A stretch of DNA of 64,000 bases from Kineococcus xinjiangensis. GTDB lineage: Bacteria; Actinomycetota; Actinomycetes; Actinomycetales; Kineococcaceae. Numbering within the stretch: the first letter of the stretch is position 1; every line of letters begins with the position of its first letter. This document shows positions 1 to 64,000 of the stretch, in pieces. The notes under the pieces were generated by a model. That model ran no database searches and was not told the origin of the DNA. It was given only the letters and a program-made list of their open reading frames with translations. The DNA lies in NCBI RefSeq assembly GCF_002934625.1, contig NZ_PTJD01000007.1, positions 62,001-126,000 of the forward strand, read 5' to 3'. The position numbers and the translations under genes are program-made.

Positions 1-188
1 TTCGTGACACTCGTGAACTGCACTGCGTCCGTCCTCGGGGTGGTCGGTGCGGGGCGCCGGGGCTGCGGTGGTGGCCCTGCGCTGTTCAGGACGCTAGGCG
101 CGGTGCGCGAGCGGTCACAAGCGGCGTTCTGCGCAACATCTGTGCTGTTCCTGGGCACCCTGCCCAACTGATGTTTACGATGTGCTCG

Positions 189-617
189 ATGGCCCTCCTG
201 GACGACCTCGACCGCCGGATCCTGGCGCTGCTGCGGGTGGACGCGCGAACCCCGGCGGCGTCGATCGCGCGGCAGCTGGGGGTGACCCGGGCGACGGTGA
301 CCAAGCGCATCGACCGGATGCTGGCGACGGGGGTCGTGCTGGGCTTCACGACGCGCGTGCGCGAGGACGTGGCTGACGACATCCGGGCGATCACCATGAT
401 CGAGATCAACGGGCGGTCCGCGGACCAGGTCATCCGCCGCCTGCGCGGGCTCCCCGAGATCGTCGCCCTGCACACCACGAACGGCGCCTGGGACCTGGTC
501 GCCGAGATCCGCGTCGCCTCGCTCGCGGAGTTCAACGAGGTCCTGTCGAGCATCCGCTCCACCGAGGGCGTGGAGAACTCCGAGAGCAGCCTCCTGCTCT
601 CCTCGGCGCTCGGCTAG
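189..617 (+). CDS. Lrp/AsnC-family transcriptional regulator
   Basis: Lrp/AsnC proteins are small amino-acid-responsive DNA-binding regulators that work as dimers or octamers. The product has an N-terminal winged HTH (about residues 5-50, with LDRRILALLRVDART and the recognition segment GVTRATVTKRIDRM) and a C-terminal RAM/ligand domain ending near residue 140. Its length of about 142 aa is normal for the family. In-frame ATGs lie at 171, 180 and 189; none has a strong Shine-Dalgarno, and I chose 189 because MALLDDLDRRIL matches the usual family start. It stands alone; the next reading frame downstream is a broken hydrolase. Its target is unknown. Confidence 0.85.
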   Translation: MALLDDLDRRILALLRVDARTPAASIARQLGVTRATVTKRIDRMLATGVVLGFTTRVREDVADDIRAITMIEINGRSADQVIRRLRGLPEIVALHTTNGAWDLVAEIRVASLAEFNEVLSSIRSTEGVENSESSLLLSSALG

Positions 618-619
618 GG

Positions 620-904
620 TCCGCGCAGGGAGGGGCGGCTGGCGGCCGGCTCGGCGGGCTGCGGCTGTTCGACGCCCAGCTGCACGGCGCCGTTCCGGCA
701 GATGCGGGGGACCGGTACGCGGCGGGCATCATCCTCACCCCTTCGGGCGGGCTCGGCCACGCCGGGTCCTGAGCCGGCTACCTCACCACGTTCACCGTCT
801 CGCCTGACCGGCGCATGGCGGTCGCGGTGTCCTGCAACGGCGGCGACGGAGCGGAGCGCGAACTCCGCGAGCTGACGCAGGGACTTCTCGCCGAGTGGAC
901 GTGA
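620..904 (+). pseudogene. C-terminal remnant of a serine hydrolase (beta-lactamase fold family)
   Basis: Reading the frame that ends at 902-904 gives a recognisable tail of the class C beta-lactamase/penicillin-binding-protein-like hydrolases: YAAGIILTPSGGLGHAGS, an in-frame TGA at 770-772, then AGYLTTFTVSPDRRMAVAVS. The family normally has H-[TS]-G-x-x-x-GY here, so the GHAGS and AGY halves belong to one protein. The stop most simply arises from a Trp codon (TGG to TGA). No start codon, signal peptide or SxxK catalytic motif exists upstream, because the frame runs back directly into the Lrp gene's end at 617. Only about 95 codons of a protein of more than 350 residues remain, so this is a decaying fragment. 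Confidence 0.7.
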
Positions 905-989
905 GGCCCTCCTCGCGGGCGGGGCGAACGGCAACGGCCCGACCGGGCGAGGCGGGGAGCTCCCGCCCCACCCGGTCCCGTCCCTCGCC

Positions 990-2444
990 TCAGCGGACCA
1001 CGCGGAACGTCGCGTCGGCGCGGGCCACGCTCGTGCTCACCGTGTCGAGCCTCAGCTCGAAGCCGAAGTGCCGGAGGTAGCGGTCGGGGTAGTTGTAGGA
1101 GCGGAACGACGCCGCCGAGCCGTCCGCGAGGCCCGGGACCTCCGTGAAGGTGGCGTCCGAGCCGAACACCGAGGTGCCGTCGTCCCGGGCGAGCACGAGG
1201 TCGAAGCCGTAGTGGCGCAGGTAGTGCCCGGGGAAGTTGACCGACTCCAGGGACACGGTCCCCGAGGCGCCGGCGAGGCCGGGCACGAGCCTGAACTGCG
1301 AGTCCTGCAGCGGGGAGACGCCCGCGTCGAGGCGGACGTCGAAGTCCAGGTGGCGGACGTAGCGGTCGGGGTAGTTGTGGGACTGCAGGCGGATCGCGGG
1401 GCGCGCCGTGCCCCAGCGGGCCAGGACGCGTGCCTCCTCGGCCGCCGTCAGGTTGAGGACGGAGCCGTGTCGCTTCGTGGAGGTGCCCATCGAGTACTCC
1501 GACGAGGAACGGGTGCGGAAGTTGCGGGTGCTGCCCAGGTCGGTCGACGTCAGCGGCATGTAGCCCCGCTTGGACGCGTACTGGTCGACCCACAGGTTCC
1601 ACTCGGTGCGCCCGTTGAGCTTCTGCCACATCGGCCCCTCGACGACGTTGCCGCCGGTCGCGCCGTTGGAGATGCCGAGGTGGGAGAGGTCGCCGATCCG
1701 CGTCCAGGTGCCGAGGAGCGAGTTGCTGCCCTCGACGGTGATCTGGCCGTCGGCCGAGGCGCGGTAGTAGCGGTGGCCGCCCACGCTGCCGGGGACCTCG
1801 ATGATCTGGGTGTCGATGATCCCCTGCGGGCGGTCGATGTAGAGCTGCGGGGTCGTGAACGTGCGGAAGTCGCGGGTGCGCACCGAGTAGACGCGGTGGT
1901 GCCGGACGCCGTTGAGGGTGGCGTTGGTCGCCCAGTAGACGAGGTAGTCGCCCGTGCTGGGGTCGTGGATCGCCTCGGGGGCCCAGGCGTCCCCGGCTCC
2001 CGGGATGTCCTTGGCCACGTCCATCAGCCGCGGGGCGCTCCAGGTGACCAGGTCGGTGGACTCCCAGACCACGAGGGCCGTGCTGCCGCGCTCGGTGGCG
2101 TCCGACCAGACGGTTCCGCTGGCGATGCGCAGGTCGGTGGCGATGATCCAGTACTTGTCGCCCGTGGGGGAGCGCACGAGGGCAGGGTCGCGGACCCCGC
2201 GGGTGCCGACGGTGGACAGCAGCACCGGCGCGCCGCCGTTGAGGTCGGTCCACCGCATGCCGTCGGAGCTGTGCGCGAAGTAGATCTGCTCGCCGTTGCC
2301 CGTGTCCCCGGTGAAGTGGGCGAGCAGGTACCCCGTGAAGGGGTCGAGCGCGGCGGCCCGCTCCGCGGTCGTGGCGATGAGGGCGGCGAGGGCGAGGCAG
2401 ATCGCCGCGAGCGTGCTGGCGACTCTGCGCAGGGCGGTGGGCAT
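990..2444 (-). CDS. Secreted glycoside hydrolase family 43 enzyme with AbfB (CBM42) domain
   Basis: Probably a secreted arabinan- or arabinoside-degrading enzyme. The 484-aa product has a Sec signal peptide (residues 1-33, ending AERAAA). A GH43 five-bladed propeller follows, with candidate catalytic acids D86 (in VRDPAL), E157 (WAPE) and E269 (VEGP). Residues about 345-484 form an AbfB beta-trefoil with three visible repeats, each carrying a YPDRYVRH-like motif (YPDRYVRH, FPGHYLRH, YPDRYLRH), a fold known to bind arabinofuranose side chains. The ATG at 2444 is preceded by GAGGAGGA at ideal spacing. The gene is divergent from a rhamnogalacturonan lyase with a LacI-type palindrome between them, suggesting co-regulation. 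Exact linkage specificity cannot be read from sequence. Confidence 0.85.
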   Translation of the reverse strand: MPTALRRVASTLAAICLALAALIATTAERAAALDPFTGYLLAHFTGDTGNGEQIYFAHSSDGMRWTDLNGGAPVLLSTVGTRGVRDPALVRSPTGDKYWIIATDLRIASGTVWSDATERGSTALVVWESTDLVTWSAPRLMDVAKDIPGAGDAWAPEAIHDPSTGDYLVYWATNATLNGVRHHRVYSVRTRDFRTFTTPQLYIDRPQGIIDTQIIEVPGSVGGHRYYRASADGQITVEGSNSLLGTWTRIGDLSHLGISNGATGGNVVEGPMWQKLNGRTEWNLWVDQYASKRGYMPLTSTDLGSTRNFRTRSSSEYSMGTSTKRHGSVLNLTAAEEARVLARWGTARPAIRLQSHNYPDRYVRHLDFDVRLDAGVSPLQDSQFRLVPGLAGASGTVSLESVNFPGHYLRHYGFDLVLARDDGTSVFGSDATFTEVPGLADGSAASFRSYNYPDRYLRHFGFELRLDTVSTSVARADATFRVVR

Positions 2445-2537
2445 GGTTCGTCCTCCTCGGTGAGGAACGTGGGGCAGCGCCGTCCGGAATCCCCGGACGC
2501 GCGTTCTTCTGGTGGCGGCAGCAGTCGGCGGACCACC

Positions 2538-2553
2538 CTGTAACCGGTCACAG
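2538..2553. promoter_or_regulatory. Imperfect palindrome upstream of the GH43 gene
   Basis: CTGTAACCGGTCACAG is a 16-bp imperfect inverted repeat (consensus CTGTRACCGGTYACAG) lying about 95 bp upstream of the GH43 start in the divergent GH43/PL11 region. It could be an operator for the leftward gene. No regulator can be assigned and the assignment is tentative. Confidence 0.3.
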
Positions 2554-2665
2554 GCGGCGCGTGAGAGGTTAACCCGTCCGCGGGGCGCCGTCGAGGTCGA
2601 GGCCGACCGGGCTCGCGCGCCCCGGCGGGTGCGGCTGACGCGCGTAGCACCGGGCGGGGGTGGCA

Positions 2666-2679
2666 GGCAAGCGCTTGCC
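2666..2679. promoter_or_regulatory. Perfect LacI-family-type operator palindrome GGCAAGCGCTTGCC
   Basis: GGCAAGCGCTTGCC is a perfect 14-bp palindrome with a central CG, the usual architecture of LacI/GalR-family operators. It lies 112 bp upstream of the PL11 gene and 222 bp upstream of the divergent GH43 gene. The right half overlaps a plausible rightward -35 (TTGCCA, 2675-2680) that is 18 bp from TACCGT (2699-2704), so a bound repressor would block that promoter. The half-site differs from the TTGTGAGC half-site at 52.4 kb, so a different LacI-family protein outside the window is the likely binder. Confidence 0.65.
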
Positions 2680-2791
2680 AACGGCCCCCGACACCTCCTA
2701 CCGTCGGCGCAACGGGAGGGCCGCGGGCACTTGAATCGTTCCAGGACGAGGCCGCGCACAGAGGGCCCGCCCTCGGACGAAGGATTCGACG

Positions 2792-5389
2792 ATGAAGCTT
2801 CTTCCTCGTGCAGCGACGGGCCGCGCGCTCGTGTGCGGCGGCGTGAGCGCCGCGCTCCTGCTGAGCATGGCCACCAGCTCCGCGGCGGTGGCGAGCGCGC
2901 CGACCGGAGCCCGGGCGGGTACCGCGGCGGGCGGCTCCGGCGGCGGGGTCCTGCTGGAGTGGCTCGACCGCGGGCTCGTCGCGGCCGCCACCGACCGCGG
3001 GGTCTTCCTCTCGTGGCGACTGCTCGCCACCGAGGTCACCGGGGCGACCGCCGACGGCATGACCGGGCCGGACTTCCGCGTCTACCGCGACGGCAGCCTG
3101 GTCGCCACGGTCACCGACAGCACCAACTGGCTCGACCCCGCGGGCGCGCCGTCGTCGCGCTACCGCGTCGTGCCCGTCGTCGACGGCCGCGAGAGCGGCC
3201 CCAGCGGCGAGACGACGCCGTGGCGCGGGGCGTCCCTCGACGTCGCGCTGCAGAAGCCCGCCGACGGGGTCACCCCGGCTGGGGAGGCCTACACCTACTC
3301 CGCCAACGACGTCAGCGCGGCCGACGTCGACGGGGACGGGCAGCTGGAGCTCGTCGTGAAGTGGGACCCGTCCAACTCCAAGGACGTCTCGCAGCGCGGC
3401 TACACCGGCACCGTCTACCTGGACACCTACGAGCTCGACGGAACGCTGCTCGCGCGCATCGACCTCGGCGTGAACATCCGCGCCGGCGCGCACTACGCCC
3501 AGCCCCTCGTGCAGGACTTCGACGGCGACGGCCGCGCCGAGCTCATGGTCAAGACCGCACCCGGGACGAAGAGCACCCGCTACGTCGACGGCAGGGCCGC
3601 GACGACCGCCCCCATCACCCTGCTGCCGGAGGACGTCGCGGCGGGCGTCAGCCACTCCGACGACTACCGGCTCAGCGCACCGCAGTACCGCGACCACCTC
3701 GCCGGGATGCTGCAGGGCTGGCACGCCCACCCGGAGGTCGTCGCCGGGAACTGGCCCGCCACGGTCGAGCAGGCCCTCGGCATGGAGCCGAAGTACGCCT
3801 ACCCGCTGTCGGAGGCCGACGCCGGCGCGCTGGCCGACCACTTCATCGACGTCTACGCCCCCGGCCGCTCCAGCCGCAACGAGCTGCGCAAGTTCGAGGG
3901 CTTCGTCCTCAGCGGGCCGGAGTACCTGACCGTCTTCGACGCCGGCACCGGCCGCGAGCTGCAGACCGTCGCCTACGAACCCGGCCGCGGCGACGACGGA
4001 CTCATGTGGGGCGACTACGCGATGGGCCGCATCGAGCCCGGCAACCGCGTCGACCGCTTCCTCTCAGGGGTCGCCTACCTCGACGGCCAGCGCCCCTCGG
4101 CGGTGTTCGCCCGCGGCTACTACACGCGCACCACCCTCGCCGCCTACGACTGGGACGGCGAGCGCCTCTCGAAGCGCTGGTTCGTCGACAGCGGGCACGC
4201 GCCCCTGACCAACCCGTTCAACGACAGCCCGCACGGGCGCGACGGCACCGATCCCGTCTACGGAACGCTGACGACGCAGGGCTTCCACTCCCTGAGCGCC
4301 TCCGACGTGGACGGCGACGGCAAGCACGAGATCGTCTACGGCGGCGCGACCATCGACCACGACGGCGGCCTGCTGTACTCCTCCTTCGACACGATGCCGC
4401 CGCAGTCCGCGATGCCCGGCGAGCAGGCGCGGCTCGGGCACGGCGACGCCATGCACGTCACCGACATCGACCCCGACCGTCCGGGGCTGGAGATCTTCTC
4501 CGTCCACGAGGGCGGTCGCTGGGCGCCGTTCGGCAACGTCCTGCGCGACGCCGCGACCGGCGAGACGATCTTCGGCAGCTACTCGGGCCGCGACACCGGC
4601 CGCGGCATGATCGGTGACGTGGAGGCCGGTACCCGCGGCATCGAGGTGTGGGCGTCGATGCCGGGCGGCAGCGACGGCTCCGGGCTGCTCAGCGCGAAGG
4701 GCACCCAGCTCAGCACGTCGACGCCCGGCACCAACATGTCCATCCGCTGGGCCGCCGACGGCACCACCCAGATCGTCGAGGGCTCCCGCAGCGAGACCCC
4801 GGTCATCCGCGACTGGAAGCGTGGCGTCCTGCTCACCGCCACGGGGACCCTCACCAACAACCACACGAAGGGGAACCCGTCCCTCGTCGCCGACATCCTC
4901 GGCGACTGGCGCGAGGAGCTGGTCGTGCGCACGGCCGACAGCTCGGCGCTGCGGATCCACCTCAGCACCGAGGTGACCGACCGGAAGATGTACACGCTCC
5001 TCCACGACCCGCAGTACCGCGCCGAGGTCACCCGGCAGCAGACCTCGTACAACCAGCCGGCCTACCCCGGCTTCTACCTCGCCTCCGACACCGACTTCCG
5101 CGACGTGCCGGTGCCGGACCTGGTCGCCCCCACGGCGCAGGTGCTGGCGAGCCGGCTCGCCGAGCTGATCGCCGCGGGCAGGGTCAGCGGCCCGCTGGCC
5201 AACACCCTGCGCGCCCACGCCGACAACGCCCAGCGGCACCTGGAGCGGGGCCGCACGGAGCAGGGGCTGCGCGAGCTCGAGCGGTTCCTCGGGCAGCTCG
5301 ACCAGCCTCCGGGGCAGGGCCGCATCGACGGCTACGCCCAGCAGGTCCTGCGCCACACCGCCACCTCCGCGGCGGCCGCGCTGCGCTGA
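2792..5389 (+). CDS. Secreted rhamnogalacturonan lyase, PL11, with C-terminal FIMAH-like domain
   Basis: Polysaccharide lyase family 11 (YesW/YesX type) cleaves the rhamnose-galacturonate backbone of pectin RG-I by beta-elimination. The 865-aa product begins with a signal peptide (about residues 1-32), then a fibronectin-like N-terminal segment, then an eight-bladed propeller with several calcium-loop motifs of the DVDGDG type (SAADVDGDG, QDFDGDGRAE, ASDVDGDGKHE). Residues about 773-835 form a helical segment (ASRLAELIAAGRVSG...) resembling FIMAH domains appended to secreted actinobacterial and Firmicute enzymes. The ATG has GAAGGA about 6 bp upstream. It is monocistronic: a strong hairpin follows at 5423. 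Context with GH43-AbfB indicates RG-I and arabinan side-chain attack. Confidence 0.9.
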   Translation: MKLLPRAATGRALVCGGVSAALLLSMATSSAAVASAPTGARAGTAAGGSGGGVLLEWLDRGLVAAATDRGVFLSWRLLATEVTGATADGMTGPDFRVYRDGSLVATVTDSTNWLDPAGAPSSRYRVVPVVDGRESGPSGETTPWRGASLDVALQKPADGVTPAGEAYTYSANDVSAADVDGDGQLELVVKWDPSNSKDVSQRGYTGTVYLDTYELDGTLLARIDLGVNIRAGAHYAQPLVQDFDGDGRAELMVKTAPGTKSTRYVDGRAATTAPITLLPEDVAAGVSHSDDYRLSAPQYRDHLAGMLQGWHAHPEVVAGNWPATVEQALGMEPKYAYPLSEADAGALADHFIDVYAPGRSSRNELRKFEGFVLSGPEYLTVFDAGTGRELQTVAYEPGRGDDGLMWGDYAMGRIEPGNRVDRFLSGVAYLDGQRPSAVFARGYYTRTTLAAYDWDGERLSKRWFVDSGHAPLTNPFNDSPHGRDGTDPVYGTLTTQGFHSLSASDVDGDGKHEIVYGGATIDHDGGLLYSSFDTMPPQSAMPGEQARLGHGDAMHVTDIDPDRPGLEIFSVHEGGRWAPFGNVLRDAATGETIFGSYSGRDTGRGMIGDVEAGTRGIEVWASMPGGSDGSGLLSAKGTQLSTSTPGTNMSIRWAADGTTQIVEGSRSETPVIRDWKRGVLLTATGTLTNNHTKGNPSLVADILGDWREELVVRTADSSALRIHLSTEVTDRKMYTLLHDPQYRAEVTRQQTSYNQPAYPGFYLASDTDFRDVPVPDLVAPTAQVLASRLAELIAAGRVSGPLANTLRAHADNAQRHLERGRTEQGLRELERFLGQLDQPPGQGRIDGYAQQVLRHTATSAAAALR

Positions 5390-5422
5390 TCGCGCCCCAA
5401 CGCGCCCGCCCCGTCGGCGCAG

Positions 5423-5461
5423 GCACCGGCCGCCGCATCGACGCGATGCGGCGGCCGGTGC
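5423..5461. terminator. Strong hairpin terminator after the PL11 gene
   Basis: GCACCGGCCGCCGCATCG (5423-5440) pairs perfectly with 5444-5461 around a 3-nt ACG loop, an 18-bp GC-rich stem 33 bp after the lyase stop. There is no U-tract, as is common in high-GC actinobacteria. The right arm runs directly into the 16-bp tandem repeat that starts at 5457. Confidence 0.75.
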
Positions 5462-5568
5462 GCGTCGTGCCCGGTGCGCGTCCTGCCCGGTGCGCGTCGT
5501 GCCCGGTGCGCGTCGTGCCCGGTGCGCGTCGTGCCCGGTGCGCGTCGTGCCCGGTGCGCGTCGTGCCC
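5457..5568 (+). repeat. Seven tandem copies of a 16-bp unit (GGTGCGCGTCGTGCCC)
   Basis: Seven head-to-tail 16-bp units fill 5457-5568; only the second (5473-5488, GTCCTG in place of GTCGTG) differs, by one base. The first unit overlaps the last five bases of the terminator stem. Because 16 is not a multiple of 3, the array would encode a 16-residue periodic peptide if translated, but no credible start or gene lies here. It looks like a VNTR grown out of the terminator arm. The rest of 5390-5722 holds nothing else that I recognise apart from the ribosome binding site of the next gene. Confidence 0.9.
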
Positions 5569-5722
5569 GGCTGCCACCGTTCGGGCGAGGTTCCCGCCGA
5601 CGCGCCCCTGCCGCGTCCCCGCCCTCACTACCCTCGGACGCGGGCCGGGGGACCTCCGGCCGTCACGTCCACGCGCCGTCCGCCCGGTCCGGCCGCGTCC
5701 CCGGCCCGACGGAGGGGCACGC

Positions 5723-6244
5723 ATGCTCGGTGAGCGGATCCGCATCCCTCGGGTGCGGCGTCCGTCGACCCCGGCGGAGGCGCCCGCGGCGGCCGTCCCC
5801 GCGCCCCGCGGGCCCTCCGCGCGCCTGGGGTGGGCGGCCCTGGTGCTGGCCGTCACCGGGGCGCTCGGGTTCGGGGCGAGCTGCTACCTCGCCCTGGCCG
5901 GGGTGCCGCTCGTCGCCGTCAACCCCCTGGGTCCCTTCTTCAAGTGGGCCGCGGTGGCCGGTGCGGCCGCGCTCCTCGTCTTCCTCGCCCTGGTGGTGGC
6001 GCTCGTCTCCGCGGTGCGCACCCGCCGCTCCGTGGTGCCGTTCCTCGCCCTGCTCACGGCGCTGGTGCTGCCCGGGCTCACGGGATGGATCGGGATCAGC
6101 GCCGGCCTGGACGTCCTGTCGGCCACCCTGAGTCGTCAGGTCGGCGAACGCGGCGGCGTCTTCCTGCAGGAGGAGGTCGGCGGTTTCGTCGCGGCCGAGG
6201 CGGAGCGCCTGCTCGCCGAGCAGCTGGCGGGCGCGGGCTCCTGA
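5723..6244 (+). CDS. Small integral membrane protein of unknown function
   Basis: I do not recognise a family. The 173-aa product has a basic, Ala/Pro-rich cytoplasmic N-terminus (about 35 residues), three clear hydrophobic spans (about 36-60 LGWAALVLAVTGALGF, 75-100 WAAVAGAAALLVFLALVVAL, 107-128) and a charged amphipathic tail rich in Glu/Ala (QEEVGGFVAAEAERLLAEQL) that may form a coiled helix. The ATG at 5723 follows GGAGGGG (5711-5717). The frame stays open far upstream through the 16-bp repeats, but no ribosome binding site supports an earlier start. It is convergent with the P-type ATPase relative, 21 bp away. Confidence 0.65.
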   Translation: MLGERIRIPRVRRPSTPAEAPAAAVPAPRGPSARLGWAALVLAVTGALGFGASCYLALAGVPLVAVNPLGPFFKWAAVAGAAALLVFLALVVALVSAVRTRRSVVPFLALLTALVLPGLTGWIGISAGLDVLSATLSRQVGERGGVFLQEEVGGFVAAEAERLLAEQLAGAGS

Positions 6245-6265
6245 GGTCGGGACCGGTGGCGGCCC

Positions 6266-8041
6266 TCAGCCCCGCGGCGCGGAGTGCAGCCCCAGCGCCC
6301 TGCGCAGCAGGTCGTGGCGCCAGACCGTGCGCAGCAGGAAGAACCAGAGCACCGTGGCGGCGGTGACGACGGGAGCCTCGAACCCGCCGGGGGTGTGCAG
6401 CCCGAAGTAGCGGGCCAGCGCGGGCGTCTGCAGGACCACGACGAACGTGGCGAAGAGCACCAGCACCAGCACGGCGGGACGCCTGTCGGGGCTGACGGGC
6501 GCCCAGCCGCGGAAGAAGCGTGCCGGCGGCTCCAGGAAGAGCACGAGGAGCAGGCCGGTGACGGAGGTGAACATCGACAGGCTGGTCTGCGCGACGGCGG
6601 TGGCTGCCAGCTCCACGAACCGCGGATCCGCGCTGGCGACGCCGGTGAACTCCTCGAAGTCGGCGATCGCCTGGGGTGGCAGGACCCCGCCTTCGCCCAG
6701 GGCGCGGCTGAGCAGGGTGTGGAGCGCGGCGTAGATCGCGATGGCGAAGCCGCCGGTGACCACGGCCGCCGGCACCACGAACCGCGCGAGGTCGCCGAGC
6801 AGGTGCGGGTCGCAGCGCTGCGGGCGTGCCCACGCGGTGAGGAACAGGGTCGGGATGCCGACGGTGAAGATGGTCAGGGACCCCTGGGCGGGCTCGTACG
6901 GGAACCCCAGGCCCAGGACCGCGACGCCGAGGATGACGCCCGCCGAGGTCGCCACCCGGGTGAGGAACAGCTTCATGGCGGGCGAGACCCCGCCGATGAT
7001 GCGCTGTCCCTCGTGGTGGGCGACGGGCAGGGCGGCGAAGGAGTCCTCCAGCAGCACGATGTCCGCGGCGTCGCGGGCGCCGGTGCCGCCGCTCTGGACG
7101 GCGACGCCGACGTGGGCCAGGGTCAGGGCGGGGACGTCCCCGTCGCCGCCGCCGACCATCGCGACGTAGCGCCCGGCGCGCACGAGGGAGTCGACGACCT
7201 GCTCGGCCAGCCGGGCGTCGGCGCCGGCCAGGTGGGCGTGCCCGCGCACGATCCGGTCCAGGTCCTCCGCGCCCAGCCCCTCCAGCTCGCCGGCCACCAG
7301 CACGTCCGCCGCCGGCAGGCCGAGTTCGTGTGCGGCGGCGCGGACGTGCTCCGCGTCGCGCTCGTCGAGCAACCGCACCTCGATGCCCCGCTCGCGCAGG
7401 TCCGCCAGGGCCTGCGCCGCGCCGGGGCGCAGCCGGCCGTCGTCGTCGGCCAGGCCGCCGCCCAGTCGCGCGCAGAGGACGTCGACGTTGCTGAGGGACT
7501 CCACGGCGTTGACGCGCTGCACGAGCGCGCCGCGGCGGGCGATGCCGGCGGCGCCGACGGCGTAGGCGAGGGTGACGAGGAGGAAGAGGCCGTACGGGAT
7601 GAGCCCGGACAGCACGGCGCTGATCTGCGCCATCCGCACGGCGGGCAGCCCCTCCAACGCCGCCTGCCCCAGGATGGCGGTGCTCATGAGTGCGACCGCG
7701 AGGACGACGGCGCGGATGACGACGTCGATCTGGTGCTGCAGGGGCGTGCGGGCGGAGCGCCGGGCAGGCCCGGTGCCCACGGGCCCGGTCGTCGCCGGGG
7801 GCCGCGGCTGCACGCCGGGATCGGCGGAGCGCCGGCGCAGGGCGTCGAGCCGGTGCTTGGCGCGCATCTCCTGCGCGGCGCTGATGAGCGCGTTGAGCAG
7901 GCCGAGGCCGGCGCTGACGACCGCGTCGCCGGTGCGCCCCAGTGCGAGCAGCGCGATGCCGATGGCGAAGAGGACCACGGTGAAGAAGGTCAGGAGGTTG
8001 GCGCGCAGGATCTGCGCGTAGGTGCGTCCGCCGTCCGGCAC
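6266..8041 (-). CDS. Catalytically degenerate P-type ATPase relative (CtpE-like pseudo-pump)
   Basis: This is a membrane protein of 591 aa related to actinobacterial CtpE-type cation ATPases, which usually exceed 780 aa. The N-terminus keeps the family's IVRANxLT-like and AQE[ML]RAK motifs and TM1-2 (residues 8-60). TM3-4 (105-165) and a C-terminal TM domain (about 345-585) are also kept. The actuator domain with TGE is replaced by a roughly 35-residue Pro/Arg linker (72-104). The phosphorylation motif DKTGT is absent: NVDVLCARLGGG stands at 185-196 and no nucleotide-binding domain follows. The hinge TGDGVND has become GGGDGD (297-302), and the M4 PEGL ion-site motif is PYGL (149-152). It cannot be a normal pump, yet the reading frame is intact. 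A scaffold, regulator or partner subunit role is conceivable. Confidence 0.75.
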   Translation of the reverse strand: MPDGGRTYAQILRANLLTFFTVVLFAIGIALLALGRTGDAVVSAGLGLLNALISAAQEMRAKHRLDALRRRSADPGVQPRPPATTGPVGTGPARRSARTPLQHQIDVVIRAVVLAVALMSTAILGQAALEGLPAVRMAQISAVLSGLIPYGLFLLVTLAYAVGAAGIARRGALVQRVNAVESLSNVDVLCARLGGGLADDDGRLRPGAAQALADLRERGIEVRLLDERDAEHVRAAAHELGLPAADVLVAGELEGLGAEDLDRIVRGHAHLAGADARLAEQVVDSLVRAGRYVAMVGGGDGDVPALTLAHVGVAVQSGGTGARDAADIVLLEDSFAALPVAHHEGQRIIGGVSPAMKLFLTRVATSAGVILGVAVLGLGFPYEPAQGSLTIFTVGIPTLFLTAWARPQRCDPHLLGDLARFVVPAAVVTGGFAIAIYAALHTLLSRALGEGGVLPPQAIADFEEFTGVASADPRFVELAATAVAQTSLSMFTSVTGLLLVLFLEPPARFFRGWAPVSPDRRPAVLVLVLFATFVVVLQTPALARYFGLHTPGGFEAPVVTAATVLWFFLLRTVWRHDLLRRALGLHSAPRG

Positions 8042-8076
8042 CCCGCCAACCTAAGCGGGCGCCGGAGCGCGCCGCA

Positions 8077-8580
8077 TCAGCGCGGCGGCCCGCCCCCGGC
8101 GGCGTGCGGGCCGGTCTCGTCGAGGATGAGCACCGTCTGGGTGGAGCGGATCTCCGGGATGTCCTGCAACCGGCTCAGGACCAGGTCCCGCAGGGCGGCG
8201 GCGTCGCGGGTGCGGACCAGCAGGACGATGTCGTGCTCCCCGGAGACCAGGGCGGCGTGGTCGACCTCGGGGATGTCGAGGACCTGGCGGCGCACCGCCT
8301 TCCACGACTGCTGCGCGATCGTCAGGTAGACGTAGGCGGACAGGCCGTGCCCGTAGCGCTGCGGGTCGACGAGCGCGCTGAAGCCGGTGATGACGCCCTC
8401 CCGCTGCAGGCGCTCGACCCGGCTGTAGGCGTTGGCGCGGGAGACGTGCACGGCCGCGGCGAGGGCGCGCATCGACAGGCGCCCGTCCGCCCGCAGGGCC
8501 GCCACGATGCGCCGGTCCACCGCGTCGAGCGGAGCCGTTCGTCCACCGCTACCCGGCTCCGCCGGCTCCTCTGGATCCAC
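8077..8580 (-). CDS. Lrp/AsnC-family regulator, probable BkdR-type regulator of the adjacent dehydrogenase operon
   Basis: The 167-aa product has a typical AsnC HTH (LDAVDRRIVAALRADGRLS..., recognition segment HVSRANAYSRVERL, about residues 18-65) followed by a RAM effector domain (residues 85-155, ALVSGEHDIVLLVRTRD). The only start that fits in frame is GTG at 8580; no strong Shine-Dalgarno precedes it. It is transcribed divergently from the 2-oxo acid dehydrogenase operon with 117 bp between them. Lrp-type BkdR proteins are known to control bkd operons in response to branched-chain amino acids, so the same role is inferred here. Confidence 0.8.
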   Translation of the reverse strand: MDPEEPAEPGSGGRTAPLDAVDRRIVAALRADGRLSMRALAAAVHVSRANAYSRVERLQREGVITGFSALVDPQRYGHGLSAYVYLTIAQQSWKAVRRQVLDIPEVDHAALVSGEHDIVLLVRTRDAAALRDLVLSRLQDIPEIRSTQTVLILDETGPHAAGGGPPR

Positions 8581-8697
8581 GGCACCGGACCGTAGCGCTT
8601 GGTGGGGCCGTTCGTCTCGATCGCACCGGCCCTGATGGACGCATGGCCCGGAGCGGGCGGACAATCTGCGCCAACAGCCCAATGGAGGGATGCCGCC

Positions 8698-9816
8698 GTG
8701 GCCATGCCCGCTACCGCCGTGTCGGACCGGATCGCCGAACTGCTGCCTCCCGGCGGCTTCCCCCTCGGCCTCATCGACGCCGACGGACAGCCCACCGACG
8801 CCGGGGGCGTCCTGAACCCGCCGCCGCCGGAGGCGCTGCTGGAGCTGCACCGGCGCATGGTCGTCGGCCGCCGCTTCGACACGCAGGCCACCGCGCTCGC
8901 GCGCCAGGGCCGCCTCGCCGTCTACCCCTCCTCGCGCGGCCAGGAGGCGTGTCAGATCGGCGTCGCGCTGGCGCTGCGGGAGCAGGACTGGCTCTTCCCC
9001 ACCTACCGGGACTCCGTGGCCGTCCTGACCCGCGGCGTGGGCGGGGTCGAGGTCCTGTCGATGATGCGGGGAGAGTGGCACTGCGGCTACGACCCCTACG
9101 AGCACCGGGTGGCGCCGCAGTGCACGCCGCTCGCCACCAACGCGCTGCACGCGGTCGGCCTCGCACACGCCGCACGCCTCAAGGGCGAGGACACCGTCGC
9201 CCTCGTGCTGCTCGGCGACGGCGCCACCAGCGAGGGCGACACCCACGAGGCGCTGAACTTCGCCGGGGTCTGGAACGCGCCCGTCGTCTTCCTGGTGCAG
9301 AACAACGGCTACGCCATCAGCGTGCCGCTGTCGAAGCAGACGGCCGCGCCGGCCCTGGCCTGCAAGGGCGTCGGATACGGCGTGCCCTCCCTCCTCGTGG
9401 ACGGCAACGACGCCGCCGCGGTCTTCGCTGCCGTGCGCTGTGCGGTCGAGCGCGCCACCGCAGGCGGTGGGCCGACGTTCATCGAGGCGCTGACCTACCG
9501 CGTCGACGCGCACACCAGCGCCGACGACCCCACCCGCTACCGCGACGACGCCGAGGTGCAGGCGTGGCTGACGCGCGACCCGCTGGCCCGGCTGGAGAAG
9601 CACCTGCGCGCAACCGGGCTGCTGGACGACGAACGTGCCCGGGCGGTGCAGGAGGAGGCCGAGCAGGTGGCCGCCGAGGCCCGCGAGGGACTCTCCGCCG
9701 AGGTCGAGGTGGACCCGGCGGCGCTCTTCGAGCACGTCTACGCCGAGCCGACGGAGAACCTGCTGGAGCAGCGGGCGCGACTGCTGGACGAACTGGCGGA
9801 GGAGGAGCAGTCGTGA
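8698..9816 (+). CDS. bkdA: 2-oxo acid dehydrogenase E1 component, alpha subunit (branched-chain type)
   Basis: E1alpha binds thiamine diphosphate and, with E1beta, oxidatively decarboxylates branched-chain 2-oxo acids and acylates the lipoyl group of E2. The 372-aa product carries the TPP/Mg motif GDGATSEGDTHEALNF running to QNNGYAIS, and the phosphorylation-loop region HTSADDPTRYR typical of branched-chain and pyruvate E1alpha subunits. The GTG at 8698 lies 8 bp after GGAGGG (8684-8689); an ATG at 8704 is the alternative. Its stop overlaps the E1beta start as GTGA, indicating translational coupling. A pyruvate dehydrogenase role cannot be excluded, but the Lrp/BkdR neighbour favours branched-chain substrates. 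No E3 gene is in the window. Confidence 0.88.
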   Translation: MAMPATAVSDRIAELLPPGGFPLGLIDADGQPTDAGGVLNPPPPEALLELHRRMVVGRRFDTQATALARQGRLAVYPSSRGQEACQIGVALALREQDWLFPTYRDSVAVLTRGVGGVEVLSMMRGEWHCGYDPYEHRVAPQCTPLATNALHAVGLAHAARLKGEDTVALVLLGDGATSEGDTHEALNFAGVWNAPVVFLVQNNGYAISVPLSKQTAAPALACKGVGYGVPSLLVDGNDAAAVFAAVRCAVERATAGGGPTFIEALTYRVDAHTSADDPTRYRDDAEVQAWLTRDPLARLEKHLRATGLLDDERARAVQEEAEQVAAEAREGLSAEVEVDPAALFEHVYAEPTENLLEQRARLLDELAEEEQS

Positions 9817-10907
9817 CCGCGACCCTGGAACCCCGCACCGCGGGCACCCGGCCCGGCACCGAACCGGGTCCGGCGGGCACCGCCGCGGCGCCCCGGCCGG
9901 TGACGATGGCCGGGGCGCTCAACACCGCGCTCGCGGACGCCCTGGCGGCCGACCCGCGCGTGGTCGTCTTCGGCGAGGACGTCGGCACCCTGGGCGGTGT
10001 CTTCCGCGTGACCGACGGCCTGGCCGCGCGCTTCGGGGCCGAGCGCGTCTTCGACACGCCGCTGGCGGAGTCGGCGATCATCGGCACCGCCATCGGGATG
10101 GCGATGAACGGGCTCGTCCCCGTGGTGGAGATGCAGTTCGACGCCTTCGCGTACCCGGCGTTCGAGCAGATCACCAGCCACCTGGCGAAGATGCGCAACC
10201 GCACCCGCGGCCGCGTCGCCCTGCCGGTGGTCGTGCGCGTCCCCTACGGCGGCGGCATCGGCGGGGTGGAGCACCACTGCGACTCCTCCGAGGCGTACTA
10301 CGCGCACACGCCGGGGCTGCGGGTCGTCACTCCCGCCACGCCCGCCGACGCCTACCGCCTGCTGCGCCAGTCCATCGAGTGCCCCGACCCGGTCGTGTTC
10401 CTGGAGCCGAAGCGGCGCTACTGGGCGAAGGAGACCGCGCCGCTGACGGCCGACGGCCCGGCGATCGACCGTGCGGTGGTGCGCCGCAGTGGCACCGACG
10501 TCACCGTCGTCACCTACGGCGGAACCGTCGGCACCGCCCTGGAGGCGGCGGAGGCGGCCGCCGGGGAGGGCTGGGACGTGGAGGTCGTCGACCTGCGCAG
10601 CCTCGCCCCCTTCGACGACGCGACCGTCGCGGAATCGGTGCGCCGCACCGGGCGGGCGCTCGTCGTGCACGAGGCGCAGGGTTTCGCCGGCTACGGCGCG
10701 GAGGTCGCCGCCCGCCTCACGGAGCGCTGCTTCCACCACCTCGAGGCGCCGATCCTGCGCGTCACCGGCCTCGACGTGCCGTACCCGCCGCCGAAGCTGG
10801 AGCAGCACCACCTGCCCACCGTCGACCGCATCCTCGACGCGATCGACCGGCTGCAGTGGGACGACGAGCCCGAGCGGTTCGAGGGGACGGGGGAGGGTCG
10901 TGCCTGA
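9813..10907 (+). CDS. bkdB: 2-oxo acid dehydrogenase E1 component, beta subunit
   Basis: This is the partner of E1alpha in the thiamine-dependent E1 heterotetramer. The 364-aa protein has a disordered Thr/Pro/Gly-rich extension of about 30 residues, then the transketolase pyrimidine domain (GEDVGTLGGVFRVTDGL, DTPLAESAIIGTAIGMA, QFDAFAYPAFEQ). The transketolase C-domain follows (TYGGTVGTALEAAE, VVDLRSLAPFDD, GYGAEVAARLTE). The GTG start at 9813 lies inside the E1alpha stop (GTGA), so translation is coupled. It overlaps the E2 start by 8 bp downstream, giving a compact three-gene operon. Confidence 0.9.
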   Translation: MTATLEPRTAGTRPGTEPGPAGTAAAPRPVTMAGALNTALADALAADPRVVVFGEDVGTLGGVFRVTDGLAARFGAERVFDTPLAESAIIGTAIGMAMNGLVPVVEMQFDAFAYPAFEQITSHLAKMRNRTRGRVALPVVVRVPYGGGIGGVEHHCDSSEAYYAHTPGLRVVTPATPADAYRLLRQSIECPDPVVFLEPKRRYWAKETAPLTADGPAIDRAVVRRSGTDVTVVTYGGTVGTALEAAEAAAGEGWDVEVVDLRSLAPFDDATVAESVRRTGRALVVHEAQGFAGYGAEVAARLTERCFHHLEAPILRVTGLDVPYPPPKLEQHHLPTVDRILDAIDRLQWDDEPERFEGTGEGRA

Positions 10908-12303
10908 CTTCCTGCTGCCCGACCTCGGCGAGGGACTGGAGGACGCGGAGGTGCTGCGCTGGCTCGTCGCCGTGGGCGACGAGGTGGCGGTCGACCAGCC
11001 CGTCGTCGAGGTGGAGACCGCCAAGGCCGCCGTGGAGGTGCCGATTCCCTACGCGGGCGTCGTCTCCGCCCTGCACGCGCAGCCCGGCCAGGTGCTCGCC
11101 GTCGGGGCGCCGCTCATCAGCGTCGGCGCCGAGGCCGCGACCGCGGCTCCCGGCCTGCGCGAGCCGGGCGTGGCCGTGCCGTCGCCCGCCACCGCTCCCG
11201 CCGCGGCGGCGCCCGGGGACGGGGCGGAGGCCGAGGCCGACTCCAGCGGCAGCGTGCTCATCGGCTACGGCACCAGCACCGCACCGCGGCGCGCCCGCCG
11301 CGGTGCCCGGCGCCGGCCACCGGTGGCGGCGCCGCCCACCGCGCCGGGCCGCACGCCGGCCCTCGACCGCGCGCCCGAGCGCGCCGCCGAGCGCGGCCGC
11401 AGCGTTCCCGTCATCTCGCCGCTGGTGCGCAAGCTGGCCCGGGACGCGGGTCTGGACCTCAACCGCGTCCACGGCAGCGGGCCCGCCGGGCTCGTGCGCC
11501 GGCGCGACGTCGAGCTCGCGCTCTCGGAGGTCGCCACGTCCCCGCAGCCGCAGCCCGCCCGGCCCGGGGGCACGCCGGCCCCGGCGGAGCAGGCGCCGGC
11601 CCCGGCGGCGCGGGCGGGGGAGCAGCGCATCCCCCTGCGCGGCCTGCGCAAGCGGGTGGCGGAGGCCACCAGCCGTTCCCGCCGGGAGATCCCCGAGGCC
11701 ACCGTCTGGGTCGACGTCGACGCGACGGCGCTGCTGGCGGCGCGGGCGGCGCTGACGGCCCGCGACCCGGAGGACCCCGTCAGCCTGCTGGCGCTGCTGG
11801 CGCGGTTCTGCGTCCTCGGCCTGCAGCGCTACCCGGAGCTGAACTCGCGCGTGGAGGGGGACGAGATCGTCCTGCCCGGGCACGTGAACCTCGGGTTCGC
11901 CGCGCAGACGGAACGAGGGCTCGTGGTCCCCGTCGTGCACGGCGCCGAGCGGTTGCCGGCCCGGCGGCTCTCCGCGGCGCTGGCGGAGCGGACGGCCGCC
12001 GCCCGCGCCGGGACACTGGGCCCCGCCGAGCTGACCGGGGGCACCTTCACCCTCAACAACTACGGCTCGTTCGGGGTCGACGGCTCCGCGGCCATCATCA
12101 ACCACCCCGAGGTCGCCATCCTGGGCGTCGGGCGCATCATCGACAGGCCGTGGGTCGTCGACGGGCAGCTGGCGGTGCGCCGGGTCGGTCAGCTGTGCCT
12201 GGCGTTCGACCACCGCGTCTGCGACGGGGGCGTCGCCGGCGGGTTCCTGCGCTACGTCGCCGACTGCGTGGAGAACCCCGTCGTGGCGCTCGGGGAGGCG
12301 TAG
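10900..12303 (+). CDS. bkdC: Dihydrolipoamide acyltransferase (E2) of 2-oxo acid dehydrogenase complex
   Basis: E2 carries the swinging lipoyl arm and transfers the acyl group to CoA, forming the core of the complex. The 467-aa protein has one N-terminal lipoyl domain (residues 1-77; lipoylated Lys42 in ETAKAAVEV), an Ala/Pro/Arg-rich linker, a peripheral subunit-binding domain (about 168-202; ISPLVRKLARDAGLDL, HGSGPAGLV) and a C-terminal catalytic domain (about 240-467) with the active-site motif FDHRVCDGG (His438, Asp442). The GTG at 10900 follows GGGGGAGGG and overlaps E1beta by 8 bp. A hairpin (12322-12354) closes the operon. Confidence 0.9.
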   Translation: MPDFLLPDLGEGLEDAEVLRWLVAVGDEVAVDQPVVEVETAKAAVEVPIPYAGVVSALHAQPGQVLAVGAPLISVGAEAATAAPGLREPGVAVPSPATAPAAAAPGDGAEAEADSSGSVLIGYGTSTAPRRARRGARRRPPVAAPPTAPGRTPALDRAPERAAERGRSVPVISPLVRKLARDAGLDLNRVHGSGPAGLVRRRDVELALSEVATSPQPQPARPGGTPAPAEQAPAPAARAGEQRIPLRGLRKRVAEATSRSRREIPEATVWVDVDATALLAARAALTARDPEDPVSLLALLARFCVLGLQRYPELNSRVEGDEIVLPGHVNLGFAAQTERGLVVPVVHGAERLPARRLSAALAERTAAARAGTLGPAELTGGTFTLNNYGSFGVDGSAAIINHPEVAILGVGRIIDRPWVVDGQLAVRRVGQLCLAFDHRVCDGGVAGGFLRYVADCVENPVVALGEA

Positions 12304-12321
12304 GACCCCGTCCGCGAGGAC

Positions 12322-12354
12322 GCGGCCCGGTCCGGCACCGCCGGGCGGGGCCGC
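12322..12354. terminator. Imperfect hairpin terminator after the bkd operon
   Basis: A 15-bp stem with two mismatches (12322-12336 against 12340-12354, 3-nt loop) lies 18 bp after the E2 stop. The rest of 12304-12627 contains no gene that I can support. A short inverted repeat GTTGC-GGG-GCAAC (12441-12453) is present but unassigned. An in-frame ATG at 12394 would extend the next gene by 78 residues of low-complexity sequence and is not favoured. Confidence 0.5.
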
Positions 12355-12627
12355 TGCGCGCCCGGCCGCCCGCCGTACTGTCACGGAACTGTCATGGCGG
12401 CGCCGGCGGTCCGGCCGCGGCTGGCGCGGCGGCCGAAGTCGTTGCGGGGCAACTTCTTCGTGGCAGCGGACCGAGGTGGTACAGGTGGTTCGCGTCCGGT
12501 GGCGCGCGGGGGCCGCCCCGGTAGCGTCGGCTGCACCGGACCCGGTGTTCGGCGTTCCCTCGCGCAGGGTTCGCGGGCCCGGCGCCGGGTGCGTGACCGT
12601 GCCGACGACGAGAGGGCCCCAGTGCGC

Positions 12628-13509
12628 ATGTCCCAGATCACCTCCTTCGACGGGACGCGGCTGGCCGTGCAGTCGCGGGGCCCGGAGGCCGCTCCCGTCG
12701 TGGTGCTGGTCCACGGCCTCGGCCTGTCGGCGGACTCCTGGCGCCGCGTCGCCGGACCGCTCTCGGGCGGGCACCGGGTCGTCGCCTACGACCTGCGCGG
12801 GCACGGACGCAGCGCGCCTGCGAGCGGTGGCGACTACTCGATGCGGGCGCACGCGCTCGACCTCGACGCGGTGCTGCGCGAGGTCGTGCCGGAGGGGCGG
12901 GACGCCGTGCTCGTGGGCAACAGCCTCGGCGGTGGCGTCATCGTCGCCCGGGCCCACCACTGCGGCACCCGCGGGATGGCGGGCGTCGTGTTCGCCGGCT
13001 CCGGCGCCTCCGGGGTCACCGTGCCCGGCCTGCCAGCCCGGCGGCTGCCTGACCGCGTCGAGGCGGCGGTGCGGACCGCGTGGCTGAAGGCGCTCCTGCT
13101 CGTGGCGAGGGCCGGGCGTCACCTGCGACCGGTGGAGAGCGTCTCCGACCGCATCGTGCGACGGTGCGCCTTCACCTCCCACGCCCCGCGCGACCTCGTG
13201 GCCGAGGTGCGCGACGACTTCCTCCGCACCCGGCCCCAGGCCCTCGCCGGGACGACGCTGGCGAGCGTGAGCCACGACGGTCGGCGGATGGCGCCCGATC
13301 TCGCGGTGCCCGCGCTCGTGCTGCACGGCAGTCGCGATCCGGAGGTGCCCCGCCGTGAGGTGCGGGAACTGCTGGCCGACCTCCCGGACGCGGAGTTCGT
13401 GACGCTGCGGGGGGAGGGGCACATGCTGCCCCTGACCGACCCGCACGTCGTCGAATCGCACGTCGAACGGTGGGTGGCCCGCGTGCAGCCGGGCCGGGCC
13501 ACCGCATGA
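12628..13509 (+). CDS. Alpha/beta hydrolase
   Basis: A cytoplasmic 293-aa alpha/beta-hydrolase-fold enzyme with a complete catalytic triad: nucleophile Ser99 in GNSLGGG, Asp237 in HGSRDPEVP and His265 in GEGHMLP. The oxyanion motif is HGLGLS (residues 29-34), and YDLRGHGRS (54-62) is typical of the esterase/haloperoxidase/lactonase-like branch. A variable lid occupies about 125-205. The substrate cannot be inferred. ATG 12628 or GTG 12622 could serve as start; GAGAGGG at 12610-12616 is compatible with both. The next gene, a membrane protein, follows in the same direction after 58 bp. Confidence 0.82.
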   Translation: MSQITSFDGTRLAVQSRGPEAAPVVVLVHGLGLSADSWRRVAGPLSGGHRVVAYDLRGHGRSAPASGGDYSMRAHALDLDAVLREVVPEGRDAVLVGNSLGGGVIVARAHHCGTRGMAGVVFAGSGASGVTVPGLPARRLPDRVEAAVRTAWLKALLLVARAGRHLRPVESVSDRIVRRCAFTSHAPRDLVAEVRDDFLRTRPQALAGTTLASVSHDGRRMAPDLAVPALVLHGSRDPEVPRREVRELLADLPDAEFVTLRGEGHMLPLTDPHVVESHVERWVARVQPGRATA

Positions 13510-13567
13510 GGGGATCCCGAGGATCGGTTCCAGAGGTGGGCCGACGAAGCGAACGGAGGGCGTGAGG

Positions 13568-14170
13568 ATGGATTCGACGCAGGGCAGTGGTGCACGGCGG
13601 GCCGGGCGCTGGATCCTGGACCTGGCCCTGCTGGGGGCCCTCGCCAGTGCCGTGGTCATGGCCCTGGCGGGCCGCTGGGAGGAGACGGTCCGGTTCGTCC
13701 TGGTGACGGCCGCGATCGGCGCGGCGCGCGGCGCCGAGGTGCCGGCGCCCTTCGGGGCGGCGTTCTCCGTCTTCATCCTGCTGGCGATGTGGGCGTCGGC
13801 GCAGCACTGGTACCGGGAACTGCCGCAGTTCGACGCGCTCGTGCACTTCCTGACCCCGGGCAGCGTCGCGGCGGTGGCGTACTTCGTGCTGGTGCAGATG
13901 CGACTGCTCCCCGACGGCCGCGAGTTCCCCGAAGGGCTGCGCGGGTGGGCCCCGGTGGCGTGGGTGACCGGTGTGGGGGTCACGGTCGCGGTGGTGTGGG
14001 AGTTCTACGAGTGGATCGTCGAGCAGATCGCGCCGCAGGGGATGATCGTCGGCTACACGGACACGGTCGTGGACCTCTTCGCCGGCATGCTCGGATCGCT
14101 GGTCGCCGGTGCGCTCGTGCTGCGGTGGAGCCGGAACCACGCGCGGGAACGCACGCTCAGCCGAGTCTGA
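13568..14170 (+). CDS. YjdF-like (DUF2238) integral membrane protein
   Basis: A 200-aa multi-span membrane protein resembling the YjdF/DUF2238 family of unknown function. Family-type polar motifs sit inside the membrane region: ELPQFDALVHFLTPGS (Asp/His), WEFYEWIVE (Trp-Glu-x-x-Glu) and GYTDTVVDLFAGMLGS (Asp). Five to six hydrophobic segments are visible. GGAGGG at 13555-13560 lies 7 bp before the ATG at 13568; a GTG at 13562 is too close to it. A perfect hairpin follows at 14176. It may be cotranscribed with the alpha/beta hydrolase, but nothing ties the two functionally. Confidence 0.75.
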   Translation: MDSTQGSGARRAGRWILDLALLGALASAVVMALAGRWEETVRFVLVTAAIGAARGAEVPAPFGAAFSVFILLAMWASAQHWYRELPQFDALVHFLTPGSVAAVAYFVLVQMRLLPDGREFPEGLRGWAPVAWVTGVGVTVAVVWEFYEWIVEQIAPQGMIVGYTDTVVDLFAGMLGSLVAGALVLRWSRNHARERTLSRV

Positions 14171-14175
14171 CCGTC

Positions 14176-14219
14176 CGCGCAGGGGCCCCGCTGCCACCCG
14201 ACGGCGGGGCCCCTGCGCG
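14176..14219. terminator. Perfect 16-bp hairpin terminator
   Basis: CGCGCAGGGGCCCCGC (14176-14191) is fully complementary to 14204-14219 with a 12-nt loop, starting 6 bp after the preceding stop codon. It separates the membrane protein gene from the meta-cleavage operon promoter. Confidence 0.8.
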
Positions 14220-14246
14220 TCGTGCCGTCCCGGGTCCCGGCGGCTC

Positions 14247-14293
14247 TTGCGCCGGACGCGCCGCGCCACCTACCGTATTCGACAACGTATACG
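14247..14293 (+). promoter_or_regulatory. Promoter and tandem operator half-sites of the homoprotocatechuate operon
   Basis: TTGCGC (14247-14252) and TACCGT (14271-14276), 18 bp apart, form a plausible promoter. Overlapping and following the -10 are CGTATTCG (14274-14281) and the perfect 8-bp palindrome CGTATACG (14286-14293), repeated at a 12-bp period. GTATAC-type palindromes are typical targets of FCD-class GntR repressors, and such a regulator is encoded second in this operon, so autoregulation is inferred. Confidence 0.55.
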
Positions 14294-14324
14294 ATCCGGA
14301 GTCGACGGCGTCCCAGGAGATCGA

Positions 14325-15842
14325 GTGAGCACCGACGCGGCAGTGCCCCCCACGACCGGCCGGGCCCCGGAGGTGCTGGCGGACGCGGTGACGACCGCGA
14401 CCGGCCGCCGCCCGGGCAAGGTCGTCGCCGTGCACCTGAACTACCCCTCCCGCGCGGCGCAGCGCGGGCGCACCCCCGCAGCCGCCTCCTACTTCCTCAA
14501 GCCGTCCTCGTCGCTGACCGGCGGCGGGGACGTGGTGCGCCCCGCCGGCGTGGAACTGCTCGGCTTCGAGGGGGAGATCGCGCTGGTCATCGGCCGCGCA
14601 GCGCGGCCCGCGGACCGGATCGGGGCGGCGCAGGGCTGGGACCACGTCGGCTGGGTGACCGCCGCGAACGACCTGGGGCTCTACGACTTCCGGGCCGCCG
14701 ACAAGGGCTCGAACGTGCGCTCCAAGGGCGGCGACGGCATGACGCCGCTCGGTCCGGTGCTGCTGCCGGCCGCCGACCTCGACCCCGCCGCGCTGCGGGT
14801 GCGCACCTGGCTCGACGGGGAGCTCGTCCAGGACGACACGACCGGGGCGCTGCTGTTCGGCTTCGGGCACCTCGTCGCGGACCTCGCCCGGCTGCTGACC
14901 CTGGAGGAGGGTGACGTCATCCTCACCGGCACCCCGGCCGGCGCCTCGGTGGCCGAGCCCGGGCAGGTCGTCGAGGTCGAGGTCTCCGACCTGGCGGGCG
15001 CGGCCACCACCGGGCGCCTGCGCACCCGAGTGGTCGACGGGCCCGCCCCGGTGGACGTCGGCACGCCCCCGCGCGTCGACGACGCCGTGCGGGCCGACGC
15101 CTGGGGAACGCCCGAGCCGGACCCCGCCCGGGGGCTCGACGAGGAGCTGCGCGCGCGGCTGGGGAACGTGGCCGTCGCCACGCTGTCCGTCCAGCTGCGC
15201 AAGCGCGGTTACCACGACGTCAGCATCGACGGCGTGCGGCCACTGACGCCCGGGACGCGCCTGGTCGGCACCGCCCGCACGCTGCGGTACGTGCCCTTCC
15301 GCCCGGACCTGTTCCAGGACAGGGGCGCGGGGTTCACCCCGCAGAAGCAGGCGGTCGACGCCGTCGGTCCCGGCGAGGTCCTCGTCATGGACGCCCGCCG
15401 CGACCCGACCGCCGGGACCCTCGGTGACATCCTCGCCCTGCGCGCCAAGGTGCGCGGTGCCGCCGGGGTCATCACCGACGGCGCGGTCCGCGACTCGGCC
15501 GCCGTCGCCGCCACCGGGCTGCCCGTGCTCGCCGCCGGCGTCCACCCCGCGGTGCTGGGCCGGCGCCACGTGCCGTGGGAGACGGACGTGACGATCGCCT
15601 GCGGCGGGGCCACGGTGCAGGTCGGCGACGTGGTCGTGGCCGACGACGACGGCGCCCTCGTCATCCCGCCCGCACTGGTGGAGGACGTCCTCGCGGACGC
15701 CGAGCGCCAGGAGGCCGAGGAGCGCTGGATCGCCGCCCGGGTCGCGGAGGGCGAGGCCGTCGACGGGCTGTACCCGCTGAGCGGGGCGTGGCGGGAGCGC
15801 TACGACGCCGAGGCCGGGGGAGCGCGTGAGCCCGGCGCCTGA
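14325..15842 (+). CDS. Fumarylacetoacetate hydrolase-family / RraA-family fusion protein (homoprotocatechuate pathway)
   Basis: This 505-aa protein joins two domains. Residues about 30-235 are an FAH domain with metal-ligand motif GFEGEIAL (Glu82, Glu84), VTAANDLG (Asp116) and ILTGTPAG, like HpaG decarboxylase/isomerase. Residues about 255-465 are an RraA/HMG-aldolase-like domain (GVITDGAVRDSAA; GDVVVADDDGALVIPP). RraA-like class II aldolases cleave 4-hydroxy-2-oxo acids to pyruvate, which would suit the last step of this pathway. The Arg-Asp pair (389-390) is present, but the acidic residue usual three positions after the Asp is Ala393, so aldolase activity is doubtful. GTG at 14325 follows AGGAGA. 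It is first in an operon with the GntR regulator, the DapA-like aldolase, hpaE and hpaD. Confidence 0.8.
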   Translation: MSTDAAVPPTTGRAPEVLADAVTTATGRRPGKVVAVHLNYPSRAAQRGRTPAAASYFLKPSSSLTGGGDVVRPAGVELLGFEGEIALVIGRAARPADRIGAAQGWDHVGWVTAANDLGLYDFRAADKGSNVRSKGGDGMTPLGPVLLPAADLDPAALRVRTWLDGELVQDDTTGALLFGFGHLVADLARLLTLEEGDVILTGTPAGASVAEPGQVVEVEVSDLAGAATTGRLRTRVVDGPAPVDVGTPPRVDDAVRADAWGTPEPDPARGLDEELRARLGNVAVATLSVQLRKRGYHDVSIDGVRPLTPGTRLVGTARTLRYVPFRPDLFQDRGAGFTPQKQAVDAVGPGEVLVMDARRDPTAGTLGDILALRAKVRGAAGVITDGAVRDSAAVAATGLPVLAAGVHPAVLGRRHVPWETDVTIACGGATVQVGDVVVADDDGALVIPPALVEDVLADAERQEAEERWIAARVAEGEAVDGLYPLSGAWRERYDAEAGGAREPGA

Positions 15843-16494
15843 GGCGGGTGCGGCCGTCTCCAAGGTCGACCTGGCCCATGGGCTGATCCGCTCCCGCATC
15901 GTCTCGGGGGAGTACACCCCCGGCTACCGCCTCGTCCTGGGCCTGCTGGGGAAGGAGCTGGGCATCAGCTCCGTGCCCGTGCGCGAGGCCGTGCGCCGGC
16001 TGGAGGCCGAGGGCCTCGTGCAGGTCGAGCGCAACGTCGGCGCCACCGTCCGCGGCCTGGACCCGGTGGAGTACCGCTGGACCATGGAGACCCTCGCCGT
16101 CGTCGAGGGCGCCGCGGTGGCGCAGGCGCTGCCCTTCCTCGACGCCGCGGTGCTCGCCGAGGCCCGCCGGCTCAACGAGCTCATGCGCGCCGAGCTGGAC
16201 GACCTGGACCCCCAGCGCTTCACCGCGCTCAACCAGCGCTTCCACCGCCTGCTCGCCTCCCCCTGCCCCAACCCCCACCTCCTCGAACTGGTCGACCGCG
16301 GCTGGGGCCGGCTCGCCCTGCTGCGCGCCAGCGTCTTCTCCCTGGTCCCGCAGCGCACGGCGCGGTCCGTCGCCGAGCACGACGCGCTGCTGGACCTCAT
16401 CGCCTCCGGCGCCGCGCCCGAGGACGTCGAGCGCGCCGCCAGGGCCCACCGCTCCGCCACCCTGCGCGCCGTGCTCGACCACGAGCACGCCTGA
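15826..16494 (+). CDS. GntR-family transcriptional regulator, FCD subfamily
   Basis: The 222-aa regulator has an N-terminal GntR winged helix (about residues 10-75; LAHGLIRSRIVSGEYTPG, then ISSVPVREAVRRLEAEGLV) and a C-terminal FCD ligand domain (about 85-210) with metal/ligand His residues in NQRFHRLL and AEHDALLDLI. Its GTG start lies 17 bp inside the upstream fusion gene, so it is translationally coupled. The likely effector is a homoprotocatechuate-pathway intermediate and the likely target is the CGTATACG region at 14274-14293. Both are inferences from operon position. Confidence 0.85.
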   Translation: MSPAPEAGAAVSKVDLAHGLIRSRIVSGEYTPGYRLVLGLLGKELGISSVPVREAVRRLEAEGLVQVERNVGATVRGLDPVEYRWTMETLAVVEGAAVAQALPFLDAAVLAEARRLNELMRAELDDLDPQRFTALNQRFHRLLASPCPNPHLLELVDRGWGRLALLRASVFSLVPQRTARSVAEHDALLDLIASGAAPEDVERAARAHRSATLRAVLDHEHA

Positions 16495-16552
16495 CACCGC
16501 GCACCCCGCCCCGACCCCGCACCGCCCGACCCGCCCGCCGACCGATCCGCAC

Positions 16553-16568
16553 GGTGCGCCGGCGCACC
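16553..16568. promoter_or_regulatory. Perfect 16-bp palindrome between GntR and DapA-like genes
   Basis: GGTGCGCCGGCGCACC is self-complementary over all 16 bases and sits just before AGGAGG (16572-16577), the ribosome binding site of the aldolase gene. It could be an internal operator or an mRNA stem affecting translation. It does not resemble the CGTATACG site upstream of the operon. Confidence 0.4.
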
Positions 16569-16583
16569 GACAGGAGGACCCCC

Positions 16584-17528
16584 GTGAAGTTCCGCTCCGA
16601 CCCCGCGCAGATCAGGGGATCCCTCGCCCCGGTCATCACCCCGTTCACCGACGCAGGCGACGTCGACCACGACTCCCTGCGCCGCCTCGTGCGCTGGCAG
16701 CTGGCCAACGGCTCCGACGGCGTCTCCATCGGCGGCTCCACCGGCGAGCCGTCCTCGCAGAGCGTCGCCGAGCGCGCCGCGGCCATCCGCGTCGTCGCCG
16801 AGGAGGTCGGCGACCGCGTGCCGCTGGTGCCGGGGACCGGCTCCGCGAAGTTGGACGAAACCCTGGAGCTGACCGCCGCCGCCCGCGACGCCGGCGCCGA
16901 CGCGGCCCTGGTCATCACCCCGTACTACGCGCGCCCCACCCAGGAGGCGCTCTACGTCTGGTACTCCACGGTGGCCCGGGAGTTCCCCGACCTGCCGATC
17001 GTCGCCTACAACGTGCCCTCGCGCACCGCGGTGGAGATCGCCCCCGAGACGGTCGCGCGGCTCTTCCGCGCCCACGACAACTTCGTCGGCATCAAGGAGA
17101 CGACGAAGGACTTCGAGCACTTCTCCCGGGTCCTGGCCGCCTGCGGACCGGACCTGCTCGTGTGGTCCGGCATCGAACTGCTGTGCCTGCCGGTGCTGTC
17201 CCTGGGCGGGGTGGGGTTCATCTCCGCCCTGGCCAACATCGCCCCGGCCGCGGTGGCGGAGATGTACGACGCGGCGACCGCCGGGAACGCCGCCCGCGCC
17301 CGGGAGATCCACTACGGGGTGCACCCGCTGGTGGACCTGCTCTTCGTCGAGACGAACCCCGCTCCGGCGAAGTGGCTGCTGCAGCAACGCGGTCTCATCG
17401 CCTCCGACCACGTGCGCTCCCCGCTCATCCCGCTCACCGAGGCGGGCCGGCGCAAGGTGGCCGCCCTCGCGGCCGCCGCCGAGCAGTACCTCACCCCCGC
17501 CGACGTCCCCGCCCCCGCCTCGAGGTGA
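16584..17528 (+). CDS. DapA-superfamily aldolase, probable 2-oxo acid aldolase of homoprotocatechuate degradation
   Basis: A 314-aa (beta/alpha)8-barrel enzyme of the dihydrodipicolinate synthase/N-acetylneuraminate lyase class I aldolase family. The Schiff-base lysine is Lys171 (VGIKETT) and the catalytic tyrosine Tyr142 (AYNVPSRT). The pyruvate carboxylate loop reads GGSTGE (residues 50-55) where the family has GGTTGE. In this position it most likely performs the terminal retro-aldol cleavage, pyruvate plus succinate semialdehyde, that HpaI performs in Proteobacteria. A true lysine-biosynthesis role is unlikely in this operon. GTG at 16584 follows AGGAGG. HpaE starts 5 bp downstream. Confidence 0.82.
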   Translation: MKFRSDPAQIRGSLAPVITPFTDAGDVDHDSLRRLVRWQLANGSDGVSIGGSTGEPSSQSVAERAAAIRVVAEEVGDRVPLVPGTGSAKLDETLELTAAARDAGADAALVITPYYARPTQEALYVWYSTVAREFPDLPIVAYNVPSRTAVEIAPETVARLFRAHDNFVGIKETTKDFEHFSRVLAACGPDLLVWSGIELLCLPVLSLGGVGFISALANIAPAAVAEMYDAATAGNAARAREIHYGVHPLVDLLFVETNPAPAKWLLQQRGLIASDHVRSPLIPLTEAGRRKVAALAAAAEQYLTPADVPAPASR

Positions 17529-17533
17529 CCAGC

Positions 17534-19078
17534 ATGACCGCGACCGACACCACCGCCCGCACCGCCGGCCGGCACGTGCCCGAGGGCCTGCCGACGCACC
17601 TGCAGCACTTCATCGACGGTGAGCTGCGCGACTCGATCGGCGGCGAGACGTTCGACGTGCTCGACCCCGTCTCCAACGAGACCTACGCCACCGCCGCCGC
17701 CGGGCAGGCCGCCGACGTCGACGCCGCGGTGCGCGCCGCCGGGCGCGCCTTCGAGGACGGCCCGTGGCCCACGACGGCCCCGCGGGGCCGCGCGCGCGTC
17801 CTGAACCGGATCGCCGACCTGGTCGAGGCCTCCGACGCCCGCCTGGCGGAGCTGGAGACCTTCGACACCGGCCTGCCCATCACCCAGGCGCTCGGGCAGG
17901 CCCAGCGCGCCGCGGAGAACTTCCGCTTCTTCGCCGACCTGGTCGTCGCCCAGACCGACGACGCCTACAAGGTGCCCGGCAAGCAGATCAACTACGTCAA
18001 CCGCAAGCCGGTCGGCGTCGCCGGTCTCATCACGCCGTGGAACACCCCGTTCATGCTGGAGTCGTGGAAGCTGGCGCCGGCGCTGGCCTCCGGGTGCGCG
18101 GTGGTGCTCAAGCCCGCGGAGTTCACGCCCCTGTCGGCGAGCCTGTGGGCGGACATCTTCACGGAGGCGGGCCTGCCGAAGGGCGTCTTCAACCTCGTCA
18201 ACGGCATCGGCGAGGAGGCCGGCGACGCGCTGGTCAAGCACCCCGGCACCCGCCTGATCTCCTTCACGGGGGAGACCACCACCGGGCAGCTCATCTTCCG
18301 CAACTGCGCGGGCTCCCTCAAGGGCATGTCGATGGAGCTGGGCGGCAAGTCCCCGGCGGTCGTCTTCGCCGACGCCGACCTCGAGGCGGCGCTGGACTCC
18401 ACCCTCTTCGGGGTGTTCTCCCTCAACGGCGAGCGCTGCACCGCGGGCTCCCGCATCCTCGTCCAGCGCGAGATCTACGACGAGTTCGTCGAGCGCTACG
18501 CCGCCCGGGCGCGCAACATCGTCGTCGGCGACCCGCACGACCCGCGGACCGAGGTCGGGGCGCTGGTGCACCCCGAGCACTACGAGCGGGTGATGGGCTA
18601 CGTCGAGATCGGCAAGACCGAGGGGCGCCTCGTCGCCGGCGGCTCCCGCCCCGAGCACCTTCCCGTCGGCAACTACCTCGCCCCCACCGTCTTCGCCGAC
18701 GTGCCCGCCACCGCCCGGATCTTCCAGGAGGAGATCTTCGGCCCCGTCGTGGCCATCACCCCGTTCGAGGACGAGGCCGAGGCGATCCGGCTGGCCAACG
18801 ACGTGAAGTACGGCCTGGCCGGCTACGTGTGGACCTCGGACCTGCAGCGTGGGCACCGCGTCGCGCACTCCATCGAGGCGGGCATGGTCTGGCTGAACTC
18901 CCACAACGTGCGCGACCTGCGCAGCCCGTTCGGCGGGGTGAAGGCGTCCGGCCTCGGCCACGAGGGCGGCTACCGGTCCATCGACTTCTACACCGAGCAG
19001 CAGGCCGTGCACATCACCCTCGGCGACGTGCACACCGCCCGCTTCGGCGCCCGTGCCGCCGCCGAGACCGACGTCTGA
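17534..19078 (+). CDS. hpaE: 5-carboxymethyl-2-hydroxymuconate semialdehyde dehydrogenase
   Basis: This NAD-dependent aldehyde dehydrogenase oxidises the ring-cleavage product of homoprotocatechuate. The 514-aa protein has all ALDH landmarks: Asn170 in ITPWNTPF, general base Glu268 in MELGGKSPA, nucleophile Cys302 in NGERCTAGSR and the Glu-Ile-Phe-Gly-Pro motif near 400. The residue numbers of the Glu and Cys coincide with the conventional ALDH numbering. ATG 17534 lies 5 bp after the aldolase stop, with hpaD 40 bp downstream; assignment to HpaE among ALDHs rests on similarity pattern and on its place directly before the extradiol dioxygenase. Confidence 0.9.
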   Translation: MTATDTTARTAGRHVPEGLPTHLQHFIDGELRDSIGGETFDVLDPVSNETYATAAAGQAADVDAAVRAAGRAFEDGPWPTTAPRGRARVLNRIADLVEASDARLAELETFDTGLPITQALGQAQRAAENFRFFADLVVAQTDDAYKVPGKQINYVNRKPVGVAGLITPWNTPFMLESWKLAPALASGCAVVLKPAEFTPLSASLWADIFTEAGLPKGVFNLVNGIGEEAGDALVKHPGTRLISFTGETTTGQLIFRNCAGSLKGMSMELGGKSPAVVFADADLEAALDSTLFGVFSLNGERCTAGSRILVQREIYDEFVERYAARARNIVVGDPHDPRTEVGALVHPEHYERVMGYVEIGKTEGRLVAGGSRPEHLPVGNYLAPTVFADVPATARIFQEEIFGPVVAITPFEDEAEAIRLANDVKYGLAGYVWTSDLQRGHRVAHSIEAGMVWLNSHNVRDLRSPFGGVKASGLGHEGGYRSIDFYTEQQAVHITLGDVHTARFGARAAAETDV

Positions 19079-19118
19079 CCCGCGACGTCCCCGCACCGCT
19101 CTCGACGAGGAGAACCCC

Positions 19119-20207
19119 GTGGCCGACAACGCCTCCATCCCGCCCGCGGCCGCCCAGCTGCCCACCCCGCCCGACGTCATCCGCTGCGCCTACGCCGAAC
19201 TGGTCGTCACCGACCTGCAGAGGTCGCGCTGGTTCTACACCGAGCTCCTCGGCCTCGTCGTCACCGCCGAGACCGAGGACGCGCTCTACCTGCGGGCCTT
19301 CGAGGAGTACCTGCACCACAGCCTCGTCATCCGGCGGGGACCCGTGGCCGCCTGCGCGAAGCTGGCGTACCGCGTGCGCACCCCGCGCGACCTGGACCTG
19401 GCGGAGGAGTACTACCGGGCCCTGGAGGTGCCGGTGCGCCGGGTGCCGGCCGGCACCACGAAGGGCATCGGGGAGGCGGTGCAGGTCGAGGACCCCCTCG
19501 GCTTCCCGGTGGAGTTCTTCCACGACGCCGAGCACGTCGAGCGCTTCACCCAGCGCTACGACCTGCACGGCGCCGGTGCCATCTCGCGGCTGGACCACTT
19601 CAACGTCGTCACCCCCGACGTGCCGGCCGCCCGCCGCTACTACGAGGGCCTCGGGTTCAAGGTGTCGGAGGACATCGCGGACTCCGAGGGCACGGTCTAC
19701 GCCGCGTGGATGTACCGCAAGCCCACGGTCCACGACGTGGCGCTGACCGGCGGCGACGGCCCGCGGATGCACCACATCGCCTTCGCCACCCACGAGCGGA
19801 GCCAGATCCTGCACCTGTGCGACCACCTGGGGGCGGTGCGCCGCTCCGACCACATCGAGCGGGGCCCCGGCCGGCACGGGGTGTCGAACGCGTTCTACCT
19901 GTACCTGCTCGACCCCGACGGGCACCGCATCGAGATCTACACGCACGACTACTACACCGGTGACCCAGACAACCCGGTCATCACCTGGGACGTGCACGAC
20001 AACCAGCGCCGCGACTGGTGGGGCAACCCCGTCGTCCCCTCCTGGTACGCGAACGCCTCCACGGTGCTGGACCTCGACGGCGACCCGCGCCCGGTGGTCG
20101 AGCGCCGCGACGCGCGCGAGGCCGAGGTGACGATCGGCGCGGACGGGTTCTCGTACACCCGCCGCGACGAGGTCGAGCAGGGGTTCAAGGTCGGGCACCA
20201 GGTGTGA
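19119..20207 (+). CDS. hpaD: Homoprotocatechuate (3,4-dihydroxyphenylacetate) 2,3-dioxygenase
   Basis: This type I extradiol dioxygenase opens the ring of 3,4-dihydroxyphenylacetate proximal to the side chain. The 362-aa protein aligns with the Brevibacterium fuscum enzyme at a constant +5 offset. Metal ligands are His160, His219 and Glu272 (155, 214 and 267 in that enzyme), and the acid-base residue is His205 (200). Asn162, Trp197, Arg248, His253, Tyr262 and Arg298 are also in register. Two vicinal-oxygen-chelate modules are visible (residues 20-140 and 155-275), plus the C-terminal lid WDVHDNQRRDWWG. GTG at 19119 follows GAGGAGA. It is the last gene of the operon, followed by two hairpins. 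Confidence 0.96.
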   Translation: MADNASIPPAAAQLPTPPDVIRCAYAELVVTDLQRSRWFYTELLGLVVTAETEDALYLRAFEEYLHHSLVIRRGPVAACAKLAYRVRTPRDLDLAEEYYRALEVPVRRVPAGTTKGIGEAVQVEDPLGFPVEFFHDAEHVERFTQRYDLHGAGAISRLDHFNVVTPDVPAARRYYEGLGFKVSEDIADSEGTVYAAWMYRKPTVHDVALTGGDGPRMHHIAFATHERSQILHLCDHLGAVRRSDHIERGPGRHGVSNAFYLYLLDPDGHRIEIYTHDYYTGDPDNPVITWDVHDNQRRDWWGNPVVPSWYANASTVLDLDGDPRPVVERRDAREAEVTIGADGFSYTRRDEVEQGFKVGHQV

Positions 20208-20210
20208 GCC

Positions 20211-20247
20211 GCTGCGCCACCGGTCGCTGATCGTCCGGTGGCGCAGC
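20211..20247. terminator. Terminator hairpin after hpaD
   Basis: GCTGCGCCACCGG (20211-20223) pairs perfectly with 20235-20247 (13 bp, 11-nt loop), starting 4 bp after the hpaD stop codon. Confidence 0.8.
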
Positions 20248-20252
20248 CGGTG

Positions 20253-20299
20253 CGCGGGTACCCCGCGAGGAGGAACCCCCGCCTCGCGGGGTACCCGCG
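20253..20299. terminator. Second, 18-bp perfect hairpin
   Basis: CGCGGGTACCCCGCGAGG (20253-20270) is exactly complementary to 20282-20299 around an 11-nt loop. Directly after the first terminator, it either acts as a fail-safe terminator or insulates the promoter of the TPP enzyme gene. Downstream, 20300-20421 contains a shorter inverted repeat (GTGCCC-GAAAAAG-GGCAC) but no gene. Confidence 0.65.
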
Positions 20300-20421
20300 A
20301 GGCGCCCCCTGTCCTACGATGGTCGGGTCCGGACGATGTTCCCGGTGCCCGAAAAAGGGGCACGAAGCGATGGTGCGCGAGACACATACGGAAGCCGCTC
20401 ACACCATCCTGCGGAGTTCGC

Positions 20422-22071
20422 ATGTCCTCGGTATCCGCGCACGTCGCGCACGCCCTGACCCCCCACGCCACCGACGCGTTCGGCGTCATGGGCCACGGCA
20501 ACGCCCACTTCCTCGACTCCCTCCACACCGGGGGCCGGGTGCGGTTCACGGCGGTGCGGCACGAGGCGGCCGCCGTCGCCGCCGCCGACGCCTACTTCCG
20601 CGCCTGCGACCGCCTCGCCGTGGCCACGACCACGTACGGCGCGGGATTCACCAACACGATCACCGCGCTCGCGGAGGCGGCACAGGCGCGGGTCCCCCTC
20701 GTGCTCGTCACCGGTGACCGGCCCACCCCGGGGCCGCGGCCCTGGGACGTCGACCAGGCGGCGATCGCCGCCGCGGTCGGCGTGCGCACCTTCGTCGTCG
20801 GCCCCGACGACGCCGCCACCGTCACGACGGCGGCCCTGCACCACGCCCTGTCCGCGCGCGTCCCCGTCGTCGTCGCGATCCCGTACGACCTCGCCGCCCG
20901 CGAGGCCGGGGTTCCCGCGACACCGCTGGCGCTGGAACCGCCCCCGCGCCCCCGCCCGGACGCGACGGCGGTCGCCGCCGCGGCCGCGGACCTGGCCGCC
21001 GCGCGGCGCCCGTTCCTCCTCGCCGGGCGCGGCGCCGTGCTGTCCGGAGCAGGTGCCGCGCTCGGCGGGCTCGCCGACGCCGTCGGGGCGGTGACGGGCA
21101 CCACGGCGATCGCCCGCAGCCTCTTCCCCGACGCGCGCTACGACGTGGGGGTCACCGGGGGCTTCGGCCACGAGGAGGCGATGGCGCTGGTGGGGGAGGC
21201 CGATGTCGTCCTCGTGGTCGGCGCGGGCCTCAACCAGTTCACGTCGCGCTTCGGCCGGCTCTTCGGTCCCGGGACCAAGGTCGTCCAGGTCGACGAGTCG
21301 GAGGCCCCGACACACCCGGCGGTGTCGCACTTCGTGCGCGGTGACGCGGCGCAGGCGGTGCACGCTCTCTGCGCCGCCCTGCCGGCGCGCCGCAACGCCG
21401 ACCCCGCCTGGCGGGCGGCGGCGGCGGAGCTGACCCGGCGCGGCCTGCACCGCCGCGACCCCGGGGTCAGGGTGGCGCCCGACGGGCGGCTGGACCCGCG
21501 CAGCGTCGCCACCCGGCTGGCGGAGATCCTCCCGCAGGACAGGGTCGTGGTCTCCGACGGCGGGCACTTCATCGGCTGGGCCAACGCCTACTGGCCGGTG
21601 GCGGGCCCGCACCGGATGCAGATGGTGGGCACCGCCTACCAGACGATCGGGCTCGGGCTGGCCAGCGCCGTGGGCGCGGCGAAGGCCCGCCCGGACTCCA
21701 CGATCGTGCTGTCCACGGGCGACGGCGGCTGCCTGATGGCCCTGGCGGACCTGGAGAGCGTCGTGCGGGAGACTCGGCGGGGAGTGGTCGTGGTGTGGAA
21801 CGACGCCGCGTACAACGCGGAGGTGAGCCTGTACGGGCGCCAGGGGCTGGCGATCGCCCCCATGCTCATCCCGGAGGTGGACTTCGCCGCCCTCGCCCGC
21901 GCCGTGGGCGCCGAGGCCGCGGTGGCGCGCACGCTGGAGGACCTCGACGCGCTGGCGGACTGGGTCGCCGCCGGGCGCGAGGGCGTGTTCCTCCTCGACT
22001 GCCGGGTCAGCGCGACGGTCGTCGCACCCCACCAGGAGGAGATCGTCGCGGTGCACGCAGCCGCGAGGTAG
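20422..22071 (+). CDS. Thiamine diphosphate-dependent decarboxylase/ligase-family enzyme, substrate unknown
   Basis: The 549-aa protein has the three-domain acetolactate synthase/benzoylformate decarboxylase layout. The N-terminal pyrimidine domain carries the activating glutamate in AVRHEAAAVAAADAY. The central domain spans about 185-330. The C-terminal pyrophosphate domain carries GDGGCLMALADLES ending in WNDAAYNAE (the GDG...N motif). No FAD-site signature is obvious. GGAG lies 5-6 bp before the ATG. It is transcribed alone after the hpa operon's double terminator. A role in decarboxylating an aryl or branched 2-oxo acid would suit the neighbourhood, but the substrate cannot be read from sequence. 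Confidence 0.75.
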   Translation: MSSVSAHVAHALTPHATDAFGVMGHGNAHFLDSLHTGGRVRFTAVRHEAAAVAAADAYFRACDRLAVATTTYGAGFTNTITALAEAAQARVPLVLVTGDRPTPGPRPWDVDQAAIAAAVGVRTFVVGPDDAATVTTAALHHALSARVPVVVAIPYDLAAREAGVPATPLALEPPPRPRPDATAVAAAAADLAAARRPFLLAGRGAVLSGAGAALGGLADAVGAVTGTTAIARSLFPDARYDVGVTGGFGHEEAMALVGEADVVLVVGAGLNQFTSRFGRLFGPGTKVVQVDESEAPTHPAVSHFVRGDAAQAVHALCAALPARRNADPAWRAAAAELTRRGLHRRDPGVRVAPDGRLDPRSVATRLAEILPQDRVVVSDGGHFIGWANAYWPVAGPHRMQMVGTAYQTIGLGLASAVGAAKARPDSTIVLSTGDGGCLMALADLESVVRETRRGVVVVWNDAAYNAEVSLYGRQGLAIAPMLIPEVDFAALARAVGAEAAVARTLEDLDALADWVAAGREGVFLLDCRVSATVVAPHQEEIVAVHAAAR

Positions 22072-22114
22072 CGCCCGTCCGGCGGCTCTCTGCAACGGCC
22101 GGGCGCCGCCGAGG

Positions 22115-23104
22115 TCACGATCCCGACCGGTAGAGCGCCTCCATCCGTCGTGTCCGATCGGCGATCGCGCTGCGCAGGTCCACGGGTGCGAGGACCTCCG
22201 CGTCGGGTCCCAGCTGCAGGAGCAGCCGAACTCCGGCCTCCCCGGATTCGACCGGGACGGTGGTGCGGGCCCACCCGTCCTCGTCGTGCACCAGGTCGAC
22301 CAGCAGGGGCGCGGCCGCGACGGAGAGTCGCTGGAGCAGCGCAACCCCGGCGAGCGTCAGCCGCAGCTCGGCCAGGTCGGGGTGCAGCCGGGCCAGGAAG
22401 CCCGCGACGTGCTCCTCCCAGTGGGCCTGCAGGTCGAATCCGCCCGGGACGTCGGCGGGGACGTCGAGCGGGGTCACCTCGCTGATCTCGCTGATCCGGT
22501 AGGTGCGCGGTGTCGAAGCAGCCGCCGACGCGCTGGTCGAGGCGGCGACCAGGTACCAGGTGCCGGCCTTGAGCACCAAGCCGTAGGGGTCCAGCAGGCG
22601 GACCATCCCCTCCGGGTGCCGCCAGCTCCGGTAGCCGACGCGGATCCGCCGGCCTCGCCGCACCGCCTCCGCGACAGCGGTCAGCCAGGGGACGTCGTCG
22701 GCCTGGTGGTACCAGCCGGCCGGGTCCAGGTGGAAGGTGCGGCGCGCCCGCACGGCCCGCTGCTGGAACTCGGCCGGCAGCGTCGCCTCGAGCTTGAGCC
22801 GCGCCGATCGCACTTGGGCTCCGAGCCCGAGGTCGGTGGCGGGTCCGTGGAGGCCCGTGAGGAAGAGCGTCTCCGCCTCCGGCCCGGTCAGGGCGGTGAG
22901 GCCGCTGCGGTAGCCCTGCACCAGCTCGAAGCCTCCCGCTGGGCCCGGCTCAGCGGTGATCGGCACGCCGGTCTGCTGCAGCGCCTGGACGTCGCGGTAG
23001 ACGGTGCGGACCGAGACCTCGAGCGCCGCGGCGAGCTGCGCCGCGGTGTGCCTGCCGTGGACCTGCAGGAGCATCAGCAGGGACAGCAGGCGGCTGGAAC
23101 TCAT
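22115..23104 (-). CDS. HTH/WYL-domain transcriptional regulator
   Basis: The 329-aa regulator has a DeoR-type N-terminal HTH (residues 2-55; RLLSLLMLLQVHGRHTAAQL, ALEVSVRTVYRDVQAL), a WYL ligand domain (about 140-215; RIRVGYRSWRHPEG, DPYGLVLKAGTWYLVAA) and a C-terminal WCX extension. WYL proteins sense nucleotides or nucleic acids in some systems and small ligands in others. The ATG at 23104 is chosen because MSSSRLLSLLMLL begins the HTH. It is divergent from the DUF1579-like gene with 61 bp between starts and a symmetric inverted repeat in the middle, implying that it regulates itself and its neighbour. Confidence 0.85.
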   Translation of the reverse strand: MSSSRLLSLLMLLQVHGRHTAAQLAAALEVSVRTVYRDVQALQQTGVPITAEPGPAGGFELVQGYRSGLTALTGPEAETLFLTGLHGPATDLGLGAQVRSARLKLEATLPAEFQQRAVRARRTFHLDPAGWYHQADDVPWLTAVAEAVRRGRRIRVGYRSWRHPEGMVRLLDPYGLVLKAGTWYLVAASTSASAAASTPRTYRISEISEVTPLDVPADVPGGFDLQAHWEEHVAGFLARLHPDLAELRLTLAGVALLQRLSVAAAPLLVDLVHDEDGWARTTVPVESGEAGVRLLLQLGPDAEVLAPVDLRSAIADRTRRMEALYRSGS

Positions 23105-23125
23105 CCCGGGATCTTCCCAGCCATC

Positions 23126-23144
23126 GCTGACACGGGTTGTCAGC
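23126..23144. promoter_or_regulatory. Operator-like inverted repeat GCTGACA-N5-TGTCAGC
   Basis: A perfect 7-bp inverted repeat with a 5-bp spacer sits centrally in the 61-bp gap between the divergent WYL regulator (start 23104) and the DUF1579-like gene (start 23166). Its position and symmetry suit a binding site for the adjacent regulator. The CGG in the spacer is unpaired. Confidence 0.65.
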
Positions 23145-23165
23145 ATCTGCCGGGAGGCTGGCGCC

Positions 23166-23726
23166 ATGACCGCTGAGCACCCCACCGCAGATGTGCCGAC
23201 CGCAGATCACCCGGCCGCGCGGGCCCTCGTGGACGCCCCGCCCGCCGACGGGCGCGCCGACTTCGACTTCCTGTTCGGCGACTGGCAGGTCAGGGCCCGC
23301 CGGGCTCACGACATGCTCGACCCGCGCTGCGACGACTGGCACGAGTTCCTCATGACCCAGCGCGCGCGCCCCCTCCTGGGAGGCCTGGGCAACACCGATT
23401 CCTGCGAGACCGCGACCGGGCCGGACGGTCAGCCCTTCGTCGGGTTCTCGCTGCGCCTCTTCGACCCCAGGGACCGGACCTGGCGGATCTGGTGGGCCTC
23501 GAACCGCAATCCCGGCCACCTCGACTCGCCGCTGGCCGGCCGGTTCGAGGAAGCACGTGGCCTCTTCCACGGACGTGATCGCATCGACGGGCGCGACGTC
23601 GACGTCCGTTTCGAGTGGACGGTGACGGGTCCGGCGACCGCCCGTTGGGAGCAGGCCTTCTCCCTCGACGACGGCGAGACGTGGTTCACCAACTTCACCA
23701 TGGCGTTCGTCAGGGCGCGAGGATGA
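23166..23726 (+). CDS. DUF1579-like hypothetical protein
   Basis: The 186-aa soluble product resembles small calycin-like proteins annotated as DUF1579 or heme-binding-like. The visible features are FDFLFGDWQVRARR near residue 36, several beta strands, WRIWWASNRNPGHLDSP and WEQAFSLDDGETWFTNFTM at the C-terminus. No catalytic motif is apparent. GGGAGG lies about 10 bp before the ATG. It is divergent from the WYL regulator and probably its target. The 3' end lies 34 bp from the convergent flavin hydroxylase gene. Confidence 0.7.
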   Translation: MTAEHPTADVPTADHPAARALVDAPPADGRADFDFLFGDWQVRARRAHDMLDPRCDDWHEFLMTQRARPLLGGLGNTDSCETATGPDGQPFVGFSLRLFDPRDRTWRIWWASNRNPGHLDSPLAGRFEEARGLFHGRDRIDGRDVDVRFEWTVTGPATARWEQAFSLDDGETWFTNFTMAFVRARG

Positions 23727-23760
23727 CACGTCCTCCCTCGACGGTGGGCCAGCCGGTACG

Positions 23761-25659
23761 TCAGACCCCCGCGCCCCGCGGCAGGCGCAGGAGCGGGGCG
23801 AAGAAGGCGGCGAGCTCCTCCCGCGCGGTCAGCGGCAGCACCGCGGCGACGTACTGGTCCGGGCGCACGACGACGAGGACACCGCGCCGGTCGAGGCCGC
23901 GCAGGTCGAAGACGTCCGCCTCCGGGTCGGCGGCGTACACCTTCTCGAGGTCGAGCAGCCGGAAGGGCCCCACCCGGGGCGTGAAGAGCTGCGGCACCGC
24001 CGAGATGTCCACCTCGGCGTGCGCCTGCTGGTAGACGACCTTGACGTCGAACCACGCGTCGGGGTCGGCGCCTGCCGGCGTGGCGGCGACCGGGGAGTCC
24101 GGTGCGCCGGTGAGCCACCGCGCGAGCTCGTCGACCGCCGAGGCCCGCCCGGGTGCCGCCGCGTCGGCGAAGGCGTAGAGCCGCCAGCGGCCGTCGGCCC
24201 TGGCCTGGTGGCCGAGGTGCACGGGGTTGCCGTCGCAGACGCGCACGACCGGCGCGGACTTGAACCGCATGCCCACGGGGAAGCCCGCGGCGAGGTCCTG
24301 GTGGACCGGCTCGTCCACCACCAGCGACGGCGCGTACCGCGTCGCCATGCCGGCGAGGGTCTCGGTGGTGCGCACGTAGTACCGCTCGAGCTCGGTGGGG
24401 TCCGCCAGTTCCTCGGGCTTCTTGGCCATGAGGGTGGACCACTCGCGGTCGAAGTCGATGAGCTTCTGCGCGGCCACCTGCCGCTCGCTGGAGTAGGTCG
24501 TGAGCAGCTCCTCGGGGCTGCGGCCCTCGAGGATGTGGCCGAGCTTCCAGGCCAGGTTGAAGCCGTCCTGCATGGAGACGTTCATCCCCTGCCCGGCCTT
24601 GGCGCTGTGCGTGTGGCAGGCGTCGCCCATGATGAACACCCGCGGGGTGCGGGTGCCGGCCTCCTCCGGCCGCACGTCGTCGAAGCGGTCGGTGAGGCGG
24701 TGGCCGACCTCGTAGACGCTGTGCCAGGCCACGTCGCGCACGTCGAGGGTGAAGGGGTGCAGGATCTGCTGCGCCTTGGCGATGACCTGCTCCAGGGTCG
24801 TGCTGCGCACGGCGTGGCTGCCGCCCTCGGGGACCTCGCCGAGGTCGACGTACATCCGGAACAGGTGCCCGCCCTCCCGCGGGATGTGCAGGATGCTGCC
24901 CGCCGCGGACTGGATGGCGCACTTGCGCCGGACGTCGGGGAAGTCGGTGACGGCGAGCACGTCCATCACCCCCCACGCGTGGTTGGCCGACGCCCCGGCG
25001 AGGGTGCAGCCGATCGAGGCGCGCACCCGGCTGCGCGCGCCGTCGGCGCCGACGACGTACTTCGCCCTGACGGTGCGCGTCTCGCCCGCGCGCTCACCGC
25101 AGGTGCGGGCGAGGGTCACCTCGACCAGGTGCTCCCGGCCGTCGTGGACCTGCAGGCCGACGAACTCGTAGCCGTAGTCCGGGCGCATGCGGGTGGGGGA
25201 GGAGGCCATGAACTCCGCGAAGTGGTCCAGCACCCGGGCCTGGTTGACGATGAGGTGCGGGAACTCGCTGATGCCCGAGGGGTCGTCCGGGGTCAGCGCG
25301 GTGCGGACGATGCGGGACGGGTCGGCGGGGTCCGGCTTCCAGAACGCCGTCTCGGTGATCCGGTACGCCTCGGCGGTGATCCGCCCGGCGAAGCCGAACG
25401 CCTGGAAGGTCTCGACGCTGCGCGCCTGGATGCCGTCGGCCTGGCCGATGGCGAGGCGTTCGCCGCGTCGCTCGACGATCCGCGTCACCACGCCGGGGAA
25501 CTGCGCGAGCTGCGCGGCGGTGATCATCCCGGCGGGGCCGGTGCCGACGATGAGCACGTCGACCTCGTCCGGCAGGTCGTCGGGCCGGTTGAGGCCGGTG
25601 CCGGCGGCGGGCTCGATCCGCGGGTCGCCGGAGACGTATCCGTGGTGGTGGAACTGCAC
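23761..25659 (-). CDS. FAD-dependent aromatic hydroxylase, phenol 2-monooxygenase / 3-hydroxybenzoate 4-monooxygenase (MobA) type
   Basis: The 632-aa protein is a class A flavoprotein monooxygenase of the large phenol hydroxylase/MobA group. The FAD GxGxxG is at 39-44 (VGTGPAGM), the DG motif is in YVVGADGARSRVR, and GDACHTHSAKAGQGMN is the second FAD/NADPH fingerprint. A thioredoxin-like C-terminal domain occupies about 470-630. These enzymes ortho-hydroxylate a phenol using NAD(P)H and O2. The GTG start follows AGAGAGGTGG. It is divergent from an IclR regulator, the usual arrangement for aromatic hydroxylases. Hydroxybenzoate or hydroxyphenylacetate could be the substrate; neither can be chosen from sequence alone. 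Confidence 0.83.
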   Translation of the reverse strand: MQFHHHGYVSGDPRIEPAAGTGLNRPDDLPDEVDVLIVGTGPAGMITAAQLAQFPGVVTRIVERRGERLAIGQADGIQARSVETFQAFGFAGRITAEAYRITETAFWKPDPADPSRIVRTALTPDDPSGISEFPHLIVNQARVLDHFAEFMASSPTRMRPDYGYEFVGLQVHDGREHLVEVTLARTCGERAGETRTVRAKYVVGADGARSRVRASIGCTLAGASANHAWGVMDVLAVTDFPDVRRKCAIQSAAGSILHIPREGGHLFRMYVDLGEVPEGGSHAVRSTTLEQVIAKAQQILHPFTLDVRDVAWHSVYEVGHRLTDRFDDVRPEEAGTRTPRVFIMGDACHTHSAKAGQGMNVSMQDGFNLAWKLGHILEGRSPEELLTTYSSERQVAAQKLIDFDREWSTLMAKKPEELADPTELERYYVRTTETLAGMATRYAPSLVVDEPVHQDLAAGFPVGMRFKSAPVVRVCDGNPVHLGHQARADGRWRLYAFADAAAPGRASAVDELARWLTGAPDSPVAATPAGADPDAWFDVKVVYQQAHAEVDISAVPQLFTPRVGPFRLLDLEKVYAADPEADVFDLRGLDRRGVLVVVRPDQYVAAVLPLTAREELAAFFAPLLRLPRGAGV

Positions 25660-25712
25660 GGGATCTGCCCACCTCTCTGTGGAACCCCGCGTCGAGGACG
25701 CGTTCTGTATTA

Positions 25713-25725
25713 GAATTCTGAATTC
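25713..25725. promoter_or_regulatory. AT-rich near-palindrome GAATTCTGAATTC, probable IclR operator
   Basis: Two GAATTC hexamers flank a single T, giving a 13-bp near-perfect palindrome within an AT-rich stretch (ATTAGAATTCTGAATTCGCA) that stands out in this GC-rich DNA. It lies 54 bp upstream of the monooxygenase start and 122 bp upstream of the chosen IclR start. It is a good candidate operator and promoter region for both. Confidence 0.6.
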
Positions 25726-25846
25726 GCAAGCAGAGCAACGCTAGGCAGGCGTGGTGGAGCCGTCAAGGCCGACGGACACGGGGGCGGGCTCAGCGGTCCA
25801 GGCCGCTGCGGGAACCAGCGCGGAACCGGCGCGAGGAGGAGGAGAC

Positions 25847-26605
25847 GTGGCGACCGAGGGAGTGCTGTCGCAGACGCTGTCGCGCGGGCTGCAGGTCCTG
25901 GAACTGCTCGCCGCGGCGGGCGGGGCCCTGAGCGTCGACGACGTCGCAGCCGGTCTCGGACTGCACCGTTCCATCGCCTACCGGCTGGTGCGGACGCTGG
26001 AGGCCCACCGCCTCGTCGAGCGTGACGCGGCCGGGCGCTACCGCCCGGGGGTCGGCCTGGCCGTGCTGTCGCGCTCGGTCCTGCCGGACCTGCGAACCGC
26101 TGCCGAGCCGGTCCTCGAGGCCGTCGCCGCCGACCTGGGCGTCACCGCCTTCCTCGTCGTCGCCCGCGGCGAGGAGTGCGTCACGCTGGCCAGCGTGGAA
26201 CCGCGCCGCGCCGGCGCGAGCCTCGCCCAGCGCCCGGGGACCGTCCACCCGCTGGACCGGGGCGCTCCGGGGCTGGCGCTGCTCGCGGCCCGCCCCGGGG
26301 CCGCGGGCGGCCCGCGCGCCGGCGAGATCGCCGAGGTGCGCCGCCGGGGATGGGCCACCTCCCACGACGAGGTCATCCCCGGCCTGCGGGCCGTCGCGGT
26401 GCCGGTGCCGGCGCACCTGGAGGAACCCTGCGCCCTCGCCGTCGTCTACATCGACGGTGCGGCGCTGGACGAGGGGCGCCTGGGCGCGCGCCTCGCCGCA
26501 GCGGCCGGGGGCCTCGCCGCGGCGATGGGGCGAGCACCGGGCGGAGCCCCGCACGGTGAGCCCGGCGCCGGCACGCGGCTCGCCCCGGCCGTGCGGGAGT
26601 CCTAG
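25847..26605 (+). CDS. IclR-family transcriptional regulator
   Basis: The 252-aa protein has the IclR winged HTH (residues about 8-65; [41 protein letters not shown]) and a C-terminal effector-binding domain (about 85-235) that is shorter and more Ala-rich than usual. IclR members commonly activate or repress aromatic catabolic genes in response to the substrate. GTG 25847 is preceded by a strong GAGGAGGAGGAG; an upstream GTG at 25751 lacks a ribosome binding site. It is divergent from the flavin hydroxylase and probably controls it through the AT-rich palindrome. Confidence 0.85.
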
Positions 26606-26646
26606 GGTCGGCACCCCGACCACTGCGACGACGGAGGCGGTGCGAC

Positions 26647-27396
26647 GTGCTGGGACTGCCCGACGGCGTGGAGGCGTGCCTGTTCGACCTCGACGGCGTG
26701 CTCACCGACACCGCGGCGGTCCACGACGCGGCCTGGACCGCGACGTTCGACGCGTTCCTGCGGGAGCGCTCCGACCGGACGAGGGAGCCGTTCGTGCCGT
26801 TCGACCCGGTGGAGGACTACGCCCGCCACGTCGACGGCAAACCCCGTCAGGACGGCGTCCGCGACTTCCTCGCCAGCCGCGGCCTCGCCCTGCCCGAGGG
26901 CGGCCCGGACGACCCGCCGGGCGCGGAGACCGTCCACGGCCTGGGCAACCGCAAGAACGTGGAGCTGCTGCGCCGCATCGAGGAGGAGGGCGTGCGGGTC
27001 TACGAGGGCTCCCGCCGCTACCTCGCCGCCGCCCGCGAGGCCGGCCTGCGCCGGGCCGTGGTGTCCTCCAGCGCCAACACCGCCCAGGTGCTGCAGGTGA
27101 CCGGCCTCGCGGAGTTCGTGGAGCTGCGGGTGGACGGCCTGACGCTGCGCGAGCAGGGCCTGCGCGGCAAGCCCGCACCCGACGGGTTCCTCGCCGCCGC
27201 CCGGGCCCTCGGCGTCGCCCCGGAGCGCGCGGCGGTCTTCGAGGACGCCCTGGCCGGTGCGCAGGCCGGCCGCGCGGGCGGTTTCGGCTGCGTTGTGGGC
27301 GTCGACCGCGTCGACCACGCCGACGAGCTGCGCCGGCACGGGGCCGACCTCGTCGTCGCCGACCTCGCCGAGCTCCTGGACGGAGCCGCGGGGTGA
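26647..27396 (+). CDS. pgmB: Beta-phosphoglucomutase-like HAD hydrolase
   Basis: The 249-aa HAD-superfamily protein carries motif [10 protein letters not shown] (nucleophile Asp14 and general acid/base Asp16, with the Thr typical of beta-phosphoglucomutases), an alpha-helical cap (about 20-105), motif II VVSSSAN, motif III Lys in LRGKPAPD and motif IV FEDALAG. Beta-phosphoglucomutase converts beta-glucose 1-phosphate to glucose 6-phosphate. The stop overlaps the start of a GH65 phosphorylase (GTGA), the standard pairing in which the phosphorylase makes the beta-glucose 1-phosphate used here. GTG at 26647 follows GGAGGCGG. Confidence 0.9.
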
Positions 27397-29786
27397 TCGG
27401 CCGCTCCACGTTCGGCATCGACCCGTGGCAGGTGCGCGAGCCGCGCCTGGACCTCGACGTGCTGGCGCAGTCCGAGTCGGTCTTCGCGCTGTCCAACGGC
27501 CACCTCGGCTTCCGCGGCAACCTGGAGGAGGGCGAACCGCACGGCGTGCCTGGCACCTACCTCAACTCCTTCTTCGAGGAGCGCCCGCTGCCGCACGCCG
27601 AGGCCGGCTACGGCTATCCGGAGATCGGCCAGAGCATCGTCAACGTCACCAACGGCAAGCTCGTTCGGCTGATGGTCGACGACGAGCCGTTCGACGTGCG
27701 CTACGGGCAGCTCGTCGCGCACGAGCGGGTGCTGGACCTGCGCGCGGGAACCCTGACGCGGCACGTGGAGTGGATCTCGCCCGCCGGGCGCCGCGTCCGC
27801 GTCCACACCGTGCGCCTGGTCTCCTTCACGCAGCGGGCCGTCGCCGCGCTGGAGTACGTCGTCGAAGCGGTCGACGCGCCCGTCCGGCTCATCATCCAGT
27901 CCCTCCTGGTGGCCAACGAGGCGGTTCCCACCGGCTCGGGCGACCCGCGCGCCGCCGCCGCGCTCCGCTCGCCCCTCGTTCCCGTCGAGCAGGACGCGGC
28001 CGACCTCAGGGCGGTGCTGGTGCACCGCACGCGCGCCAGCGGCCGGCAGATGGCGGCGGGGATGGACCACCGCTTCGAGTCGCCGGGCCGCGTCCAGGCC
28101 GAGACGCGGGCCGCGGAGGACTGGGCCCGGACCAGCTTTGTCACCGTCCTGCAGCCGGGGCAGCGGGTGCGGCTGGAGAAGACGCTGGCCTACGGCTGGT
28201 CCAGCCGCCGCTCCCAGCAGGCGCTGCGCGACCAGGTCGCCAGCGCGCTCACCGGCGCCCGCTACAGCGGCCTCGACGGTCTCCTCGCCGAGCAGCGCGC
28301 CTACCTCGACGAGTTCTGGGACGCCGCCGACGTGCAGGTGGAGGGCGATCCGGTCGTGCAGCAGGCCGTGCGCTTCGGCCTGTTCCACGTGCTGCAGGCC
28401 GGTGCCCGTTCCGAGGGCCGCTGCATCCCCGCCAAGGGCCTGACGGGGCCCGGCTACGACGGGCACACGTTCTGGGACACGGAGGCCTACGTCCTGCCCG
28501 TGCTCACGTACACCGCACCCGAGGCCACCGCCGACGCGCTGCGCTGGCGCCACGCCACGCTCGGGCAGGCGCGCCACCGCGCGCGGGAGCTCGGCCTCCG
28601 CGGCGCCGCCTTCCCGTGGCGCACCATCGGCGGGGCGGAGTGCTCGGGGTACTGGCCGGCCAGCACGGCGGCCTTCCACCTCAACGCCGACGTCGCCCTG
28701 GCCGTGGACCGCTACCGCACCGTGACGGGCGACGACTCGCTGGAGCGCGAGGGCGGCCTGGAGCTGCTGGTCGAGACCGCGCGGTTGTGGATGTCGCTCG
28801 GCCACCACGACCGCGACGGGCGCTGGCACGTCGTCGGTGTCACCGGGCCCGACGAGTACACCGCCGTGGTGGCCGACAACGTCTTCACCAACCTCGCTGC
28901 GGCGGCGAACCTGCGTGCGGCGGCCGCGGCGGTGCGGCGCAACCCCGACCTGGCCCGCATGCTCGGGGTCGACATGGAGGAGGGCGCCTCCTGGCGCGAC
29001 GCCGCGAACGCCGTCCACGTCCCCTACGACCCCGAGCTCGGCGTCCACCCCCAGCACGAGGGCTTCACCAGGCTGCCGGAGTGGGACTTCGCCGCGCACG
29101 CGGACTACCCGCTGCTGCTCAGCGCGCCGTACTTCGACCTCTACCGCCGGCAGGTCGTCAAGCAGGCGGACCTGGCGCTGGCCATGGTGTGGTTCGGGGA
29201 CCGCTTCGCCTGGGAGGACAAGGCGCGCAACGTCGACTACTACGAGCGCCGCACCGTGCGCGACTCCTCCCTCTCGGCCAGTGTGCAGGCGGTCGTGGCG
29301 GCCGAGGTGGGCCACCTCGACCTCGCCCACGACTACACCTGGGAGGCCGCCCTGGTGGACCTGAGGGACCTGCACCGCAACACCCGCGACGGATTGCACA
29401 TCGCCTCCCTGGCGGGGACGTGGATCGCGCTGGTCAACGGCTTCGGCGGCCTGCGCGACCACGGGGGGACGCTCTCCTTCGACCCGAGGCTGCCCCAGGA
29501 CATCGACCGGCTCCGCTTCACGCTGCGCTGGCACGGTCGCCGGCTCAGCGTCGACGTCGAACCGGACCGGGCGACGTACCTGCTGCGCGACGGTTCCGAC
29601 GGCTCCGACGGCGCTGGGGTGGCCGGTCTGCGGCTGCGGCACGCGGGGGAGGACGTCACCGTCGAAGCGGGCGTCCCGCTGACGCTGCCGGTGCTCCCGC
29701 GGGCGCCGCTGCTGCCACGGCCCCCGCAGCCGCCCGGCCGCGCCCCGGCGGCCCGGCCGACCCCGTCCGGGCCCGCCCTGCTGTGA
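27393..29786 (+). CDS. Glycoside hydrolase family 65 disaccharide phosphorylase (maltose/trehalose/kojibiose type)
   Basis: GH65 enzymes phosphorolyse alpha-glucosides with inversion to beta-glucose 1-phosphate. The 797-aa cytoplasmic protein has the N-terminal beta-sandwich (residues about 10-260), a linker, the (alpha/alpha)6 barrel with catalytic acid Glu488 in GPDEYT, and the phosphate-site motif [12 protein letters not shown] family-typical [15 protein letters not shown] segment follows, then a C-terminal beta domain with a Pro/Ala-rich tail. Translational coupling to the beta-phosphoglucomutase upstream supports the phosphorylase role. Whether maltose, trehalose, kojibiose or nigerose is the substrate cannot be decided without loop comparison. 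Confidence 0.9.
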
Positions 29787-29867
29787 CGGTTGCCGCGGTG
29801 ACTCGGGTGCCCTCCGCGTCCGTGCCCGCCGGCGCCCCTCGTCGCGGGGGGGGGTGACCGCTGCGGG

Positions 29868-30470
29868 TCAGCGCGTGCGGGCCCCCGAGGTCTCCTCGGC
29901 GACGAGGGCCGCGGCCTCCCGCTCCAGCGCGGCGAGGTCGATCAGGAGGCTCGCCGCGCCGTAGAGCCGGTCGCTGAGGGCGTCCATCCCCGGCGACAGC
30001 ACGGTCAGGTCCCCGCGCTCGGCCAGCTCGGCGAAGATGCCGTCGTTGCTGACGATGAGGGTCTCGATCGGACCCTCGACGGCCTGCGCCGCGGCGAGCA
30101 GCACCAGGTCGGCGACGTCGGCGCCGTCGGGCACGGCCTGCGCCCGGGCGGCGAACTCCGCCAGCCACGGCCGGGCCCTGGCGACCGCCCCGACCTGCCC
30201 GGCGAGGGCGACGTGGTCGGCCTGCCGGGCCAGCTCGACGACCACGGCCATCCGCGCCCGCAGCCGCCCGGGCGCCGCCCGCAGGTTGTCGAGGTCGACC
30301 AGCAGCACCCGGGGCGCGTCGGCCCAGACGGGGTAGCCCTGCACCAGGCCGCAGAGGACCTCGCCGAACGGGTCCGGCGTCGCCTGCGCCGCCTCCGGGG
30401 CCGGCGGGAGGTCGGCGAGGCGGAACCACTCGTACTCGTCCCACTCGCTCGGTCCGCCGCCCAACCCCAT
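29868..30470 (-). CDS. Hypothetical protein with a diverged NYN/PIN-like domain
   Basis: I do not recognise a close family. The 200-aa product has an acidic Trp/Tyr-rich N-terminus (WDEYEWFRLADL), then a Rossmann-like core. Acidic strand ends resemble NYN/PIN ribonucleases: VLLVDLDNLR (about 56-65), DVADLVLLAAAQAV (about 119-132) and TLIVSNDGIFAELA (about 138-151). These three match the D-x-N, A-D and SnD positions that bind metal in LabA-like NYN domains. No good Shine-Dalgarno precedes the ATG at 30470, so the start is uncertain. It lies downstream of paaG on the same strand and converges with the GH65 gene. Confidence 0.5.
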   Translation of the reverse strand: MGLGGGPSEWDEYEWFRLADLPPAPEAAQATPDPFGEVLCGLVQGYPVWADAPRVLLVDLDNLRAAPGRLRARMAVVVELARQADHVALAGQVGAVARARPWLAEFAARAQAVPDGADVADLVLLAAAQAVEGPIETLIVSNDGIFAELAERGDLTVLSPGMDALSDRLYGAASLLIDLAALEREAAALVAEETSGARTR

Positions 30471-30514
30471 GCCTGCATGATCCCAGGTCCGGCGCGGGCC
30501 GACCACACCGGTGC

Positions 30515-31354
30515 TCAGGCGCCGCGGAACACCGGCGACCGCTTCTGCTGGAACGCCGCGAAGCCCTCGCGGTAGTCGGCTCCCGCGCTCAGCTCGCGCT
30601 GCACCGCCGCCTCCAGGGAGAGCACCTCCGCCAGGGGCAGCGCCTCGTCGCGGATGCGCGCCAGCAGGTGCTTGCTCGCGGCGAACGCCCGCGTCGGCCC
30701 CTGCGCCAGCGCCCGCGCCGTCGTCAGCGCCTCCGCCAGCGCGCTGCCCGGGGCCACCGCGCGGGAGACCAGCCCCCACGCGGCCGCCTGCGCGCCGTCG
30801 AGCAGGCGGCCGGTGTAGACGAGTTCCAGGGTGCGGGGGCGCCCGATGCGCTCGGCCATCAACAGGTGCGCGCCGCTGTCGAGCACGGCCCCGATCCGGC
30901 CGAAGGGGGAGCCCAGCTTCGCGTCCTCCGCGGCCACGACCAGGTCACAGGCCAGGGCGAGACCCAGGCCGACACCGAGCGCCGGGCCTTCCACCGCGGC
31001 CAGGGTCGGGACGGGCAGGTCCGCGATGCGGCGCACCAGCGGGTTGAAGACGTCCGCCAGCACCTGCCCGGCGTCTTCCGCGGCCGGGTCCACGCCGGCG
31101 ATGTCGCGGCCCGCGCAGAAGCTGCCGCCCGCACCGGTCACGACCACCGCGCGGATCCGGCCGGCGGCGACCGACTCGGCCAGCCCGTCGAGCGCCCGGG
31201 CCAGCTCCGCGGCGGCCGGCAGGTCGAGCGCGTTGCGCCGTGCCTGCCGGTCGAGCGTCAGGACCGCGACCGCGCCGTCCTCCGCGACGCTCGCGCTCGC
31301 CGGCGTGCTGTCCACCTTCGTGCCGTCCACCTGCCTGCCCTCCACCGACGTCAT
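30515..31354 (-). CDS. paaG: Enoyl-CoA hydratase/isomerase, PaaG type (ring-1,2-epoxyphenylacetyl-CoA isomerase)
   Basis: The 279-aa crotonase-fold protein has an oxyanion-hole region (FCAGRDIAG, AVEGPALGVGLGLALACDLV) and the segment GAVLDSGAHLLMAERIG, where the Asp is the isomerase-type catalytic acid of PaaG. Hydratases have Glu there. PaaG converts the epoxide of phenylacetyl-CoA to oxepin-CoA and isomerises later double bonds. GGAGGGGG lies a few bases before the ATG. It is the last of a leftward set paaI-paaJ-paaG, 37 bp after paaJ, on the opposite strand from the main paa operon. Confidence 0.85.
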   Translation of the reverse strand: MTSVEGRQVDGTKVDSTPASASVAEDGAVAVLTLDRQARRNALDLPAAAELARALDGLAESVAAGRIRAVVVTGAGGSFCAGRDIAGVDPAAEDAGQVLADVFNPLVRRIADLPVPTLAAVEGPALGVGLGLALACDLVVAAEDAKLGSPFGRIGAVLDSGAHLLMAERIGRPRTLELVYTGRLLDGAQAAAWGLVSRAVAPGSALAEALTTARALAQGPTRAFAASKHLLARIRDEALPLAEVLSLEAAVQRELSAGADYREGFAAFQQKRSPVFRGA

Positions 31355-31391
31355 CGCCGTTCCCCCTCCCGCACCTCGACGCTGCCGCGCA

Positions 31392-32597
31392 TCACGGGGC
31401 GCTCAGCAGGACGGAGACGCCCTGCCCGACGCCCACGCACATCGTGGCGACGGCGTGGCGGCCGCCGCGGCGGTCCAGCTCCCGCGCGGCCGTCAGCACC
31501 AGGCGCGCCCCGGTGGAACCCAGCGGATGCCCCAGCGCGATGCCCCCGCCGTTGGGGTTGACGTGCTCGGCGTCGTCGGGCAGGCCGAGGCGCCGCAGCA
31601 CCGCGAGCGCCTGCGCGGCGAACGCCTCGTTGAGCTCCACGACGTCGAGGTCGCCGACGCCCAGGCCGTGGCGGGCCAGCAGCTTCTCGGTGGCCGGCAC
31701 CGGTCCCAGCCCCATCGTGCGCGGCTGCACGCCCGCGGTGGCGGTCCCGGCCACCCGCGCCAGCGGCCGCAGGCCGTAGCGGCGCACCGCGTCCGCCGAC
31801 GCCAGCAGCAGGGCCGCGGCGCCGTCGTTGACCCCCGAGGAGTTCCCCGCCGTGACGCTGCCGCCCTCGCGGAAGGCGGGGCGCAGCCGGGCGAGCGCCT
31901 CCAGGGACGTCTCGCGGGGGTGCTCGTCGTGCTCGACGAGGGTGGCGCCGCGGCGGCCGGGGACCTTGACGGGGGCGATCTCCTCGGCGAGCAGGGCCCG
32001 GGACGCGGCGACGCGCTGCTGGGAGCGCAGCGCGAAGGCGTCCTGGTCCTCGCGGGAGACGCCGTCCTCCGCGGCGACGTTCTCGGCCGTCTCGCCCATG
32101 GAGTGCGTGCCGTAGGCCGCCTCCAGGGCTGGGTTGACGAAGCGCCAGCCGATGGTGGTGTCGAAGACCTGCGCGGTGCGGGAGAACGGCTGCTCGGCCT
32201 TCGCCATCACGAACGGGGCCCGGCTCATGCTCTCCACGCCGCCGGCGACCACGAGGTCCGCCTCGCCCGCCACGATCGCCCGCGCCCCGGTCGCCACGGC
32301 GTCCGCCCCGGAACCGCAGAGGCGGTTGACGGTGGTGCCGGAGACCGTGTGCGGGTATCCGGCGAGCAGCAGCGCCATCCGCGCCACGTCCCGGTTGTCC
32401 TCTCCGGCCTGGTTCGCGCAGCCCAGCACCACGTCGTCGACGGCGGCGGGGTCGACCCCCGGGTTGCGGGCGGCGAGCTCCCGCAGGACGTGGGCGGCCA
32501 GGTCGTCGGGCCGCACGGCGCTCAGCGCCCCGCCGTAGCGGCCGATGGGCGTGCGGACGCCGTCCACCAGGTAGGCGGTGCTCTGTCCCGAGCTCAC
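31392..32597 (-). CDS. paaJ: 3-oxoadipyl-CoA / 3-oxo-5,6-dehydrosuberyl-CoA thiolase
   Basis: PaaJ performs both thiolytic steps at the end of the phenylacetate pathway, releasing acetyl-CoA. The 401-aa protein has the full thiolase set: nucleophile Cys in [23 protein letters not shown], His in [14 protein letters not shown] and the second Cys in [10 protein letters not shown]. The opening [16 protein letters not shown] is PcaF/PaaJ-like. The GTG start at 32597 overlaps the paaI stop (GTGA), so the two are translationally coupled. A general acetyl-CoA acetyltransferase role is less likely in this context. Confidence 0.9.
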
Positions 32598-33094
32598 TGA
32601 CGTGCTCCCCTCGTGGTTGCCGGGTCCGGGGCGTTCCCGGCCGGGACGGGCAGGGTGCGGCTGCGGCCGCGGAACTCTGCGACGGCACGGCCCGCGCAGG
32701 TCACGGTCACGTCGTAGATTCCGCTGCGCCCCCGCAGGCTGCGCTCCGCCGCGGTGGCGACGAGTTCGTCCCCGGCGCGGGTGGGTTCCAGGAAGTCGAT
32801 GTCGCAGCCGGCGGCGACGGTCGCCGGGCCGCGGCTGTTGCAGGCGTAGGCGAACGCCGTGTCCGCGAGGAGGAAGACGTAGCCGCCGTGGGTGATCCCG
32901 TGGCCGTTGGTCATCTCCGCCGCGACCCGCATGCTCACGGCCGCGCGGCCGGGGGAGACGGACAGCAGCTCGATGCCGAGGTGCGCGGCGACGGTGTCGG
33001 CGGCGCGCAGCGCCCCGACGGTGCGCTCGGCGAGCTCCTGCGTGCCGGCCGCGACGTCGGGGGGCGCCGCCGGAACGGGGGCGGTGGGGGCCAC
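32594..33094 (-). CDS. paaI: Hydroxyphenylacetyl-CoA thioesterase (hot-dog fold)
   Basis: PaaI is a proofreading thioesterase that frees CoA from dead-end hydroxyphenylacetyl-CoA esters. The 166-aa single hot-dog domain has the family signature [22 protein letters not shown] (the Asp at the end of HGGxxxxLAD is catalytic) and the later segment [17 protein letters not shown]. The GTG at 33094 follows GAGGAGAG. It is first in the leftward paaIJG unit, and a PaaR operator palindrome lies 22 bp upstream of its start. Confidence 0.9.
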
Positions 33095-33116
33095 GGTGCT
33101 CTCCTCGTCGTCTTCG

Positions 33117-33130
33117 ACCGAACGTTCGGT
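33117..33130. promoter_or_regulatory. PaaR operator 1: palindrome ACCGAACGTTCGGT
   Basis: A perfect 14-bp palindrome sits between paaI (leftward, start 33094) and paaR (rightward, start 33211). The identical core recurs upstream of paaA. The ACCGnnCGnnCGGT layout fits TetR-type PaaR operators of actinobacteria as I recall them. It probably represses paaIJG and may autoregulate paaR. Confidence 0.8.
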
Positions 33131-33210
33131 TTACGCGCTGGTGGGCGCCGCCGTCAAGACCCCGGCCGATCACCGGTCGTGGCGCGTCCCGCCCGTGCCA
33201 TGCTCCCGGC

Positions 33211-33831
33211 ATGGCCGCACCGCAGACAGCCCGACGGGTCCAGCGCTACGACACCGCCTCCCTGCTCGCGGTGGCCGTGCGGGTCTTCACGGAGCGCGGC
33301 TACGACGGCACGAGCATGGAGGACCTCGCGCGCGCGGCCGGGGTGTCGAAGTCGTCGATCTACCACCACGTCGACGGCAAGGAGCACCTGCTGCACCTGG
33401 CCCTCGAGCGCGCCCTCGACCCGCTCTTCGCCGTCCTGGAGGAGCCGGCCGCCACGCAGGGCCCCGCCCTCGCCCGGCTGGAGCACGTCCTGCGGCGGGA
33501 GGTGGAGGTGCTGGTCGCCGAGCTGCCCTACGTCACGCTGCTGCTGCGGGTCCGCGGCAACACGGAGACCGAGCGCTGGGCGCTGCAGCGCCGCCGCGAC
33601 TTCGACGCCGCCGTGGCCGCCCTCGCCGCGCGCGCGGCGCAGGAGGGCGACCTGCGCGCCGACCTCGACCCCGCCCTGGTGACGCGCCTCGTCTTCGGCA
33701 TGATCAACTCCGTCGTGGAGTGGTACCGGCCGAAGTCGGCGCGTGGCGGCGGCGCGGGCTCGCGGGCGGAGACCGACGGCCTCGCCGACGCCGTCCTGGC
33801 CCTCGCCCTGGACGGGCTCCGCGCCCGCTGA
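33211..33831 (+). CDS. paaR: TetR-family repressor of phenylacetate catabolism
   Basis: The 206-aa regulator has a TetR N-terminal HTH (about residues 12-60; [40 protein letters not shown]) and an all-helical ligand/dimer domain ending [12 protein letters not shown], similar to PaaR. PaaR proteins are released from DNA by phenylacetyl-CoA. It lies between the two divergent paa units, each preceded by the same palindrome, which is the strongest evidence for its role. No obvious Shine-Dalgarno precedes the ATG at 33211. Confidence 0.9.
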
Positions 33832-33861
33832 CGCGCCCGCGCCCGGCCGCCTCGACCCCCC

Positions 33862-33909
33862 TTGACGACGGCGGGTCGCTGCGCCACGCTGCAACCGAAC
33901 GTTCGGTTG
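33862..33909 (+). promoter_or_regulatory. paaA promoter with PaaR operator 2 (CAACCGAACGTTCGGTTG)
   Basis: TTGACG (33862-33867) and CACGCT (33885-33890) with a 17-bp spacer form a plausible promoter. Immediately downstream, 33892-33909 is an 18-bp perfect palindrome with the same 14-bp core as the site at 33117. A repressor bound at the transcription start would block initiation. It lies 16 bp upstream of the paaA start codon. Confidence 0.8.
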
Positions 33910-33925
33910 GTCTCGAGGAGGAGCC

Positions 33926-34921
33926 GTGCCGGTCACCGACCCGTCGCCCGCACTGCAGGCGGCCGTGGAACCCGACGAGGCGGCGCTCGCCGAGCGCTTC
34001 GAGCGCACCGTTGCCGCCGAGGAGCGCATCGAACCGCGCGACTGGATGCCCGAGGCGTACCGCAAGACCCTCATCCGGCAGATCGCGCAGCACGCCCACT
34101 CCGAGATCATCGGCATGCAGCCCGAGGGGAACTGGATCACCCGCGCCCCCAGCCTGCGACGCAAGGCGATCCTGCTCGCGAAGGTGCAGGACGAGGCTGG
34201 CCACGGCCTCTACCTCTACAGCGCCGCGGAGACCCTCGGCGTCGACCGCGCCGAACTGCTGGACCTCCTGCACGCCGGCAGGCAGAAGTACTCCTCGATC
34301 TTCAACTACCCGACGCCGACGTGGGCCGACGTCGGCGCCATCGGCTGGCTCGTCGACGGCGCCGCCATCGTGAACCAGGTGCCCATCACCCGCTGCTCCT
34401 ACGGGCCCTACGCCCGGGCCATGGTGCGCATCTGCAAGGAGGAGTCCTTCCACCAGCGGCAGGGCTTCGAGATCCTGCACCACCTCTCGAGCGGCACTCC
34501 CGAGCAGCACGCCATGGCGCAGGACGCCGTGGACCGCTGGTGGTGGCCGTCGCTGATGATGTTCGGCCCGCCCGACGACGCCTCGCCGAACAGCGCCCGC
34601 TCCATGGCGTGGAAGATCAAGCGGTTCTCCAACGACGAGCTGCGCCAGCGCTTCGTGGACATGGCCGTCCCGCAGGCGGAGGCGCTCGGCCTCACGCTGC
34701 CCGATCCCGAACTGCGCTGGGACGCCGAGAGCGGCCACTACCGCTTCGGGGCCATCGACTGGACGGAGTTCCACGAGGTGCTGCGCGGCAACGGGCCCTG
34801 CAACGCCCTGCGCGTCGAGCACCGCGTGCGCGCCCACGAGGAGGGTGCCTGGGTGCGCGAGGCCGCCGACGCCTACGCCGCCAAGCACGCCGCCCGGGCC
34901 GGCGCGGAGGTGGCGGCGTGA
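33926..34921 (+). CDS. paaA: Phenylacetyl-CoA 1,2-epoxidase, catalytic subunit A
   Basis: PaaA is the di-iron oxygenase subunit of the PaaABCE complex that epoxidises the ring of phenylacetyl-CoA. The 331-aa ferritin-like protein has carboxylate/His iron motifs: [13 protein letters not shown] (ExxH) and [14 protein letters not shown] (ExxxH). CoA-binding basic segments KIKRF and the characteristic [11 protein letters not shown] are also present. GTG at 33926 follows GAGGAG. The gene heads an eight-gene operon and is coupled to paaB through a GTGA overlap. Confidence 0.96.
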
Positions 34922-35289
34922 GCGCCGAGGTGCGCGCCGAGGGCGGCCACGGCGCCGTGCCCGTGGAGGGGGTCGCCACCGGCACACCCACGCCCACCCG
35001 CGCCTCGCGCCGCGACTGGCCCCTGTGGGAGGTCTTCGTGCGCGGGCGCCGGGGCCTGGCACACACCCACGTGGGGAGCCTGCACGCCCCCGACGCCACG
35101 ATGGCCCTGCGCAACGCCCGCGACGTCTACACCCGCCGGCAGGAGGGGGTCTCCCTCTGGGTGGTCCCGGCCGCCGCCATCACCGCCTCCAGTCCCGACG
35201 AGCGGGACCCGTTCTTCGCCCCCGCCGCGGACAAGGCCTACCGGCACCCGACGTTCTACGAGGTGCCCGAGGGGGTGCAGCACCTGTGA
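34918..35289 (+). CDS. paaB: Phenylacetyl-CoA 1,2-epoxidase subunit B
   Basis: PaaB is a small structural/electron-path subunit of the epoxidase. The 123-aa protein keeps the compact family core ([50 protein letters not shown]), with about 30 extra N-terminal residues compared with the usual 95-aa length. The GTG start sits in the paaA stop (GTGA) and its own stop overlaps paaC the same way. Confidence 0.95.
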
Positions 35290-36101
35290 GCGCCCCCGCC
35301 CGCGTCGAGAGCTCCGCCCCCGTCGACCAGCCCGCCACCGGCGCGGGCACCACCGCGGCGACCGTGCAGTACCTGCTGCGCCTCGGTGACGACGCCCTCG
35401 TCCTCGCCCAGCGCCTCGGCGCCCAGCTGACCCGCGCCCCCCAGCTGGAGGAGGACGTGGCCCTGGCCAACATCGCCCTCGACCTGCTGGGGCAGGCCCG
35501 GCCGCTGCTGGCCCGCGCCGGGGAGCTGGAGGGCCGCGGGCGCGACGAGGACGCCCTGGCGTTCCTGCGCGAGGAGCGCGACTTCCTCAACTGCCAGCTC
35601 GTGGAGCAGCCCGACGTCGACTTCGCCGGCACCATCGCCCGGCAGCTGCTGTTCTCCTGCTACCAGCTGCCCCTGCTGCAGGCCCTGACCACCAGCGCCG
35701 ACGAGGTGCTGGCCGGGGTCGCCGGCAAGGGCGTGAAGGAGGTCGCGTACCACCGCGACCACGCCGTCCAGTGGACCCTGCGCCTCGGTGACGGCACCGA
35801 GGAGAGCTCCCGGCGGATGCAGGCGGCCCTCGACCGGCTCTGGCCCTTCGCGGCGGAGCTGTTCGAGAGCGACGACCTCGTCCGCTCCCTCGCCGTGCGC
35901 GGGGTCGCCGTGGACCCTGCCAGCGTGCGCCCGCGCTGGGACGCCGACGTCGACGCGGTCCTCGCCGAGGCGGGCCTGGCGCGCCCGTCCTCCGTGCGGG
36001 TCGCCACCGGGGGGCGCCGGGGCCTGCACACGGAGTGCTTCGGCTACCTGCTCGCGGAGATGCAGCACCTGGCGCGCTCGCACCCCGGAGCGACCTGGTG
36101 A
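35286..36101 (+). CDS. paaC: Phenylacetyl-CoA 1,2-epoxidase subunit C
   Basis: PaaC is a catalytically inactive ferritin-like partner that forms the heterodimer core with PaaA. The 271-aa protein shows the family pattern TVQYLLRLGDDALVLAQRLG, EEDVALANIALDLLGQAR, EERDFLNCQLVEQP and KEVAYHRDHAVQWTLRLGDG. It has an Ala/Pro-rich N-terminal extension of about 25 residues. Both ends are coupled by GTGA overlaps to paaB and paaD. Confidence 0.95.
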   Translation: MSAPARVESSAPVDQPATGAGTTAATVQYLLRLGDDALVLAQRLGAQLTRAPQLEEDVALANIALDLLGQARPLLARAGELEGRGRDEDALAFLREERDFLNCQLVEQPDVDFAGTIARQLLFSCYQLPLLQALTTSADEVLAGVAGKGVKEVAYHRDHAVQWTLRLGDGTEESSRRMQAALDRLWPFAAELFESDDLVRSLAVRGVAVDPASVRPRWDADVDAVLAEAGLARPSSVRVATGGRRGLHTECFGYLLAEMQHLARSHPGATW

Positions 36102-36661
36102 ACGAGCAGCCGGTGCTCGCCGAGACCGGGACGGTGCTCGCCGCGGAGCAGGCCCCGCCGTCCCCCGGGCCGCCGCCGATGTCGCCGGCGGACCTGAAGC
36201 TGGCCCGCATCGTGGCGGGGCAGGTCCCCGACCCCGAGGTCCCGGTCCTCACGATCGCCGACCTCGGCGTGCTGCGCGACGTCGACGACCACGACGGCCA
36301 CCTGCGGGTCACCATCACCCCCACCTACTCCGGGTGCCCCGCGGTGGAGGCGATCCGCGACGACCTGATCTCCCGCCTCAGCGCGGCGGGCTTCCCGCAC
36401 GTCGAGGTCGTCACCACCCTCAGCCCGGCGTGGACGACGGAGTGGATGAGCGAGGAGGGTCGCCGCAAGCTCGCCGAGTACGGCATCGCGCCGCCGCTGC
36501 GGCGCGCGGGAGGCACGGTGAGCCTCGTGCTCACCGTGCGCTGCCCGCAGTGCGGTTCCGCCCGCACCCGGGAGCTGAGTCGCTTCGGCTCCACCGCCTG
36601 CAAGTCGCTGCGCGTCTGCGACGACTGCCGGGAGCCGTTCGACCACTTCAAGGACCACTGA
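36098..36661 (+). CDS. paaD: Phenylacetate pathway iron-sulfur assembly protein (DUF59/MIP18 plus Zn-ribbon)
   Basis: PaaD is thought to mature the iron centres of the epoxidase system. The 187-aa protein has a DUF59/MIP18 domain (about residues 30-125; ADLGVLRDV, TPTYSGCPAV with the conserved Cys) and a C-terminal zinc-ribbon with two CxxC pairs (CPQCGSAR and CDDCREPF, about 150-182). GTG overlaps the paaC stop as GTGA. A 73-bp gap without a gene separates it from paaE, the only real gap in the operon. Confidence 0.93.
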   Translation: MNEQPVLAETGTVLAAEQAPPSPGPPPMSPADLKLARIVAGQVPDPEVPVLTIADLGVLRDVDDHDGHLRVTITPTYSGCPAVEAIRDDLISRLSAAGFPHVEVVTTLSPAWTTEWMSEEGRRKLAEYGIAPPLRRAGGTVSLVLTVRCPQCGSARTRELSRFGSTACKSLRVCDDCREPFDHFKDH

Positions 36662-36734
36662 CTCCGAGGGTCACCGACTCCAGGACCACCGGGCCGCCGC
36701 CCGCGCCCCGACCGCCGAGACACGAGGACGCCTG

Positions 36735-37811
36735 ATGCCCGCGACGTTCCACCCCCTGCGCGTGCGGGAGGTCGAGCGGCTGACCGACGACGCCGTCGCC
36801 ATCTCCTTCGACGTGCCCGAGCACCTGCGCGCGGCCTACGAGTTCCGCCCGGGCCAGCACCTCACCCTGCGCCGCGTGGTCGACGGGAAGGAGGCCAGGC
36901 GCAGCTACTCCATCTGCGCCCCGGCCGGTTCCGGGCGCCTGCGGGTGGCGGTCAAGAGGATCGACGGGGGAGCGTTCAGCGGTTGGGCCACGCGGGAGCT
37001 GCGCCCTGGCGACGAGGTCGACGTCATGACGCCGGCCGGCCGGTTCGGCACCACGTTCGAGCCGCAGCGGGCGAGCTCCTACGTCGCCATCGCCGCCGGC
37101 AGCGGCATCACCCCCGTCCTGTCCCTGCTCGCCACCGGCCTGGAGGTGGAGCGCGGCAGCCGCTTCACCCTGGTCTACGGCAACCGCAGCAGCGCCACCG
37201 TCATGTTCCTGGACGAGCTGGCGGACCTGAAGGACCGCCATCCCGAGCGACTGCAGGTGCTGCACGTGCTCTCCCGCGAGTCGCAGGACGCGCCGCTGCT
37301 GTCCGGGCGCATCGACGCGGAGAAGCTGCGCACGCTCCTGGGCAGCCTGCTGCGCCCGGAGGACGTCGACGCCTGGTTCCTCTGCGGCCCCGAGGAGATG
37401 GTCGCCGAGTGCCGGCGGGTGCTCGACGCGTCGGGGGTTCCCGCCGCGAGCGTGCACCGGGAGCTGTTCCACGTCGCCGGGGCCGAGCCCGTGCTGCGGC
37501 CGACGCGCGACCGGGACGCGGCCCGCGGAGCGGGGAGCAGCGTCACCGTCCTGCTCGACGGCCGCAGCACCACCCTCGACCTCGCCGTCGAGGACGAACC
37601 CGTGCTGGACGCCGTGCTGCGTGTGCGCCCCGACGCCCCGTTCGCCTGCAAGGGCGGCGTCTGCGGCACCTGCCGGGCGAGGGTGCTGGAGGGCAGCGTG
37701 CGCATGGAGCACGACTACGCGCTGGAGGAGTACGAGAAGGAGGCGGGCTACGTGCTGGCGTGCCAGTCCCACCCGACCAGCGACCGCGTCGTGCTGGACT
37801 TCGACCAGTGA
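36735..37811 (+). CDS. paaE: Phenylacetyl-CoA epoxidase reductase subunit
   Basis: PaaE passes electrons from NADPH through FAD and a [2Fe-2S] cluster to PaaA. The 358-aa protein has a ferredoxin-NADP reductase module (FAD motif RRSYSIC, phosphate loop GSGITPVLS, C-terminal CGPEEMV, residues 1-235). A plant-type ferredoxin domain follows (about 265-358) with the cluster cysteines in CKGGVCGTC plus a distal Cys in VLACQ. The ATG at 36735 opens the second half of the operon. The stop overlaps paaF (GTGA). Confidence 0.95.
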   Translation: MPATFHPLRVREVERLTDDAVAISFDVPEHLRAAYEFRPGQHLTLRRVVDGKEARRSYSICAPAGSGRLRVAVKRIDGGAFSGWATRELRPGDEVDVMTPAGRFGTTFEPQRASSYVAIAAGSGITPVLSLLATGLEVERGSRFTLVYGNRSSATVMFLDELADLKDRHPERLQVLHVLSRESQDAPLLSGRIDAEKLRTLLGSLLRPEDVDAWFLCGPEEMVAECRRVLDASGVPAASVHRELFHVAGAEPVLRPTRDRDAARGAGSSVTVLLDGRSTTLDLAVEDEPVLDAVLRVRPDAPFACKGGVCGTCRARVLEGSVRMEHDYALEEYEKEAGYVLACQSHPTSDRVVLDFDQ

Positions 37812-38599
37812 CCGGGCAGCCGCGGACCGGGGAGAACGGCGAGGCCGCCGTGGGCGGCCTGGTGGTCAGCGACCTCGGCGACCGCGTCCTGGCGCGCATC
37901 GACCGCCCTGCCACCCGCAACGCCATCGACGCCGCGCTCGTCGACGCCCTGCACGCCCTGTGCGCGGAGCTGGAGCGCGAGCCGCGCCCCCTGGTCCTCA
38001 CCGGCGGCGAGGGGATCTTCGCCTCCGGCGCCGACATCCGCCAGCTGCGCGAACGCCGCCGCGACGACGCGCTGCGGGGCATCAACTCCGCGGTCTTCGA
38101 CCGTGTCGCGAAGCTGCCCATGCCGACGGTGGCCGCCGTCGACGGCCACGCCCTCGGCGGCGGGGCGGAGCTGGCCTACGCCTGCGACTTCCGCGTCGCC
38201 ACGACCCGCGCCCGCTTCGGCAACCCCGAGACGGGTCTCGGGATCATGGCCGCCGCCGGGGCAACCTGGCGGCTGCGCGAACTCGTCGGCGAACCGCTGG
38301 CCCGGGAGATCCTCCTGGCCGGGCGGATCCTCGACGCCCCGGAGAGCCTCGCGGCCCACCTCGTCACCGAGGTCGTGCAACCGGAGGACCTGCTGCCCGC
38401 CGCGGACCGGCTCGTCGACCGAATCCTGCGCAACGGCGGCCTCGCCGTGCGACTGACGAAACTGGCGCTGCGGATGCCGCCGGGGGCGCACCCCGCCTTC
38501 GACGACGTCGCGCAGGCCGTCCTGTTCGAGACGGAGGAGAAGGAGCGGCGCATGACCGCCTTCCTGGAACGCCGACGGCCGGCCGGGGGGACCTCGTGA
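37808..38599 (+). CDS. paaF: Enoyl-CoA hydratase (2,3-dehydroadipyl-CoA hydratase type)
   Basis: The 263-aa crotonase-family enzyme most likely hydrates 2,3-dehydroadipyl-CoA late in the pathway. Visible motifs are the NAIDAALVDAL opening, the CoA-site FASGADIRQL, oxyanion-hole GHALGGGAELAYACDFRVA and GNPETGLGIMAAAGATWRL. One hydratase glutamate (in NPETGLG) is present, while the second position is Ala-rich in place of Glu. Coupled by GTGA overlaps to paaE and paaH. The PaaF name rests on operon position. Confidence 0.85.
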   Translation: MTGQPRTGENGEAAVGGLVVSDLGDRVLARIDRPATRNAIDAALVDALHALCAELEREPRPLVLTGGEGIFASGADIRQLRERRRDDALRGINSAVFDRVAKLPMPTVAAVDGHALGGGAELAYACDFRVATTRARFGNPETGLGIMAAAGATWRLRELVGEPLAREILLAGRILDAPESLAAHLVTEVVQPEDLLPAADRLVDRILRNGGLAVRLTKLALRMPPGAHPAFDDVAQAVLFETEEKERRMTAFLERRRPAGGTS

Positions 38600-39510
38600 A
38601 CGCCTCCACCGCCGGCACCACCGCCCCGGCGCCCGCGTGGAACGGATCCGGTGGACTGCCCGCGCAGTGCGGTGTGCTGGGCGGCGGCCGGATGGGATCG
38701 GGCATCGCCCACGCCCTGCTGCTCGCCGGCGCGGCGGTCCGCGTCGCCGAGAGCGAGGACGGGCGCGCCGAGGAGGCCCGCGCCGCCGTGGAGCGCGCCG
38801 TCCGCGCCAGCGAGCAGCGCGGCGTCCTCACGGGCTCCGCCACGGAGGTGCTGCAGCGCCTGGAGGTCGGCGTCGGGGCGCGCTTCCTCGCGCCGTGCGG
38901 ACTCGCGGTCGAGGCCGTTCCTGAGGACCCCGCCCTCAAGGCCCGGGTGCTGGCGGAACTGGACGACGCGCTCGCCCCCGGCGCGGTCCTGGCCACCAAC
39001 ACCTCCTCGATCAGCATCGCCGAACTCGCCGCTGCGCTCGGCCCGGACCGGCCGTTCCTCGGCCTGCACTTCTTCAACCCCGTGCCGGCCAGCGCCCTCG
39101 TGGAGGTGGTGCACGCCCCGTCCACCCCGCCGGGACTCGTCGAGAGCGCCCGGGGCTGGGTCGGCGAACTCGGCAAGACGGCCGTCGTCGTCCGCGACGC
39201 CCCCGGCTTCGCCTCCAGCCGCCTCGGTCTCGCCCTGGGGCTGGAGGCCGTGCGCATGGTGGAGGAGGGCGTCGCCGCACCCGAGGACATCGATGCCGCG
39301 ATGGTCCTCGGCTACCGCCACCCGATCGGGCCGCTGCGACTGACCGACCTGGTCGGCCTGGACGTCCGCCTCGGCATCGCCGAGCACCTCGAGCGCACGC
39401 TCGGGCCCCGTTTCGCCCCGCCGCAGCTCCTGCGCGACAAGGTCGCGCGCGGAGAGCTGGGCCGCAAGAGCGGCCGGGGTTTCTACTCCTGGGAGGAAGG
39501 TTCCCGATGA
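38596..39510 (+). CDS. paaH: 3-hydroxyadipyl-CoA dehydrogenase
   Basis: NAD-dependent 3-hydroxyacyl-CoA dehydrogenase acting before the PaaJ thiolase. The 304-aa protein has the Rossmann GxGxxG (GVLGGGRMGSGIA), the NTSSISIAELA motif, catalytic His in HFFNPVP and the C-terminal domain with DAPGFASSRL and KSGRGFYSW. Its length equals a single-copy 3-hydroxybutyryl-CoA dehydrogenase, shorter than the roughly 475-aa E. coli PaaH, as is common in actinobacteria. Coupled by GTGA to paaF and ATGA to paaZ. Confidence 0.88.
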   Translation: MNASTAGTTAPAPAWNGSGGLPAQCGVLGGGRMGSGIAHALLLAGAAVRVAESEDGRAEEARAAVERAVRASEQRGVLTGSATEVLQRLEVGVGARFLAPCGLAVEAVPEDPALKARVLAELDDALAPGAVLATNTSSISIAELAAALGPDRPFLGLHFFNPVPASALVEVVHAPSTPPGLVESARGWVGELGKTAVVVRDAPGFASSRLGLALGLEAVRMVEEGVAAPEDIDAAMVLGYRHPIGPLRLTDLVGLDVRLGIAEHLERTLGPRFAPPQLLRDKVARGELGRKSGRGFYSWEEGSR

Positions 39511-41564
39511 CCGCCACCGCCGTGCGCGACGTCGCCACCGTCGACAGCTTCATCGCCGGGCGCTGGAGCGCCCCCGGAGGGGAGACGGCCACGCTGCTGC
39601 ACGCCGCCACCTCCGAGCCCGTCGCCCGCATCGCCGCCACCACCCCCGACGCGGCCACCGCCGCGGAGCACGCCCGCCGCGTCGGCGGTCCGGCGCTGCG
39701 TGCGCTGACCTTCCACCAGCGGGCGCTGCTGCTCAAGCAGCTCGCGCAGCACCTCGACGCCCGCAAGGACCACTTCTACGACCTGTCCACCTGGACGGGC
39801 GCCACCCGCCGCGACTCCCTCATCGACATCGACGGCGGCATCGGCGTGCTGTTCACCTACGGCTCCAAGGGCCGGCGGGAACTGCCCGGCGGCACCGTCT
39901 ACCTCGACGGTCCGACCGAGCCGCTGGGACGGGGCGGGCAGTTCCTCGGCCAGCACGTCTACACCCCCCGCCACGGGGTGGCGGTGCAGATCAACGCCTT
40001 CAACTTCCCCGTCTGGGGGATGCTCGAGAAGCTCGCGCCGGCCTTCCTCGCCGGGGTGCCGACGATCGTGAAGCCGGCGAGCCAGACCGCTTACCTCGCC
40101 GAGGCCGTCGTGCGGGAGGCGCTGGAGTCGGGACTGCTGCCCGAGGGCAGCCTGCAGCTGCTCGCGGGCAGCGCGCGCGGGGTGCTCGACGTGCTCGGCG
40201 ACCAGGACCTCGTGGCGTTCACCGGTTCCGCCTCGACCGCGAACTCGCTGCGCTCGCACCGCGCCGTGCTGGAGGGCGGGGTGCGCTTCACCTCCGAGGC
40301 GGACTCGCTGAACTTCTCCCTCCTCGGGCCCGACGCCGTGCCGGGAACCGCGGAGTTCGACCTGTTCGTCCGCCAGCTCGTCACCGAGATGACCGCGAAG
40401 GCGGGGCAGAAGTGCACCGCGATCCGCCGGGCCCTGGTGCCCGTGGAGCTGCTCGGCGCGGTGTCGGAGGCGGTGGAGGCCCGCATCGCGGAGAAGGTGC
40501 GCGTCGGGCACCCCGGTGCCGACGGCGTGACGATGGGTGCGCTGGTCAGCCTGCAGCAGCGCGAGGAGGTCCGCGCGCGCGTCGGCGACCTGCAGCGGGC
40601 GGCCCGCATCGTGGTGGGCGACCCCACGCGCATGGAACTGGTGGACGCCGACGCCGAGCGCGGCGCGTTCCTGCCGCCGATGCTGCTGCTCGCCGAGGAC
40701 GCCGGACGCCCGGAGGTCCACGAGGTGGAGGCGTTCGGCCCGGTGAGCACCCTCCTCGGGTACCGCTCCACCGCGGAGGCGGTCGAGCTCGCCGCCCGCG
40801 GCAAGGGCAGCCTCGTCGGCTCGGTGGTCTCCGCCGACACCGACGTCGTGCGCGACGTGGTGCTCGGGGTCGCGCCGTGGCACGGTCGCGTCCTCGTCCT
40901 CGACCGGGACTCCGCGAAGGAGTCCACCGGGCACGGCTCGCCGCTGCCGCACCTGACCCACGGCGGACCCGGCCGCGCCGGCGACGGGGAGGAGCTCGGC
41001 GGCATCCGCGGCGTCCTGCACTACATGCAGCGCACCGCGCTGCAGGGGTCCCCGCGCGCTCTCTCCGCGGTGACCGGCACGTGGTTCCCCGGCGCCCCCA
41101 GGAGCACCCCGCAGGAGCACCCGTTCCGGCTGTCGCTGGCGGAGCTGTCGGTCGGCGACTGCGTCGAGGCGGGCCCGCGCACCGTCACCCTGGAGGACAT
41201 CGAGCACTTCGCCGACTTCTCCGGGGACCGCTTCTACGCCCACATGGACCAGGAGGCGGCCGCCGCGAACCCCTTCTTCGAGGGGCGGGTGGCCCACGGC
41301 TACTTCCTGGTGTCGATGGCGGCGGGGCTGTTCGTCCAGCCCGACCCCGGCCCGGTGCTGGCCAACTACGGGCTGGAGGACCTGCGCTTCCTGACCCCCG
41401 TCTACCCCGGTGACCAGGTGCGGGTGCAGCTGACGGCGAAGTCGATCGCCCCGCGCGTCGACGCCGACTACGGCGAGGTCCGCTGGGACGCGCGGCTGCT
41501 CAACCAGCGCGACGAGCTGGTCGCCACCTACGACGTCCTCACCCTGGTCGCCAAGACGCGCTGA
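39507..41564 (+). CDS. paaZ: Bifunctional oxepin-CoA hydrolase / 3-oxo-5,6-dehydrosuberyl-CoA semialdehyde dehydrogenase
   Basis: PaaZ opens the oxepin-CoA ring and immediately oxidises the reactive aldehyde. The 685-aa fusion has an N-terminal ALDH domain (about 1-525) with nucleophile Cys in AKAGQKCTAIRRA and the Glu-containing segment LEGGVRFTSEADSLN. A C-terminal MaoC/R-hydratase domain (about 540-685) carries the catalytic Asp-His motif in FSGDRFYAHMD. ATG 39507 overlaps the paaH stop as ATGA. It ends the paa operon, and a hairpin follows. Confidence 0.95.
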   Translation: MTATAVRDVATVDSFIAGRWSAPGGETATLLHAATSEPVARIAATTPDAATAAEHARRVGGPALRALTFHQRALLLKQLAQHLDARKDHFYDLSTWTGATRRDSLIDIDGGIGVLFTYGSKGRRELPGGTVYLDGPTEPLGRGGQFLGQHVYTPRHGVAVQINAFNFPVWGMLEKLAPAFLAGVPTIVKPASQTAYLAEAVVREALESGLLPEGSLQLLAGSARGVLDVLGDQDLVAFTGSASTANSLRSHRAVLEGGVRFTSEADSLNFSLLGPDAVPGTAEFDLFVRQLVTEMTAKAGQKCTAIRRALVPVELLGAVSEAVEARIAEKVRVGHPGADGVTMGALVSLQQREEVRARVGDLQRAARIVVGDPTRMELVDADAERGAFLPPMLLLAEDAGRPEVHEVEAFGPVSTLLGYRSTAEAVELAARGKGSLVGSVVSADTDVVRDVVLGVAPWHGRVLVLDRDSAKESTGHGSPLPHLTHGGPGRAGDGEELGGIRGVLHYMQRTALQGSPRALSAVTGTWFPGAPRSTPQEHPFRLSLAELSVGDCVEAGPRTVTLEDIEHFADFSGDRFYAHMDQEAAAANPFFEGRVAHGYFLVSMAAGLFVQPDPGPVLANYGLEDLRFLTPVYPGDQVRVQLTAKSIAPRVDADYGEVRWDARLLNQRDELVATYDVLTLVAKTR

Positions 41565-41577
41565 GGCGGGTGCGGCA

Positions 41578-41606
41578 GCGGGGTCCGGGTGGTGCCCGGA
41601 CCCCGC
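41578..41606. terminator. Bidirectional terminator between paaZ and the amylase gene
   Basis: GCGGGGTCCGGG (41578-41589) pairs perfectly with 41595-41606 around a 5-nt loop, midway in the 67-bp gap between two convergent genes. It can serve both. Confidence 0.8.
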
Positions 41607-41631
41607 GGCGGCACGCCCGCTGCGGGGGTGC

Positions 41632-43143
41632 TCAGTTCAGGCGGGCGCCGGCGTGGAGGGCGAGGCCCTGCACGGCGCCGACGCCGGCGGTGAACTGCCC
41701 GGAGGAGTTGACGACCACGGAGCGGCCGAGGCAGCCGGTGCGGGTGGAGTTGATGTCGCCGGTGATCACGTCGCAGTAGGTGCCGGCGGGCAGGGAGGTC
41801 TGCCAGGTGCGGTTGACGGCGAAGTTCTCCTTGTTCACGACGGCGTAGCCCTTGGTGCCGCGGCTGAAGGCGATGGCCTGGTAGCCGTTGCTCCACCAGT
41901 TGCTCACGCCGGTGCCGACGGTGGCGTTGCGGAACGAGACCATGTTGGAGATGCCGGTGCGGCGGTGCTCGCACACCCACTCGGTGGAGTTGCATCCGCT
42001 GGGCGAGCCGTTGACCCACACGTCGCGGGTGGTGTTGCCGCCGTAGCTGGGCGGGCCCTGGTCATGACTGGTGAAGTGGTAGCTGGACATCACCTGCGGG
42101 TAGCCGTAGGGCCAGGCCAGCATGAAGTAGTTGGCGAGGTCGTACAGCTGCCCGTCCTTGTGGGTGACGACGTTGCCGCCGCCGCCGTGGCCGCGCTGGT
42201 TGTCGTGGTTGTCGACGAACACCTCGGCCAGGTCGGAGCGCATGAAGCCCCACGACTCGCCGAACCCGCTCAGCCAGGACAGCTGCCCGGTCTTGAACAC
42301 CCGCCCGATCTCGGTGGAGTACTTGAACTCGGTGACGTCACCGTTGGAGAAGTACTCGCTCGCCTTGACGGGCTCGTTGGCGGCCTCGATGACCTCCTGG
42401 TAGATGTACACGTTCGGGTTGGACAGCCGCGACCTGATGCTCGCGATGTCGTTGGTGTCCATGTGCTTGGCGGCGTCGATGCGGAAACCGTCCACACCCA
42501 GCGACAGCAGGTCGTTCAGGTAGCCCGCGAGCCGGTCGCGGACGTAGGGGGAGCCGGTGTCCAGGTCGGCGAGGTTGGCCAACTCGCAGTTCTGCACCTC
42601 GTAGCGGTCGCCGTAGTCGACGATGTCGTCGTTGCCGTTGCGGCCGCAGTGGTGGAAGTCCCACGACTGGTACGTGCCCGGGTAGGCGTAGGGGGTGAAG
42701 GACGTGCCGGCGCTGCCCGTGCCGGAGTACACGCCGGTCATGTGGTTGACGACGGCGTCGGCGTACACGTCGACGCCGGCGGCGTTGCAGCGGCGGACCA
42801 TGTCGGCGAACTGCGCGCGCGTCCCGCCGCGGCTCTCGATCTTGTAGCTGACCGGCTGGTAGCGCTGGTACCAGGGCGCGCCGGCCACGACGGCGTGCTC
42901 CTGCGGCGGGGAGACCTGCACCGCCGCGAAGCCCTTCGGCCCCAGGAAGCGCTCGCACTCCAGGGCGACGTCCGTCCACTTCCACTCGAACAGGTGGACC
43001 AGGACCGAGCGGTTGGTGGTCACCGCCGCCTCCGCGGCCGGGGCAGCGGGCGCCACGACCGCGCTCACCGCCAGGGCGGCGCCCGCCAGGGCCCCGGCCC
43101 AGCGGGCAGTGCTGCTGTGTGGTCCGTCCGGCTTAGCGAGCAT
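41632..43143 (-). CDS. Secreted animal-type alpha-amylase (GH13)
   Basis: An endo-alpha-1,4-glucanase for starch. The 503-aa precursor has a signal peptide (1-40, ending AAEAA), then a GH13 barrel with catalytic Asp223 (GFRIDAAKH), Glu250 (IYQEVIE) and Asp314 (FVDNHDNQRG), and a C-terminal beta domain. No starch-binding module is attached. The sequence is of the animal type (HLFEWKWTDVALECE, SSYHF). Two chloride-ligand positions are kept (Arg221, Asn312), but the third, basic in chloride-dependent enzymes, is Gln350 (GYPQVMSSY). ATG 43143 follows GAGGAGT. Its 5' neighbour on the same strand is a MocR regulator; an 11-bp direct repeat lies between them. Confidence 0.92.
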   Translation of the reverse strand: MLAKPDGPHSSTARWAGALAGAALAVSAVVAPAAPAAEAAVTTNRSVLVHLFEWKWTDVALECERFLGPKGFAAVQVSPPQEHAVVAGAPWYQRYQPVSYKIESRGGTRAQFADMVRRCNAAGVDVYADAVVNHMTGVYSGTGSAGTSFTPYAYPGTYQSWDFHHCGRNGNDDIVDYGDRYEVQNCELANLADLDTGSPYVRDRLAGYLNDLLSLGVDGFRIDAAKHMDTNDIASIRSRLSNPNVYIYQEVIEAANEPVKASEYFSNGDVTEFKYSTEIGRVFKTGQLSWLSGFGESWGFMRSDLAEVFVDNHDNQRGHGGGGNVVTHKDGQLYDLANYFMLAWPYGYPQVMSSYHFTSHDQGPPSYGGNTTRDVWVNGSPSGCNSTEWVCEHRRTGISNMVSFRNATVGTGVSNWWSNGYQAIAFSRGTKGYAVVNKENFAVNRTWQTSLPAGTYCDVITGDINSTRTGCLGRSVVVNSSGQFTAGVGAVQGLALHAGARLN

Positions 43144-43177
43144 GCCGACTCCTCGGGAGGGATGAGATCGCTGGAGC

Positions 43178-43207
43178 GTTCAGCACGCCGTGAGAAGTTG
43201 AGCACGC
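43178..43207. repeat. Direct repeat GTTSAGCACGC upstream of the amylase gene
   Basis: GTTCAGCACGC (43178-43188) and GTTGAGCACGC (43197-43207) differ at one base and are 19 bp apart, about two helical turns, 35-65 bp upstream of the amylase start. On the leftward strand they read GCGTGCTSAAC. They could be regulator sites; the second ends in the stop codon of the MocR gene. Confidence 0.45.
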
Positions 43208-44793
43208 TACGTCATCGGCGGGGGAGGGTTCCCCGGTGGGGTTCCACCATCCGGCGCAGCGCTCCGGCCCACGGCCACGGCGATGCGGCGGGCGGCCTCG
43301 CGCAGCAGGTCCGGCGGGGTCGCGGCGTAGCCGAGGACGAGTCCCGCGGGGCCCGGGGTCAGCCGGTGCATCGACAGCGGCTGCACCCGCACGCCCTCGG
43401 CGGCCAGCGCGGCAGCCAGGTGGAGCTCGCGCGCCGCCGCATCCCCGGTGTGCGCACTCGCCGGCCCCGGCAGCGTCGCGACCAGGTGCAGGCCGGCCGG
43501 CACCCCGTGGACACGGACTCCCGGCAGGTGCTCGCGCAACCCCGCCAGGAGGGCGTCGCGCCGCTGCCGCTGCCGCCGGCGCACCAGGCGCAGGTGCCGC
43601 TCCAGCGCACCGGTCGCCAGCAGCTCCGCCAGCACGAGCTGCGGCAGGACGGGGCTGCAGATGTCGGTGGCGTGCTTGGCCGCCACGACGTCGGCGTGCA
43701 GCCGCTGCGGCACCACCAGCCACCCCAGCCGAAGGCCCGGCGCCAGCGTCTTCGACGTGCTGCCGGTGTGGGCCACCAGCTCCGGCGCCGCGGCCTGCAG
43801 CGCGGGGACGGGGCGCCGGTCGTAGCGGTGCTCGGCGTCGTAGTCGTCCTCCACCACGATCCCGTCCACCTGCTGCGCCCACGTGAGCAGCTCCCTCCGG
43901 CGGTGCGGGGCCAGCACGACGCCGGTGGGGAACTGGTGGGCCGGGGTCACCAGGACGGCCCGCAGGTGCTTGCGACGCAGGGCCTCCACGTCCAGCCCGT
44001 CGGCGTCCACCGGCACCCCGACCGGGTGCAGGCCCCAGTGGGCGACCTGGTCGCGGGCGCCGCGGGAACCGGGGTCCTCCACCGCGATGCGCTCGTGCCC
44101 GTGCCGGGGCAGCACCTGCCCGAGCAGCGCCAGCGCCTGCGCGACCCCGTTCACGACGACGACGTCCGCGGCAGCGGTGCGCACCCCGCGGGTCCGGGCC
44201 AGCCAGGCCGCCAGCTCCACCCGCAGCCGCGAACTGCCCCGCGGGTCGCCGTAGCCGAGGTCGCGCGCGGTGGCCCGGCCGAGGACCTCCCGCTCGGCGC
44301 GCAGCCACGCCGCGCGCGGGAACGCCGACAGGTCCGGCACGCCCGGCCACAGGTCGAGCGCGGCGCCGTCCACCGGTGGCGCGCCGGGGGAGCGGGCCGG
44401 GACTGGCTCCGCCACGGGTTTCCCGCCCCCGGCTGCCGCGCGGGCGGCGCGCCGGGTTCCGGTGGCGCGCGTGCCCGAGGTGCGGGTGCCGGTGACCCGG
44501 GTGCCGGCGCCCACCCTCCCCGCGACCAGCCCCTCGTCGGCCAGCCGCTGGTAGGCCTCGGTGACGACGCCGCGCGAGACCCCGAGGTCGCGGGCGAGCG
44601 CCCGGGTGGCGGGCAGGGCCGCCCCCGCCGCGAGCCGGCCGTCGAGCACCGCGTCGCGCACCGCCCCTGTCAGCCAGTCCGCGAGTCCGCGGGCGGGCAC
44701 GCCACCGGCGTCGAGCTGCAGGAAGTCGGCACCGCCCGCCGCACTCGCGCCGGTGCCGCGCTGCGCCAGTGGTCCTGTCGGCGCAACGTCCAT
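43207..44793 (-). CDS. MocR/PdxR-family regulator (GntR HTH fused to aminotransferase-like domain)
   Basis: The 528-aa protein has a GntR winged HTH (about residues 33-100; LDGRLAAGAALPATRALARDL, VSRGVVTEAYQRL). A linker rich in Gly/Thr/Arg (GTRVTGTRTSGTRATGTRR) joins it to a class I aminotransferase-fold domain (about 145-500). That domain contains the PLP-lysine segment HTGSTSKTLAPGLRLGW and the Asp/Tyr motif VVEDDYDAEHRYDR. MocR proteins bind PLP or a PLP-amino acid adduct and often control a divergent transporter. Here the divergent gene is an EamA exporter 41 bp away, the likely target. Confidence 0.9.
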   Translation of the reverse strand: MDVAPTGPLAQRGTGASAAGGADFLQLDAGGVPARGLADWLTGAVRDAVLDGRLAAGAALPATRALARDLGVSRGVVTEAYQRLADEGLVAGRVGAGTRVTGTRTSGTRATGTRRAARAAAGGGKPVAEPVPARSPGAPPVDGAALDLWPGVPDLSAFPRAAWLRAEREVLGRATARDLGYGDPRGSSRLRVELAAWLARTRGVRTAAADVVVVNGVAQALALLGQVLPRHGHERIAVEDPGSRGARDQVAHWGLHPVGVPVDADGLDVEALRRKHLRAVLVTPAHQFPTGVVLAPHRRRELLTWAQQVDGIVVEDDYDAEHRYDRRPVPALQAAAPELVAHTGSTSKTLAPGLRLGWLVVPQRLHADVVAAKHATDICSPVLPQLVLAELLATGALERHLRLVRRRQRQRRDALLAGLREHLPGVRVHGVPAGLHLVATLPGPASAHTGDAAARELHLAAALAAEGVRVQPLSMHRLTPGPAGLVLGYAATPPDLLREAARRIAVAVGRSAAPDGGTPPGNPPPPMT

Positions 44794-44794
44794 T

Positions 44795-44812
44795 GGACCT
44801 TCTTAGCGGACC
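44795..44812. promoter_or_regulatory. Direct repeat GGACC-N8-GGACC in the MocR/EamA divergent region
   Basis: Two GGACC pentamers at 44795-44799 and 44808-44812 (13-bp period) lie directly at the MocR start in a 41-bp gap. MocR regulators commonly bind direct repeats in such gaps, so this is a plausible but weak operator candidate. Confidence 0.35.
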
Positions 44813-44834
44813 GCTGCGGTCGGAGCATCGCAGC

Positions 44835-45824
44835 GTGACCACCTCGCCCCGCACCCGCCCGGCCCGCCGCCCCCAGTCCCCGCCCGCCGCCCCGCCCACC
44901 GCCCCGCCTGCCACGGCTCGGGCCGCCGTGGCCGTGCTCGCCGGTGCGACGGCGATGGGCTTCGTCGGTGGCAGCGTCGGCGTCTCGGCGGAACTTGCGG
45001 ACGCCCCCCTCGCCGCGGCGCAGGCCCTGCGCTACGCGGCCGCCTGCCTCCTGCTCCTGACCGCCGCACGGCTCGCCGGAGTGCCCCTGCACCGGCCGCG
45101 GGGTGCGGAGTGGGGGTGGCTCGCGGCCGTGACGGGCACCGGGCTGCTGCTGTTCAACGTGGCCCTCGTCCGCGGGGCCGGGCACGCCGACCCGGCGGTG
45201 TTCGGCGTCGCCGTGGCCGGGGTCCCGGTCGCCCTCGCGCTCGCCGGGCCGCTCCTGGAGGGTCGGCGGCCCCGCGCGGGTGCAGTCCTCGCCGCACTGG
45301 CTGTCACGGCCGGAGCCGCACTCGTGCAGGGCTTCGGGCGCAGCGACGCGACGGGCCTGCTGTGGGCGCTCGTCGTCCTGCTCTGCGAGGTCGGCTTCAC
45401 CCTGCTGGCGGTGCCCGTGCTGGCCCGCCACGGGGCGTGGGGGGTGTCCGTGCACACCACCTGGATGGCGACGGCCGCGTTCGGCCTGGCCGCCGTCGCC
45501 GCGGGGGAGGGGGCCCCCTCCGGGCTCACCGGCCGGCACCTGCTCGCCGTCGCCTACCTGGCGCTCGCCGTCACGGCGGTCGCGTTCGTGCTCTGGTACT
45601 CCTGCGTCCGGCGACTCGGCCCGGCTCGCGCCGGCCTGCTCACCGGCGTCGCGCCGGTGGCGGCGGCGGTCAGCGGGATGCTGCTGGGAGGGCCGGCGCC
45701 CGCGCCGGCGGTGTGGGCGGGCATCGCCGTGGTCGCCGCCGGACTCGGCCTCGGGTTGCTGATCCGAGAACCCGCAGCGGTCGGAGCCGCCCCGGCGAGC
45801 GGTGCGCCGCCCCGTCCGACGTGA
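44835..45824 (+). CDS. EamA/DMT-superfamily transporter
   Basis: The 329-aa membrane protein has about ten hydrophobic spans in two EamA repeats (about residues 30-160 and 175-310), the arrangement of drug/metabolite exporters. The N-terminus is a disordered Pro/Arg/Ala stretch. Segments such as VLAGATAMGFVGGSVG and AYLALAVTAVAFVLWY are typical. GTG 44835 lacks a strong Shine-Dalgarno. It is divergent from a MocR regulator, a pairing often seen for amino acid or vitamin B6-related export, but the substrate is unknown. Confidence 0.82.
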   Translation: MTTSPRTRPARRPQSPPAAPPTAPPATARAAVAVLAGATAMGFVGGSVGVSAELADAPLAAAQALRYAAACLLLLTAARLAGVPLHRPRGAEWGWLAAVTGTGLLLFNVALVRGAGHADPAVFGVAVAGVPVALALAGPLLEGRRPRAGAVLAALAVTAGAALVQGFGRSDATGLLWALVVLLCEVGFTLLAVPVLARHGAWGVSVHTTWMATAAFGLAAVAAGEGAPSGLTGRHLLAVAYLALAVTAVAFVLWYSCVRRLGPARAGLLTGVAPVAAAVSGMLLGGPAPAPAVWAGIAVVAAGLGLGLLIREPAAVGAAPASGAPPRPT

Positions 45825-45960
45825 CCCGCTCGGGTGGAAGCGCCCGTGCGGGCGTCCGCCGTACGGGCGAGTGCGTCACGCAGACCGCGCGCCGGGGAGG
45901 GCGCGGGTCCCACCCTCGTGGCAGAGAGCCGCTCCCGGCGGCGTCCGAGGAGGGACAACC

Positions 45961-46344
45961 GTGAACCACCAGCAGTTCCCGTCGCAGGCACCGCACCAGC
46001 AGCCCCCGGTCGCGCCGCACCAGCCGGTCCACGCCTACGGGCCCGGCCAGGTCGTCAACGCCTACCCGGTCGCGGTCATCGGGCCCCCGACCAGCGGCCT
46101 GGCCGTCGCGGGCTTCGTCCTCTCCCTCATCGGCCTCAGCCCGGTGGCCCTGGTCCTGTGCGTCCTGGCGCTGAAGTCCACCGGCCGCGGGGAGGCCGGT
46201 GGCCACGGTCTCGCCATCGCAGGCATCGTCATCGGCGGGCTGGGAACCCTCGTCTGGCTCACCGTCCTCGTGCAGGTCGTCGCGAGCATCGCCTTCCTCG
46301 GCAGCCTGGCTGTCGGGGTGGCCGGCTCCACGGCGGGCGCCTGA
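45961..46344 (+). CDS. Small DUF4190-like membrane protein
   Basis: The 127-aa product has a Gln/Pro/His-rich cytoplasmic N-terminus (about 40 residues) followed by two hydrophobic segments (about 48-75 and 85-118). It has the actinobacterial DUF4190 look: GLAVAGFVLSLIGL, LALKSTGRGEAGG, GLAIAGIVIGGL. Function is unknown. The GTG at 45961 has AGGAGGG 7-8 bp upstream. It precedes a lipoprotein gene by 104 bp on the same strand. Confidence 0.75.
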   Translation: MNHQQFPSQAPHQQPPVAPHQPVHAYGPGQVVNAYPVAVIGPPTSGLAVAGFVLSLIGLSPVALVLCVLALKSTGRGEAGGHGLAIAGIVIGGLGTLVWLTVLVQVVASIAFLGSLAVGVAGSTAGA

Positions 46345-46448
46345 CGCCACGCCGGAGCCGCGGCGCGGCGCCTGCCGGGAACCGGGCGCCGACCGGGTGC
46401 GTCGGAGGGCCCACGGTCGCCGTGACCGCAGTCCCTCCGGAGGTCGCC

Positions 46449-47408
46449 ATGCCCGCAGCCAGCACCCGCAGCCGTCGCACCCCGGCGGCCAGGACCACCG
46501 TCGCCCTCCTCGCGGGTCTGCTCGTGCTGGGGTCCGCCGGCTGCTCGGGCGGAGCGGGCGACTCTGCCGCCGAGTCGGGCGCTCCCGCCGCACAGGGCGG
46601 CGGCGGAAGCGGACTGCACGGCATCGCCGCCACGGAGACCGGCGCCGCGGCCGGCGCAGTGTCCGACACCGCGTCCGACACCGATGCCACGTCCGACACC
46701 CCCGGGGCGGCCGTCGGCGTGGTGACCCGGGCCGTCGTGTCCCGGGCGAGCGTCGGCGTCGAGGTCGACGACGTCGCGCGGGCCTCGGCGGCGGCCGGGC
46801 GGATCGCCACGGCGGCAGGGGGGATGGTGACCGCGAGCCGGACCGGCACCGAGAACGGGAACGGCCGCGCCGAACTGACCCTGCGAGTTCCCGGCGACCG
46901 GTTCACCGCGGTCCTCGACGAGCTCGCGGCGCTCGGGACCCGGACGGCGCAGACGACGTCGGCCACCGACGTCACCGCCGAGGTCGCCGACGTCGACAGC
47001 CGGGTGGCCTCGGCGCGGGCGGTGCTGGAGACGTTCCGCGCCAGGCTGCCCGAGGCCACCTCCGTCGCGGACGTGCTCGCCCTGGAAGGGGAGCTCGCCC
47101 GCCGGCAGGCCGACCTCGAGGCGCTGCTGGCGCGCCAGCGCGCCCTCGCCGACCAGGTGGCGCTCGCCACGGTGGAGGTCACGCTGACCGGGCGGTCGGC
47201 GGTGGTGCCCGCGGGGGTCCCCGGGTTCACCGACGGCCTCGACGCCGGCTGGGGCGCCCTGACCGCCACCGTCCGCACCACCGCACTCGTCGCGGGGGCG
47301 GTCCTGCCGTTCGCCGCCGTGGGCGCAGCCCTCGCCGCTCCGGTGCTGCTCCTGCGCCGGCGCAGGGTGCGCGCGGGCACTGCCGCCGCGGGCCCCGCTG
47401 GGGGCTGA
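46449..47408 (+). CDS. DUF4349-containing lipoprotein with C-terminal membrane anchor
   Basis: The 319-aa protein has a lipobox (LVLGSAGC, lipidated Cys near residue 32), a low-complexity Ala/Gly/Ser/Thr stretch, then a DUF4349 domain (about 95-265). The domain includes a coiled-coil region with heptad-like charge (DVDSRVASARAVLETFRARLPEA, then LEGELARRQADLEALLARQRAL). A C-terminal membrane span (about 280-305) with RRRR after it follows. It is thus probably anchored at both ends facing the cell envelope. Function is unknown. ATG 46449 follows GGAGG. It is convergent with the GNAT gene. Confidence 0.8.
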   Translation: MPAASTRSRRTPAARTTVALLAGLLVLGSAGCSGGAGDSAAESGAPAAQGGGGSGLHGIAATETGAAAGAVSDTASDTDATSDTPGAAVGVVTRAVVSRASVGVEVDDVARASAAAGRIATAAGGMVTASRTGTENGNGRAELTLRVPGDRFTAVLDELAALGTRTAQTTSATDVTAEVADVDSRVASARAVLETFRARLPEATSVADVLALEGELARRQADLEALLARQRALADQVALATVEVTLTGRSAVVPAGVPGFTDGLDAGWGALTATVRTTALVAGAVLPFAAVGAALAAPVLLLRRRRVRAGTAAAGPAGG

Positions 47409-47476
47409 GCCCGACCGCCGGCTCGCTGCAGGCGCGGGGGACGGTGGGCGCGGGACGTAGGTGCGGGGGGCCGGTC

Positions 47477-47986
47477 TCAGAGCCGCCGCTGCATGCAGAG
47501 CAGGCCCTCACGAGGGCCCCAGGGGGGCACGACCTCGAAGCCCGCCTGCCGGTACAGCGCAACGGCGGGCCCGCGCCAGCGCCACACCGACAGGCGAAGG
47601 GTGTCCGCCCCGGCTTCACGAGCGGCACCGGCGACCTCCTCCAGGAGCGCCGCGGCGATCCCCCGACGCCGGGCCGTGGGATCCACCCACAGCCGCTTGA
47701 CCTCGCTGCACCCGTCCAGCGGGGCGGTGAGCACCACGCACGCCACCGCTCGCCCGGCCACGGCGGCCAGCACGACGGTGCAGCCGGCGTAGGCGGCCGC
47801 CGGGTCCAGCACCTCGCGCCGGTAGCGCTCGGGCAGTCCGGCGACCCCGTCCGGGGCGTCGCCCTTCTCCGCCTCCGTGCGCAGGTGGTAGCCGGTCAGC
47901 AGCACGGTCAGGTCGGCGGTGCGAGGTGACCCCGGGTACCAGCGGAGGACCTCCACCGGCCGGTCGCGGTCGGGGGCATCGAGCAC
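47477..47986 (-). CDS. GNAT-family N-acetyltransferase
   Basis: The 169-aa protein has the GNAT acetyl-CoA fold: motif A VKRLWVDPTARRRGIAAALLEEV (V-x-P-x-x-R-x-x-G-[IV]-x-x-x-L) at about 95-117 and the C-terminal ALYRQAGFEVVPP. The acceptor is unknown. The start is GTG 47986 and lacks a good Shine-Dalgarno. The gene follows the GH43 gene on the same strand but is separated from it by a terminator-like hairpin. Confidence 0.82.
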   Translation of the reverse strand: MLDAPDRDRPVEVLRWYPGSPRTADLTVLLTGYHLRTEAEKGDAPDGVAGLPERYRREVLDPAAAYAGCTVVLAAVAGRAVACVVLTAPLDGCSEVKRLWVDPTARRRGIAAALLEEVAGAAREAGADTLRLSVWRWRGPAVALYRQAGFEVVPPWGPREGLLCMQRRL

Positions 47987-48074
47987 GGGTGCAGTTCACC
48001 AGGCCCGTCACGCACCGCGTCGCCCGCCCCCGACGAGCCGGGAGCAGGACGGAGGACCCGCACCGCAAGCGGAA

Positions 48075-48104
48075 GGGGGGCCCGGCCGCATGGCCGGACC
48101 CCCC
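48075..48104. terminator. Terminator hairpin after the GH43_26-like gene
   Basis: GGGGGGCCCGGCC (48075-48087) pairs with 48092-48104 with a single mismatch and a 4-nt loop, 12 bp past the GH43 stop codon on the leftward strand. Confidence 0.7.
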
Positions 48105-48116
48105 TCCCGTCGTTCG

Positions 48117-49595
48117 TCAGCTCAGCCGGAACGAGGTGCGCGCCCCCGCGGCGGGACCGGCCGTGAGCCGGCCGCTCTCGTGCCGCAGGTACGTGCCGGT
48201 GTCCCCTGCGGCCTGCAGGGCGACGCCCCACTTCGTCGGCACGCGGCGGAAGCTCGCCATCGGAGCGGCGGCGTCGCCCGGCTGCACCGGGTCGATGCGC
48301 ACCTCGCCGTCCACGATCCGCACGTAGCGGTCGGGGAAGTTCACCGACTGGATCGACTCGGTGCCGGCCCCCGCGAGGCCCGGCACGAACCGGAACTGGC
48401 TGTCGGCCAGCTCCCGCGGCGCCTCGTCGACGCGGAGGACGAACTCCGCGTGCCGGACGTAGGCGGCCGAGCGCACGTCGGCCGGGCTGAGCCGCACGAT
48501 CGGGCCGCCGGTGCCGACCGGAACGCCGAACAGCGGGGTGCCGTCCGGGTGCCAGTACACCTTCTGCACCCGGGCGTGGCGGTTGTGGTCGTACAGCGGG
48601 TCGCCGACGATGTCGCGGTAGTCCCGGGCGTGGTAGACGAGGACGTCCGTGACGCCGTCCTCGGCGACGGTGAAGGAGTTGTGCCCGGGCCCGTACTGGC
48701 TCGTCTGCACGTTGGTCGTGAAGACCGGCTCCTGGCTCTTCGTCCAAGAGCGGAAGTCGAGCAGGTCCGCCTTGGCGTCCGCGGTGAGCAGCCCCATGCA
48801 GTAGTTGGCGTCGGTCGCGCTCGCCGAGTACGTGATGAACACCTTGCCGTTGCGGATCAGCACGGCGGCGCCCTCGTTGACGCGGAAGCCCCGCATCTCC
48901 CAGGACAGGGTGGGGGTGCTGATGCGCACCGGCTCACCCTTGATGGCCCACGGCGAACTCATCTCCGCGATGTAGAGGCTGGTGTTGACGGCCAGCTCCG
49001 GCTCCGCCTGGGCCCAGACGTAGTAGCGCCGCCCACGGTGCTCGAACGTGGTCGCGTCCAGCTTGAACCAGCCCCAGGGGGTCACGACCTCCTGGGGGTC
49101 CCCCCAGCCGGCGGGGTCGCGCGGGTCGGCGAGGGAGGACTCGATGGCGTACATCCGGATGGCGAAGACGTTGTCGGAGTCGCCCGCCGCGAAGTAGATG
49201 TACCAGCGGCCGTCGATGCGGTGCAGCTCCGGCGCCCAGATGTGACCGCCCATGCGCCCGGAGAGCGGACGGCGCCAGACGACGGACTCCTCGGCGTCGC
49301 GCAGGCCCGCGAGGGTGGGAGCACCACGCACGACGAGCCGGTCGTACTCGGGCACCGACCCGGTGAAGTAGTACGTGCCGTCGGTGCGCGGGGTGATGAA
49401 GGGGTCCGCGCGCTTCTCCACGAGCGGGTTCAGGGTGGGCACCCCGTAGATCTGGGCGTCGGTCAGGGGAACTCCCTTCGGCGGGGCGGCCACGGTGGCC
49501 GAGGCCCCCACGGTCAACCCGGTGGCCGCCGCCGCACCGAGGCCGCCGGCGAGGAGGAGCCGGCGGGAGACGCCGGACGTCAGGTCGTGCGACAT
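48117..49595 (-). CDS. Secreted GH43_26-like exo-alpha-1,5-L-arabinofuranosidase with degenerate AbfB domain
   Basis: The 492-aa enzyme trims arabinan. It begins with a twin-arginine-type signal (VSRRLLLAGGLGAAAA, residues 9-24). The GH43 propeller follows with base Asp64 (RADPFITP, then GTYYFTGSVPEYDR as in subfamily 26), Asp180 (KLDATTFEH) and acid Glu240 (VNEGAAVL). Residues about 355-492 form an AbfB-like trefoil in which only the middle repeat keeps NFPDRYVR. ATG 49595 has AGGGA 7 bp upstream; a GTG at 49610 overlaps the GH51 stop as GTGA. It is second in a leftward operon after the GH51 arabinofuranosidase. Confidence 0.87.
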   Translation of the reverse strand: MSHDLTSGVSRRLLLAGGLGAAAATGLTVGASATVAAPPKGVPLTDAQIYGVPTLNPLVEKRADPFITPRTDGTYYFTGSVPEYDRLVVRGAPTLAGLRDAEESVVWRRPLSGRMGGHIWAPELHRIDGRWYIYFAAGDSDNVFAIRMYAIESSLADPRDPAGWGDPQEVVTPWGWFKLDATTFEHRGRRYYVWAQAEPELAVNTSLYIAEMSSPWAIKGEPVRISTPTLSWEMRGFRVNEGAAVLIRNGKVFITYSASATDANYCMGLLTADAKADLLDFRSWTKSQEPVFTTNVQTSQYGPGHNSFTVAEDGVTDVLVYHARDYRDIVGDPLYDHNRHARVQKVYWHPDGTPLFGVPVGTGGPIVRLSPADVRSAAYVRHAEFVLRVDEAPRELADSQFRFVPGLAGAGTESIQSVNFPDRYVRIVDGEVRIDPVQPGDAAAPMASFRRVPTKWGVALQAAGDTGTYLRHESGRLTAGPAAGARTSFRLS

Positions 49596-49606
49596 GAGCT
49601 CTTCCC

Positions 49607-52141
49607 TCACTTCGTGGCGATGCGGATGACGGTGACGGAGTTCGGGGCGAACGTCCGCGTGAAGGTGGGGGCGATGCCCCGGATGGTGCTGGTCACCGGC
49701 TCGACGGGCTGCGCGGAGCGGGTGTTGTGGGCCAGCGGGTCACCGGAGATCACGGTCATCTGAGCCTTGTTCTTGACCCTGACGGCCCCGAGGTCGACCT
49801 TCGTGACGGCCGGCGTGTCCTGGGCGTTGACCACCTTGACGATGAGGTCGCCGGTGGCCTCGTCCTTCGTCACCACCTGCGCGAAGGGCTCCGTCACGGC
49901 GTCGTCGGCGAACTCGCCCCACAGCTGCCCGTCGAGGAACAGCTTGACCTTGCCGCCGCGGACCTCGATCTTGACGTCGTACGTGCGCCCGGTCTCGATC
50001 GAGTGGCCCTCCTTGGCGAAGAGGGTCTCCTTGGCGCCGCCGCTGGCCTTCTCCACGACGCTGCGGGTGTTGTTCCAGCCGCCGAGGTTCCACCAGTAGT
50101 AGTTGTCGCTGTCCTTGACGCCGAAGCCGATGAGGAAGCCCTCCCGGCCGGCGGTCTTGGTCGCCTTGAGGGAGATGTCGTAGTTCTCCGCGTTCAGGAC
50201 CGGGCCGCGCACCAGCGTGTTCTCGGCCCCGACGTCGGACTGGGTGTACGTGCCGTCGGCGGCGGACCAGGCCCCGCGCCCGGCCAGGTTCGTCCAGCCC
50301 TCGTCGTTCCCGTCGTTGAAGTCGTCGGCGAAGAGGGTCGCGCCGTCGGTCCCCGTGACCTTCACGTCGTCGTACTTCGCCGAGGTGGCCCACGTGGAGA
50401 GGCCGACCGCGCCGGTGATGGGCTTGGGCTTGGCGACCTTGCCGCTCGCGCGGGTCGGCACCACCCGGTCGCCGACGTTGTTCATCATCAGCTTCTGGAC
50501 CTCGTAGCTGGCCGAGCCCCACGACTGGTCGTTGTCGAACCAGATCATGTCGGGCCGCCACTGCACGTGGTCGACGTTGGCCAGCAGCGGCGCGTAGGAC
50601 GCCATCTTGACCACGTCGGCGTTGCGCTCCAGGCCCGTCATGAAGGCGGCCTCGGCGAGGCCGTTGAAGAGCTTGTTGTCGAGGGAGGCGTACTCCCCGA
50701 GGAAGACCTTCGGCCCGTTGCGGTCGTAGGAGTCGTAGCGGGCGTTGTTCTGCAGGAACCAGGCGGGGCTGTTGTAGTAGTGCTCGTCGACCATGTCGAC
50801 GTCGTTGGCCCGGTTGTTCTTCCAGTGCTCGTCGAAGACGAAGCCCTGGTCGTCGGGCCCGGAGTTGCTGATGACGACGATGTCGGGGTGCTTCGCCTTG
50901 ATGGCGTCGCGGAACTTCACGAAGTTGCGGGCGTACTCCGTCGGGAGGTTCTCCTCGTTGCCGACGCCGATGTGGGTCAGCCCGAAGGGCTCCGGGTGGC
51001 CCATGTCGGCGCGCAGCTTGCCCCAGGTGGAGGTGACGGGGCCGTTGGCGAACTCGATGAGGTCCAGGGTGTCCTGGATGTGGCGCTGCAGCAGTGCCTC
51101 GTCCTCGGTGGCCCTGTTCTGGCCGCAGCCGGTCAGGAGCGCGGGCACGACGGGCAGCGGCATCGCGCCGACGTCCTCGGCGAACTGGAAGTACTCGAAG
51201 TAGCCGAGCCCGTAGCTCTGGTTGTAGCCCCAGAAGTTGGCGTTCGTGGCGCGGGTCTCGACGGGCCCGACGGTGTCCTTCCACTGGTAGGAGCGCGCCC
51301 GCTCCCAGTTGGAGGAGGCGTCGTAGCCGTAGTGGCTGTTGACGTTGACGATGCAGCCGCCGGGGAAGCGGACGAAGCCGGGGTTGAGGGCCGCGACCTT
51401 CTCGGCGAGGTCCTTGCGCAGGCCGTTGGCGCGGCCCTTGAAGGTGTCGCGGGGGAAGAGGGACACCATGTCGAGGCGCACGGTGCCGCTGCCGGCGCCC
51501 AGCACGGAGAGGCGGGCGGCGTCGGTGGTGGCCGTGGCGGTGAAGGTGCCCGTGTACTTCGTCCAGGTGTCGCCCTGGACCTGCAGGGTCACGGGCTGCG
51601 CGAGGGCGGCGCCGGCCTCGGAGTGCAGCGAGATCGTCAGGGGGGTGCCGCCGGAGGCGTCGGAGCGGGCCCACACGGAGAAGTCGTAGCTCTTGCCCTC
51701 CTGCAGGGCGATGCCGGTGTTGTAACCGGAGTTGGTCACGCCGTACGCCCCGCCGGCGGGGTTGGCGAGCCCGAGCTCGAGGTAGGTGCGGTTGCGCTCG
51801 TTGAGGCGCGCGTCGCCGTTGACCGTCTTCAGCGTGCCCTTGCCGCCGCCCGTGGCGGCCGGCGACCACGCCGTGAGGCCGTGGTAGTCGCGGTTGTCGA
51901 CCGGGAGGAACTCGAAGGAGCGGTTGCGCACGAGCTCGGCGTAGATGCCGCCGTCGGCCGCGAAGTTGATGTCCTCGAAGAAGATCCCGTACATCGTGTC
52001 GTCGATCGCGGCGCCCTTGGCCGCCGGGTCCGCCGTGATCGTGTAGTCGGGTGCCGCCTCGGCCGCCGCGGGAGCGGCGCAGAGGGGCAGGGTGACGAGC
52101 GCGGCGAGTGCCAACGTTGTAATTGCGCGCGGTGCGGACAT
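49607..52141 (-). CDS. Secreted GH51 alpha-L-arabinofuranosidase with CBM4_9-like and LamG/DUF1080-like modules
   Basis: The 844-aa exo-enzyme releases arabinofuranose from arabinan and arabinoxylan. A signal peptide (1-29) is followed by a CBM4_9-like module (about 85-230). The catalytic barrel (about 235-560) has acid/base Glu396 (GVGNEENL) and nucleophile Glu483 (VFLGEYAS). A concanavalin-like DUF1080/LamG-type module (about 595-745) is inserted before the final GH51 beta-strands (to 844). ATG 52141 has GAGGAGG 6 bp upstream, which rejects the in-frame ATGs at 52162 and 52159. It is divergent from the sugar importer and shares its regulatory region, with a good leftward promoter at 52315-52343. 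Confidence 0.9.
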   Translation of the reverse strand: MSAPRAITTLALAALVTLPLCAAPAAAEAAPDYTITADPAAKGAAIDDTMYGIFFEDINFAADGGIYAELVRNRSFEFLPVDNRDYHGLTAWSPAATGGGKGTLKTVNGDARLNERNRTYLELGLANPAGGAYGVTNSGYNTGIALQEGKSYDFSVWARSDASGGTPLTISLHSEAGAALAQPVTLQVQGDTWTKYTGTFTATATTDAARLSVLGAGSGTVRLDMVSLFPRDTFKGRANGLRKDLAEKVAALNPGFVRFPGGCIVNVNSHYGYDASSNWERARSYQWKDTVGPVETRATNANFWGYNQSYGLGYFEYFQFAEDVGAMPLPVVPALLTGCGQNRATEDEALLQRHIQDTLDLIEFANGPVTSTWGKLRADMGHPEPFGLTHIGVGNEENLPTEYARNFVKFRDAIKAKHPDIVVISNSGPDDQGFVFDEHWKNNRANDVDMVDEHYYNSPAWFLQNNARYDSYDRNGPKVFLGEYASLDNKLFNGLAEAAFMTGLERNADVVKMASYAPLLANVDHVQWRPDMIWFDNDQSWGSASYEVQKLMMNNVGDRVVPTRASGKVAKPKPITGAVGLSTWATSAKYDDVKVTGTDGATLFADDFNDGNDEGWTNLAGRGAWSAADGTYTQSDVGAENTLVRGPVLNAENYDISLKATKTAGREGFLIGFGVKDSDNYYWWNLGGWNNTRSVVEKASGGAKETLFAKEGHSIETGRTYDVKIEVRGGKVKLFLDGQLWGEFADDAVTEPFAQVVTKDEATGDLIVKVVNAQDTPAVTKVDLGAVRVKNKAQMTVISGDPLAHNTRSAQPVEPVTSTIRGIAPTFTRTFAPNSVTVIRIATK

Positions 52142-52304
52142 GCATGTCCTCCTCGACATCATGACGCGGGGTGCGGGTGGGGGTGCCGTCCGTGCTGCTC
52201 TGCCGGCCTGGGCCCCTCCGACCCGGGTGCGGGGCGGATCCGTTCGCCCAGGAGGTGGGGGCCCGGAGGCGCCGTCGCGCGTCCGGCCGATCCGGCCTGC
52301 TGGA

Positions 52305-52343
52305 TGTGAGCGCGAACATACGAGGCTCGGCTGTTCGGGTCAA
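52305..52343 (-). promoter_or_regulatory. Leftward promoter of the arabinofuranosidase operon with imperfect lac-type operator
   Basis: On the minus strand TTGACC (52338-52343) and TATGTT (52315-52320) are separated by exactly 17 bp, a near-consensus sigma-70 promoter. Overlapping the -10 and start site is TGTGAGCGCGAACA (52305-52318), whose left half equals the perfect operator at 52382 while the right half has two changes. A secondary LacI site is inferred. Confidence 0.65.
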
Positions 52344-52368
52344 GACGCACCTGATGTGCGGGATGTCC

Positions 52369-52398
52369 TTGACGCCGCGCGTTGTGAGCGCTCACAAT
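52369..52398 (+). promoter_or_regulatory. Importer promoter with perfect lac-type operator TTGTGAGCGCTCACAA
   Basis: TTGACG (52369-52374) and CACAAT (52393-52398) with an 18-bp spacer form a plausible rightward promoter. The 16-bp perfect palindrome at 52382-52397 covers the spacer and -10 and is identical to the core of the symmetric E. coli lac operator. The importer operon ends with its own lacI-type gene, the likely repressor. No coding sequence is evident elsewhere in 52142-52500. Confidence 0.82.
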
Positions 52399-52500
52399 CG
52401 ACATCAGGTGGCCCGGCCCGCACGACGGTCGTGCAGGAAGCGAGGCAATCACCACTGCCGAGCCCATGGTGCCGGCGCCTGATCTGCGATGGAGGAGACA

Positions 52501-53481
52501 GTGCTCAAGAAGTTCCTGACCGCTGCAACGAGCGCGGTTCTCATCGGCTCGCTGGCGGCTTGCGGTAGCAGCTCCCCCGATGTCGCGTCCGACAACAAGG
52601 GCGCCGACGACGGCATCACCATGGGCTTCGCCCAGGTCGGCGCGGAGAGCGGCTGGCGCACCGCCAACACGAAGTCGATCCAGGAGGCCGCCAAGGAGTC
52701 CGGGATCGAGCTGAAGTTCTCCGACGCGCAGCAGAAGCAGGAGAACCAGATCAAGGCTCTCCGCTCCTACATCCAGCAGAAGGTCGACGTCATCGCCTTC
52801 AGCCCGGTGGTCGAGACCGGCTGGGACGCCGTTCTCCAGGAGGCCAAGCGCGCCGGCATCCCGGTCATCCTGACCGACCGCGCCGTCGACGCCGAGGACG
52901 AGACCCTCTACGAGTCCTTCATCGGCTCGGACTTCGTGCTCGAGGGCAAGAAGGCCGGCGACTGGCTGGTCCAGGAGGTCGGCTCCGAGGAGACCAACGT
53001 CGTGGAGCTCCAGGGCACCACCGGCGCGGCTCCCGCGATCGACCGCAAGGAGGGCTTCGAGAGCGCGATCTCCGGGGCCTCCAACATCAAGGTGATCGCC
53101 TCGCAGACCGGTGACTTCACCCGCTCCGGCGGCAAGGAGGTCATGGAGGCCTTCCTGAAGTCCCACCCCGACATCGACGTGGTCTACGCCCACAACGACG
53201 ACATGGCCCTCGGCGCGATCGAGGCCATCGAGGCGGCCGGCAAGAAGCCCGGCGAGGACATCAAGATCATCTCCGTCGACGCGGTCAAGGACGGCATGCA
53301 GGCCCTGGCCGACGGCAAGATCAACTACATCGTCGAGTGCAGCCCGCTCCTCGGGCCGCAGCTGATGGACCTCGCCAAGAAGGTCGTCGCCGGCGAGGAG
53401 GTCCCCAAGCGGGTCCTCACCGAGGAGACCGTCTTCACCCAGGCTGAGGCCAAGGAGGCCCTGCCCACTCGCGAGTACTGA
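52501..53481 (+). CDS. ytfQ: Sugar ABC transporter substrate-binding lipoprotein, YtfQ family (furanose)
   Basis: The 326-aa periplasmic-binding-protein-type I lipoprotein has a lipobox (IGSLAAC, lipidated Cys about residue 21) and a type 1 fold. The diagnostic YtfQ start MGFAQVGAESGWRTANTK is followed by IGSDFVLEGKKAG, VYAHNDDMALGAIEA and SVDAVKDGMQALADG. E. coli YtfQ binds galactofuranose; next to arabinofuranosidases this one probably binds arabinofuranose or galactofuranose. GTG 52501 lies 5 bp after GGAGG (52491-52495), which itself overlaps an in-frame ATG at 52489. A hairpin separates it from the ATPase gene. Confidence 0.92.
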   Translation: MLKKFLTAATSAVLIGSLAACGSSSPDVASDNKGADDGITMGFAQVGAESGWRTANTKSIQEAAKESGIELKFSDAQQKQENQIKALRSYIQQKVDVIAFSPVVETGWDAVLQEAKRAGIPVILTDRAVDAEDETLYESFIGSDFVLEGKKAGDWLVQEVGSEETNVVELQGTTGAAPAIDRKEGFESAISGASNIKVIASQTGDFTRSGGKEVMEAFLKSHPDIDVVYAHNDDMALGAIEAIEAAGKKPGEDIKIISVDAVKDGMQALADGKINYIVECSPLLGPQLMDLAKKVVAGEEVPKRVLTEETVFTQAEAKEALPTREY

Positions 53482-53526
53482 GTGCGAGGGCACTGAGCCC
53501 CCCGCACCACGAGCGAGCCCCCGACG

Positions 53527-53564
53527 CGGCCCCCACCACCACCACCACGTGGTGGTGGGGGCCG
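53527..53564. terminator. Intercistronic hairpin between binding-protein and ATPase genes
   Basis: CGGCCCCCACCACCA (53527-53541) pairs perfectly with 53550-53564 (15 bp, 8-nt loop). Hairpins in this place typically act as partial terminators or RNA stabilisers that keep binding protein in excess over the membrane complex. The 8-nt loop is also repeat-like (CCACCACG). Confidence 0.7.
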
Positions 53565-53596
53565 TCCCCATACCCAGAAGAAGCGAAGGCAGGCCC

Positions 53597-55171
53597 ATGA
53601 CCGAGGCTGCGACGGCGCAGAAGCCGTCATCGACCGGGGCGCCGGTCGTCGAGATGCGAGGCATCTCCATCGAGTTCCCGGGGGTCAAGGCCCTCCAGGA
53701 TGTCGACTTCCGGCTGCTGCCGGGCGAGGTGCACGCCCTCATGGGCGAGAACGGCGCCGGCAAGTCCACCCTGATCAAGGCGCTCACCGGCGTCTACACC
53801 ATCGACTCCGGCCAGATCCGCGTCGGCGGTGCCCCGGTGTCCTTCGCCCGTCCCGCCGAGGCCCAGGCCGCCGGCGTCAGCACGGTGTACCAGGAGGTCA
53901 ACCTCTGCGCGAACCTCACGGTCGCGGAGAACATCCTCCTCGGCCGCGAGCCGCGCAAGGCCGGCGCCATCGACGGGCGTGCCATGCGGGCCCGGGCCCG
54001 TGAGGTCCTCACCAGCATCGGCCTGCACATCGACCCGGCCTCGACGCTGAGCACCCACCCGATCGCGGTCCAGCAGCTCGTCGCCATCGCGCGGGCCGTG
54101 GCCGTCGACGCCAGCGTGCTCATCCTCGACGAGCCGACCTCCAGCCTCGACGCCGACGAGGTCGCGGAGCTGTTCCGGATCATGCGCACGCTGCGCGACA
54201 AGGGCACCGCGATCCTGTTCGTCTCCCACTTCCTCGACCAGGTCTACGAGATCTCCGACCGGATGACGGTCCTGCGCAACGGCAAGCTCGTGGGGGAGTA
54301 CCTCACCGCGGAGCTGTCCCGCCTGGACCTGATCTCCGCCATGATCGGCCGCGAGCTCGGCGAGATGGACGCCCTCGCCCGCATGACCGCCAGCCACGAG
54401 GCGGACAGCTCCCGGGTACCGACGCTGCGGGCCCGCGGCCTCGGCCGTGTCGGGTCCATCGAGCCGATGGACCTCGACGTCCATGCCGGCGAGGTCGTCG
54501 GCCTCGCGGGCCTGCTCGGCTCCGGGCGCACCGAGCTCGTGCGGCTGCTCTTCGGCGCCGACCGCCCCGAGCGCGGCACCATCGAGGTCGACGGCAAGCC
54601 CGTGAGCATCCGCAACCCGCGCAACGCCATCGCGGCCGGCATCGCCTTCGCCTCCGAGGACCGCAAGGGCGAGGGCCTCATCGCCGACCTGAGCATCCGC
54701 GACAACCTCGTCCTGGCGATGCAGGCCTCCCGCGGCTGGGCGCGCCCCGTCCCGCGCCGGCTCAAGGACGAGCTCATCGAGAAGTACATCGAGCTGCTCG
54801 ACATCCGCCCGGCCAACCCGGACGCGCTGATCAGGAACCTCTCGGGCGGCAACCAGCAGAAGGTCATCCTCGCGCGCTGGCTCGTCACCCAGCCCAAGCT
54901 GCTCATCCTCGACGAGCCCACGCGCGGCATCGACATCGGCGCCAAGGCGCAGATCATGAAGCTCGTCGCCACGCTCGCCGCGGAGGGCATGGCCGTCATC
55001 TTCATCTCCGCGGAGCTGGAGGAGGTCCTGCGCATCTCCGACCGCGTCGTCGTGCTGCGCGACCGCCAGAAGATCGCGGAGCTCGAGGGGCGCAGCGCCT
55101 CCGTCAACGACGTCATGTCGCTCATCGCGTCGCACAGCGATGGCTCCACCCTGGAGAGGAACGCATCGTGA
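53597..55171 (+). CDS. ytfR: Sugar ABC transporter ATP-binding protein, YtfR family
   Basis: The 524-aa protein has two fused nucleotide-binding domains, as in RbsA/YtfR. NBD1 carries Walker A GENGAGKST, a Q-loop, a signature-region deviation (STHPIAVQQLVAIARA) and Walker B LILDEPTSSLD. NBD2 has a diverged Walker A region (GLLGSGRTELV), signature LSGGNQQKVILARWL and Walker B LLILDEPTRGID. The unusual NBD2 Walker A is normal for this family. The ATG at 53597 follows GAAGGCAGG. The stop overlaps the next permease gene (GTGA). Confidence 0.93.
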   Translation: MTEAATAQKPSSTGAPVVEMRGISIEFPGVKALQDVDFRLLPGEVHALMGENGAGKSTLIKALTGVYTIDSGQIRVGGAPVSFARPAEAQAAGVSTVYQEVNLCANLTVAENILLGREPRKAGAIDGRAMRARAREVLTSIGLHIDPASTLSTHPIAVQQLVAIARAVAVDASVLILDEPTSSLDADEVAELFRIMRTLRDKGTAILFVSHFLDQVYEISDRMTVLRNGKLVGEYLTAELSRLDLISAMIGRELGEMDALARMTASHEADSSRVPTLRARGLGRVGSIEPMDLDVHAGEVVGLAGLLGSGRTELVRLLFGADRPERGTIEVDGKPVSIRNPRNAIAAGIAFASEDRKGEGLIADLSIRDNLVLAMQASRGWARPVPRRLKDELIEKYIELLDIRPANPDALIRNLSGGNQQKVILARWLVTQPKLLILDEPTRGIDIGAKAQIMKLVATLAAEGMAVIFISAELEEVLRISDRVVVLRDRQKIAELEGRSASVNDVMSLIASHSDGSTLERNAS

Positions 55172-56238
55172 GCACCAGCACCCCCCTCGGCAAGTTGCGC
55201 ACCAACGGCCTGCTCTGGCCGATCGTCGCGCTGGTCGCGCTGCTCGTGGTCAACGTGATCGCCCGGCCGTCGTTCGCCAGCATCACCCTGCGCGACGGGC
55301 ACCTCTACGGCAGCCTCATCGACATCCTCCGCAACGGCGCGCCGACCCTGCTCGTGGCGCTCGGCATGACGCTCGTCATCGCCACCCGCGGCATCGACCT
55401 CTCCGTCGGTGCCACCGCCGCGATCGTCGGGGCCATCACCACCACCTACATCGTCGCGGCGCCGGACCCCGCCAGCGCCCGGGCCGCCTTCATCGGCATG
55501 GCGATCGCGCTGGTGGCGTGCGCCCTGCTCGGCGTGTGGAACGGCTTCCTGGTCTCCGTTCTCGGCATCCAGCCGATCATCGCGACGCTCGTCCTCATGG
55601 TCGCCGGGCGCGGCATCGCGATGCTCATCACCGACGGCCAGATCATCACGGTGAACAACGAGGCGTTCTCCGTCGTCGGCGCCGGGTTCGTCCTGCTGCC
55701 GGTGTCGATCCTCATCAGCATCGCCGTGTTCATCGGGCTGGTCATCATCACCCGCCGCACCGCGCTCGGCATGCTCATCGAGTCGGTCGGCATCAACCCC
55801 GAGGCCAGCCGCCTCGCCGGCATCCGCTCCCGCACGATCGTGTGGATGGTCTACGTCTTCGCGGCCCTGTGCGCCGGCGTGGCCGGGCTCATGATCACCT
55901 CGAACGTCAACTCGGTGAACCCCAACAGCGTGGGTCTGTGGATCGAGCTGGACGCCATCCTCGCCGTCGTCATCGGCGGGACCTCCCTCGCGGGCGGCCG
56001 GTTCTCCCTGGCCGGCACCCTGCTCGGGGCGCTCGTCATCCAGACGCTGACCACCACCGTGTACAACCTCGGCATCGAGCCGCAGGCGATCCTCGTCTTC
56101 AAGGCCGCCGTCGTCCTCGCCGTCTGCCTCATGCAGGCGCCGAAGTTCCGGGCGCGCTTCGTGCGCCGGCCCAAGCCCCCCACCCCCGCGATCCGGCCGA
56201 CCGCCCCCGCTCCCGTCCCCTCGAAGGTGGGCCAGTGA
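55168..56238 (+). CDS. ytfT: Sugar ABC transporter permease, YtfT family
   Basis: The 356-aa integral membrane permease of the RbsC/BPD-transp_2 family has 8-10 spans. The signature segments are GMTLVIATRGIDLSVGAT (cytoplasmic loop and helix before the substrate path) and VIGGTSLAGGRFSLAGTLLGAL near the C-terminus. It would pair with YjfF as a heterodimeric channel. It is coupled by GTGA to the ATPase and overlaps the next permease by one base (TGATG). The Pro-rich tail (KPPTPAIRPTAPAPVP) is cytoplasmic. Confidence 0.93.
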   Translation: MSTSTPLGKLRTNGLLWPIVALVALLVVNVIARPSFASITLRDGHLYGSLIDILRNGAPTLLVALGMTLVIATRGIDLSVGATAAIVGAITTTYIVAAPDPASARAAFIGMAIALVACALLGVWNGFLVSVLGIQPIIATLVLMVAGRGIAMLITDGQIITVNNEAFSVVGAGFVLLPVSILISIAVFIGLVIITRRTALGMLIESVGINPEASRLAGIRSRTIVWMVYVFAALCAGVAGLMITSNVNSVNPNSVGLWIELDAILAVVIGGTSLAGGRFSLAGTLLGALVIQTLTTTVYNLGIEPQAILVFKAAVVLAVCLMQAPKFRARFVRRPKPPTPAIRPTAPAPVPSKVGQ

Positions 56239-57272
56239 TGAGTGCCAACGTCACCACCCCGACGCCCGCGACGACCAGCGACCCGGTCGCGCCGGTGCGC
56301 AAGCCGGCCACCAAGGGATCGCTCGTGCCCCCGAGGCTCCTGCCGGTGCTGGCCACCTTCGTGCTCTTCGTGCTGATGTTCGGCACCGGAGCGGCGCGCT
56401 ACGAGAACTTCGGCACGGCGCAGACCGTGGCGAACCTGCTCATCGACAACTCGTTCCTCATCGTCCTCGCGGTGGGCATGACCTTCGTCATCCTCACCGG
56501 CGGCATCGACCTCTCGGTGGGCTCGGTCGTCGCGCTGTCCACGATGGTCGCGGCCTGGGGCCTGCAGGCGGGGCTGCCCGCACCGCTGATCGTCCTGCTC
56601 GTCCTCGCCACGGGTACGGTGTTCGGCCTCCTCCAGGGCCTGATCATCCAGCGATTCGACATCCAGCCCTTCATCGTCACGCTGGCCGGCATGTTCCTCG
56701 CCCGCGGCCTCGCGTTCCTCATCAGCGCCGAGTCCATCTCCATCAAGGACGAGACGTTCCGCGGCATGTCCGGCGGGGCGGTCACCCTCCCCGGCGACAT
56801 CGTCATCACCTACGGCGTGGTCATCGCCCTGACGGTCCTCGCGATCGCGGCCTACGTGCTGCACCGCACCCGCTTCGGGCGCACCGTCTACGCCGTCGGC
56901 GGCAACGAGCACTCGGCCATGCTCATGGGCCTGAACACCGCCCGCGTGAAGGTCGGCGTCTACACGATCAGCGGGTTCTGCGCCTCGCTGGCCGGTCTGC
57001 TGTTCAGCTTCTACATGCTCTCCGGCAACGCCCTGCACGCCGTCGGCATGGAGCTCGACGCCATCGCCGCGGTCGTCATCGGCGGCACGCTGCTCGCCGG
57101 CGGCGCCGGCTACGTCGTGGGCTCCCTCCTGGGCGTCCTCGTCCTCGGCACCATCCAGACGCTGATCAACTTCGACGGCACGCTCAGCTCCTGGTGGACG
57201 AAGATCTTCATCGGCGCTCTCCTCCTCGCGTTCATCGTGCTGCAGCGCGCCGCCCTGCGACGACGGCAATGA
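56238..57272 (+). CDS. yjfF: Sugar ABC transporter permease, YjfF family
   Basis: The second permease of the importer, 344 aa, is of the same family as the preceding gene. It carries GMTFVILTGGIDLSVGSV and VIGGTLLAGGAGYVVGSLLGVLV; its GNEHSAMLMGLNTARVKVGVY segment is YjfF-like. A 40-residue Thr/Pro-rich cytoplasmic N-terminus precedes the first span. ATG 56238 shares its first base with the upstream TGA. Its stop overlaps the LacI gene start (ATGA). Two distinct permeases with a YtfQ-type binding protein are the hallmark of the Ytf furanose system. Confidence 0.93.
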   Translation: MSANVTTPTPATTSDPVAPVRKPATKGSLVPPRLLPVLATFVLFVLMFGTGAARYENFGTAQTVANLLIDNSFLIVLAVGMTFVILTGGIDLSVGSVVALSTMVAAWGLQAGLPAPLIVLLVLATGTVFGLLQGLIIQRFDIQPFIVTLAGMFLARGLAFLISAESISIKDETFRGMSGGAVTLPGDIVITYGVVIALTVLAIAAYVLHRTRFGRTVYAVGGNEHSAMLMGLNTARVKVGVYTISGFCASLAGLLFSFYMLSGNALHAVGMELDAIAAVVIGGTLLAGGAGYVVGSLLGVLVLGTIQTLINFDGTLSSWWTKIFIGALLLAFIVLQRAALRRRQ

Positions 57273-58309
57273 AGCGGGCCGGCGTCGGGACCGGCGGGGG
57301 CGCAGGCCGCCGCCCGCCGGTCATGGCGGACGTCGCGCGCCTGGCCGGCGTCTCCCACCAGACCGTCTCGCGCGTCGTCAACGGGCAGGACCACATCCGG
57401 CCCGAGACCCGCCGGCGGGTCGAGGAGGCCATCCAGCGCCTCGGCTACCGCCCGAACAAGGCGGCCCGCACGCTCGTCACCACCCGCACGGCCACCATCG
57501 GTGTCATCGGCACCGAGGGTGGCCTGTGGGGGCCGGACACCATCCACCGCAGCGTCGACCACGCCGCCCGGCAGGCGGGTTACTTCGTCAGCTCGGTGAG
57601 CCTGGACGCCGTCTCGCGGGAGGAGCTGGCCAGCGCGGTCGACCACCTGCTGAACCAGCACGTCGAGGGCATCATCATGATCGTCGGCAACGACGAGGCC
57701 CTCGAGCTCGTCCGCAACCACGACGTGGGCGTCCCCCTCGTCGTCTGCGTGGGCGAGCTCGAGACGGCCCTCTCGCCCTCCGACACCGAGCAGTACGGGG
57801 CGGCGCGCCTGGCCACCCGGCACCTCCTCGAACTCGGGCACGTCGAGATCGGCCACATCGCGGGCCCCACGGCGTGGCCGGAGGCCCGGGCCCGTGAGGA
57901 GGGCTGGCGTGACGAGCTCGTCGCCGCGGGGCTGCGACCGCCCCAGGCGGTGCGGGGGGACTGGTCGGCGGCCAGCGGTTACGCCGCCGGGCGGGTCCTC
58001 GCGGCCTCGCCCGCCGTGAGCGCGGTGTTCGCCGCCAACGACGAGATGGCGCTCGGTGCGCTGCGCGCCCTCGCCGAGGCGGGGATGCGGGTTCCCGAGG
58101 ACGTCAGCGTCGTCGGCTTCGACGACATGCCCATCGCGGAGTTCACCATCCCGCCGCTGACCACGGTCCGGCAGGACCTGCACGCTGCGGGGCGCCGGGC
58201 GGTGCGGATCCTCGACGCCATGATCACCGAGAGCGGCGCCGAGGTCCCCCCCGTCCCGGAGCTCGAACTGGTGGTGCGGGCGAGCACCGCCCGGCGACCC
58301 CGCCGCTGA
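57269..58309 (+). CDS. LacI-family transcriptional repressor
   Basis: The 346-aa repressor has the LacI HTH (residues 19-65; MADVARLAGVSHQTVSRVVN, then the hinge YRPNKAARTL) and a periplasmic-binding-protein-like effector domain (about 75-335; VFAANDEMALGALRAL, VVGFDDMPIAEFTIPPLTTV). The recognition helix HQTVSRVVN differs from E. coli LacI (YQTVSRVVN) only at the first position, retaining the Gln and Arg that read the lac operator. A perfect lac-type palindrome lies upstream of this operon. It is the last, translationally coupled gene of the importer operon, so it should be autoregulated. The likely inducer is an imported furanose or a derivative. Confidence 0.9.
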   Translation: MKRAGVGTGGGAGRRPPVMADVARLAGVSHQTVSRVVNGQDHIRPETRRRVEEAIQRLGYRPNKAARTLVTTRTATIGVIGTEGGLWGPDTIHRSVDHAARQAGYFVSSVSLDAVSREELASAVDHLLNQHVEGIIMIVGNDEALELVRNHDVGVPLVVCVGELETALSPSDTEQYGAARLATRHLLELGHVEIGHIAGPTAWPEARAREEGWRDELVAAGLRPPQAVRGDWSAASGYAAGRVLAASPAVSAVFAANDEMALGALRALAEAGMRVPEDVSVVGFDDMPIAEFTIPPLTTVRQDLHAAGRRAVRILDAMITESGAEVPPVPELELVVRASTARRPRR

Positions 58310-58340
58310 ACCCGCGGGCGGGCCGGACCCGCAACGGCCC

Positions 58341-58901
58341 TCAGTCGAGGTGCCGGTACCGCCCGCGGTGCCAGGCCAGCGGGTCCCGCCCGCCGGAGGC
58401 AGCGGCCCCGGCCCGCTCCTCCGCCAGGTGCACGTGCTCGACGCCGGCCTCCACGAGACGGCCGTAGCCGAGCTCGCGCACACCCCGCACCCGGCAACCC
58501 GCCCAGGTCACGTCCCCGGCCGGCACCGGACCCCACGCCGTCTCCTCCCAGTCGGCCACGGTGAACGGGCCGCCGGGCGCGGGGGCCAGGAACGAGAAGG
58601 CGTCGGCGAGGCCGCGGTGCGACCAGTCGAGCACCGTGACGGCGAACGCGCCGCTGCGCTGCAGGACGTCCAGCACGTCCGTCTCGTCCCCCACGACGCC
58701 GACGAGCTCGCCCGGCTCGGCCACCAGCACCGAGGAGACGGTCAGCCCCGCGCGCTCACCGCCGTGCGCGGCGGTCCACAGGGTCACCGGTGCGGGCAGG
58801 CGCCCACGCAGCCGCCGCGCCGGGTCGCGCAGCGCCTCCGGGCGCAGGAACGGATGCCCGGAGTGGATGTGCCCGCCGGGGGTTTCGCTGTCCGGGTCCA
58901 C
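58341..58901 (-). CDS. Flavin-reductase-like (FMN-binding split-barrel) protein
   Basis: The 186-aa product resembles the flavin reductase-like domain: residues about 35-160 contain TLWTAAHGGERAGLTVSSVLVAEP, where conserved proteins have the flavin phosphate-contacting T-x-S-S, and VLQRSGAFAVTVLDWSHRGLADAF. It may bind FMN and act as a reductase or oxidoreductase of unknown substrate. The start is GTG 58901. It is convergent with the LacI gene and divergent from the SMP-30 gene. Confidence 0.75.
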   Translation of the reverse strand: MDPDSETPGGHIHSGHPFLRPEALRDPARRLRGRLPAPVTLWTAAHGGERAGLTVSSVLVAEPGELVGVVGDETDVLDVLQRSGAFAVTVLDWSHRGLADAFSFLAPAPGGPFTVADWEETAWGPVPAGDVTWAGCRVRGVRELGYGRLVEAGVEHVHLAEERAGAAASGGRDPLAWHRGRYRHLD

Positions 58902-58978
58902 CCCGCGACCCTACGTCGGAGCGCCCCGGAGGCAACCGCGGCCGGGCCGGCACCGGACGGAGGACCCGGCGCGGCAGG

Positions 58979-59938
58979 ATGTCCGTCGTGACCACCGCCG
59001 CAGAGGATTCCGCGAGTTCGCAGCCGACCGGACCGCTCGCGCAGGGCGCCCGCCTGGAACGCGTCGCCACCGCCGGGACCTGGCTCGAGGGGCCCGTGTG
59101 GCTGCCGCACCGGCGCTGCGTGCGCTTCAGCGACATCCCCGGCAACCGCATCCTGGAGTTCAGCGAGGACACCGGGGAGACCAGCGTCTACTGCGACGCC
59201 GCGGAGTTCACCAACGGGCGCACCCTCGACCTCGACGGCCACGTGGTGCAGTGCTCCCACGGCCGGCGCGCGGTGGAGCGCGACACCGGCCGCGGCGTGA
59301 GCACCCTCGTGGACACCTGGCGCGGAGTGCGGTTCAACTCGCCCAACGACGTCGTGGTCAAGTCCGACGGCACCATCTGGTTCACCGACCCCTCCTACGG
59401 CATCAAGAAGGCCCACGAAGGGCACCCGGGGGAGTGCGAGTACGGCGACCACTACGTCTTCCGCCTCGACCCCGCCACCGGCCACGTCGATCCCGTCGTC
59501 ATCGACGTGGAGATGCCCAACGGCCTGGCCTTCTCCCCGGACGAGTCGCTCCTCTACGTCGCCGACTCCTCCGTGGAACCGCCCACCGGGGTGGTCGATC
59601 CGGCCCGGCCCGGCGGGCACGCCCTCCACGTCTACGACGTCTACGCCGGGCGCCACTGCAAGAACGGGCGCACCTTCGCCGAGGTCTCGCCGGGGCTGCC
59701 CGACGGCTTCCGCGTCGACGTCGACGGCAACGTCTGGACCTCCAGCGCCGACTCCGTGCAGGTGTTCTCCCCGGCCGGGGAGCGCATCGGGCGGATCCCC
59801 GTGCCCGAGGTGGTCTCCAACGTCTGCTTCGGCGGCGACGACGGGCGCACCCTCTACGTCACCGCCACCACCAGCCTGTACCGCATCCGCACCACCACCA
59901 CCGACGCGGTCACCGTGGCGCGCTCCCGGACCGCCTGA
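58979..59938 (+). CDS. SMP-30/gluconolactonase-family lactonase
   Basis: The 319-aa six-bladed propeller has the metal-site residues of SMP-30/regucalcin lactonases: Glu in WLEGPVWLP, Asn in FNSPNDVVV, the DP in WFTDPSYG and Asp in LPDGFRVDVDGNVW. Such enzymes hydrolyse sugar lactones such as glucono- or arabinonolactone. Its position 670 bp after the furanose importer's regulator makes arabinono- or galactonolactone attractive but unproven. ATG 58979 has CAGGA directly upstream and GGAGG farther away; GTG 58988 is an alternative. Confidence 0.85.
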   Translation: MSVVTTAAEDSASSQPTGPLAQGARLERVATAGTWLEGPVWLPHRRCVRFSDIPGNRILEFSEDTGETSVYCDAAEFTNGRTLDLDGHVVQCSHGRRAVERDTGRGVSTLVDTWRGVRFNSPNDVVVKSDGTIWFTDPSYGIKKAHEGHPGECEYGDHYVFRLDPATGHVDPVVIDVEMPNGLAFSPDESLLYVADSSVEPPTGVVDPARPGGHALHVYDVYAGRHCKNGRTFAEVSPGLPDGFRVDVDGNVWTSSADSVQVFSPAGERIGRIPVPEVVSNVCFGGDDGRTLYVTATTSLYRIRTTTTDAVTVARSRTA

Positions 59939-60022
59939 GCGCTCGCGGCAGGCCCGGACCGGCGCGACCGGCGGCGGCGGTTTCGGGTTCCCATCCGCCG
60001 CGGGGAGGGGCACCATCTGCGT

Positions 60023-60433
60023 GTGACGTCCACACCCGACGCCCACCCGATCGCCTCCGAGACCCCGGCTCCCCCCGACACCACCGCTACGCCCGACGCG
60101 CCCGTCAGCTCCGCCGTGACCGCCGCCGAGGCGGCCGGCGCCCTCGGCCTGTCCCCGGCGCGCGTGCGCCAGCTCGCCCGGGACGGGCGGCTGGAGGTGG
60201 TCGACACCTCCCCGCTGCGGGTCTCCTGGACGTCGGTGGCCCGGCACCAGGAGGAGCGCGCCGGCAGCGGCCCCACCGGCCGGGCCCCGGGATCCCCCCG
60301 CGACCGCAGGGGCGCCGCCCACGACGCCGCCGCGACCCGGCACGCCGACGACGGCAGCGCCGCGCAGGAGGAGCACCACGCCCCCCGGCTGCGCTGGGAC
60401 GGGCGGGCCCGGCGCTGGGTGGCCGCCCGCTGA
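60023..60433 (+). CDS. Small HTH (MerR/excisionase-like) DNA-binding protein
   Basis: The 136-aa protein has a Pro/Thr-rich N-terminus, then one HTH of the excisionase/MerR type (about residues 30-75; VTAAEAAGALGLSPARVRQLARDGRLEVV followed by WTSVARHQEER). A disordered, charged tail ends with RLRWDGRARRWVAAR. No effector or catalytic domain is present and no partner gene is obvious. GTG 60023 has GGGGAGGGG about 12 bp upstream. It converges on the ABC exporter gene, with a terminator between them. Confidence 0.65.
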   Translation: MTSTPDAHPIASETPAPPDTTATPDAPVSSAVTAAEAAGALGLSPARVRQLARDGRLEVVDTSPLRVSWTSVARHQEERAGSGPTGRAPGSPRDRRGAAHDAAATRHADDGSAAQEEHHAPRLRWDGRARRWVAAR

Positions 60434-60438
60434 GGCAG

Positions 60439-60468
60439 CCCGGCCCGGCTCCCGCGAGCCGGGCCGGG
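60439..60468. terminator. Bidirectional terminator
   Basis: CCCGGCCCGGCT (60439-60450) pairs perfectly with 60457-60468 around CCCGCG, between the convergent HTH and ABC exporter genes. Confidence 0.8.
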
Positions 60469-60472
60469 GACC

Positions 60473-63400
60473 TCACCCCGCCAGGTGCCCCCAGCGCCCG
60501 GCCAGCTCCGACCAGCGCCCCGTCGCCGCCACCCGCCCGTCCTCCAGGACGACCACCACGTCGGCGCGCTCCAGGGCCGAGCGCTTGGAGCTCGAGCCCA
60601 CCACGGTGCTGCCGCGGCGGCGCAGCGCGTCCCACAGCTCCAGCTCCGTGCGTGCGTCCAGCGCCGAGGACACGTCGTCGGCGACGATCAGCTCCGCCTC
60701 CGTCGCCAGCGCCCGCGCCAGTGCCAGGCGCTGCACCTGTCCACCGGACAGGCGCACCCCCCGGTGCCCCACCAGCGCCGTCGGCCCGCCCGCGCCCTCC
60801 ACGTCCAGGGCCAGCTGCGCCGTCGCCAGCGCGGGAGCCGCCTCCCGGGCGTGGTCGAGGGTGACGTTGTCGTGGAACGAACCCGACAGCACCCGCGGGA
60901 CCTGCCCGACGTAGGCGACCTGACCGGGACGCAGGAACACCTGCGGGTCGGTGACCTCCTCGTCGTTCCAGCGCAGCGTCCCCTCGTGGTCGACGAGGCC
61001 CGCCAGGCTGGCGAGCAGGCTCGACTTGCCCGAGCCCACCCGCCCGGCCAGCAGCACCAGGGAGCCGCGCTCCACCGTCAGGTCCACGTCCTCCACCCCG
61101 ACCGTGCCGTCGTCGTGGACGGCCGCGACCCCCTCCAGCGACAGCCGCCGCAGCGGGATGCGCGCCGACCGCGCCGGCTGCGGGGCCCGCCCCCGCGGCA
61201 GGTCCACCCCCGCCGGCAGGACCGTCAGGTCCCGGTCGCCCGCCAGCTCCGACGCCGCCTGCAGCCACCGCCGCGCCACCGGGGCCTCCGTCACCGCCGC
61301 ACCCGCCACCGCGCCGAACCAGCCGAAGCCGCCCAGCGCCGTGGTCACCAGCAGTGCCGTCTGCAGCTCCCACACCCCCGCGACGTGCACGCTCCACGCC
61401 GCGGCGATGCCCGCCTGGCACAGCACCTCCGGAACCCCCTCCAGGAGCGAGCGCACCCGGTGCTCCCGCACGGACGCCGCGACGCGCCGGGCGTCCACGA
61501 CCTCCAGGTGGGCCACCACCGGCGCGGTCGCCGCGGCCAGCTTCACCGTGCGCGCCGCCTCCATCGCCGAGGCCATCGCCCGCCCCAGCTCGGCGCGCTC
61601 GTCGCCGGCCAGCCGCGCAGCCGAACCGGCCAGCGGCGCCCCCGCCGCCGAGGCCAGCGCCGAGACCACGAGGATCCCGCCCAGCACCACCGCCACCAGC
61701 ACGCTGCCACCCAGCAGGGCCGTCCCCGCCACCAGCAGCGCCCCCATCACCACGTCCACCCAGCGGTCGGCGTAGAGCACCAACCGCTCGGAGTCCAGCG
61801 CCCGCGCGACCACCTCACCGGGCGGGGTGCGCCGCAGCCGACGCTGCATCGTCTGCCCGCGCAGCACGTTCAGGCGCATCCGCAGCAGGCATGCCACCCA
61901 CCACAGCGGGTACACGCGGAAGGCGAAGGCCGTCGCGGCCGAGACCGCCAGCAGTCCCGCGGCCAGCAACCCCGCCGGCAACCACGGCTCCTCCCCGGCG
62001 TCCAGCCCGGCCACCAGACGACCCCACAGCCACCCCGTCAGGACGCCGTGGGAGCTGAACAGGGCGGTGGCCAGGAAGCCCACCGCGCCCAGCAGGCCCC
62101 ACTGCGGGTGCGCCGCCAGCAACCGCAGCACCGACCGGGCCAGCGAGGGGCGCAGCGGCTGCGCGCTGCTGCGCTCCCGGCGGCGGACCGAGCGCACCAG
62201 CACCGCGGCCCCCGGAACCTCGCCCCGGCCCGCCGGCCCCTGCGCCGGCTCCCCGCCGACCCCGTCCAGCCCCTCGACCCCGTCCAGCGACGCGTCGGGG
62301 CCCGCCGCCCGCAGCAGGTCGCGGAACGGCCCGGGCTGCGACGCCACCTGCGCGCGCGGACCGTGCTGCACCAGCCGGCCGCCGTCCAGCACCGCCACCG
62401 CGTCGCAGCGCCTGGTGGTGGACAGCCGGTGGGCGATGACCAGACCCGTGCGACCGGCCAGCAGCCGCTGCGCCGCCCGCGTCACCCGCTGCTCCGTCTG
62501 CGGGTCCATCCGCGCCGTCGCCTCGTCCAGCACCACCACCGCCACGTCCCGCACCAGCAGCCGGGCGAAGGCCACCAGCTGCTCCTCCCCGGCCGACAGC
62601 GTCGTGCCGCCCACCCCGAGGCGGGTGTCCAGGCCCGCGGGCAGCGACGCCGCCCAGGAGCCCAGCCCCAGGGCGTCCAGCGCGCGCTCCACCTGCGCGC
62701 GCGGCACGTCGGCGAAGAGGGTGATGTTCTCCGCCAGCGTCGCCGACAGCAGCTCGGTGCGCTGGGTCACCACGCCCACCGCCCGGCGCAGGTCCTCCAG
62801 GGCCACGCCCGTCACGTCCCGCCCCGCAAGCAGCACCGTCCCCGGCGGCGGCTGCACGGCGCGGGAGAGGAAGCGCACCAGCGTCGACTTGCCCGCACCG
62901 GACCGGCCCACCAGCGCGCACGTCGTCCCGGCGGGCAGCGGCTCCCCGGCGGTGTCCTCCCGCTCCGCGCCCAGCAGCTGCCGCACCCGTGCCAGCGCCC
63001 CCAGCCCCGACTGCAGCTCCGGCAGCCGGTGCGTCACCCCCGAGAGCTGGCCGATGAAGGAACTCGCCAGCAGCCACAGCACCAGCAGCTCCTCCAGGCG
63101 CAGGCCGCCCGCCCCCACCAGCCACACCCCCGCCAGCACCAGGCCCGCCAGCAGGCCGTGCAGCACCAGGCCCGTGCGCAGGGCGACCACCGTGGACGCC
63201 GCGCAGGTGGCGCGGACCCGGTCCAGCACCCCGCGGGCCAGCTCCGCGTACTGGCGCACCACCAGCGGCTGCCCCAGCGAGGAGCGCACGTCGTCACGTC
63301 CGGCGACGGCCTCCTCCAGCTGCGCCGCGTGCCGGGACCAGGCCGCCTCCTCCGCCTCCTTGCGGGCGGCCACGGCGGGGGTGAGGGGCCGGGCCACCAG

Positions 63401-63886
63401 CAGGGCCGCGGCCGCGGCGAGCGGGAAGGCCACCCACGCCACCCACCACGTCAGCCCCGCCACCACCCAGGCCAGCACCGCCCGCAGCAGCGCCCTCGCC
63501 AGCTCCCACCCGGCCCCGCGCGCCAGGTTCGCCACCTGCGCGGGATCGTCGTCCACGCGGTCGAGGACCTCTCCGACGGCCTGCTCGTGGAGCACGCTGA
63601 GCGGCTGGTGCACGGCGGCGTCGAGCAGGTCCGCGCGCAGGGCCCGCTCCGCGCGGCCCACCACACCCGCCAGCACGGCGCGGCCGGCGGTGTCGGCCAG
63701 GGCGGCGCCCACGAGCAGCGCGGCCAGCACTCCCACCGGCGCCCAGCCCGGTCCCGTGGCCAGCCGGCCGGCGACGACGGCCCCCGCCGTCTCCGCCGCC
63801 GCCGCGGCCACCGCCAGCACCGCCACGGCGGCGGCCCCGCGGTTCCGCAGCCGACGCCGGCCAGGCAACCCCGCCCGCGCTCGCAC
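60473..63886 (-). CDS. Fused double ABC exporter (TMD-NBD-TMD-NBD) with asymmetric ATP sites
   Basis: The 1137-aa protein joins two type IV ABC half-transporters: TMD1 (about 15-300), NBD1 (320-540), TMD2 (590-870), NBD2 (905-1137). NBD1 has Walker A GRSGAGKS (327-334), a deviant signature LSAGE (430-434), Walker B Asp454 with catalytic Glu455, and His486. NBD2 has Walker A GRVGSGKS (948-955), canonical LSGGQ (1046-1050), Asp1071 in place of the catalytic Glu and Ser1098 in place of the H-loop His. One composite site is thus consensus and one degenerate. NBD1 also lacks the usual A-loop strands before Walker A. GTG 63886 follows GGAGGAG; the frame is open to 63991 without a better start. Substrate unknown. 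Confidence 0.85.
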   Translation of the reverse strand: MRARAGLPGRRRLRNRGAAAVAVLAVAAAAAETAGAVVAGRLATGPGWAPVGVLAALLVGAALADTAGRAVLAGVVGRAERALRADLLDAAVHQPLSVLHEQAVGEVLDRVDDDPAQVANLARGAGWELARALLRAVLAWVVAGLTWWVAWVAFPLAAAAALLVARPLTPAVAARKEAEEAAWSRHAAQLEEAVAGRDDVRSSLGQPLVVRQYAELARGVLDRVRATCAASTVVALRTGLVLHGLLAGLVLAGVWLVGAGGLRLEELLVLWLLASSFIGQLSGVTHRLPELQSGLGALARVRQLLGAEREDTAGEPLPAGTTCALVGRSGAGKSTLVRFLSRAVQPPPGTVLLAGRDVTGVALEDLRRAVGVVTQRTELLSATLAENITLFADVPRAQVERALDALGLGSWAASLPAGLDTRLGVGGTTLSAGEEQLVAFARLLVRDVAVVVLDEATARMDPQTEQRVTRAAQRLLAGRTGLVIAHRLSTTRRCDAVAVLDGGRLVQHGPRAQVASQPGPFRDLLRAAGPDASLDGVEGLDGVGGEPAQGPAGRGEVPGAAVLVRSVRRRERSSAQPLRPSLARSVLRLLAAHPQWGLLGAVGFLATALFSSHGVLTGWLWGRLVAGLDAGEEPWLPAGLLAAGLLAVSAATAFAFRVYPLWWVACLLRMRLNVLRGQTMQRRLRRTPPGEVVARALDSERLVLYADRWVDVVMGALLVAGTALLGGSVLVAVVLGGILVVSALASAAGAPLAGSAARLAGDERAELGRAMASAMEAARTVKLAAATAPVVAHLEVVDARRVAASVREHRVRSLLEGVPEVLCQAGIAAAWSVHVAGVWELQTALLVTTALGGFGWFGAVAGAAVTEAPVARRWLQAASELAGDRDLTVLPAGVDLPRGRAPQPARSARIPLRRLSLEGVAAVHDDGTVGVEDVDLTVERGSLVLLAGRVGSGKSSLLASLAGLVDHEGTLRWNDEEVTDPQVFLRPGQVAYVGQVPRVLSGSFHDNVTLDHAREAAPALATAQLALDVEGAGGPTALVGHRGVRLSGGQVQRLALARALATEAELIVADDVSSALDARTELELWDALRRRGSTVVGSSSKRSALERADVVVVLEDGRVAATGRWSELAGRWGHLAG

Positions 63887-64000
63887 GTCTCCTCCAGCGG
63901 AGTCGCGCAGCGGGCACCTCCCGCTCGCCTCCCCGGGCACGCTAGCCAGCGCGGTGCCCGCGGCGCCTTCGAGTTTCCGCTCCGCCCGCACCCGCCCGTC

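Follow-up and report, generated by a model that had tools for sequence, protein, structure and literature searches.

The gene on the reverse strand at positions 6266–8041 of the window (the 64,000-nucleotide stretch of Kineococcus xinjiangensis DNA analysed here) probably encodes a pseudo-P-type-ATPase, a protein which has lost the catalytic motor of a pump, has kept the membrane bundle and serves a non-pumping role in the membrane.

Reading frame, homology and predicted structure

The frame of 591 codons described in the initial annotation was confirmed (Table 1). Its length was rejected as evidence of coding, since at a window GC content of 74% an overlapping antisense frame stays open for 681 codons (681 aa), longer than the ORF itself; the reality of the frame follows instead from full-length homology and codon-position GC. 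Identity to intact relatives reached 45–50% in the best segments. Pfam detected only the tail of the E1-E2_ATPase domain and a partial HAD domain, and the product scored 66.6 bits against the generic NCBIfam P-type ATPase model TIGR01494, above the cut-off of 62.3.

Structure prediction, proposed earlier as a check, returned a confident fold. The AlphaFold2 model, with 49 relatives in the alignment, reached a pLDDT of 89.4 and a pTM of 0.89, a confidence partly borrowed from intact relatives; a recent pseudogene would score well too. It comprised a ten-helix bundle, a stalk and the full P-domain fold; a disordered segment (residues 80–90) replaces the actuator. The best Foldseek matches were MgtA, Listeria LMCA1, SPCA1 and Pma1, with TM-scores of about 0.6–0.7 by query length. 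TIGR01494, AlphaFold and Foldseek agreed in assigning the product to the P-type ATPases by its ten-helix membrane domain and HAD-type P-domain.

Table 1. Coordinates of the putative pseudo-P-type-ATPase gene, its segments and the adjacent regulator gene in the window
Feature	Position	Strand	Remarks
Putative pseudo-P-type-ATPase gene	6266..8041	(-)	GTG start, 591 codons + stop; GC1/2/3 0.78/0.51/0.97
M1-M2 helices, residues 8-72	7826..8020	(-)	Alignment, AlphaFold
Disordered linker of ~27 residues, residues 73-99	7745..7825	(-)	In place of ~107-residue actuator loop; pLDDT < 50 at 80-90
M3-M4 helices, residues 100-172	7526..7744	(-)	Alignment, AlphaFold
M4 PYGL motif, residues 149-152	7586..7597	(-)	Ancestral in the subfamily, not a loss
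Stalk and remaining P-domain, residues 173-345	7007..7525	(-)	HAD-like fold without catalytic residues
Junction ARLGGGLADDDGR, residues 191-203	7433..7471	(-)	Replaces DKTGT and the entire N domain (~150 residues)
SGDD changed to DERD, residues 226-229	7355..7366	(-)	Alignment
Catalytic P-domain lysine of FGR..P..K changed to A279	7205..7207	(-)	Alignment
Hinge GDGVND changed to GGGDGD, residues 297-302	7136..7153	(-)	Alignment
M5-M10, residues 346-585	6287..7006	(-)	Includes M7-M8 insert common to intact relatives
Lrp/AsnC-family regulator	8077..8535	(-)	Upstream of the ORF, same strand; 5' end approximate

Loss of the catalytic motor

Alignment with intact relatives showed that about 254 residues, as counted by eye, are absent from at least three places, and all of these losses are in frame. 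The N-terminal ~40 residues, which form the first part of the actuator, are gone; the actuator loop is reduced from ~107 to ~28 residues and holds no TGE actuator domain, and the region from the phosphorylated aspartate through the whole N domain has shrunk from ~150 residues to 13. DKTGT is absent, with ARLGGGL in its place. DKTGT may have been deleted rather than mutated, since the sequence across the junction, C190-ARLGGGLADDDGR, is also similar to the N-domain end (ARA..APLRDGAGR). In the P-domain, FGR..P..K now reads AGA..A..A. The structural stretches GRYVAMVG, HVGVAV and ADIVLLED are kept, and it is the catalytic residues that have changed.

The losses of the actuator domain, the nucleotide-binding domain, DKTGT and the GDGVND hinge, as first described, were thus borne out by the alignment, and the product lacks every hallmark of an active pump: DKTGT, an actuator with TGE, the nucleotide-binding domain, GDGxND, the P-domain lysine and SGD/TGD. 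One further claimed loss, PEGL to PYGL in M4, was mistaken. Intact close relatives have P-x-GL, nearly always PYGL, and the motif was rejected as evidence of loss since PYGL is ancestral among them.

P-type ATPases work by binding ATP, forming an aspartyl phosphate and cycling between the E1 and E2 states. Given this established mechanism and the loss of the motor, the product should be unable to bind ATP or to be phosphorylated and dephosphorylated, and from its sequence we infer that it does not pump.

Intact relatives form the PYGL subfamily

Initial searches led to CtpE-like pumps with ~30% identity to the ORF; a first scan of genome contigs with the ORF protein alone gave no matches. Two divergent relatives (L002 and L005) have signatures in common with the ORF, and scanning the contigs with an alignment of all three recovered closer relatives of ~845 aa in Geodermatophilus, Blastococcus, Goekera and Actinoplanes flavus. 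Within the Geodermatophilus family, 42 of 115 genomes encoded proteins of this PYGL type, as did 41 of 351 in the Actinoplanes family, and a phylum sample added two further relatives. The 12 genomes of the ORF's own family contained none besides the ORF, and no plasmid-borne relative with high coverage was found.

Altogether 53 intact close relatives were checked (36 and 17 more), mostly from Geodermatophilaceae and Micromonosporaceae. DKTGT, SGDDP and GDGVND are present in the relatives examined, a few fragmented copies (L076, L143) excepted; most have a recognisable TGE, and M4 reads VPYGL or IPYGL in almost all. They share with the ORF the membrane helices, the M7-M8 insert and PYGL in M4, but they are ~840–900 aa long, with the actuator, the N domain and the three catalytic motifs complete. 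Both the membrane and the full alignments grouped the ORF within this PYGL clade with a support of 0.998–1.0, apart from the CtpE-like outgroup; in a tree of the P-domain only, its position was unstable. Its nearest neighbour is possibly a paralogue group of Actinoplanes relatives (L200-L205), with a support of only 0.23–0.45. Clade placement and the PYGL motif in M4 together make the ORF a member of the subfamily.

The CtpE-like label given initially therefore needs correction: the nearest relatives belong to a sister subfamily neighbouring CtpE, and CtpE orthology was rejected because the tree places the ORF in the PYGL clade and its M4 has PYGL, not PEGL. CtpE and the family 23 or P6 ATPases (PMC5615198, PMC10654040) form the neighbouring clade and resemble the ORF in their ten-helix topology and in an M6 without an acidic residue. 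CtpE itself carries VPEGL and the complete set of conserved motifs (PMC5615198). In the membrane part, identity between CtpE-like proteins and the PYGL set was only ~29%.

The PYGL-type P-type ATPases of Geodermatophilaceae and Micromonosporaceae are an uncharacterised subfamily, and neither M4 nor M6 holds an acidic residue in the alignment. Several side observations were made on this subfamily. Its loci L069-L079, L169-L196 and L200-L216 are patchily distributed, with no conserved neighbours. M4 reads PNGL in Chloroflexales and has other P-x-GL forms in Methanomassiliicoccales. The second paralogue group of the Actinoplanes relatives, L200-L205, has an intact DKTGT and a P-domain motif altered to FGR..P.TK, and in some members the actuator motif is TGEP, TGET or TGEA. 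The genes L076 (Geodermatophilus siccatus) and L143 (a Propionibacteriaceae MAG) are broken into shorter frames, through either sequencing error or loss.

Selection or decay

Selection for a non-pumping function, as suggested in the initial annotation, was expected to leave orthologues with the same deletions. None has so far been found in about 1,500 genomes, in which the genus is represented by one genome; the suggestion is partly supported, by membrane constraint, GC3 and the confident fold, and this missing orthologue counts against it. It also favours the principal null explanation, an unlikely one, namely that the ORF is a lone pseudogene, drifting since its pump function was lost, in which a stop or frameshift has yet to occur. 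The missing catalytic residues and domains would fit such a gene, and gene loss does happen in the subfamily, as the broken copies L076 and L143 indicate. Three lines of evidence run against it.

Conserved sites have been retained unevenly. Of the sites with a conservation of at least 97% across 36 intact orthologues, the ORF retains 151 of 197 in the membrane (77%) versus 41 of 74 in the P-domain (55%; Fisher test, p = 9e-4), an excess not predicted by uniform drift. The lost P-domain sites include catalytic ones, and M1-M2 keeps 34 of the 42 sites that are invariant in eight intact relatives. In intact outgroups the pattern is reversed (L077, 99/197 membrane versus 56/74 P-domain sites; L002, 77/197 versus 54/74). 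In a functioning pump the catalytic sites are conserved no less than the membrane sites, so drift alone is unlikely to favour the latter.

Branch lengths point the same way. On a fixed tree, the terminal branch of the ORF measured 0.36 for the membrane part versus 1.04 for the P-domain, a raw ratio of 2.87 against 0.5–1.66 in the other lineages listed. Normalised to the tree, the P-domain branch is 3.45 times too long (bootstrap 2.33–4.88).

The frame itself is clean, with no stop or frameshift and with every deletion in frame. GC3 is 0.97 overall and 0.95–1.00 in every 59-codon block, whereas intergenic GC is roughly 0.74. Simulated neutral substitution at 0.2–0.3 per site lowered GC3 to about 0.88–0.90 and left the frame open in 1.5–6% of runs, with indels not counted; at 0.3 per site, GC3 was 0.875 and the probability of no stop was 0.015.

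Taken together, retention, branch rates and reading-frame hygiene speak for prolonged selection on the membrane part following the loss of the motor, as a record of past constraint and not as proof of present function. Neutral decay of the ORF appears unlikely on these data.

Genomic context

The ORF begins 35 bp past the stop of the Lrp/AsnC-type gene; given this spacing and the shared strand, the two genes possibly form an operon. A divergent dehydrogenase E1 gene adjoins the regulator. No neighbour was widely conserved in 19 windows around intact relatives, loci L069-L079 and the Chloroflexota loci described below, and no relative of the Lrp regulator lay near the intact relatives or the Chloroflexota loci, which yielded no partner candidate. 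An assignment of function from gene neighbours was rejected, as the neighbourhood is not conserved around intact relatives. Separately, a nearly perfect tandem repeat at 5455–5570 (unit CCGGTGCGCGTCGTGC, 7.2 copies) sits between the gene at 2792–5389 and a small membrane protein gene; its period of 16 is no multiple of 3.

The genome content bears on whether the ORF product could belong to a split pump or a hetero-oligomer in which another subunit provides the actuator and N domains in trans. P-type pumps can dimerise, and Foldseek ranked MgtA dimer structures highest. However, the genome has neither an intact paralogue of the PYGL or CtpE type nor a spare actuator domain: CopA (P1B), identified by its CxxC metal-binding and CPC motifs, is its sole further P-type ATPase with such a domain. 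The phosphorylated aspartate is moreover missing from the ORF itself, and on these two grounds complementation in trans is largely refuted and a split pump highly improbable.

A dead branch in Chloroflexota

Two Chloroflexota MAGs carry at least three dead members of the wider subfamily (L087:5227-8169, L096:3-1550 and L198). Here DKTGT has become GTTGT, SGDD has become SADH or SAKH, and GDGVND has become GSGVDE/D, each motif being read only in the copies that cover it. dN/dS between copies was 0.27 over 677 codons and 0.245 over 516 codons (bootstrap 0.19–0.35), and 0.06 around the hinge. Like the ORF, these members of the wider subfamily have lost the phosphorylated aspartate and GDGVND; unlike it, they retain every domain, have an N-domain insert and owe their losses to substitutions, which arose independently. 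They are under purifying selection.

Because the Chloroflexota losses are of another kind and lie outside the PYGL clade, a dead motor arose at least twice. With a dN/dS of about 0.25, the Chloroflexota group also indicates that a member of the wider family can be maintained by selection without catalysis; it is arguably a better-supported pseudo-pump than ORF 6266–8041.

Proposed mechanism and significance

Pseudoenzymes occur in most enzyme families. In the history that we propose, a pump of the PYGL subfamily would have lost its actuator, nucleotide-binding domain and phosphorylation site through in-frame deletions and a 5' truncation, leaving a protein unable to bind ATP, to form the aspartyl phosphate or to cycle between E1 and E2. 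The ten-helix bundle, stalk and P-domain fold would have been retained under selection, as shown indirectly, with a membrane bundle that no longer changes conformation and a cytosolic P-domain that provides a partner with a docking or structural module. We tentatively prefer this form of the pseudo-P-type-ATPase reading, a scaffold or regulator docking through its dead P-domain, because the residues that define the P-domain fold are kept while its chemistry is gone; it may well be wrong in this detail.

The main functional alternative is a passive role of the membrane part, as a channel, carrier or lipid scramblase that, without actuator and N domains, would leak or be gated by another signal. 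Polar and Gly/Pro helix residues are kept (R362, PYGL, VGIPT, Q485), palytoxin-treated Na,K-ATPase is a precedent for converting a pump into a channel, and the lack of acidic residues in M4 and M6 of the subfamily could mean a cargo other than a classic cation. Nevertheless, a constitutive leak would be costly and the intact relatives have no known substrate, and we regard a passive pore as improbable.

Searches of the open-access literature turned up pump-independent or degenerate P-type ATPases in eukaryotes only (PMC11631496, PMC6592433), and no bacterial P-type ATPase cut down to a membrane bundle and a dead P-domain, with indications of ongoing selection. The P4-ATPase-like domain of PfGC-beta (PMC6592433) is a P-type ATPase scaffold with degenerate motifs, but it is eukaryotic and fused to a cyclase; CATP-1 (PMC11631496) has roles claimed to be pump-independent, but it is eukaryotic and still carries the pump machinery. 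Neither shows the deletion of actuator and N domains that marks the ORF.

There are two independent dead branches, of which the actinobacterial one is reduced to a membrane bundle and a pseudo-P-domain. That the wider subfamily has repeatedly been turned into ATP-independent membrane proteins, a new bacterial class of pump-derived channels, receptors or scaffolds, is a more doubtful proposition. As a natural minimal chassis, the ORF would allow study of what the membrane half of a P-type pump does once the motor is gone; it also draws attention to an uncharacterised PYGL subfamily without acidic M4 and M6 ligands.
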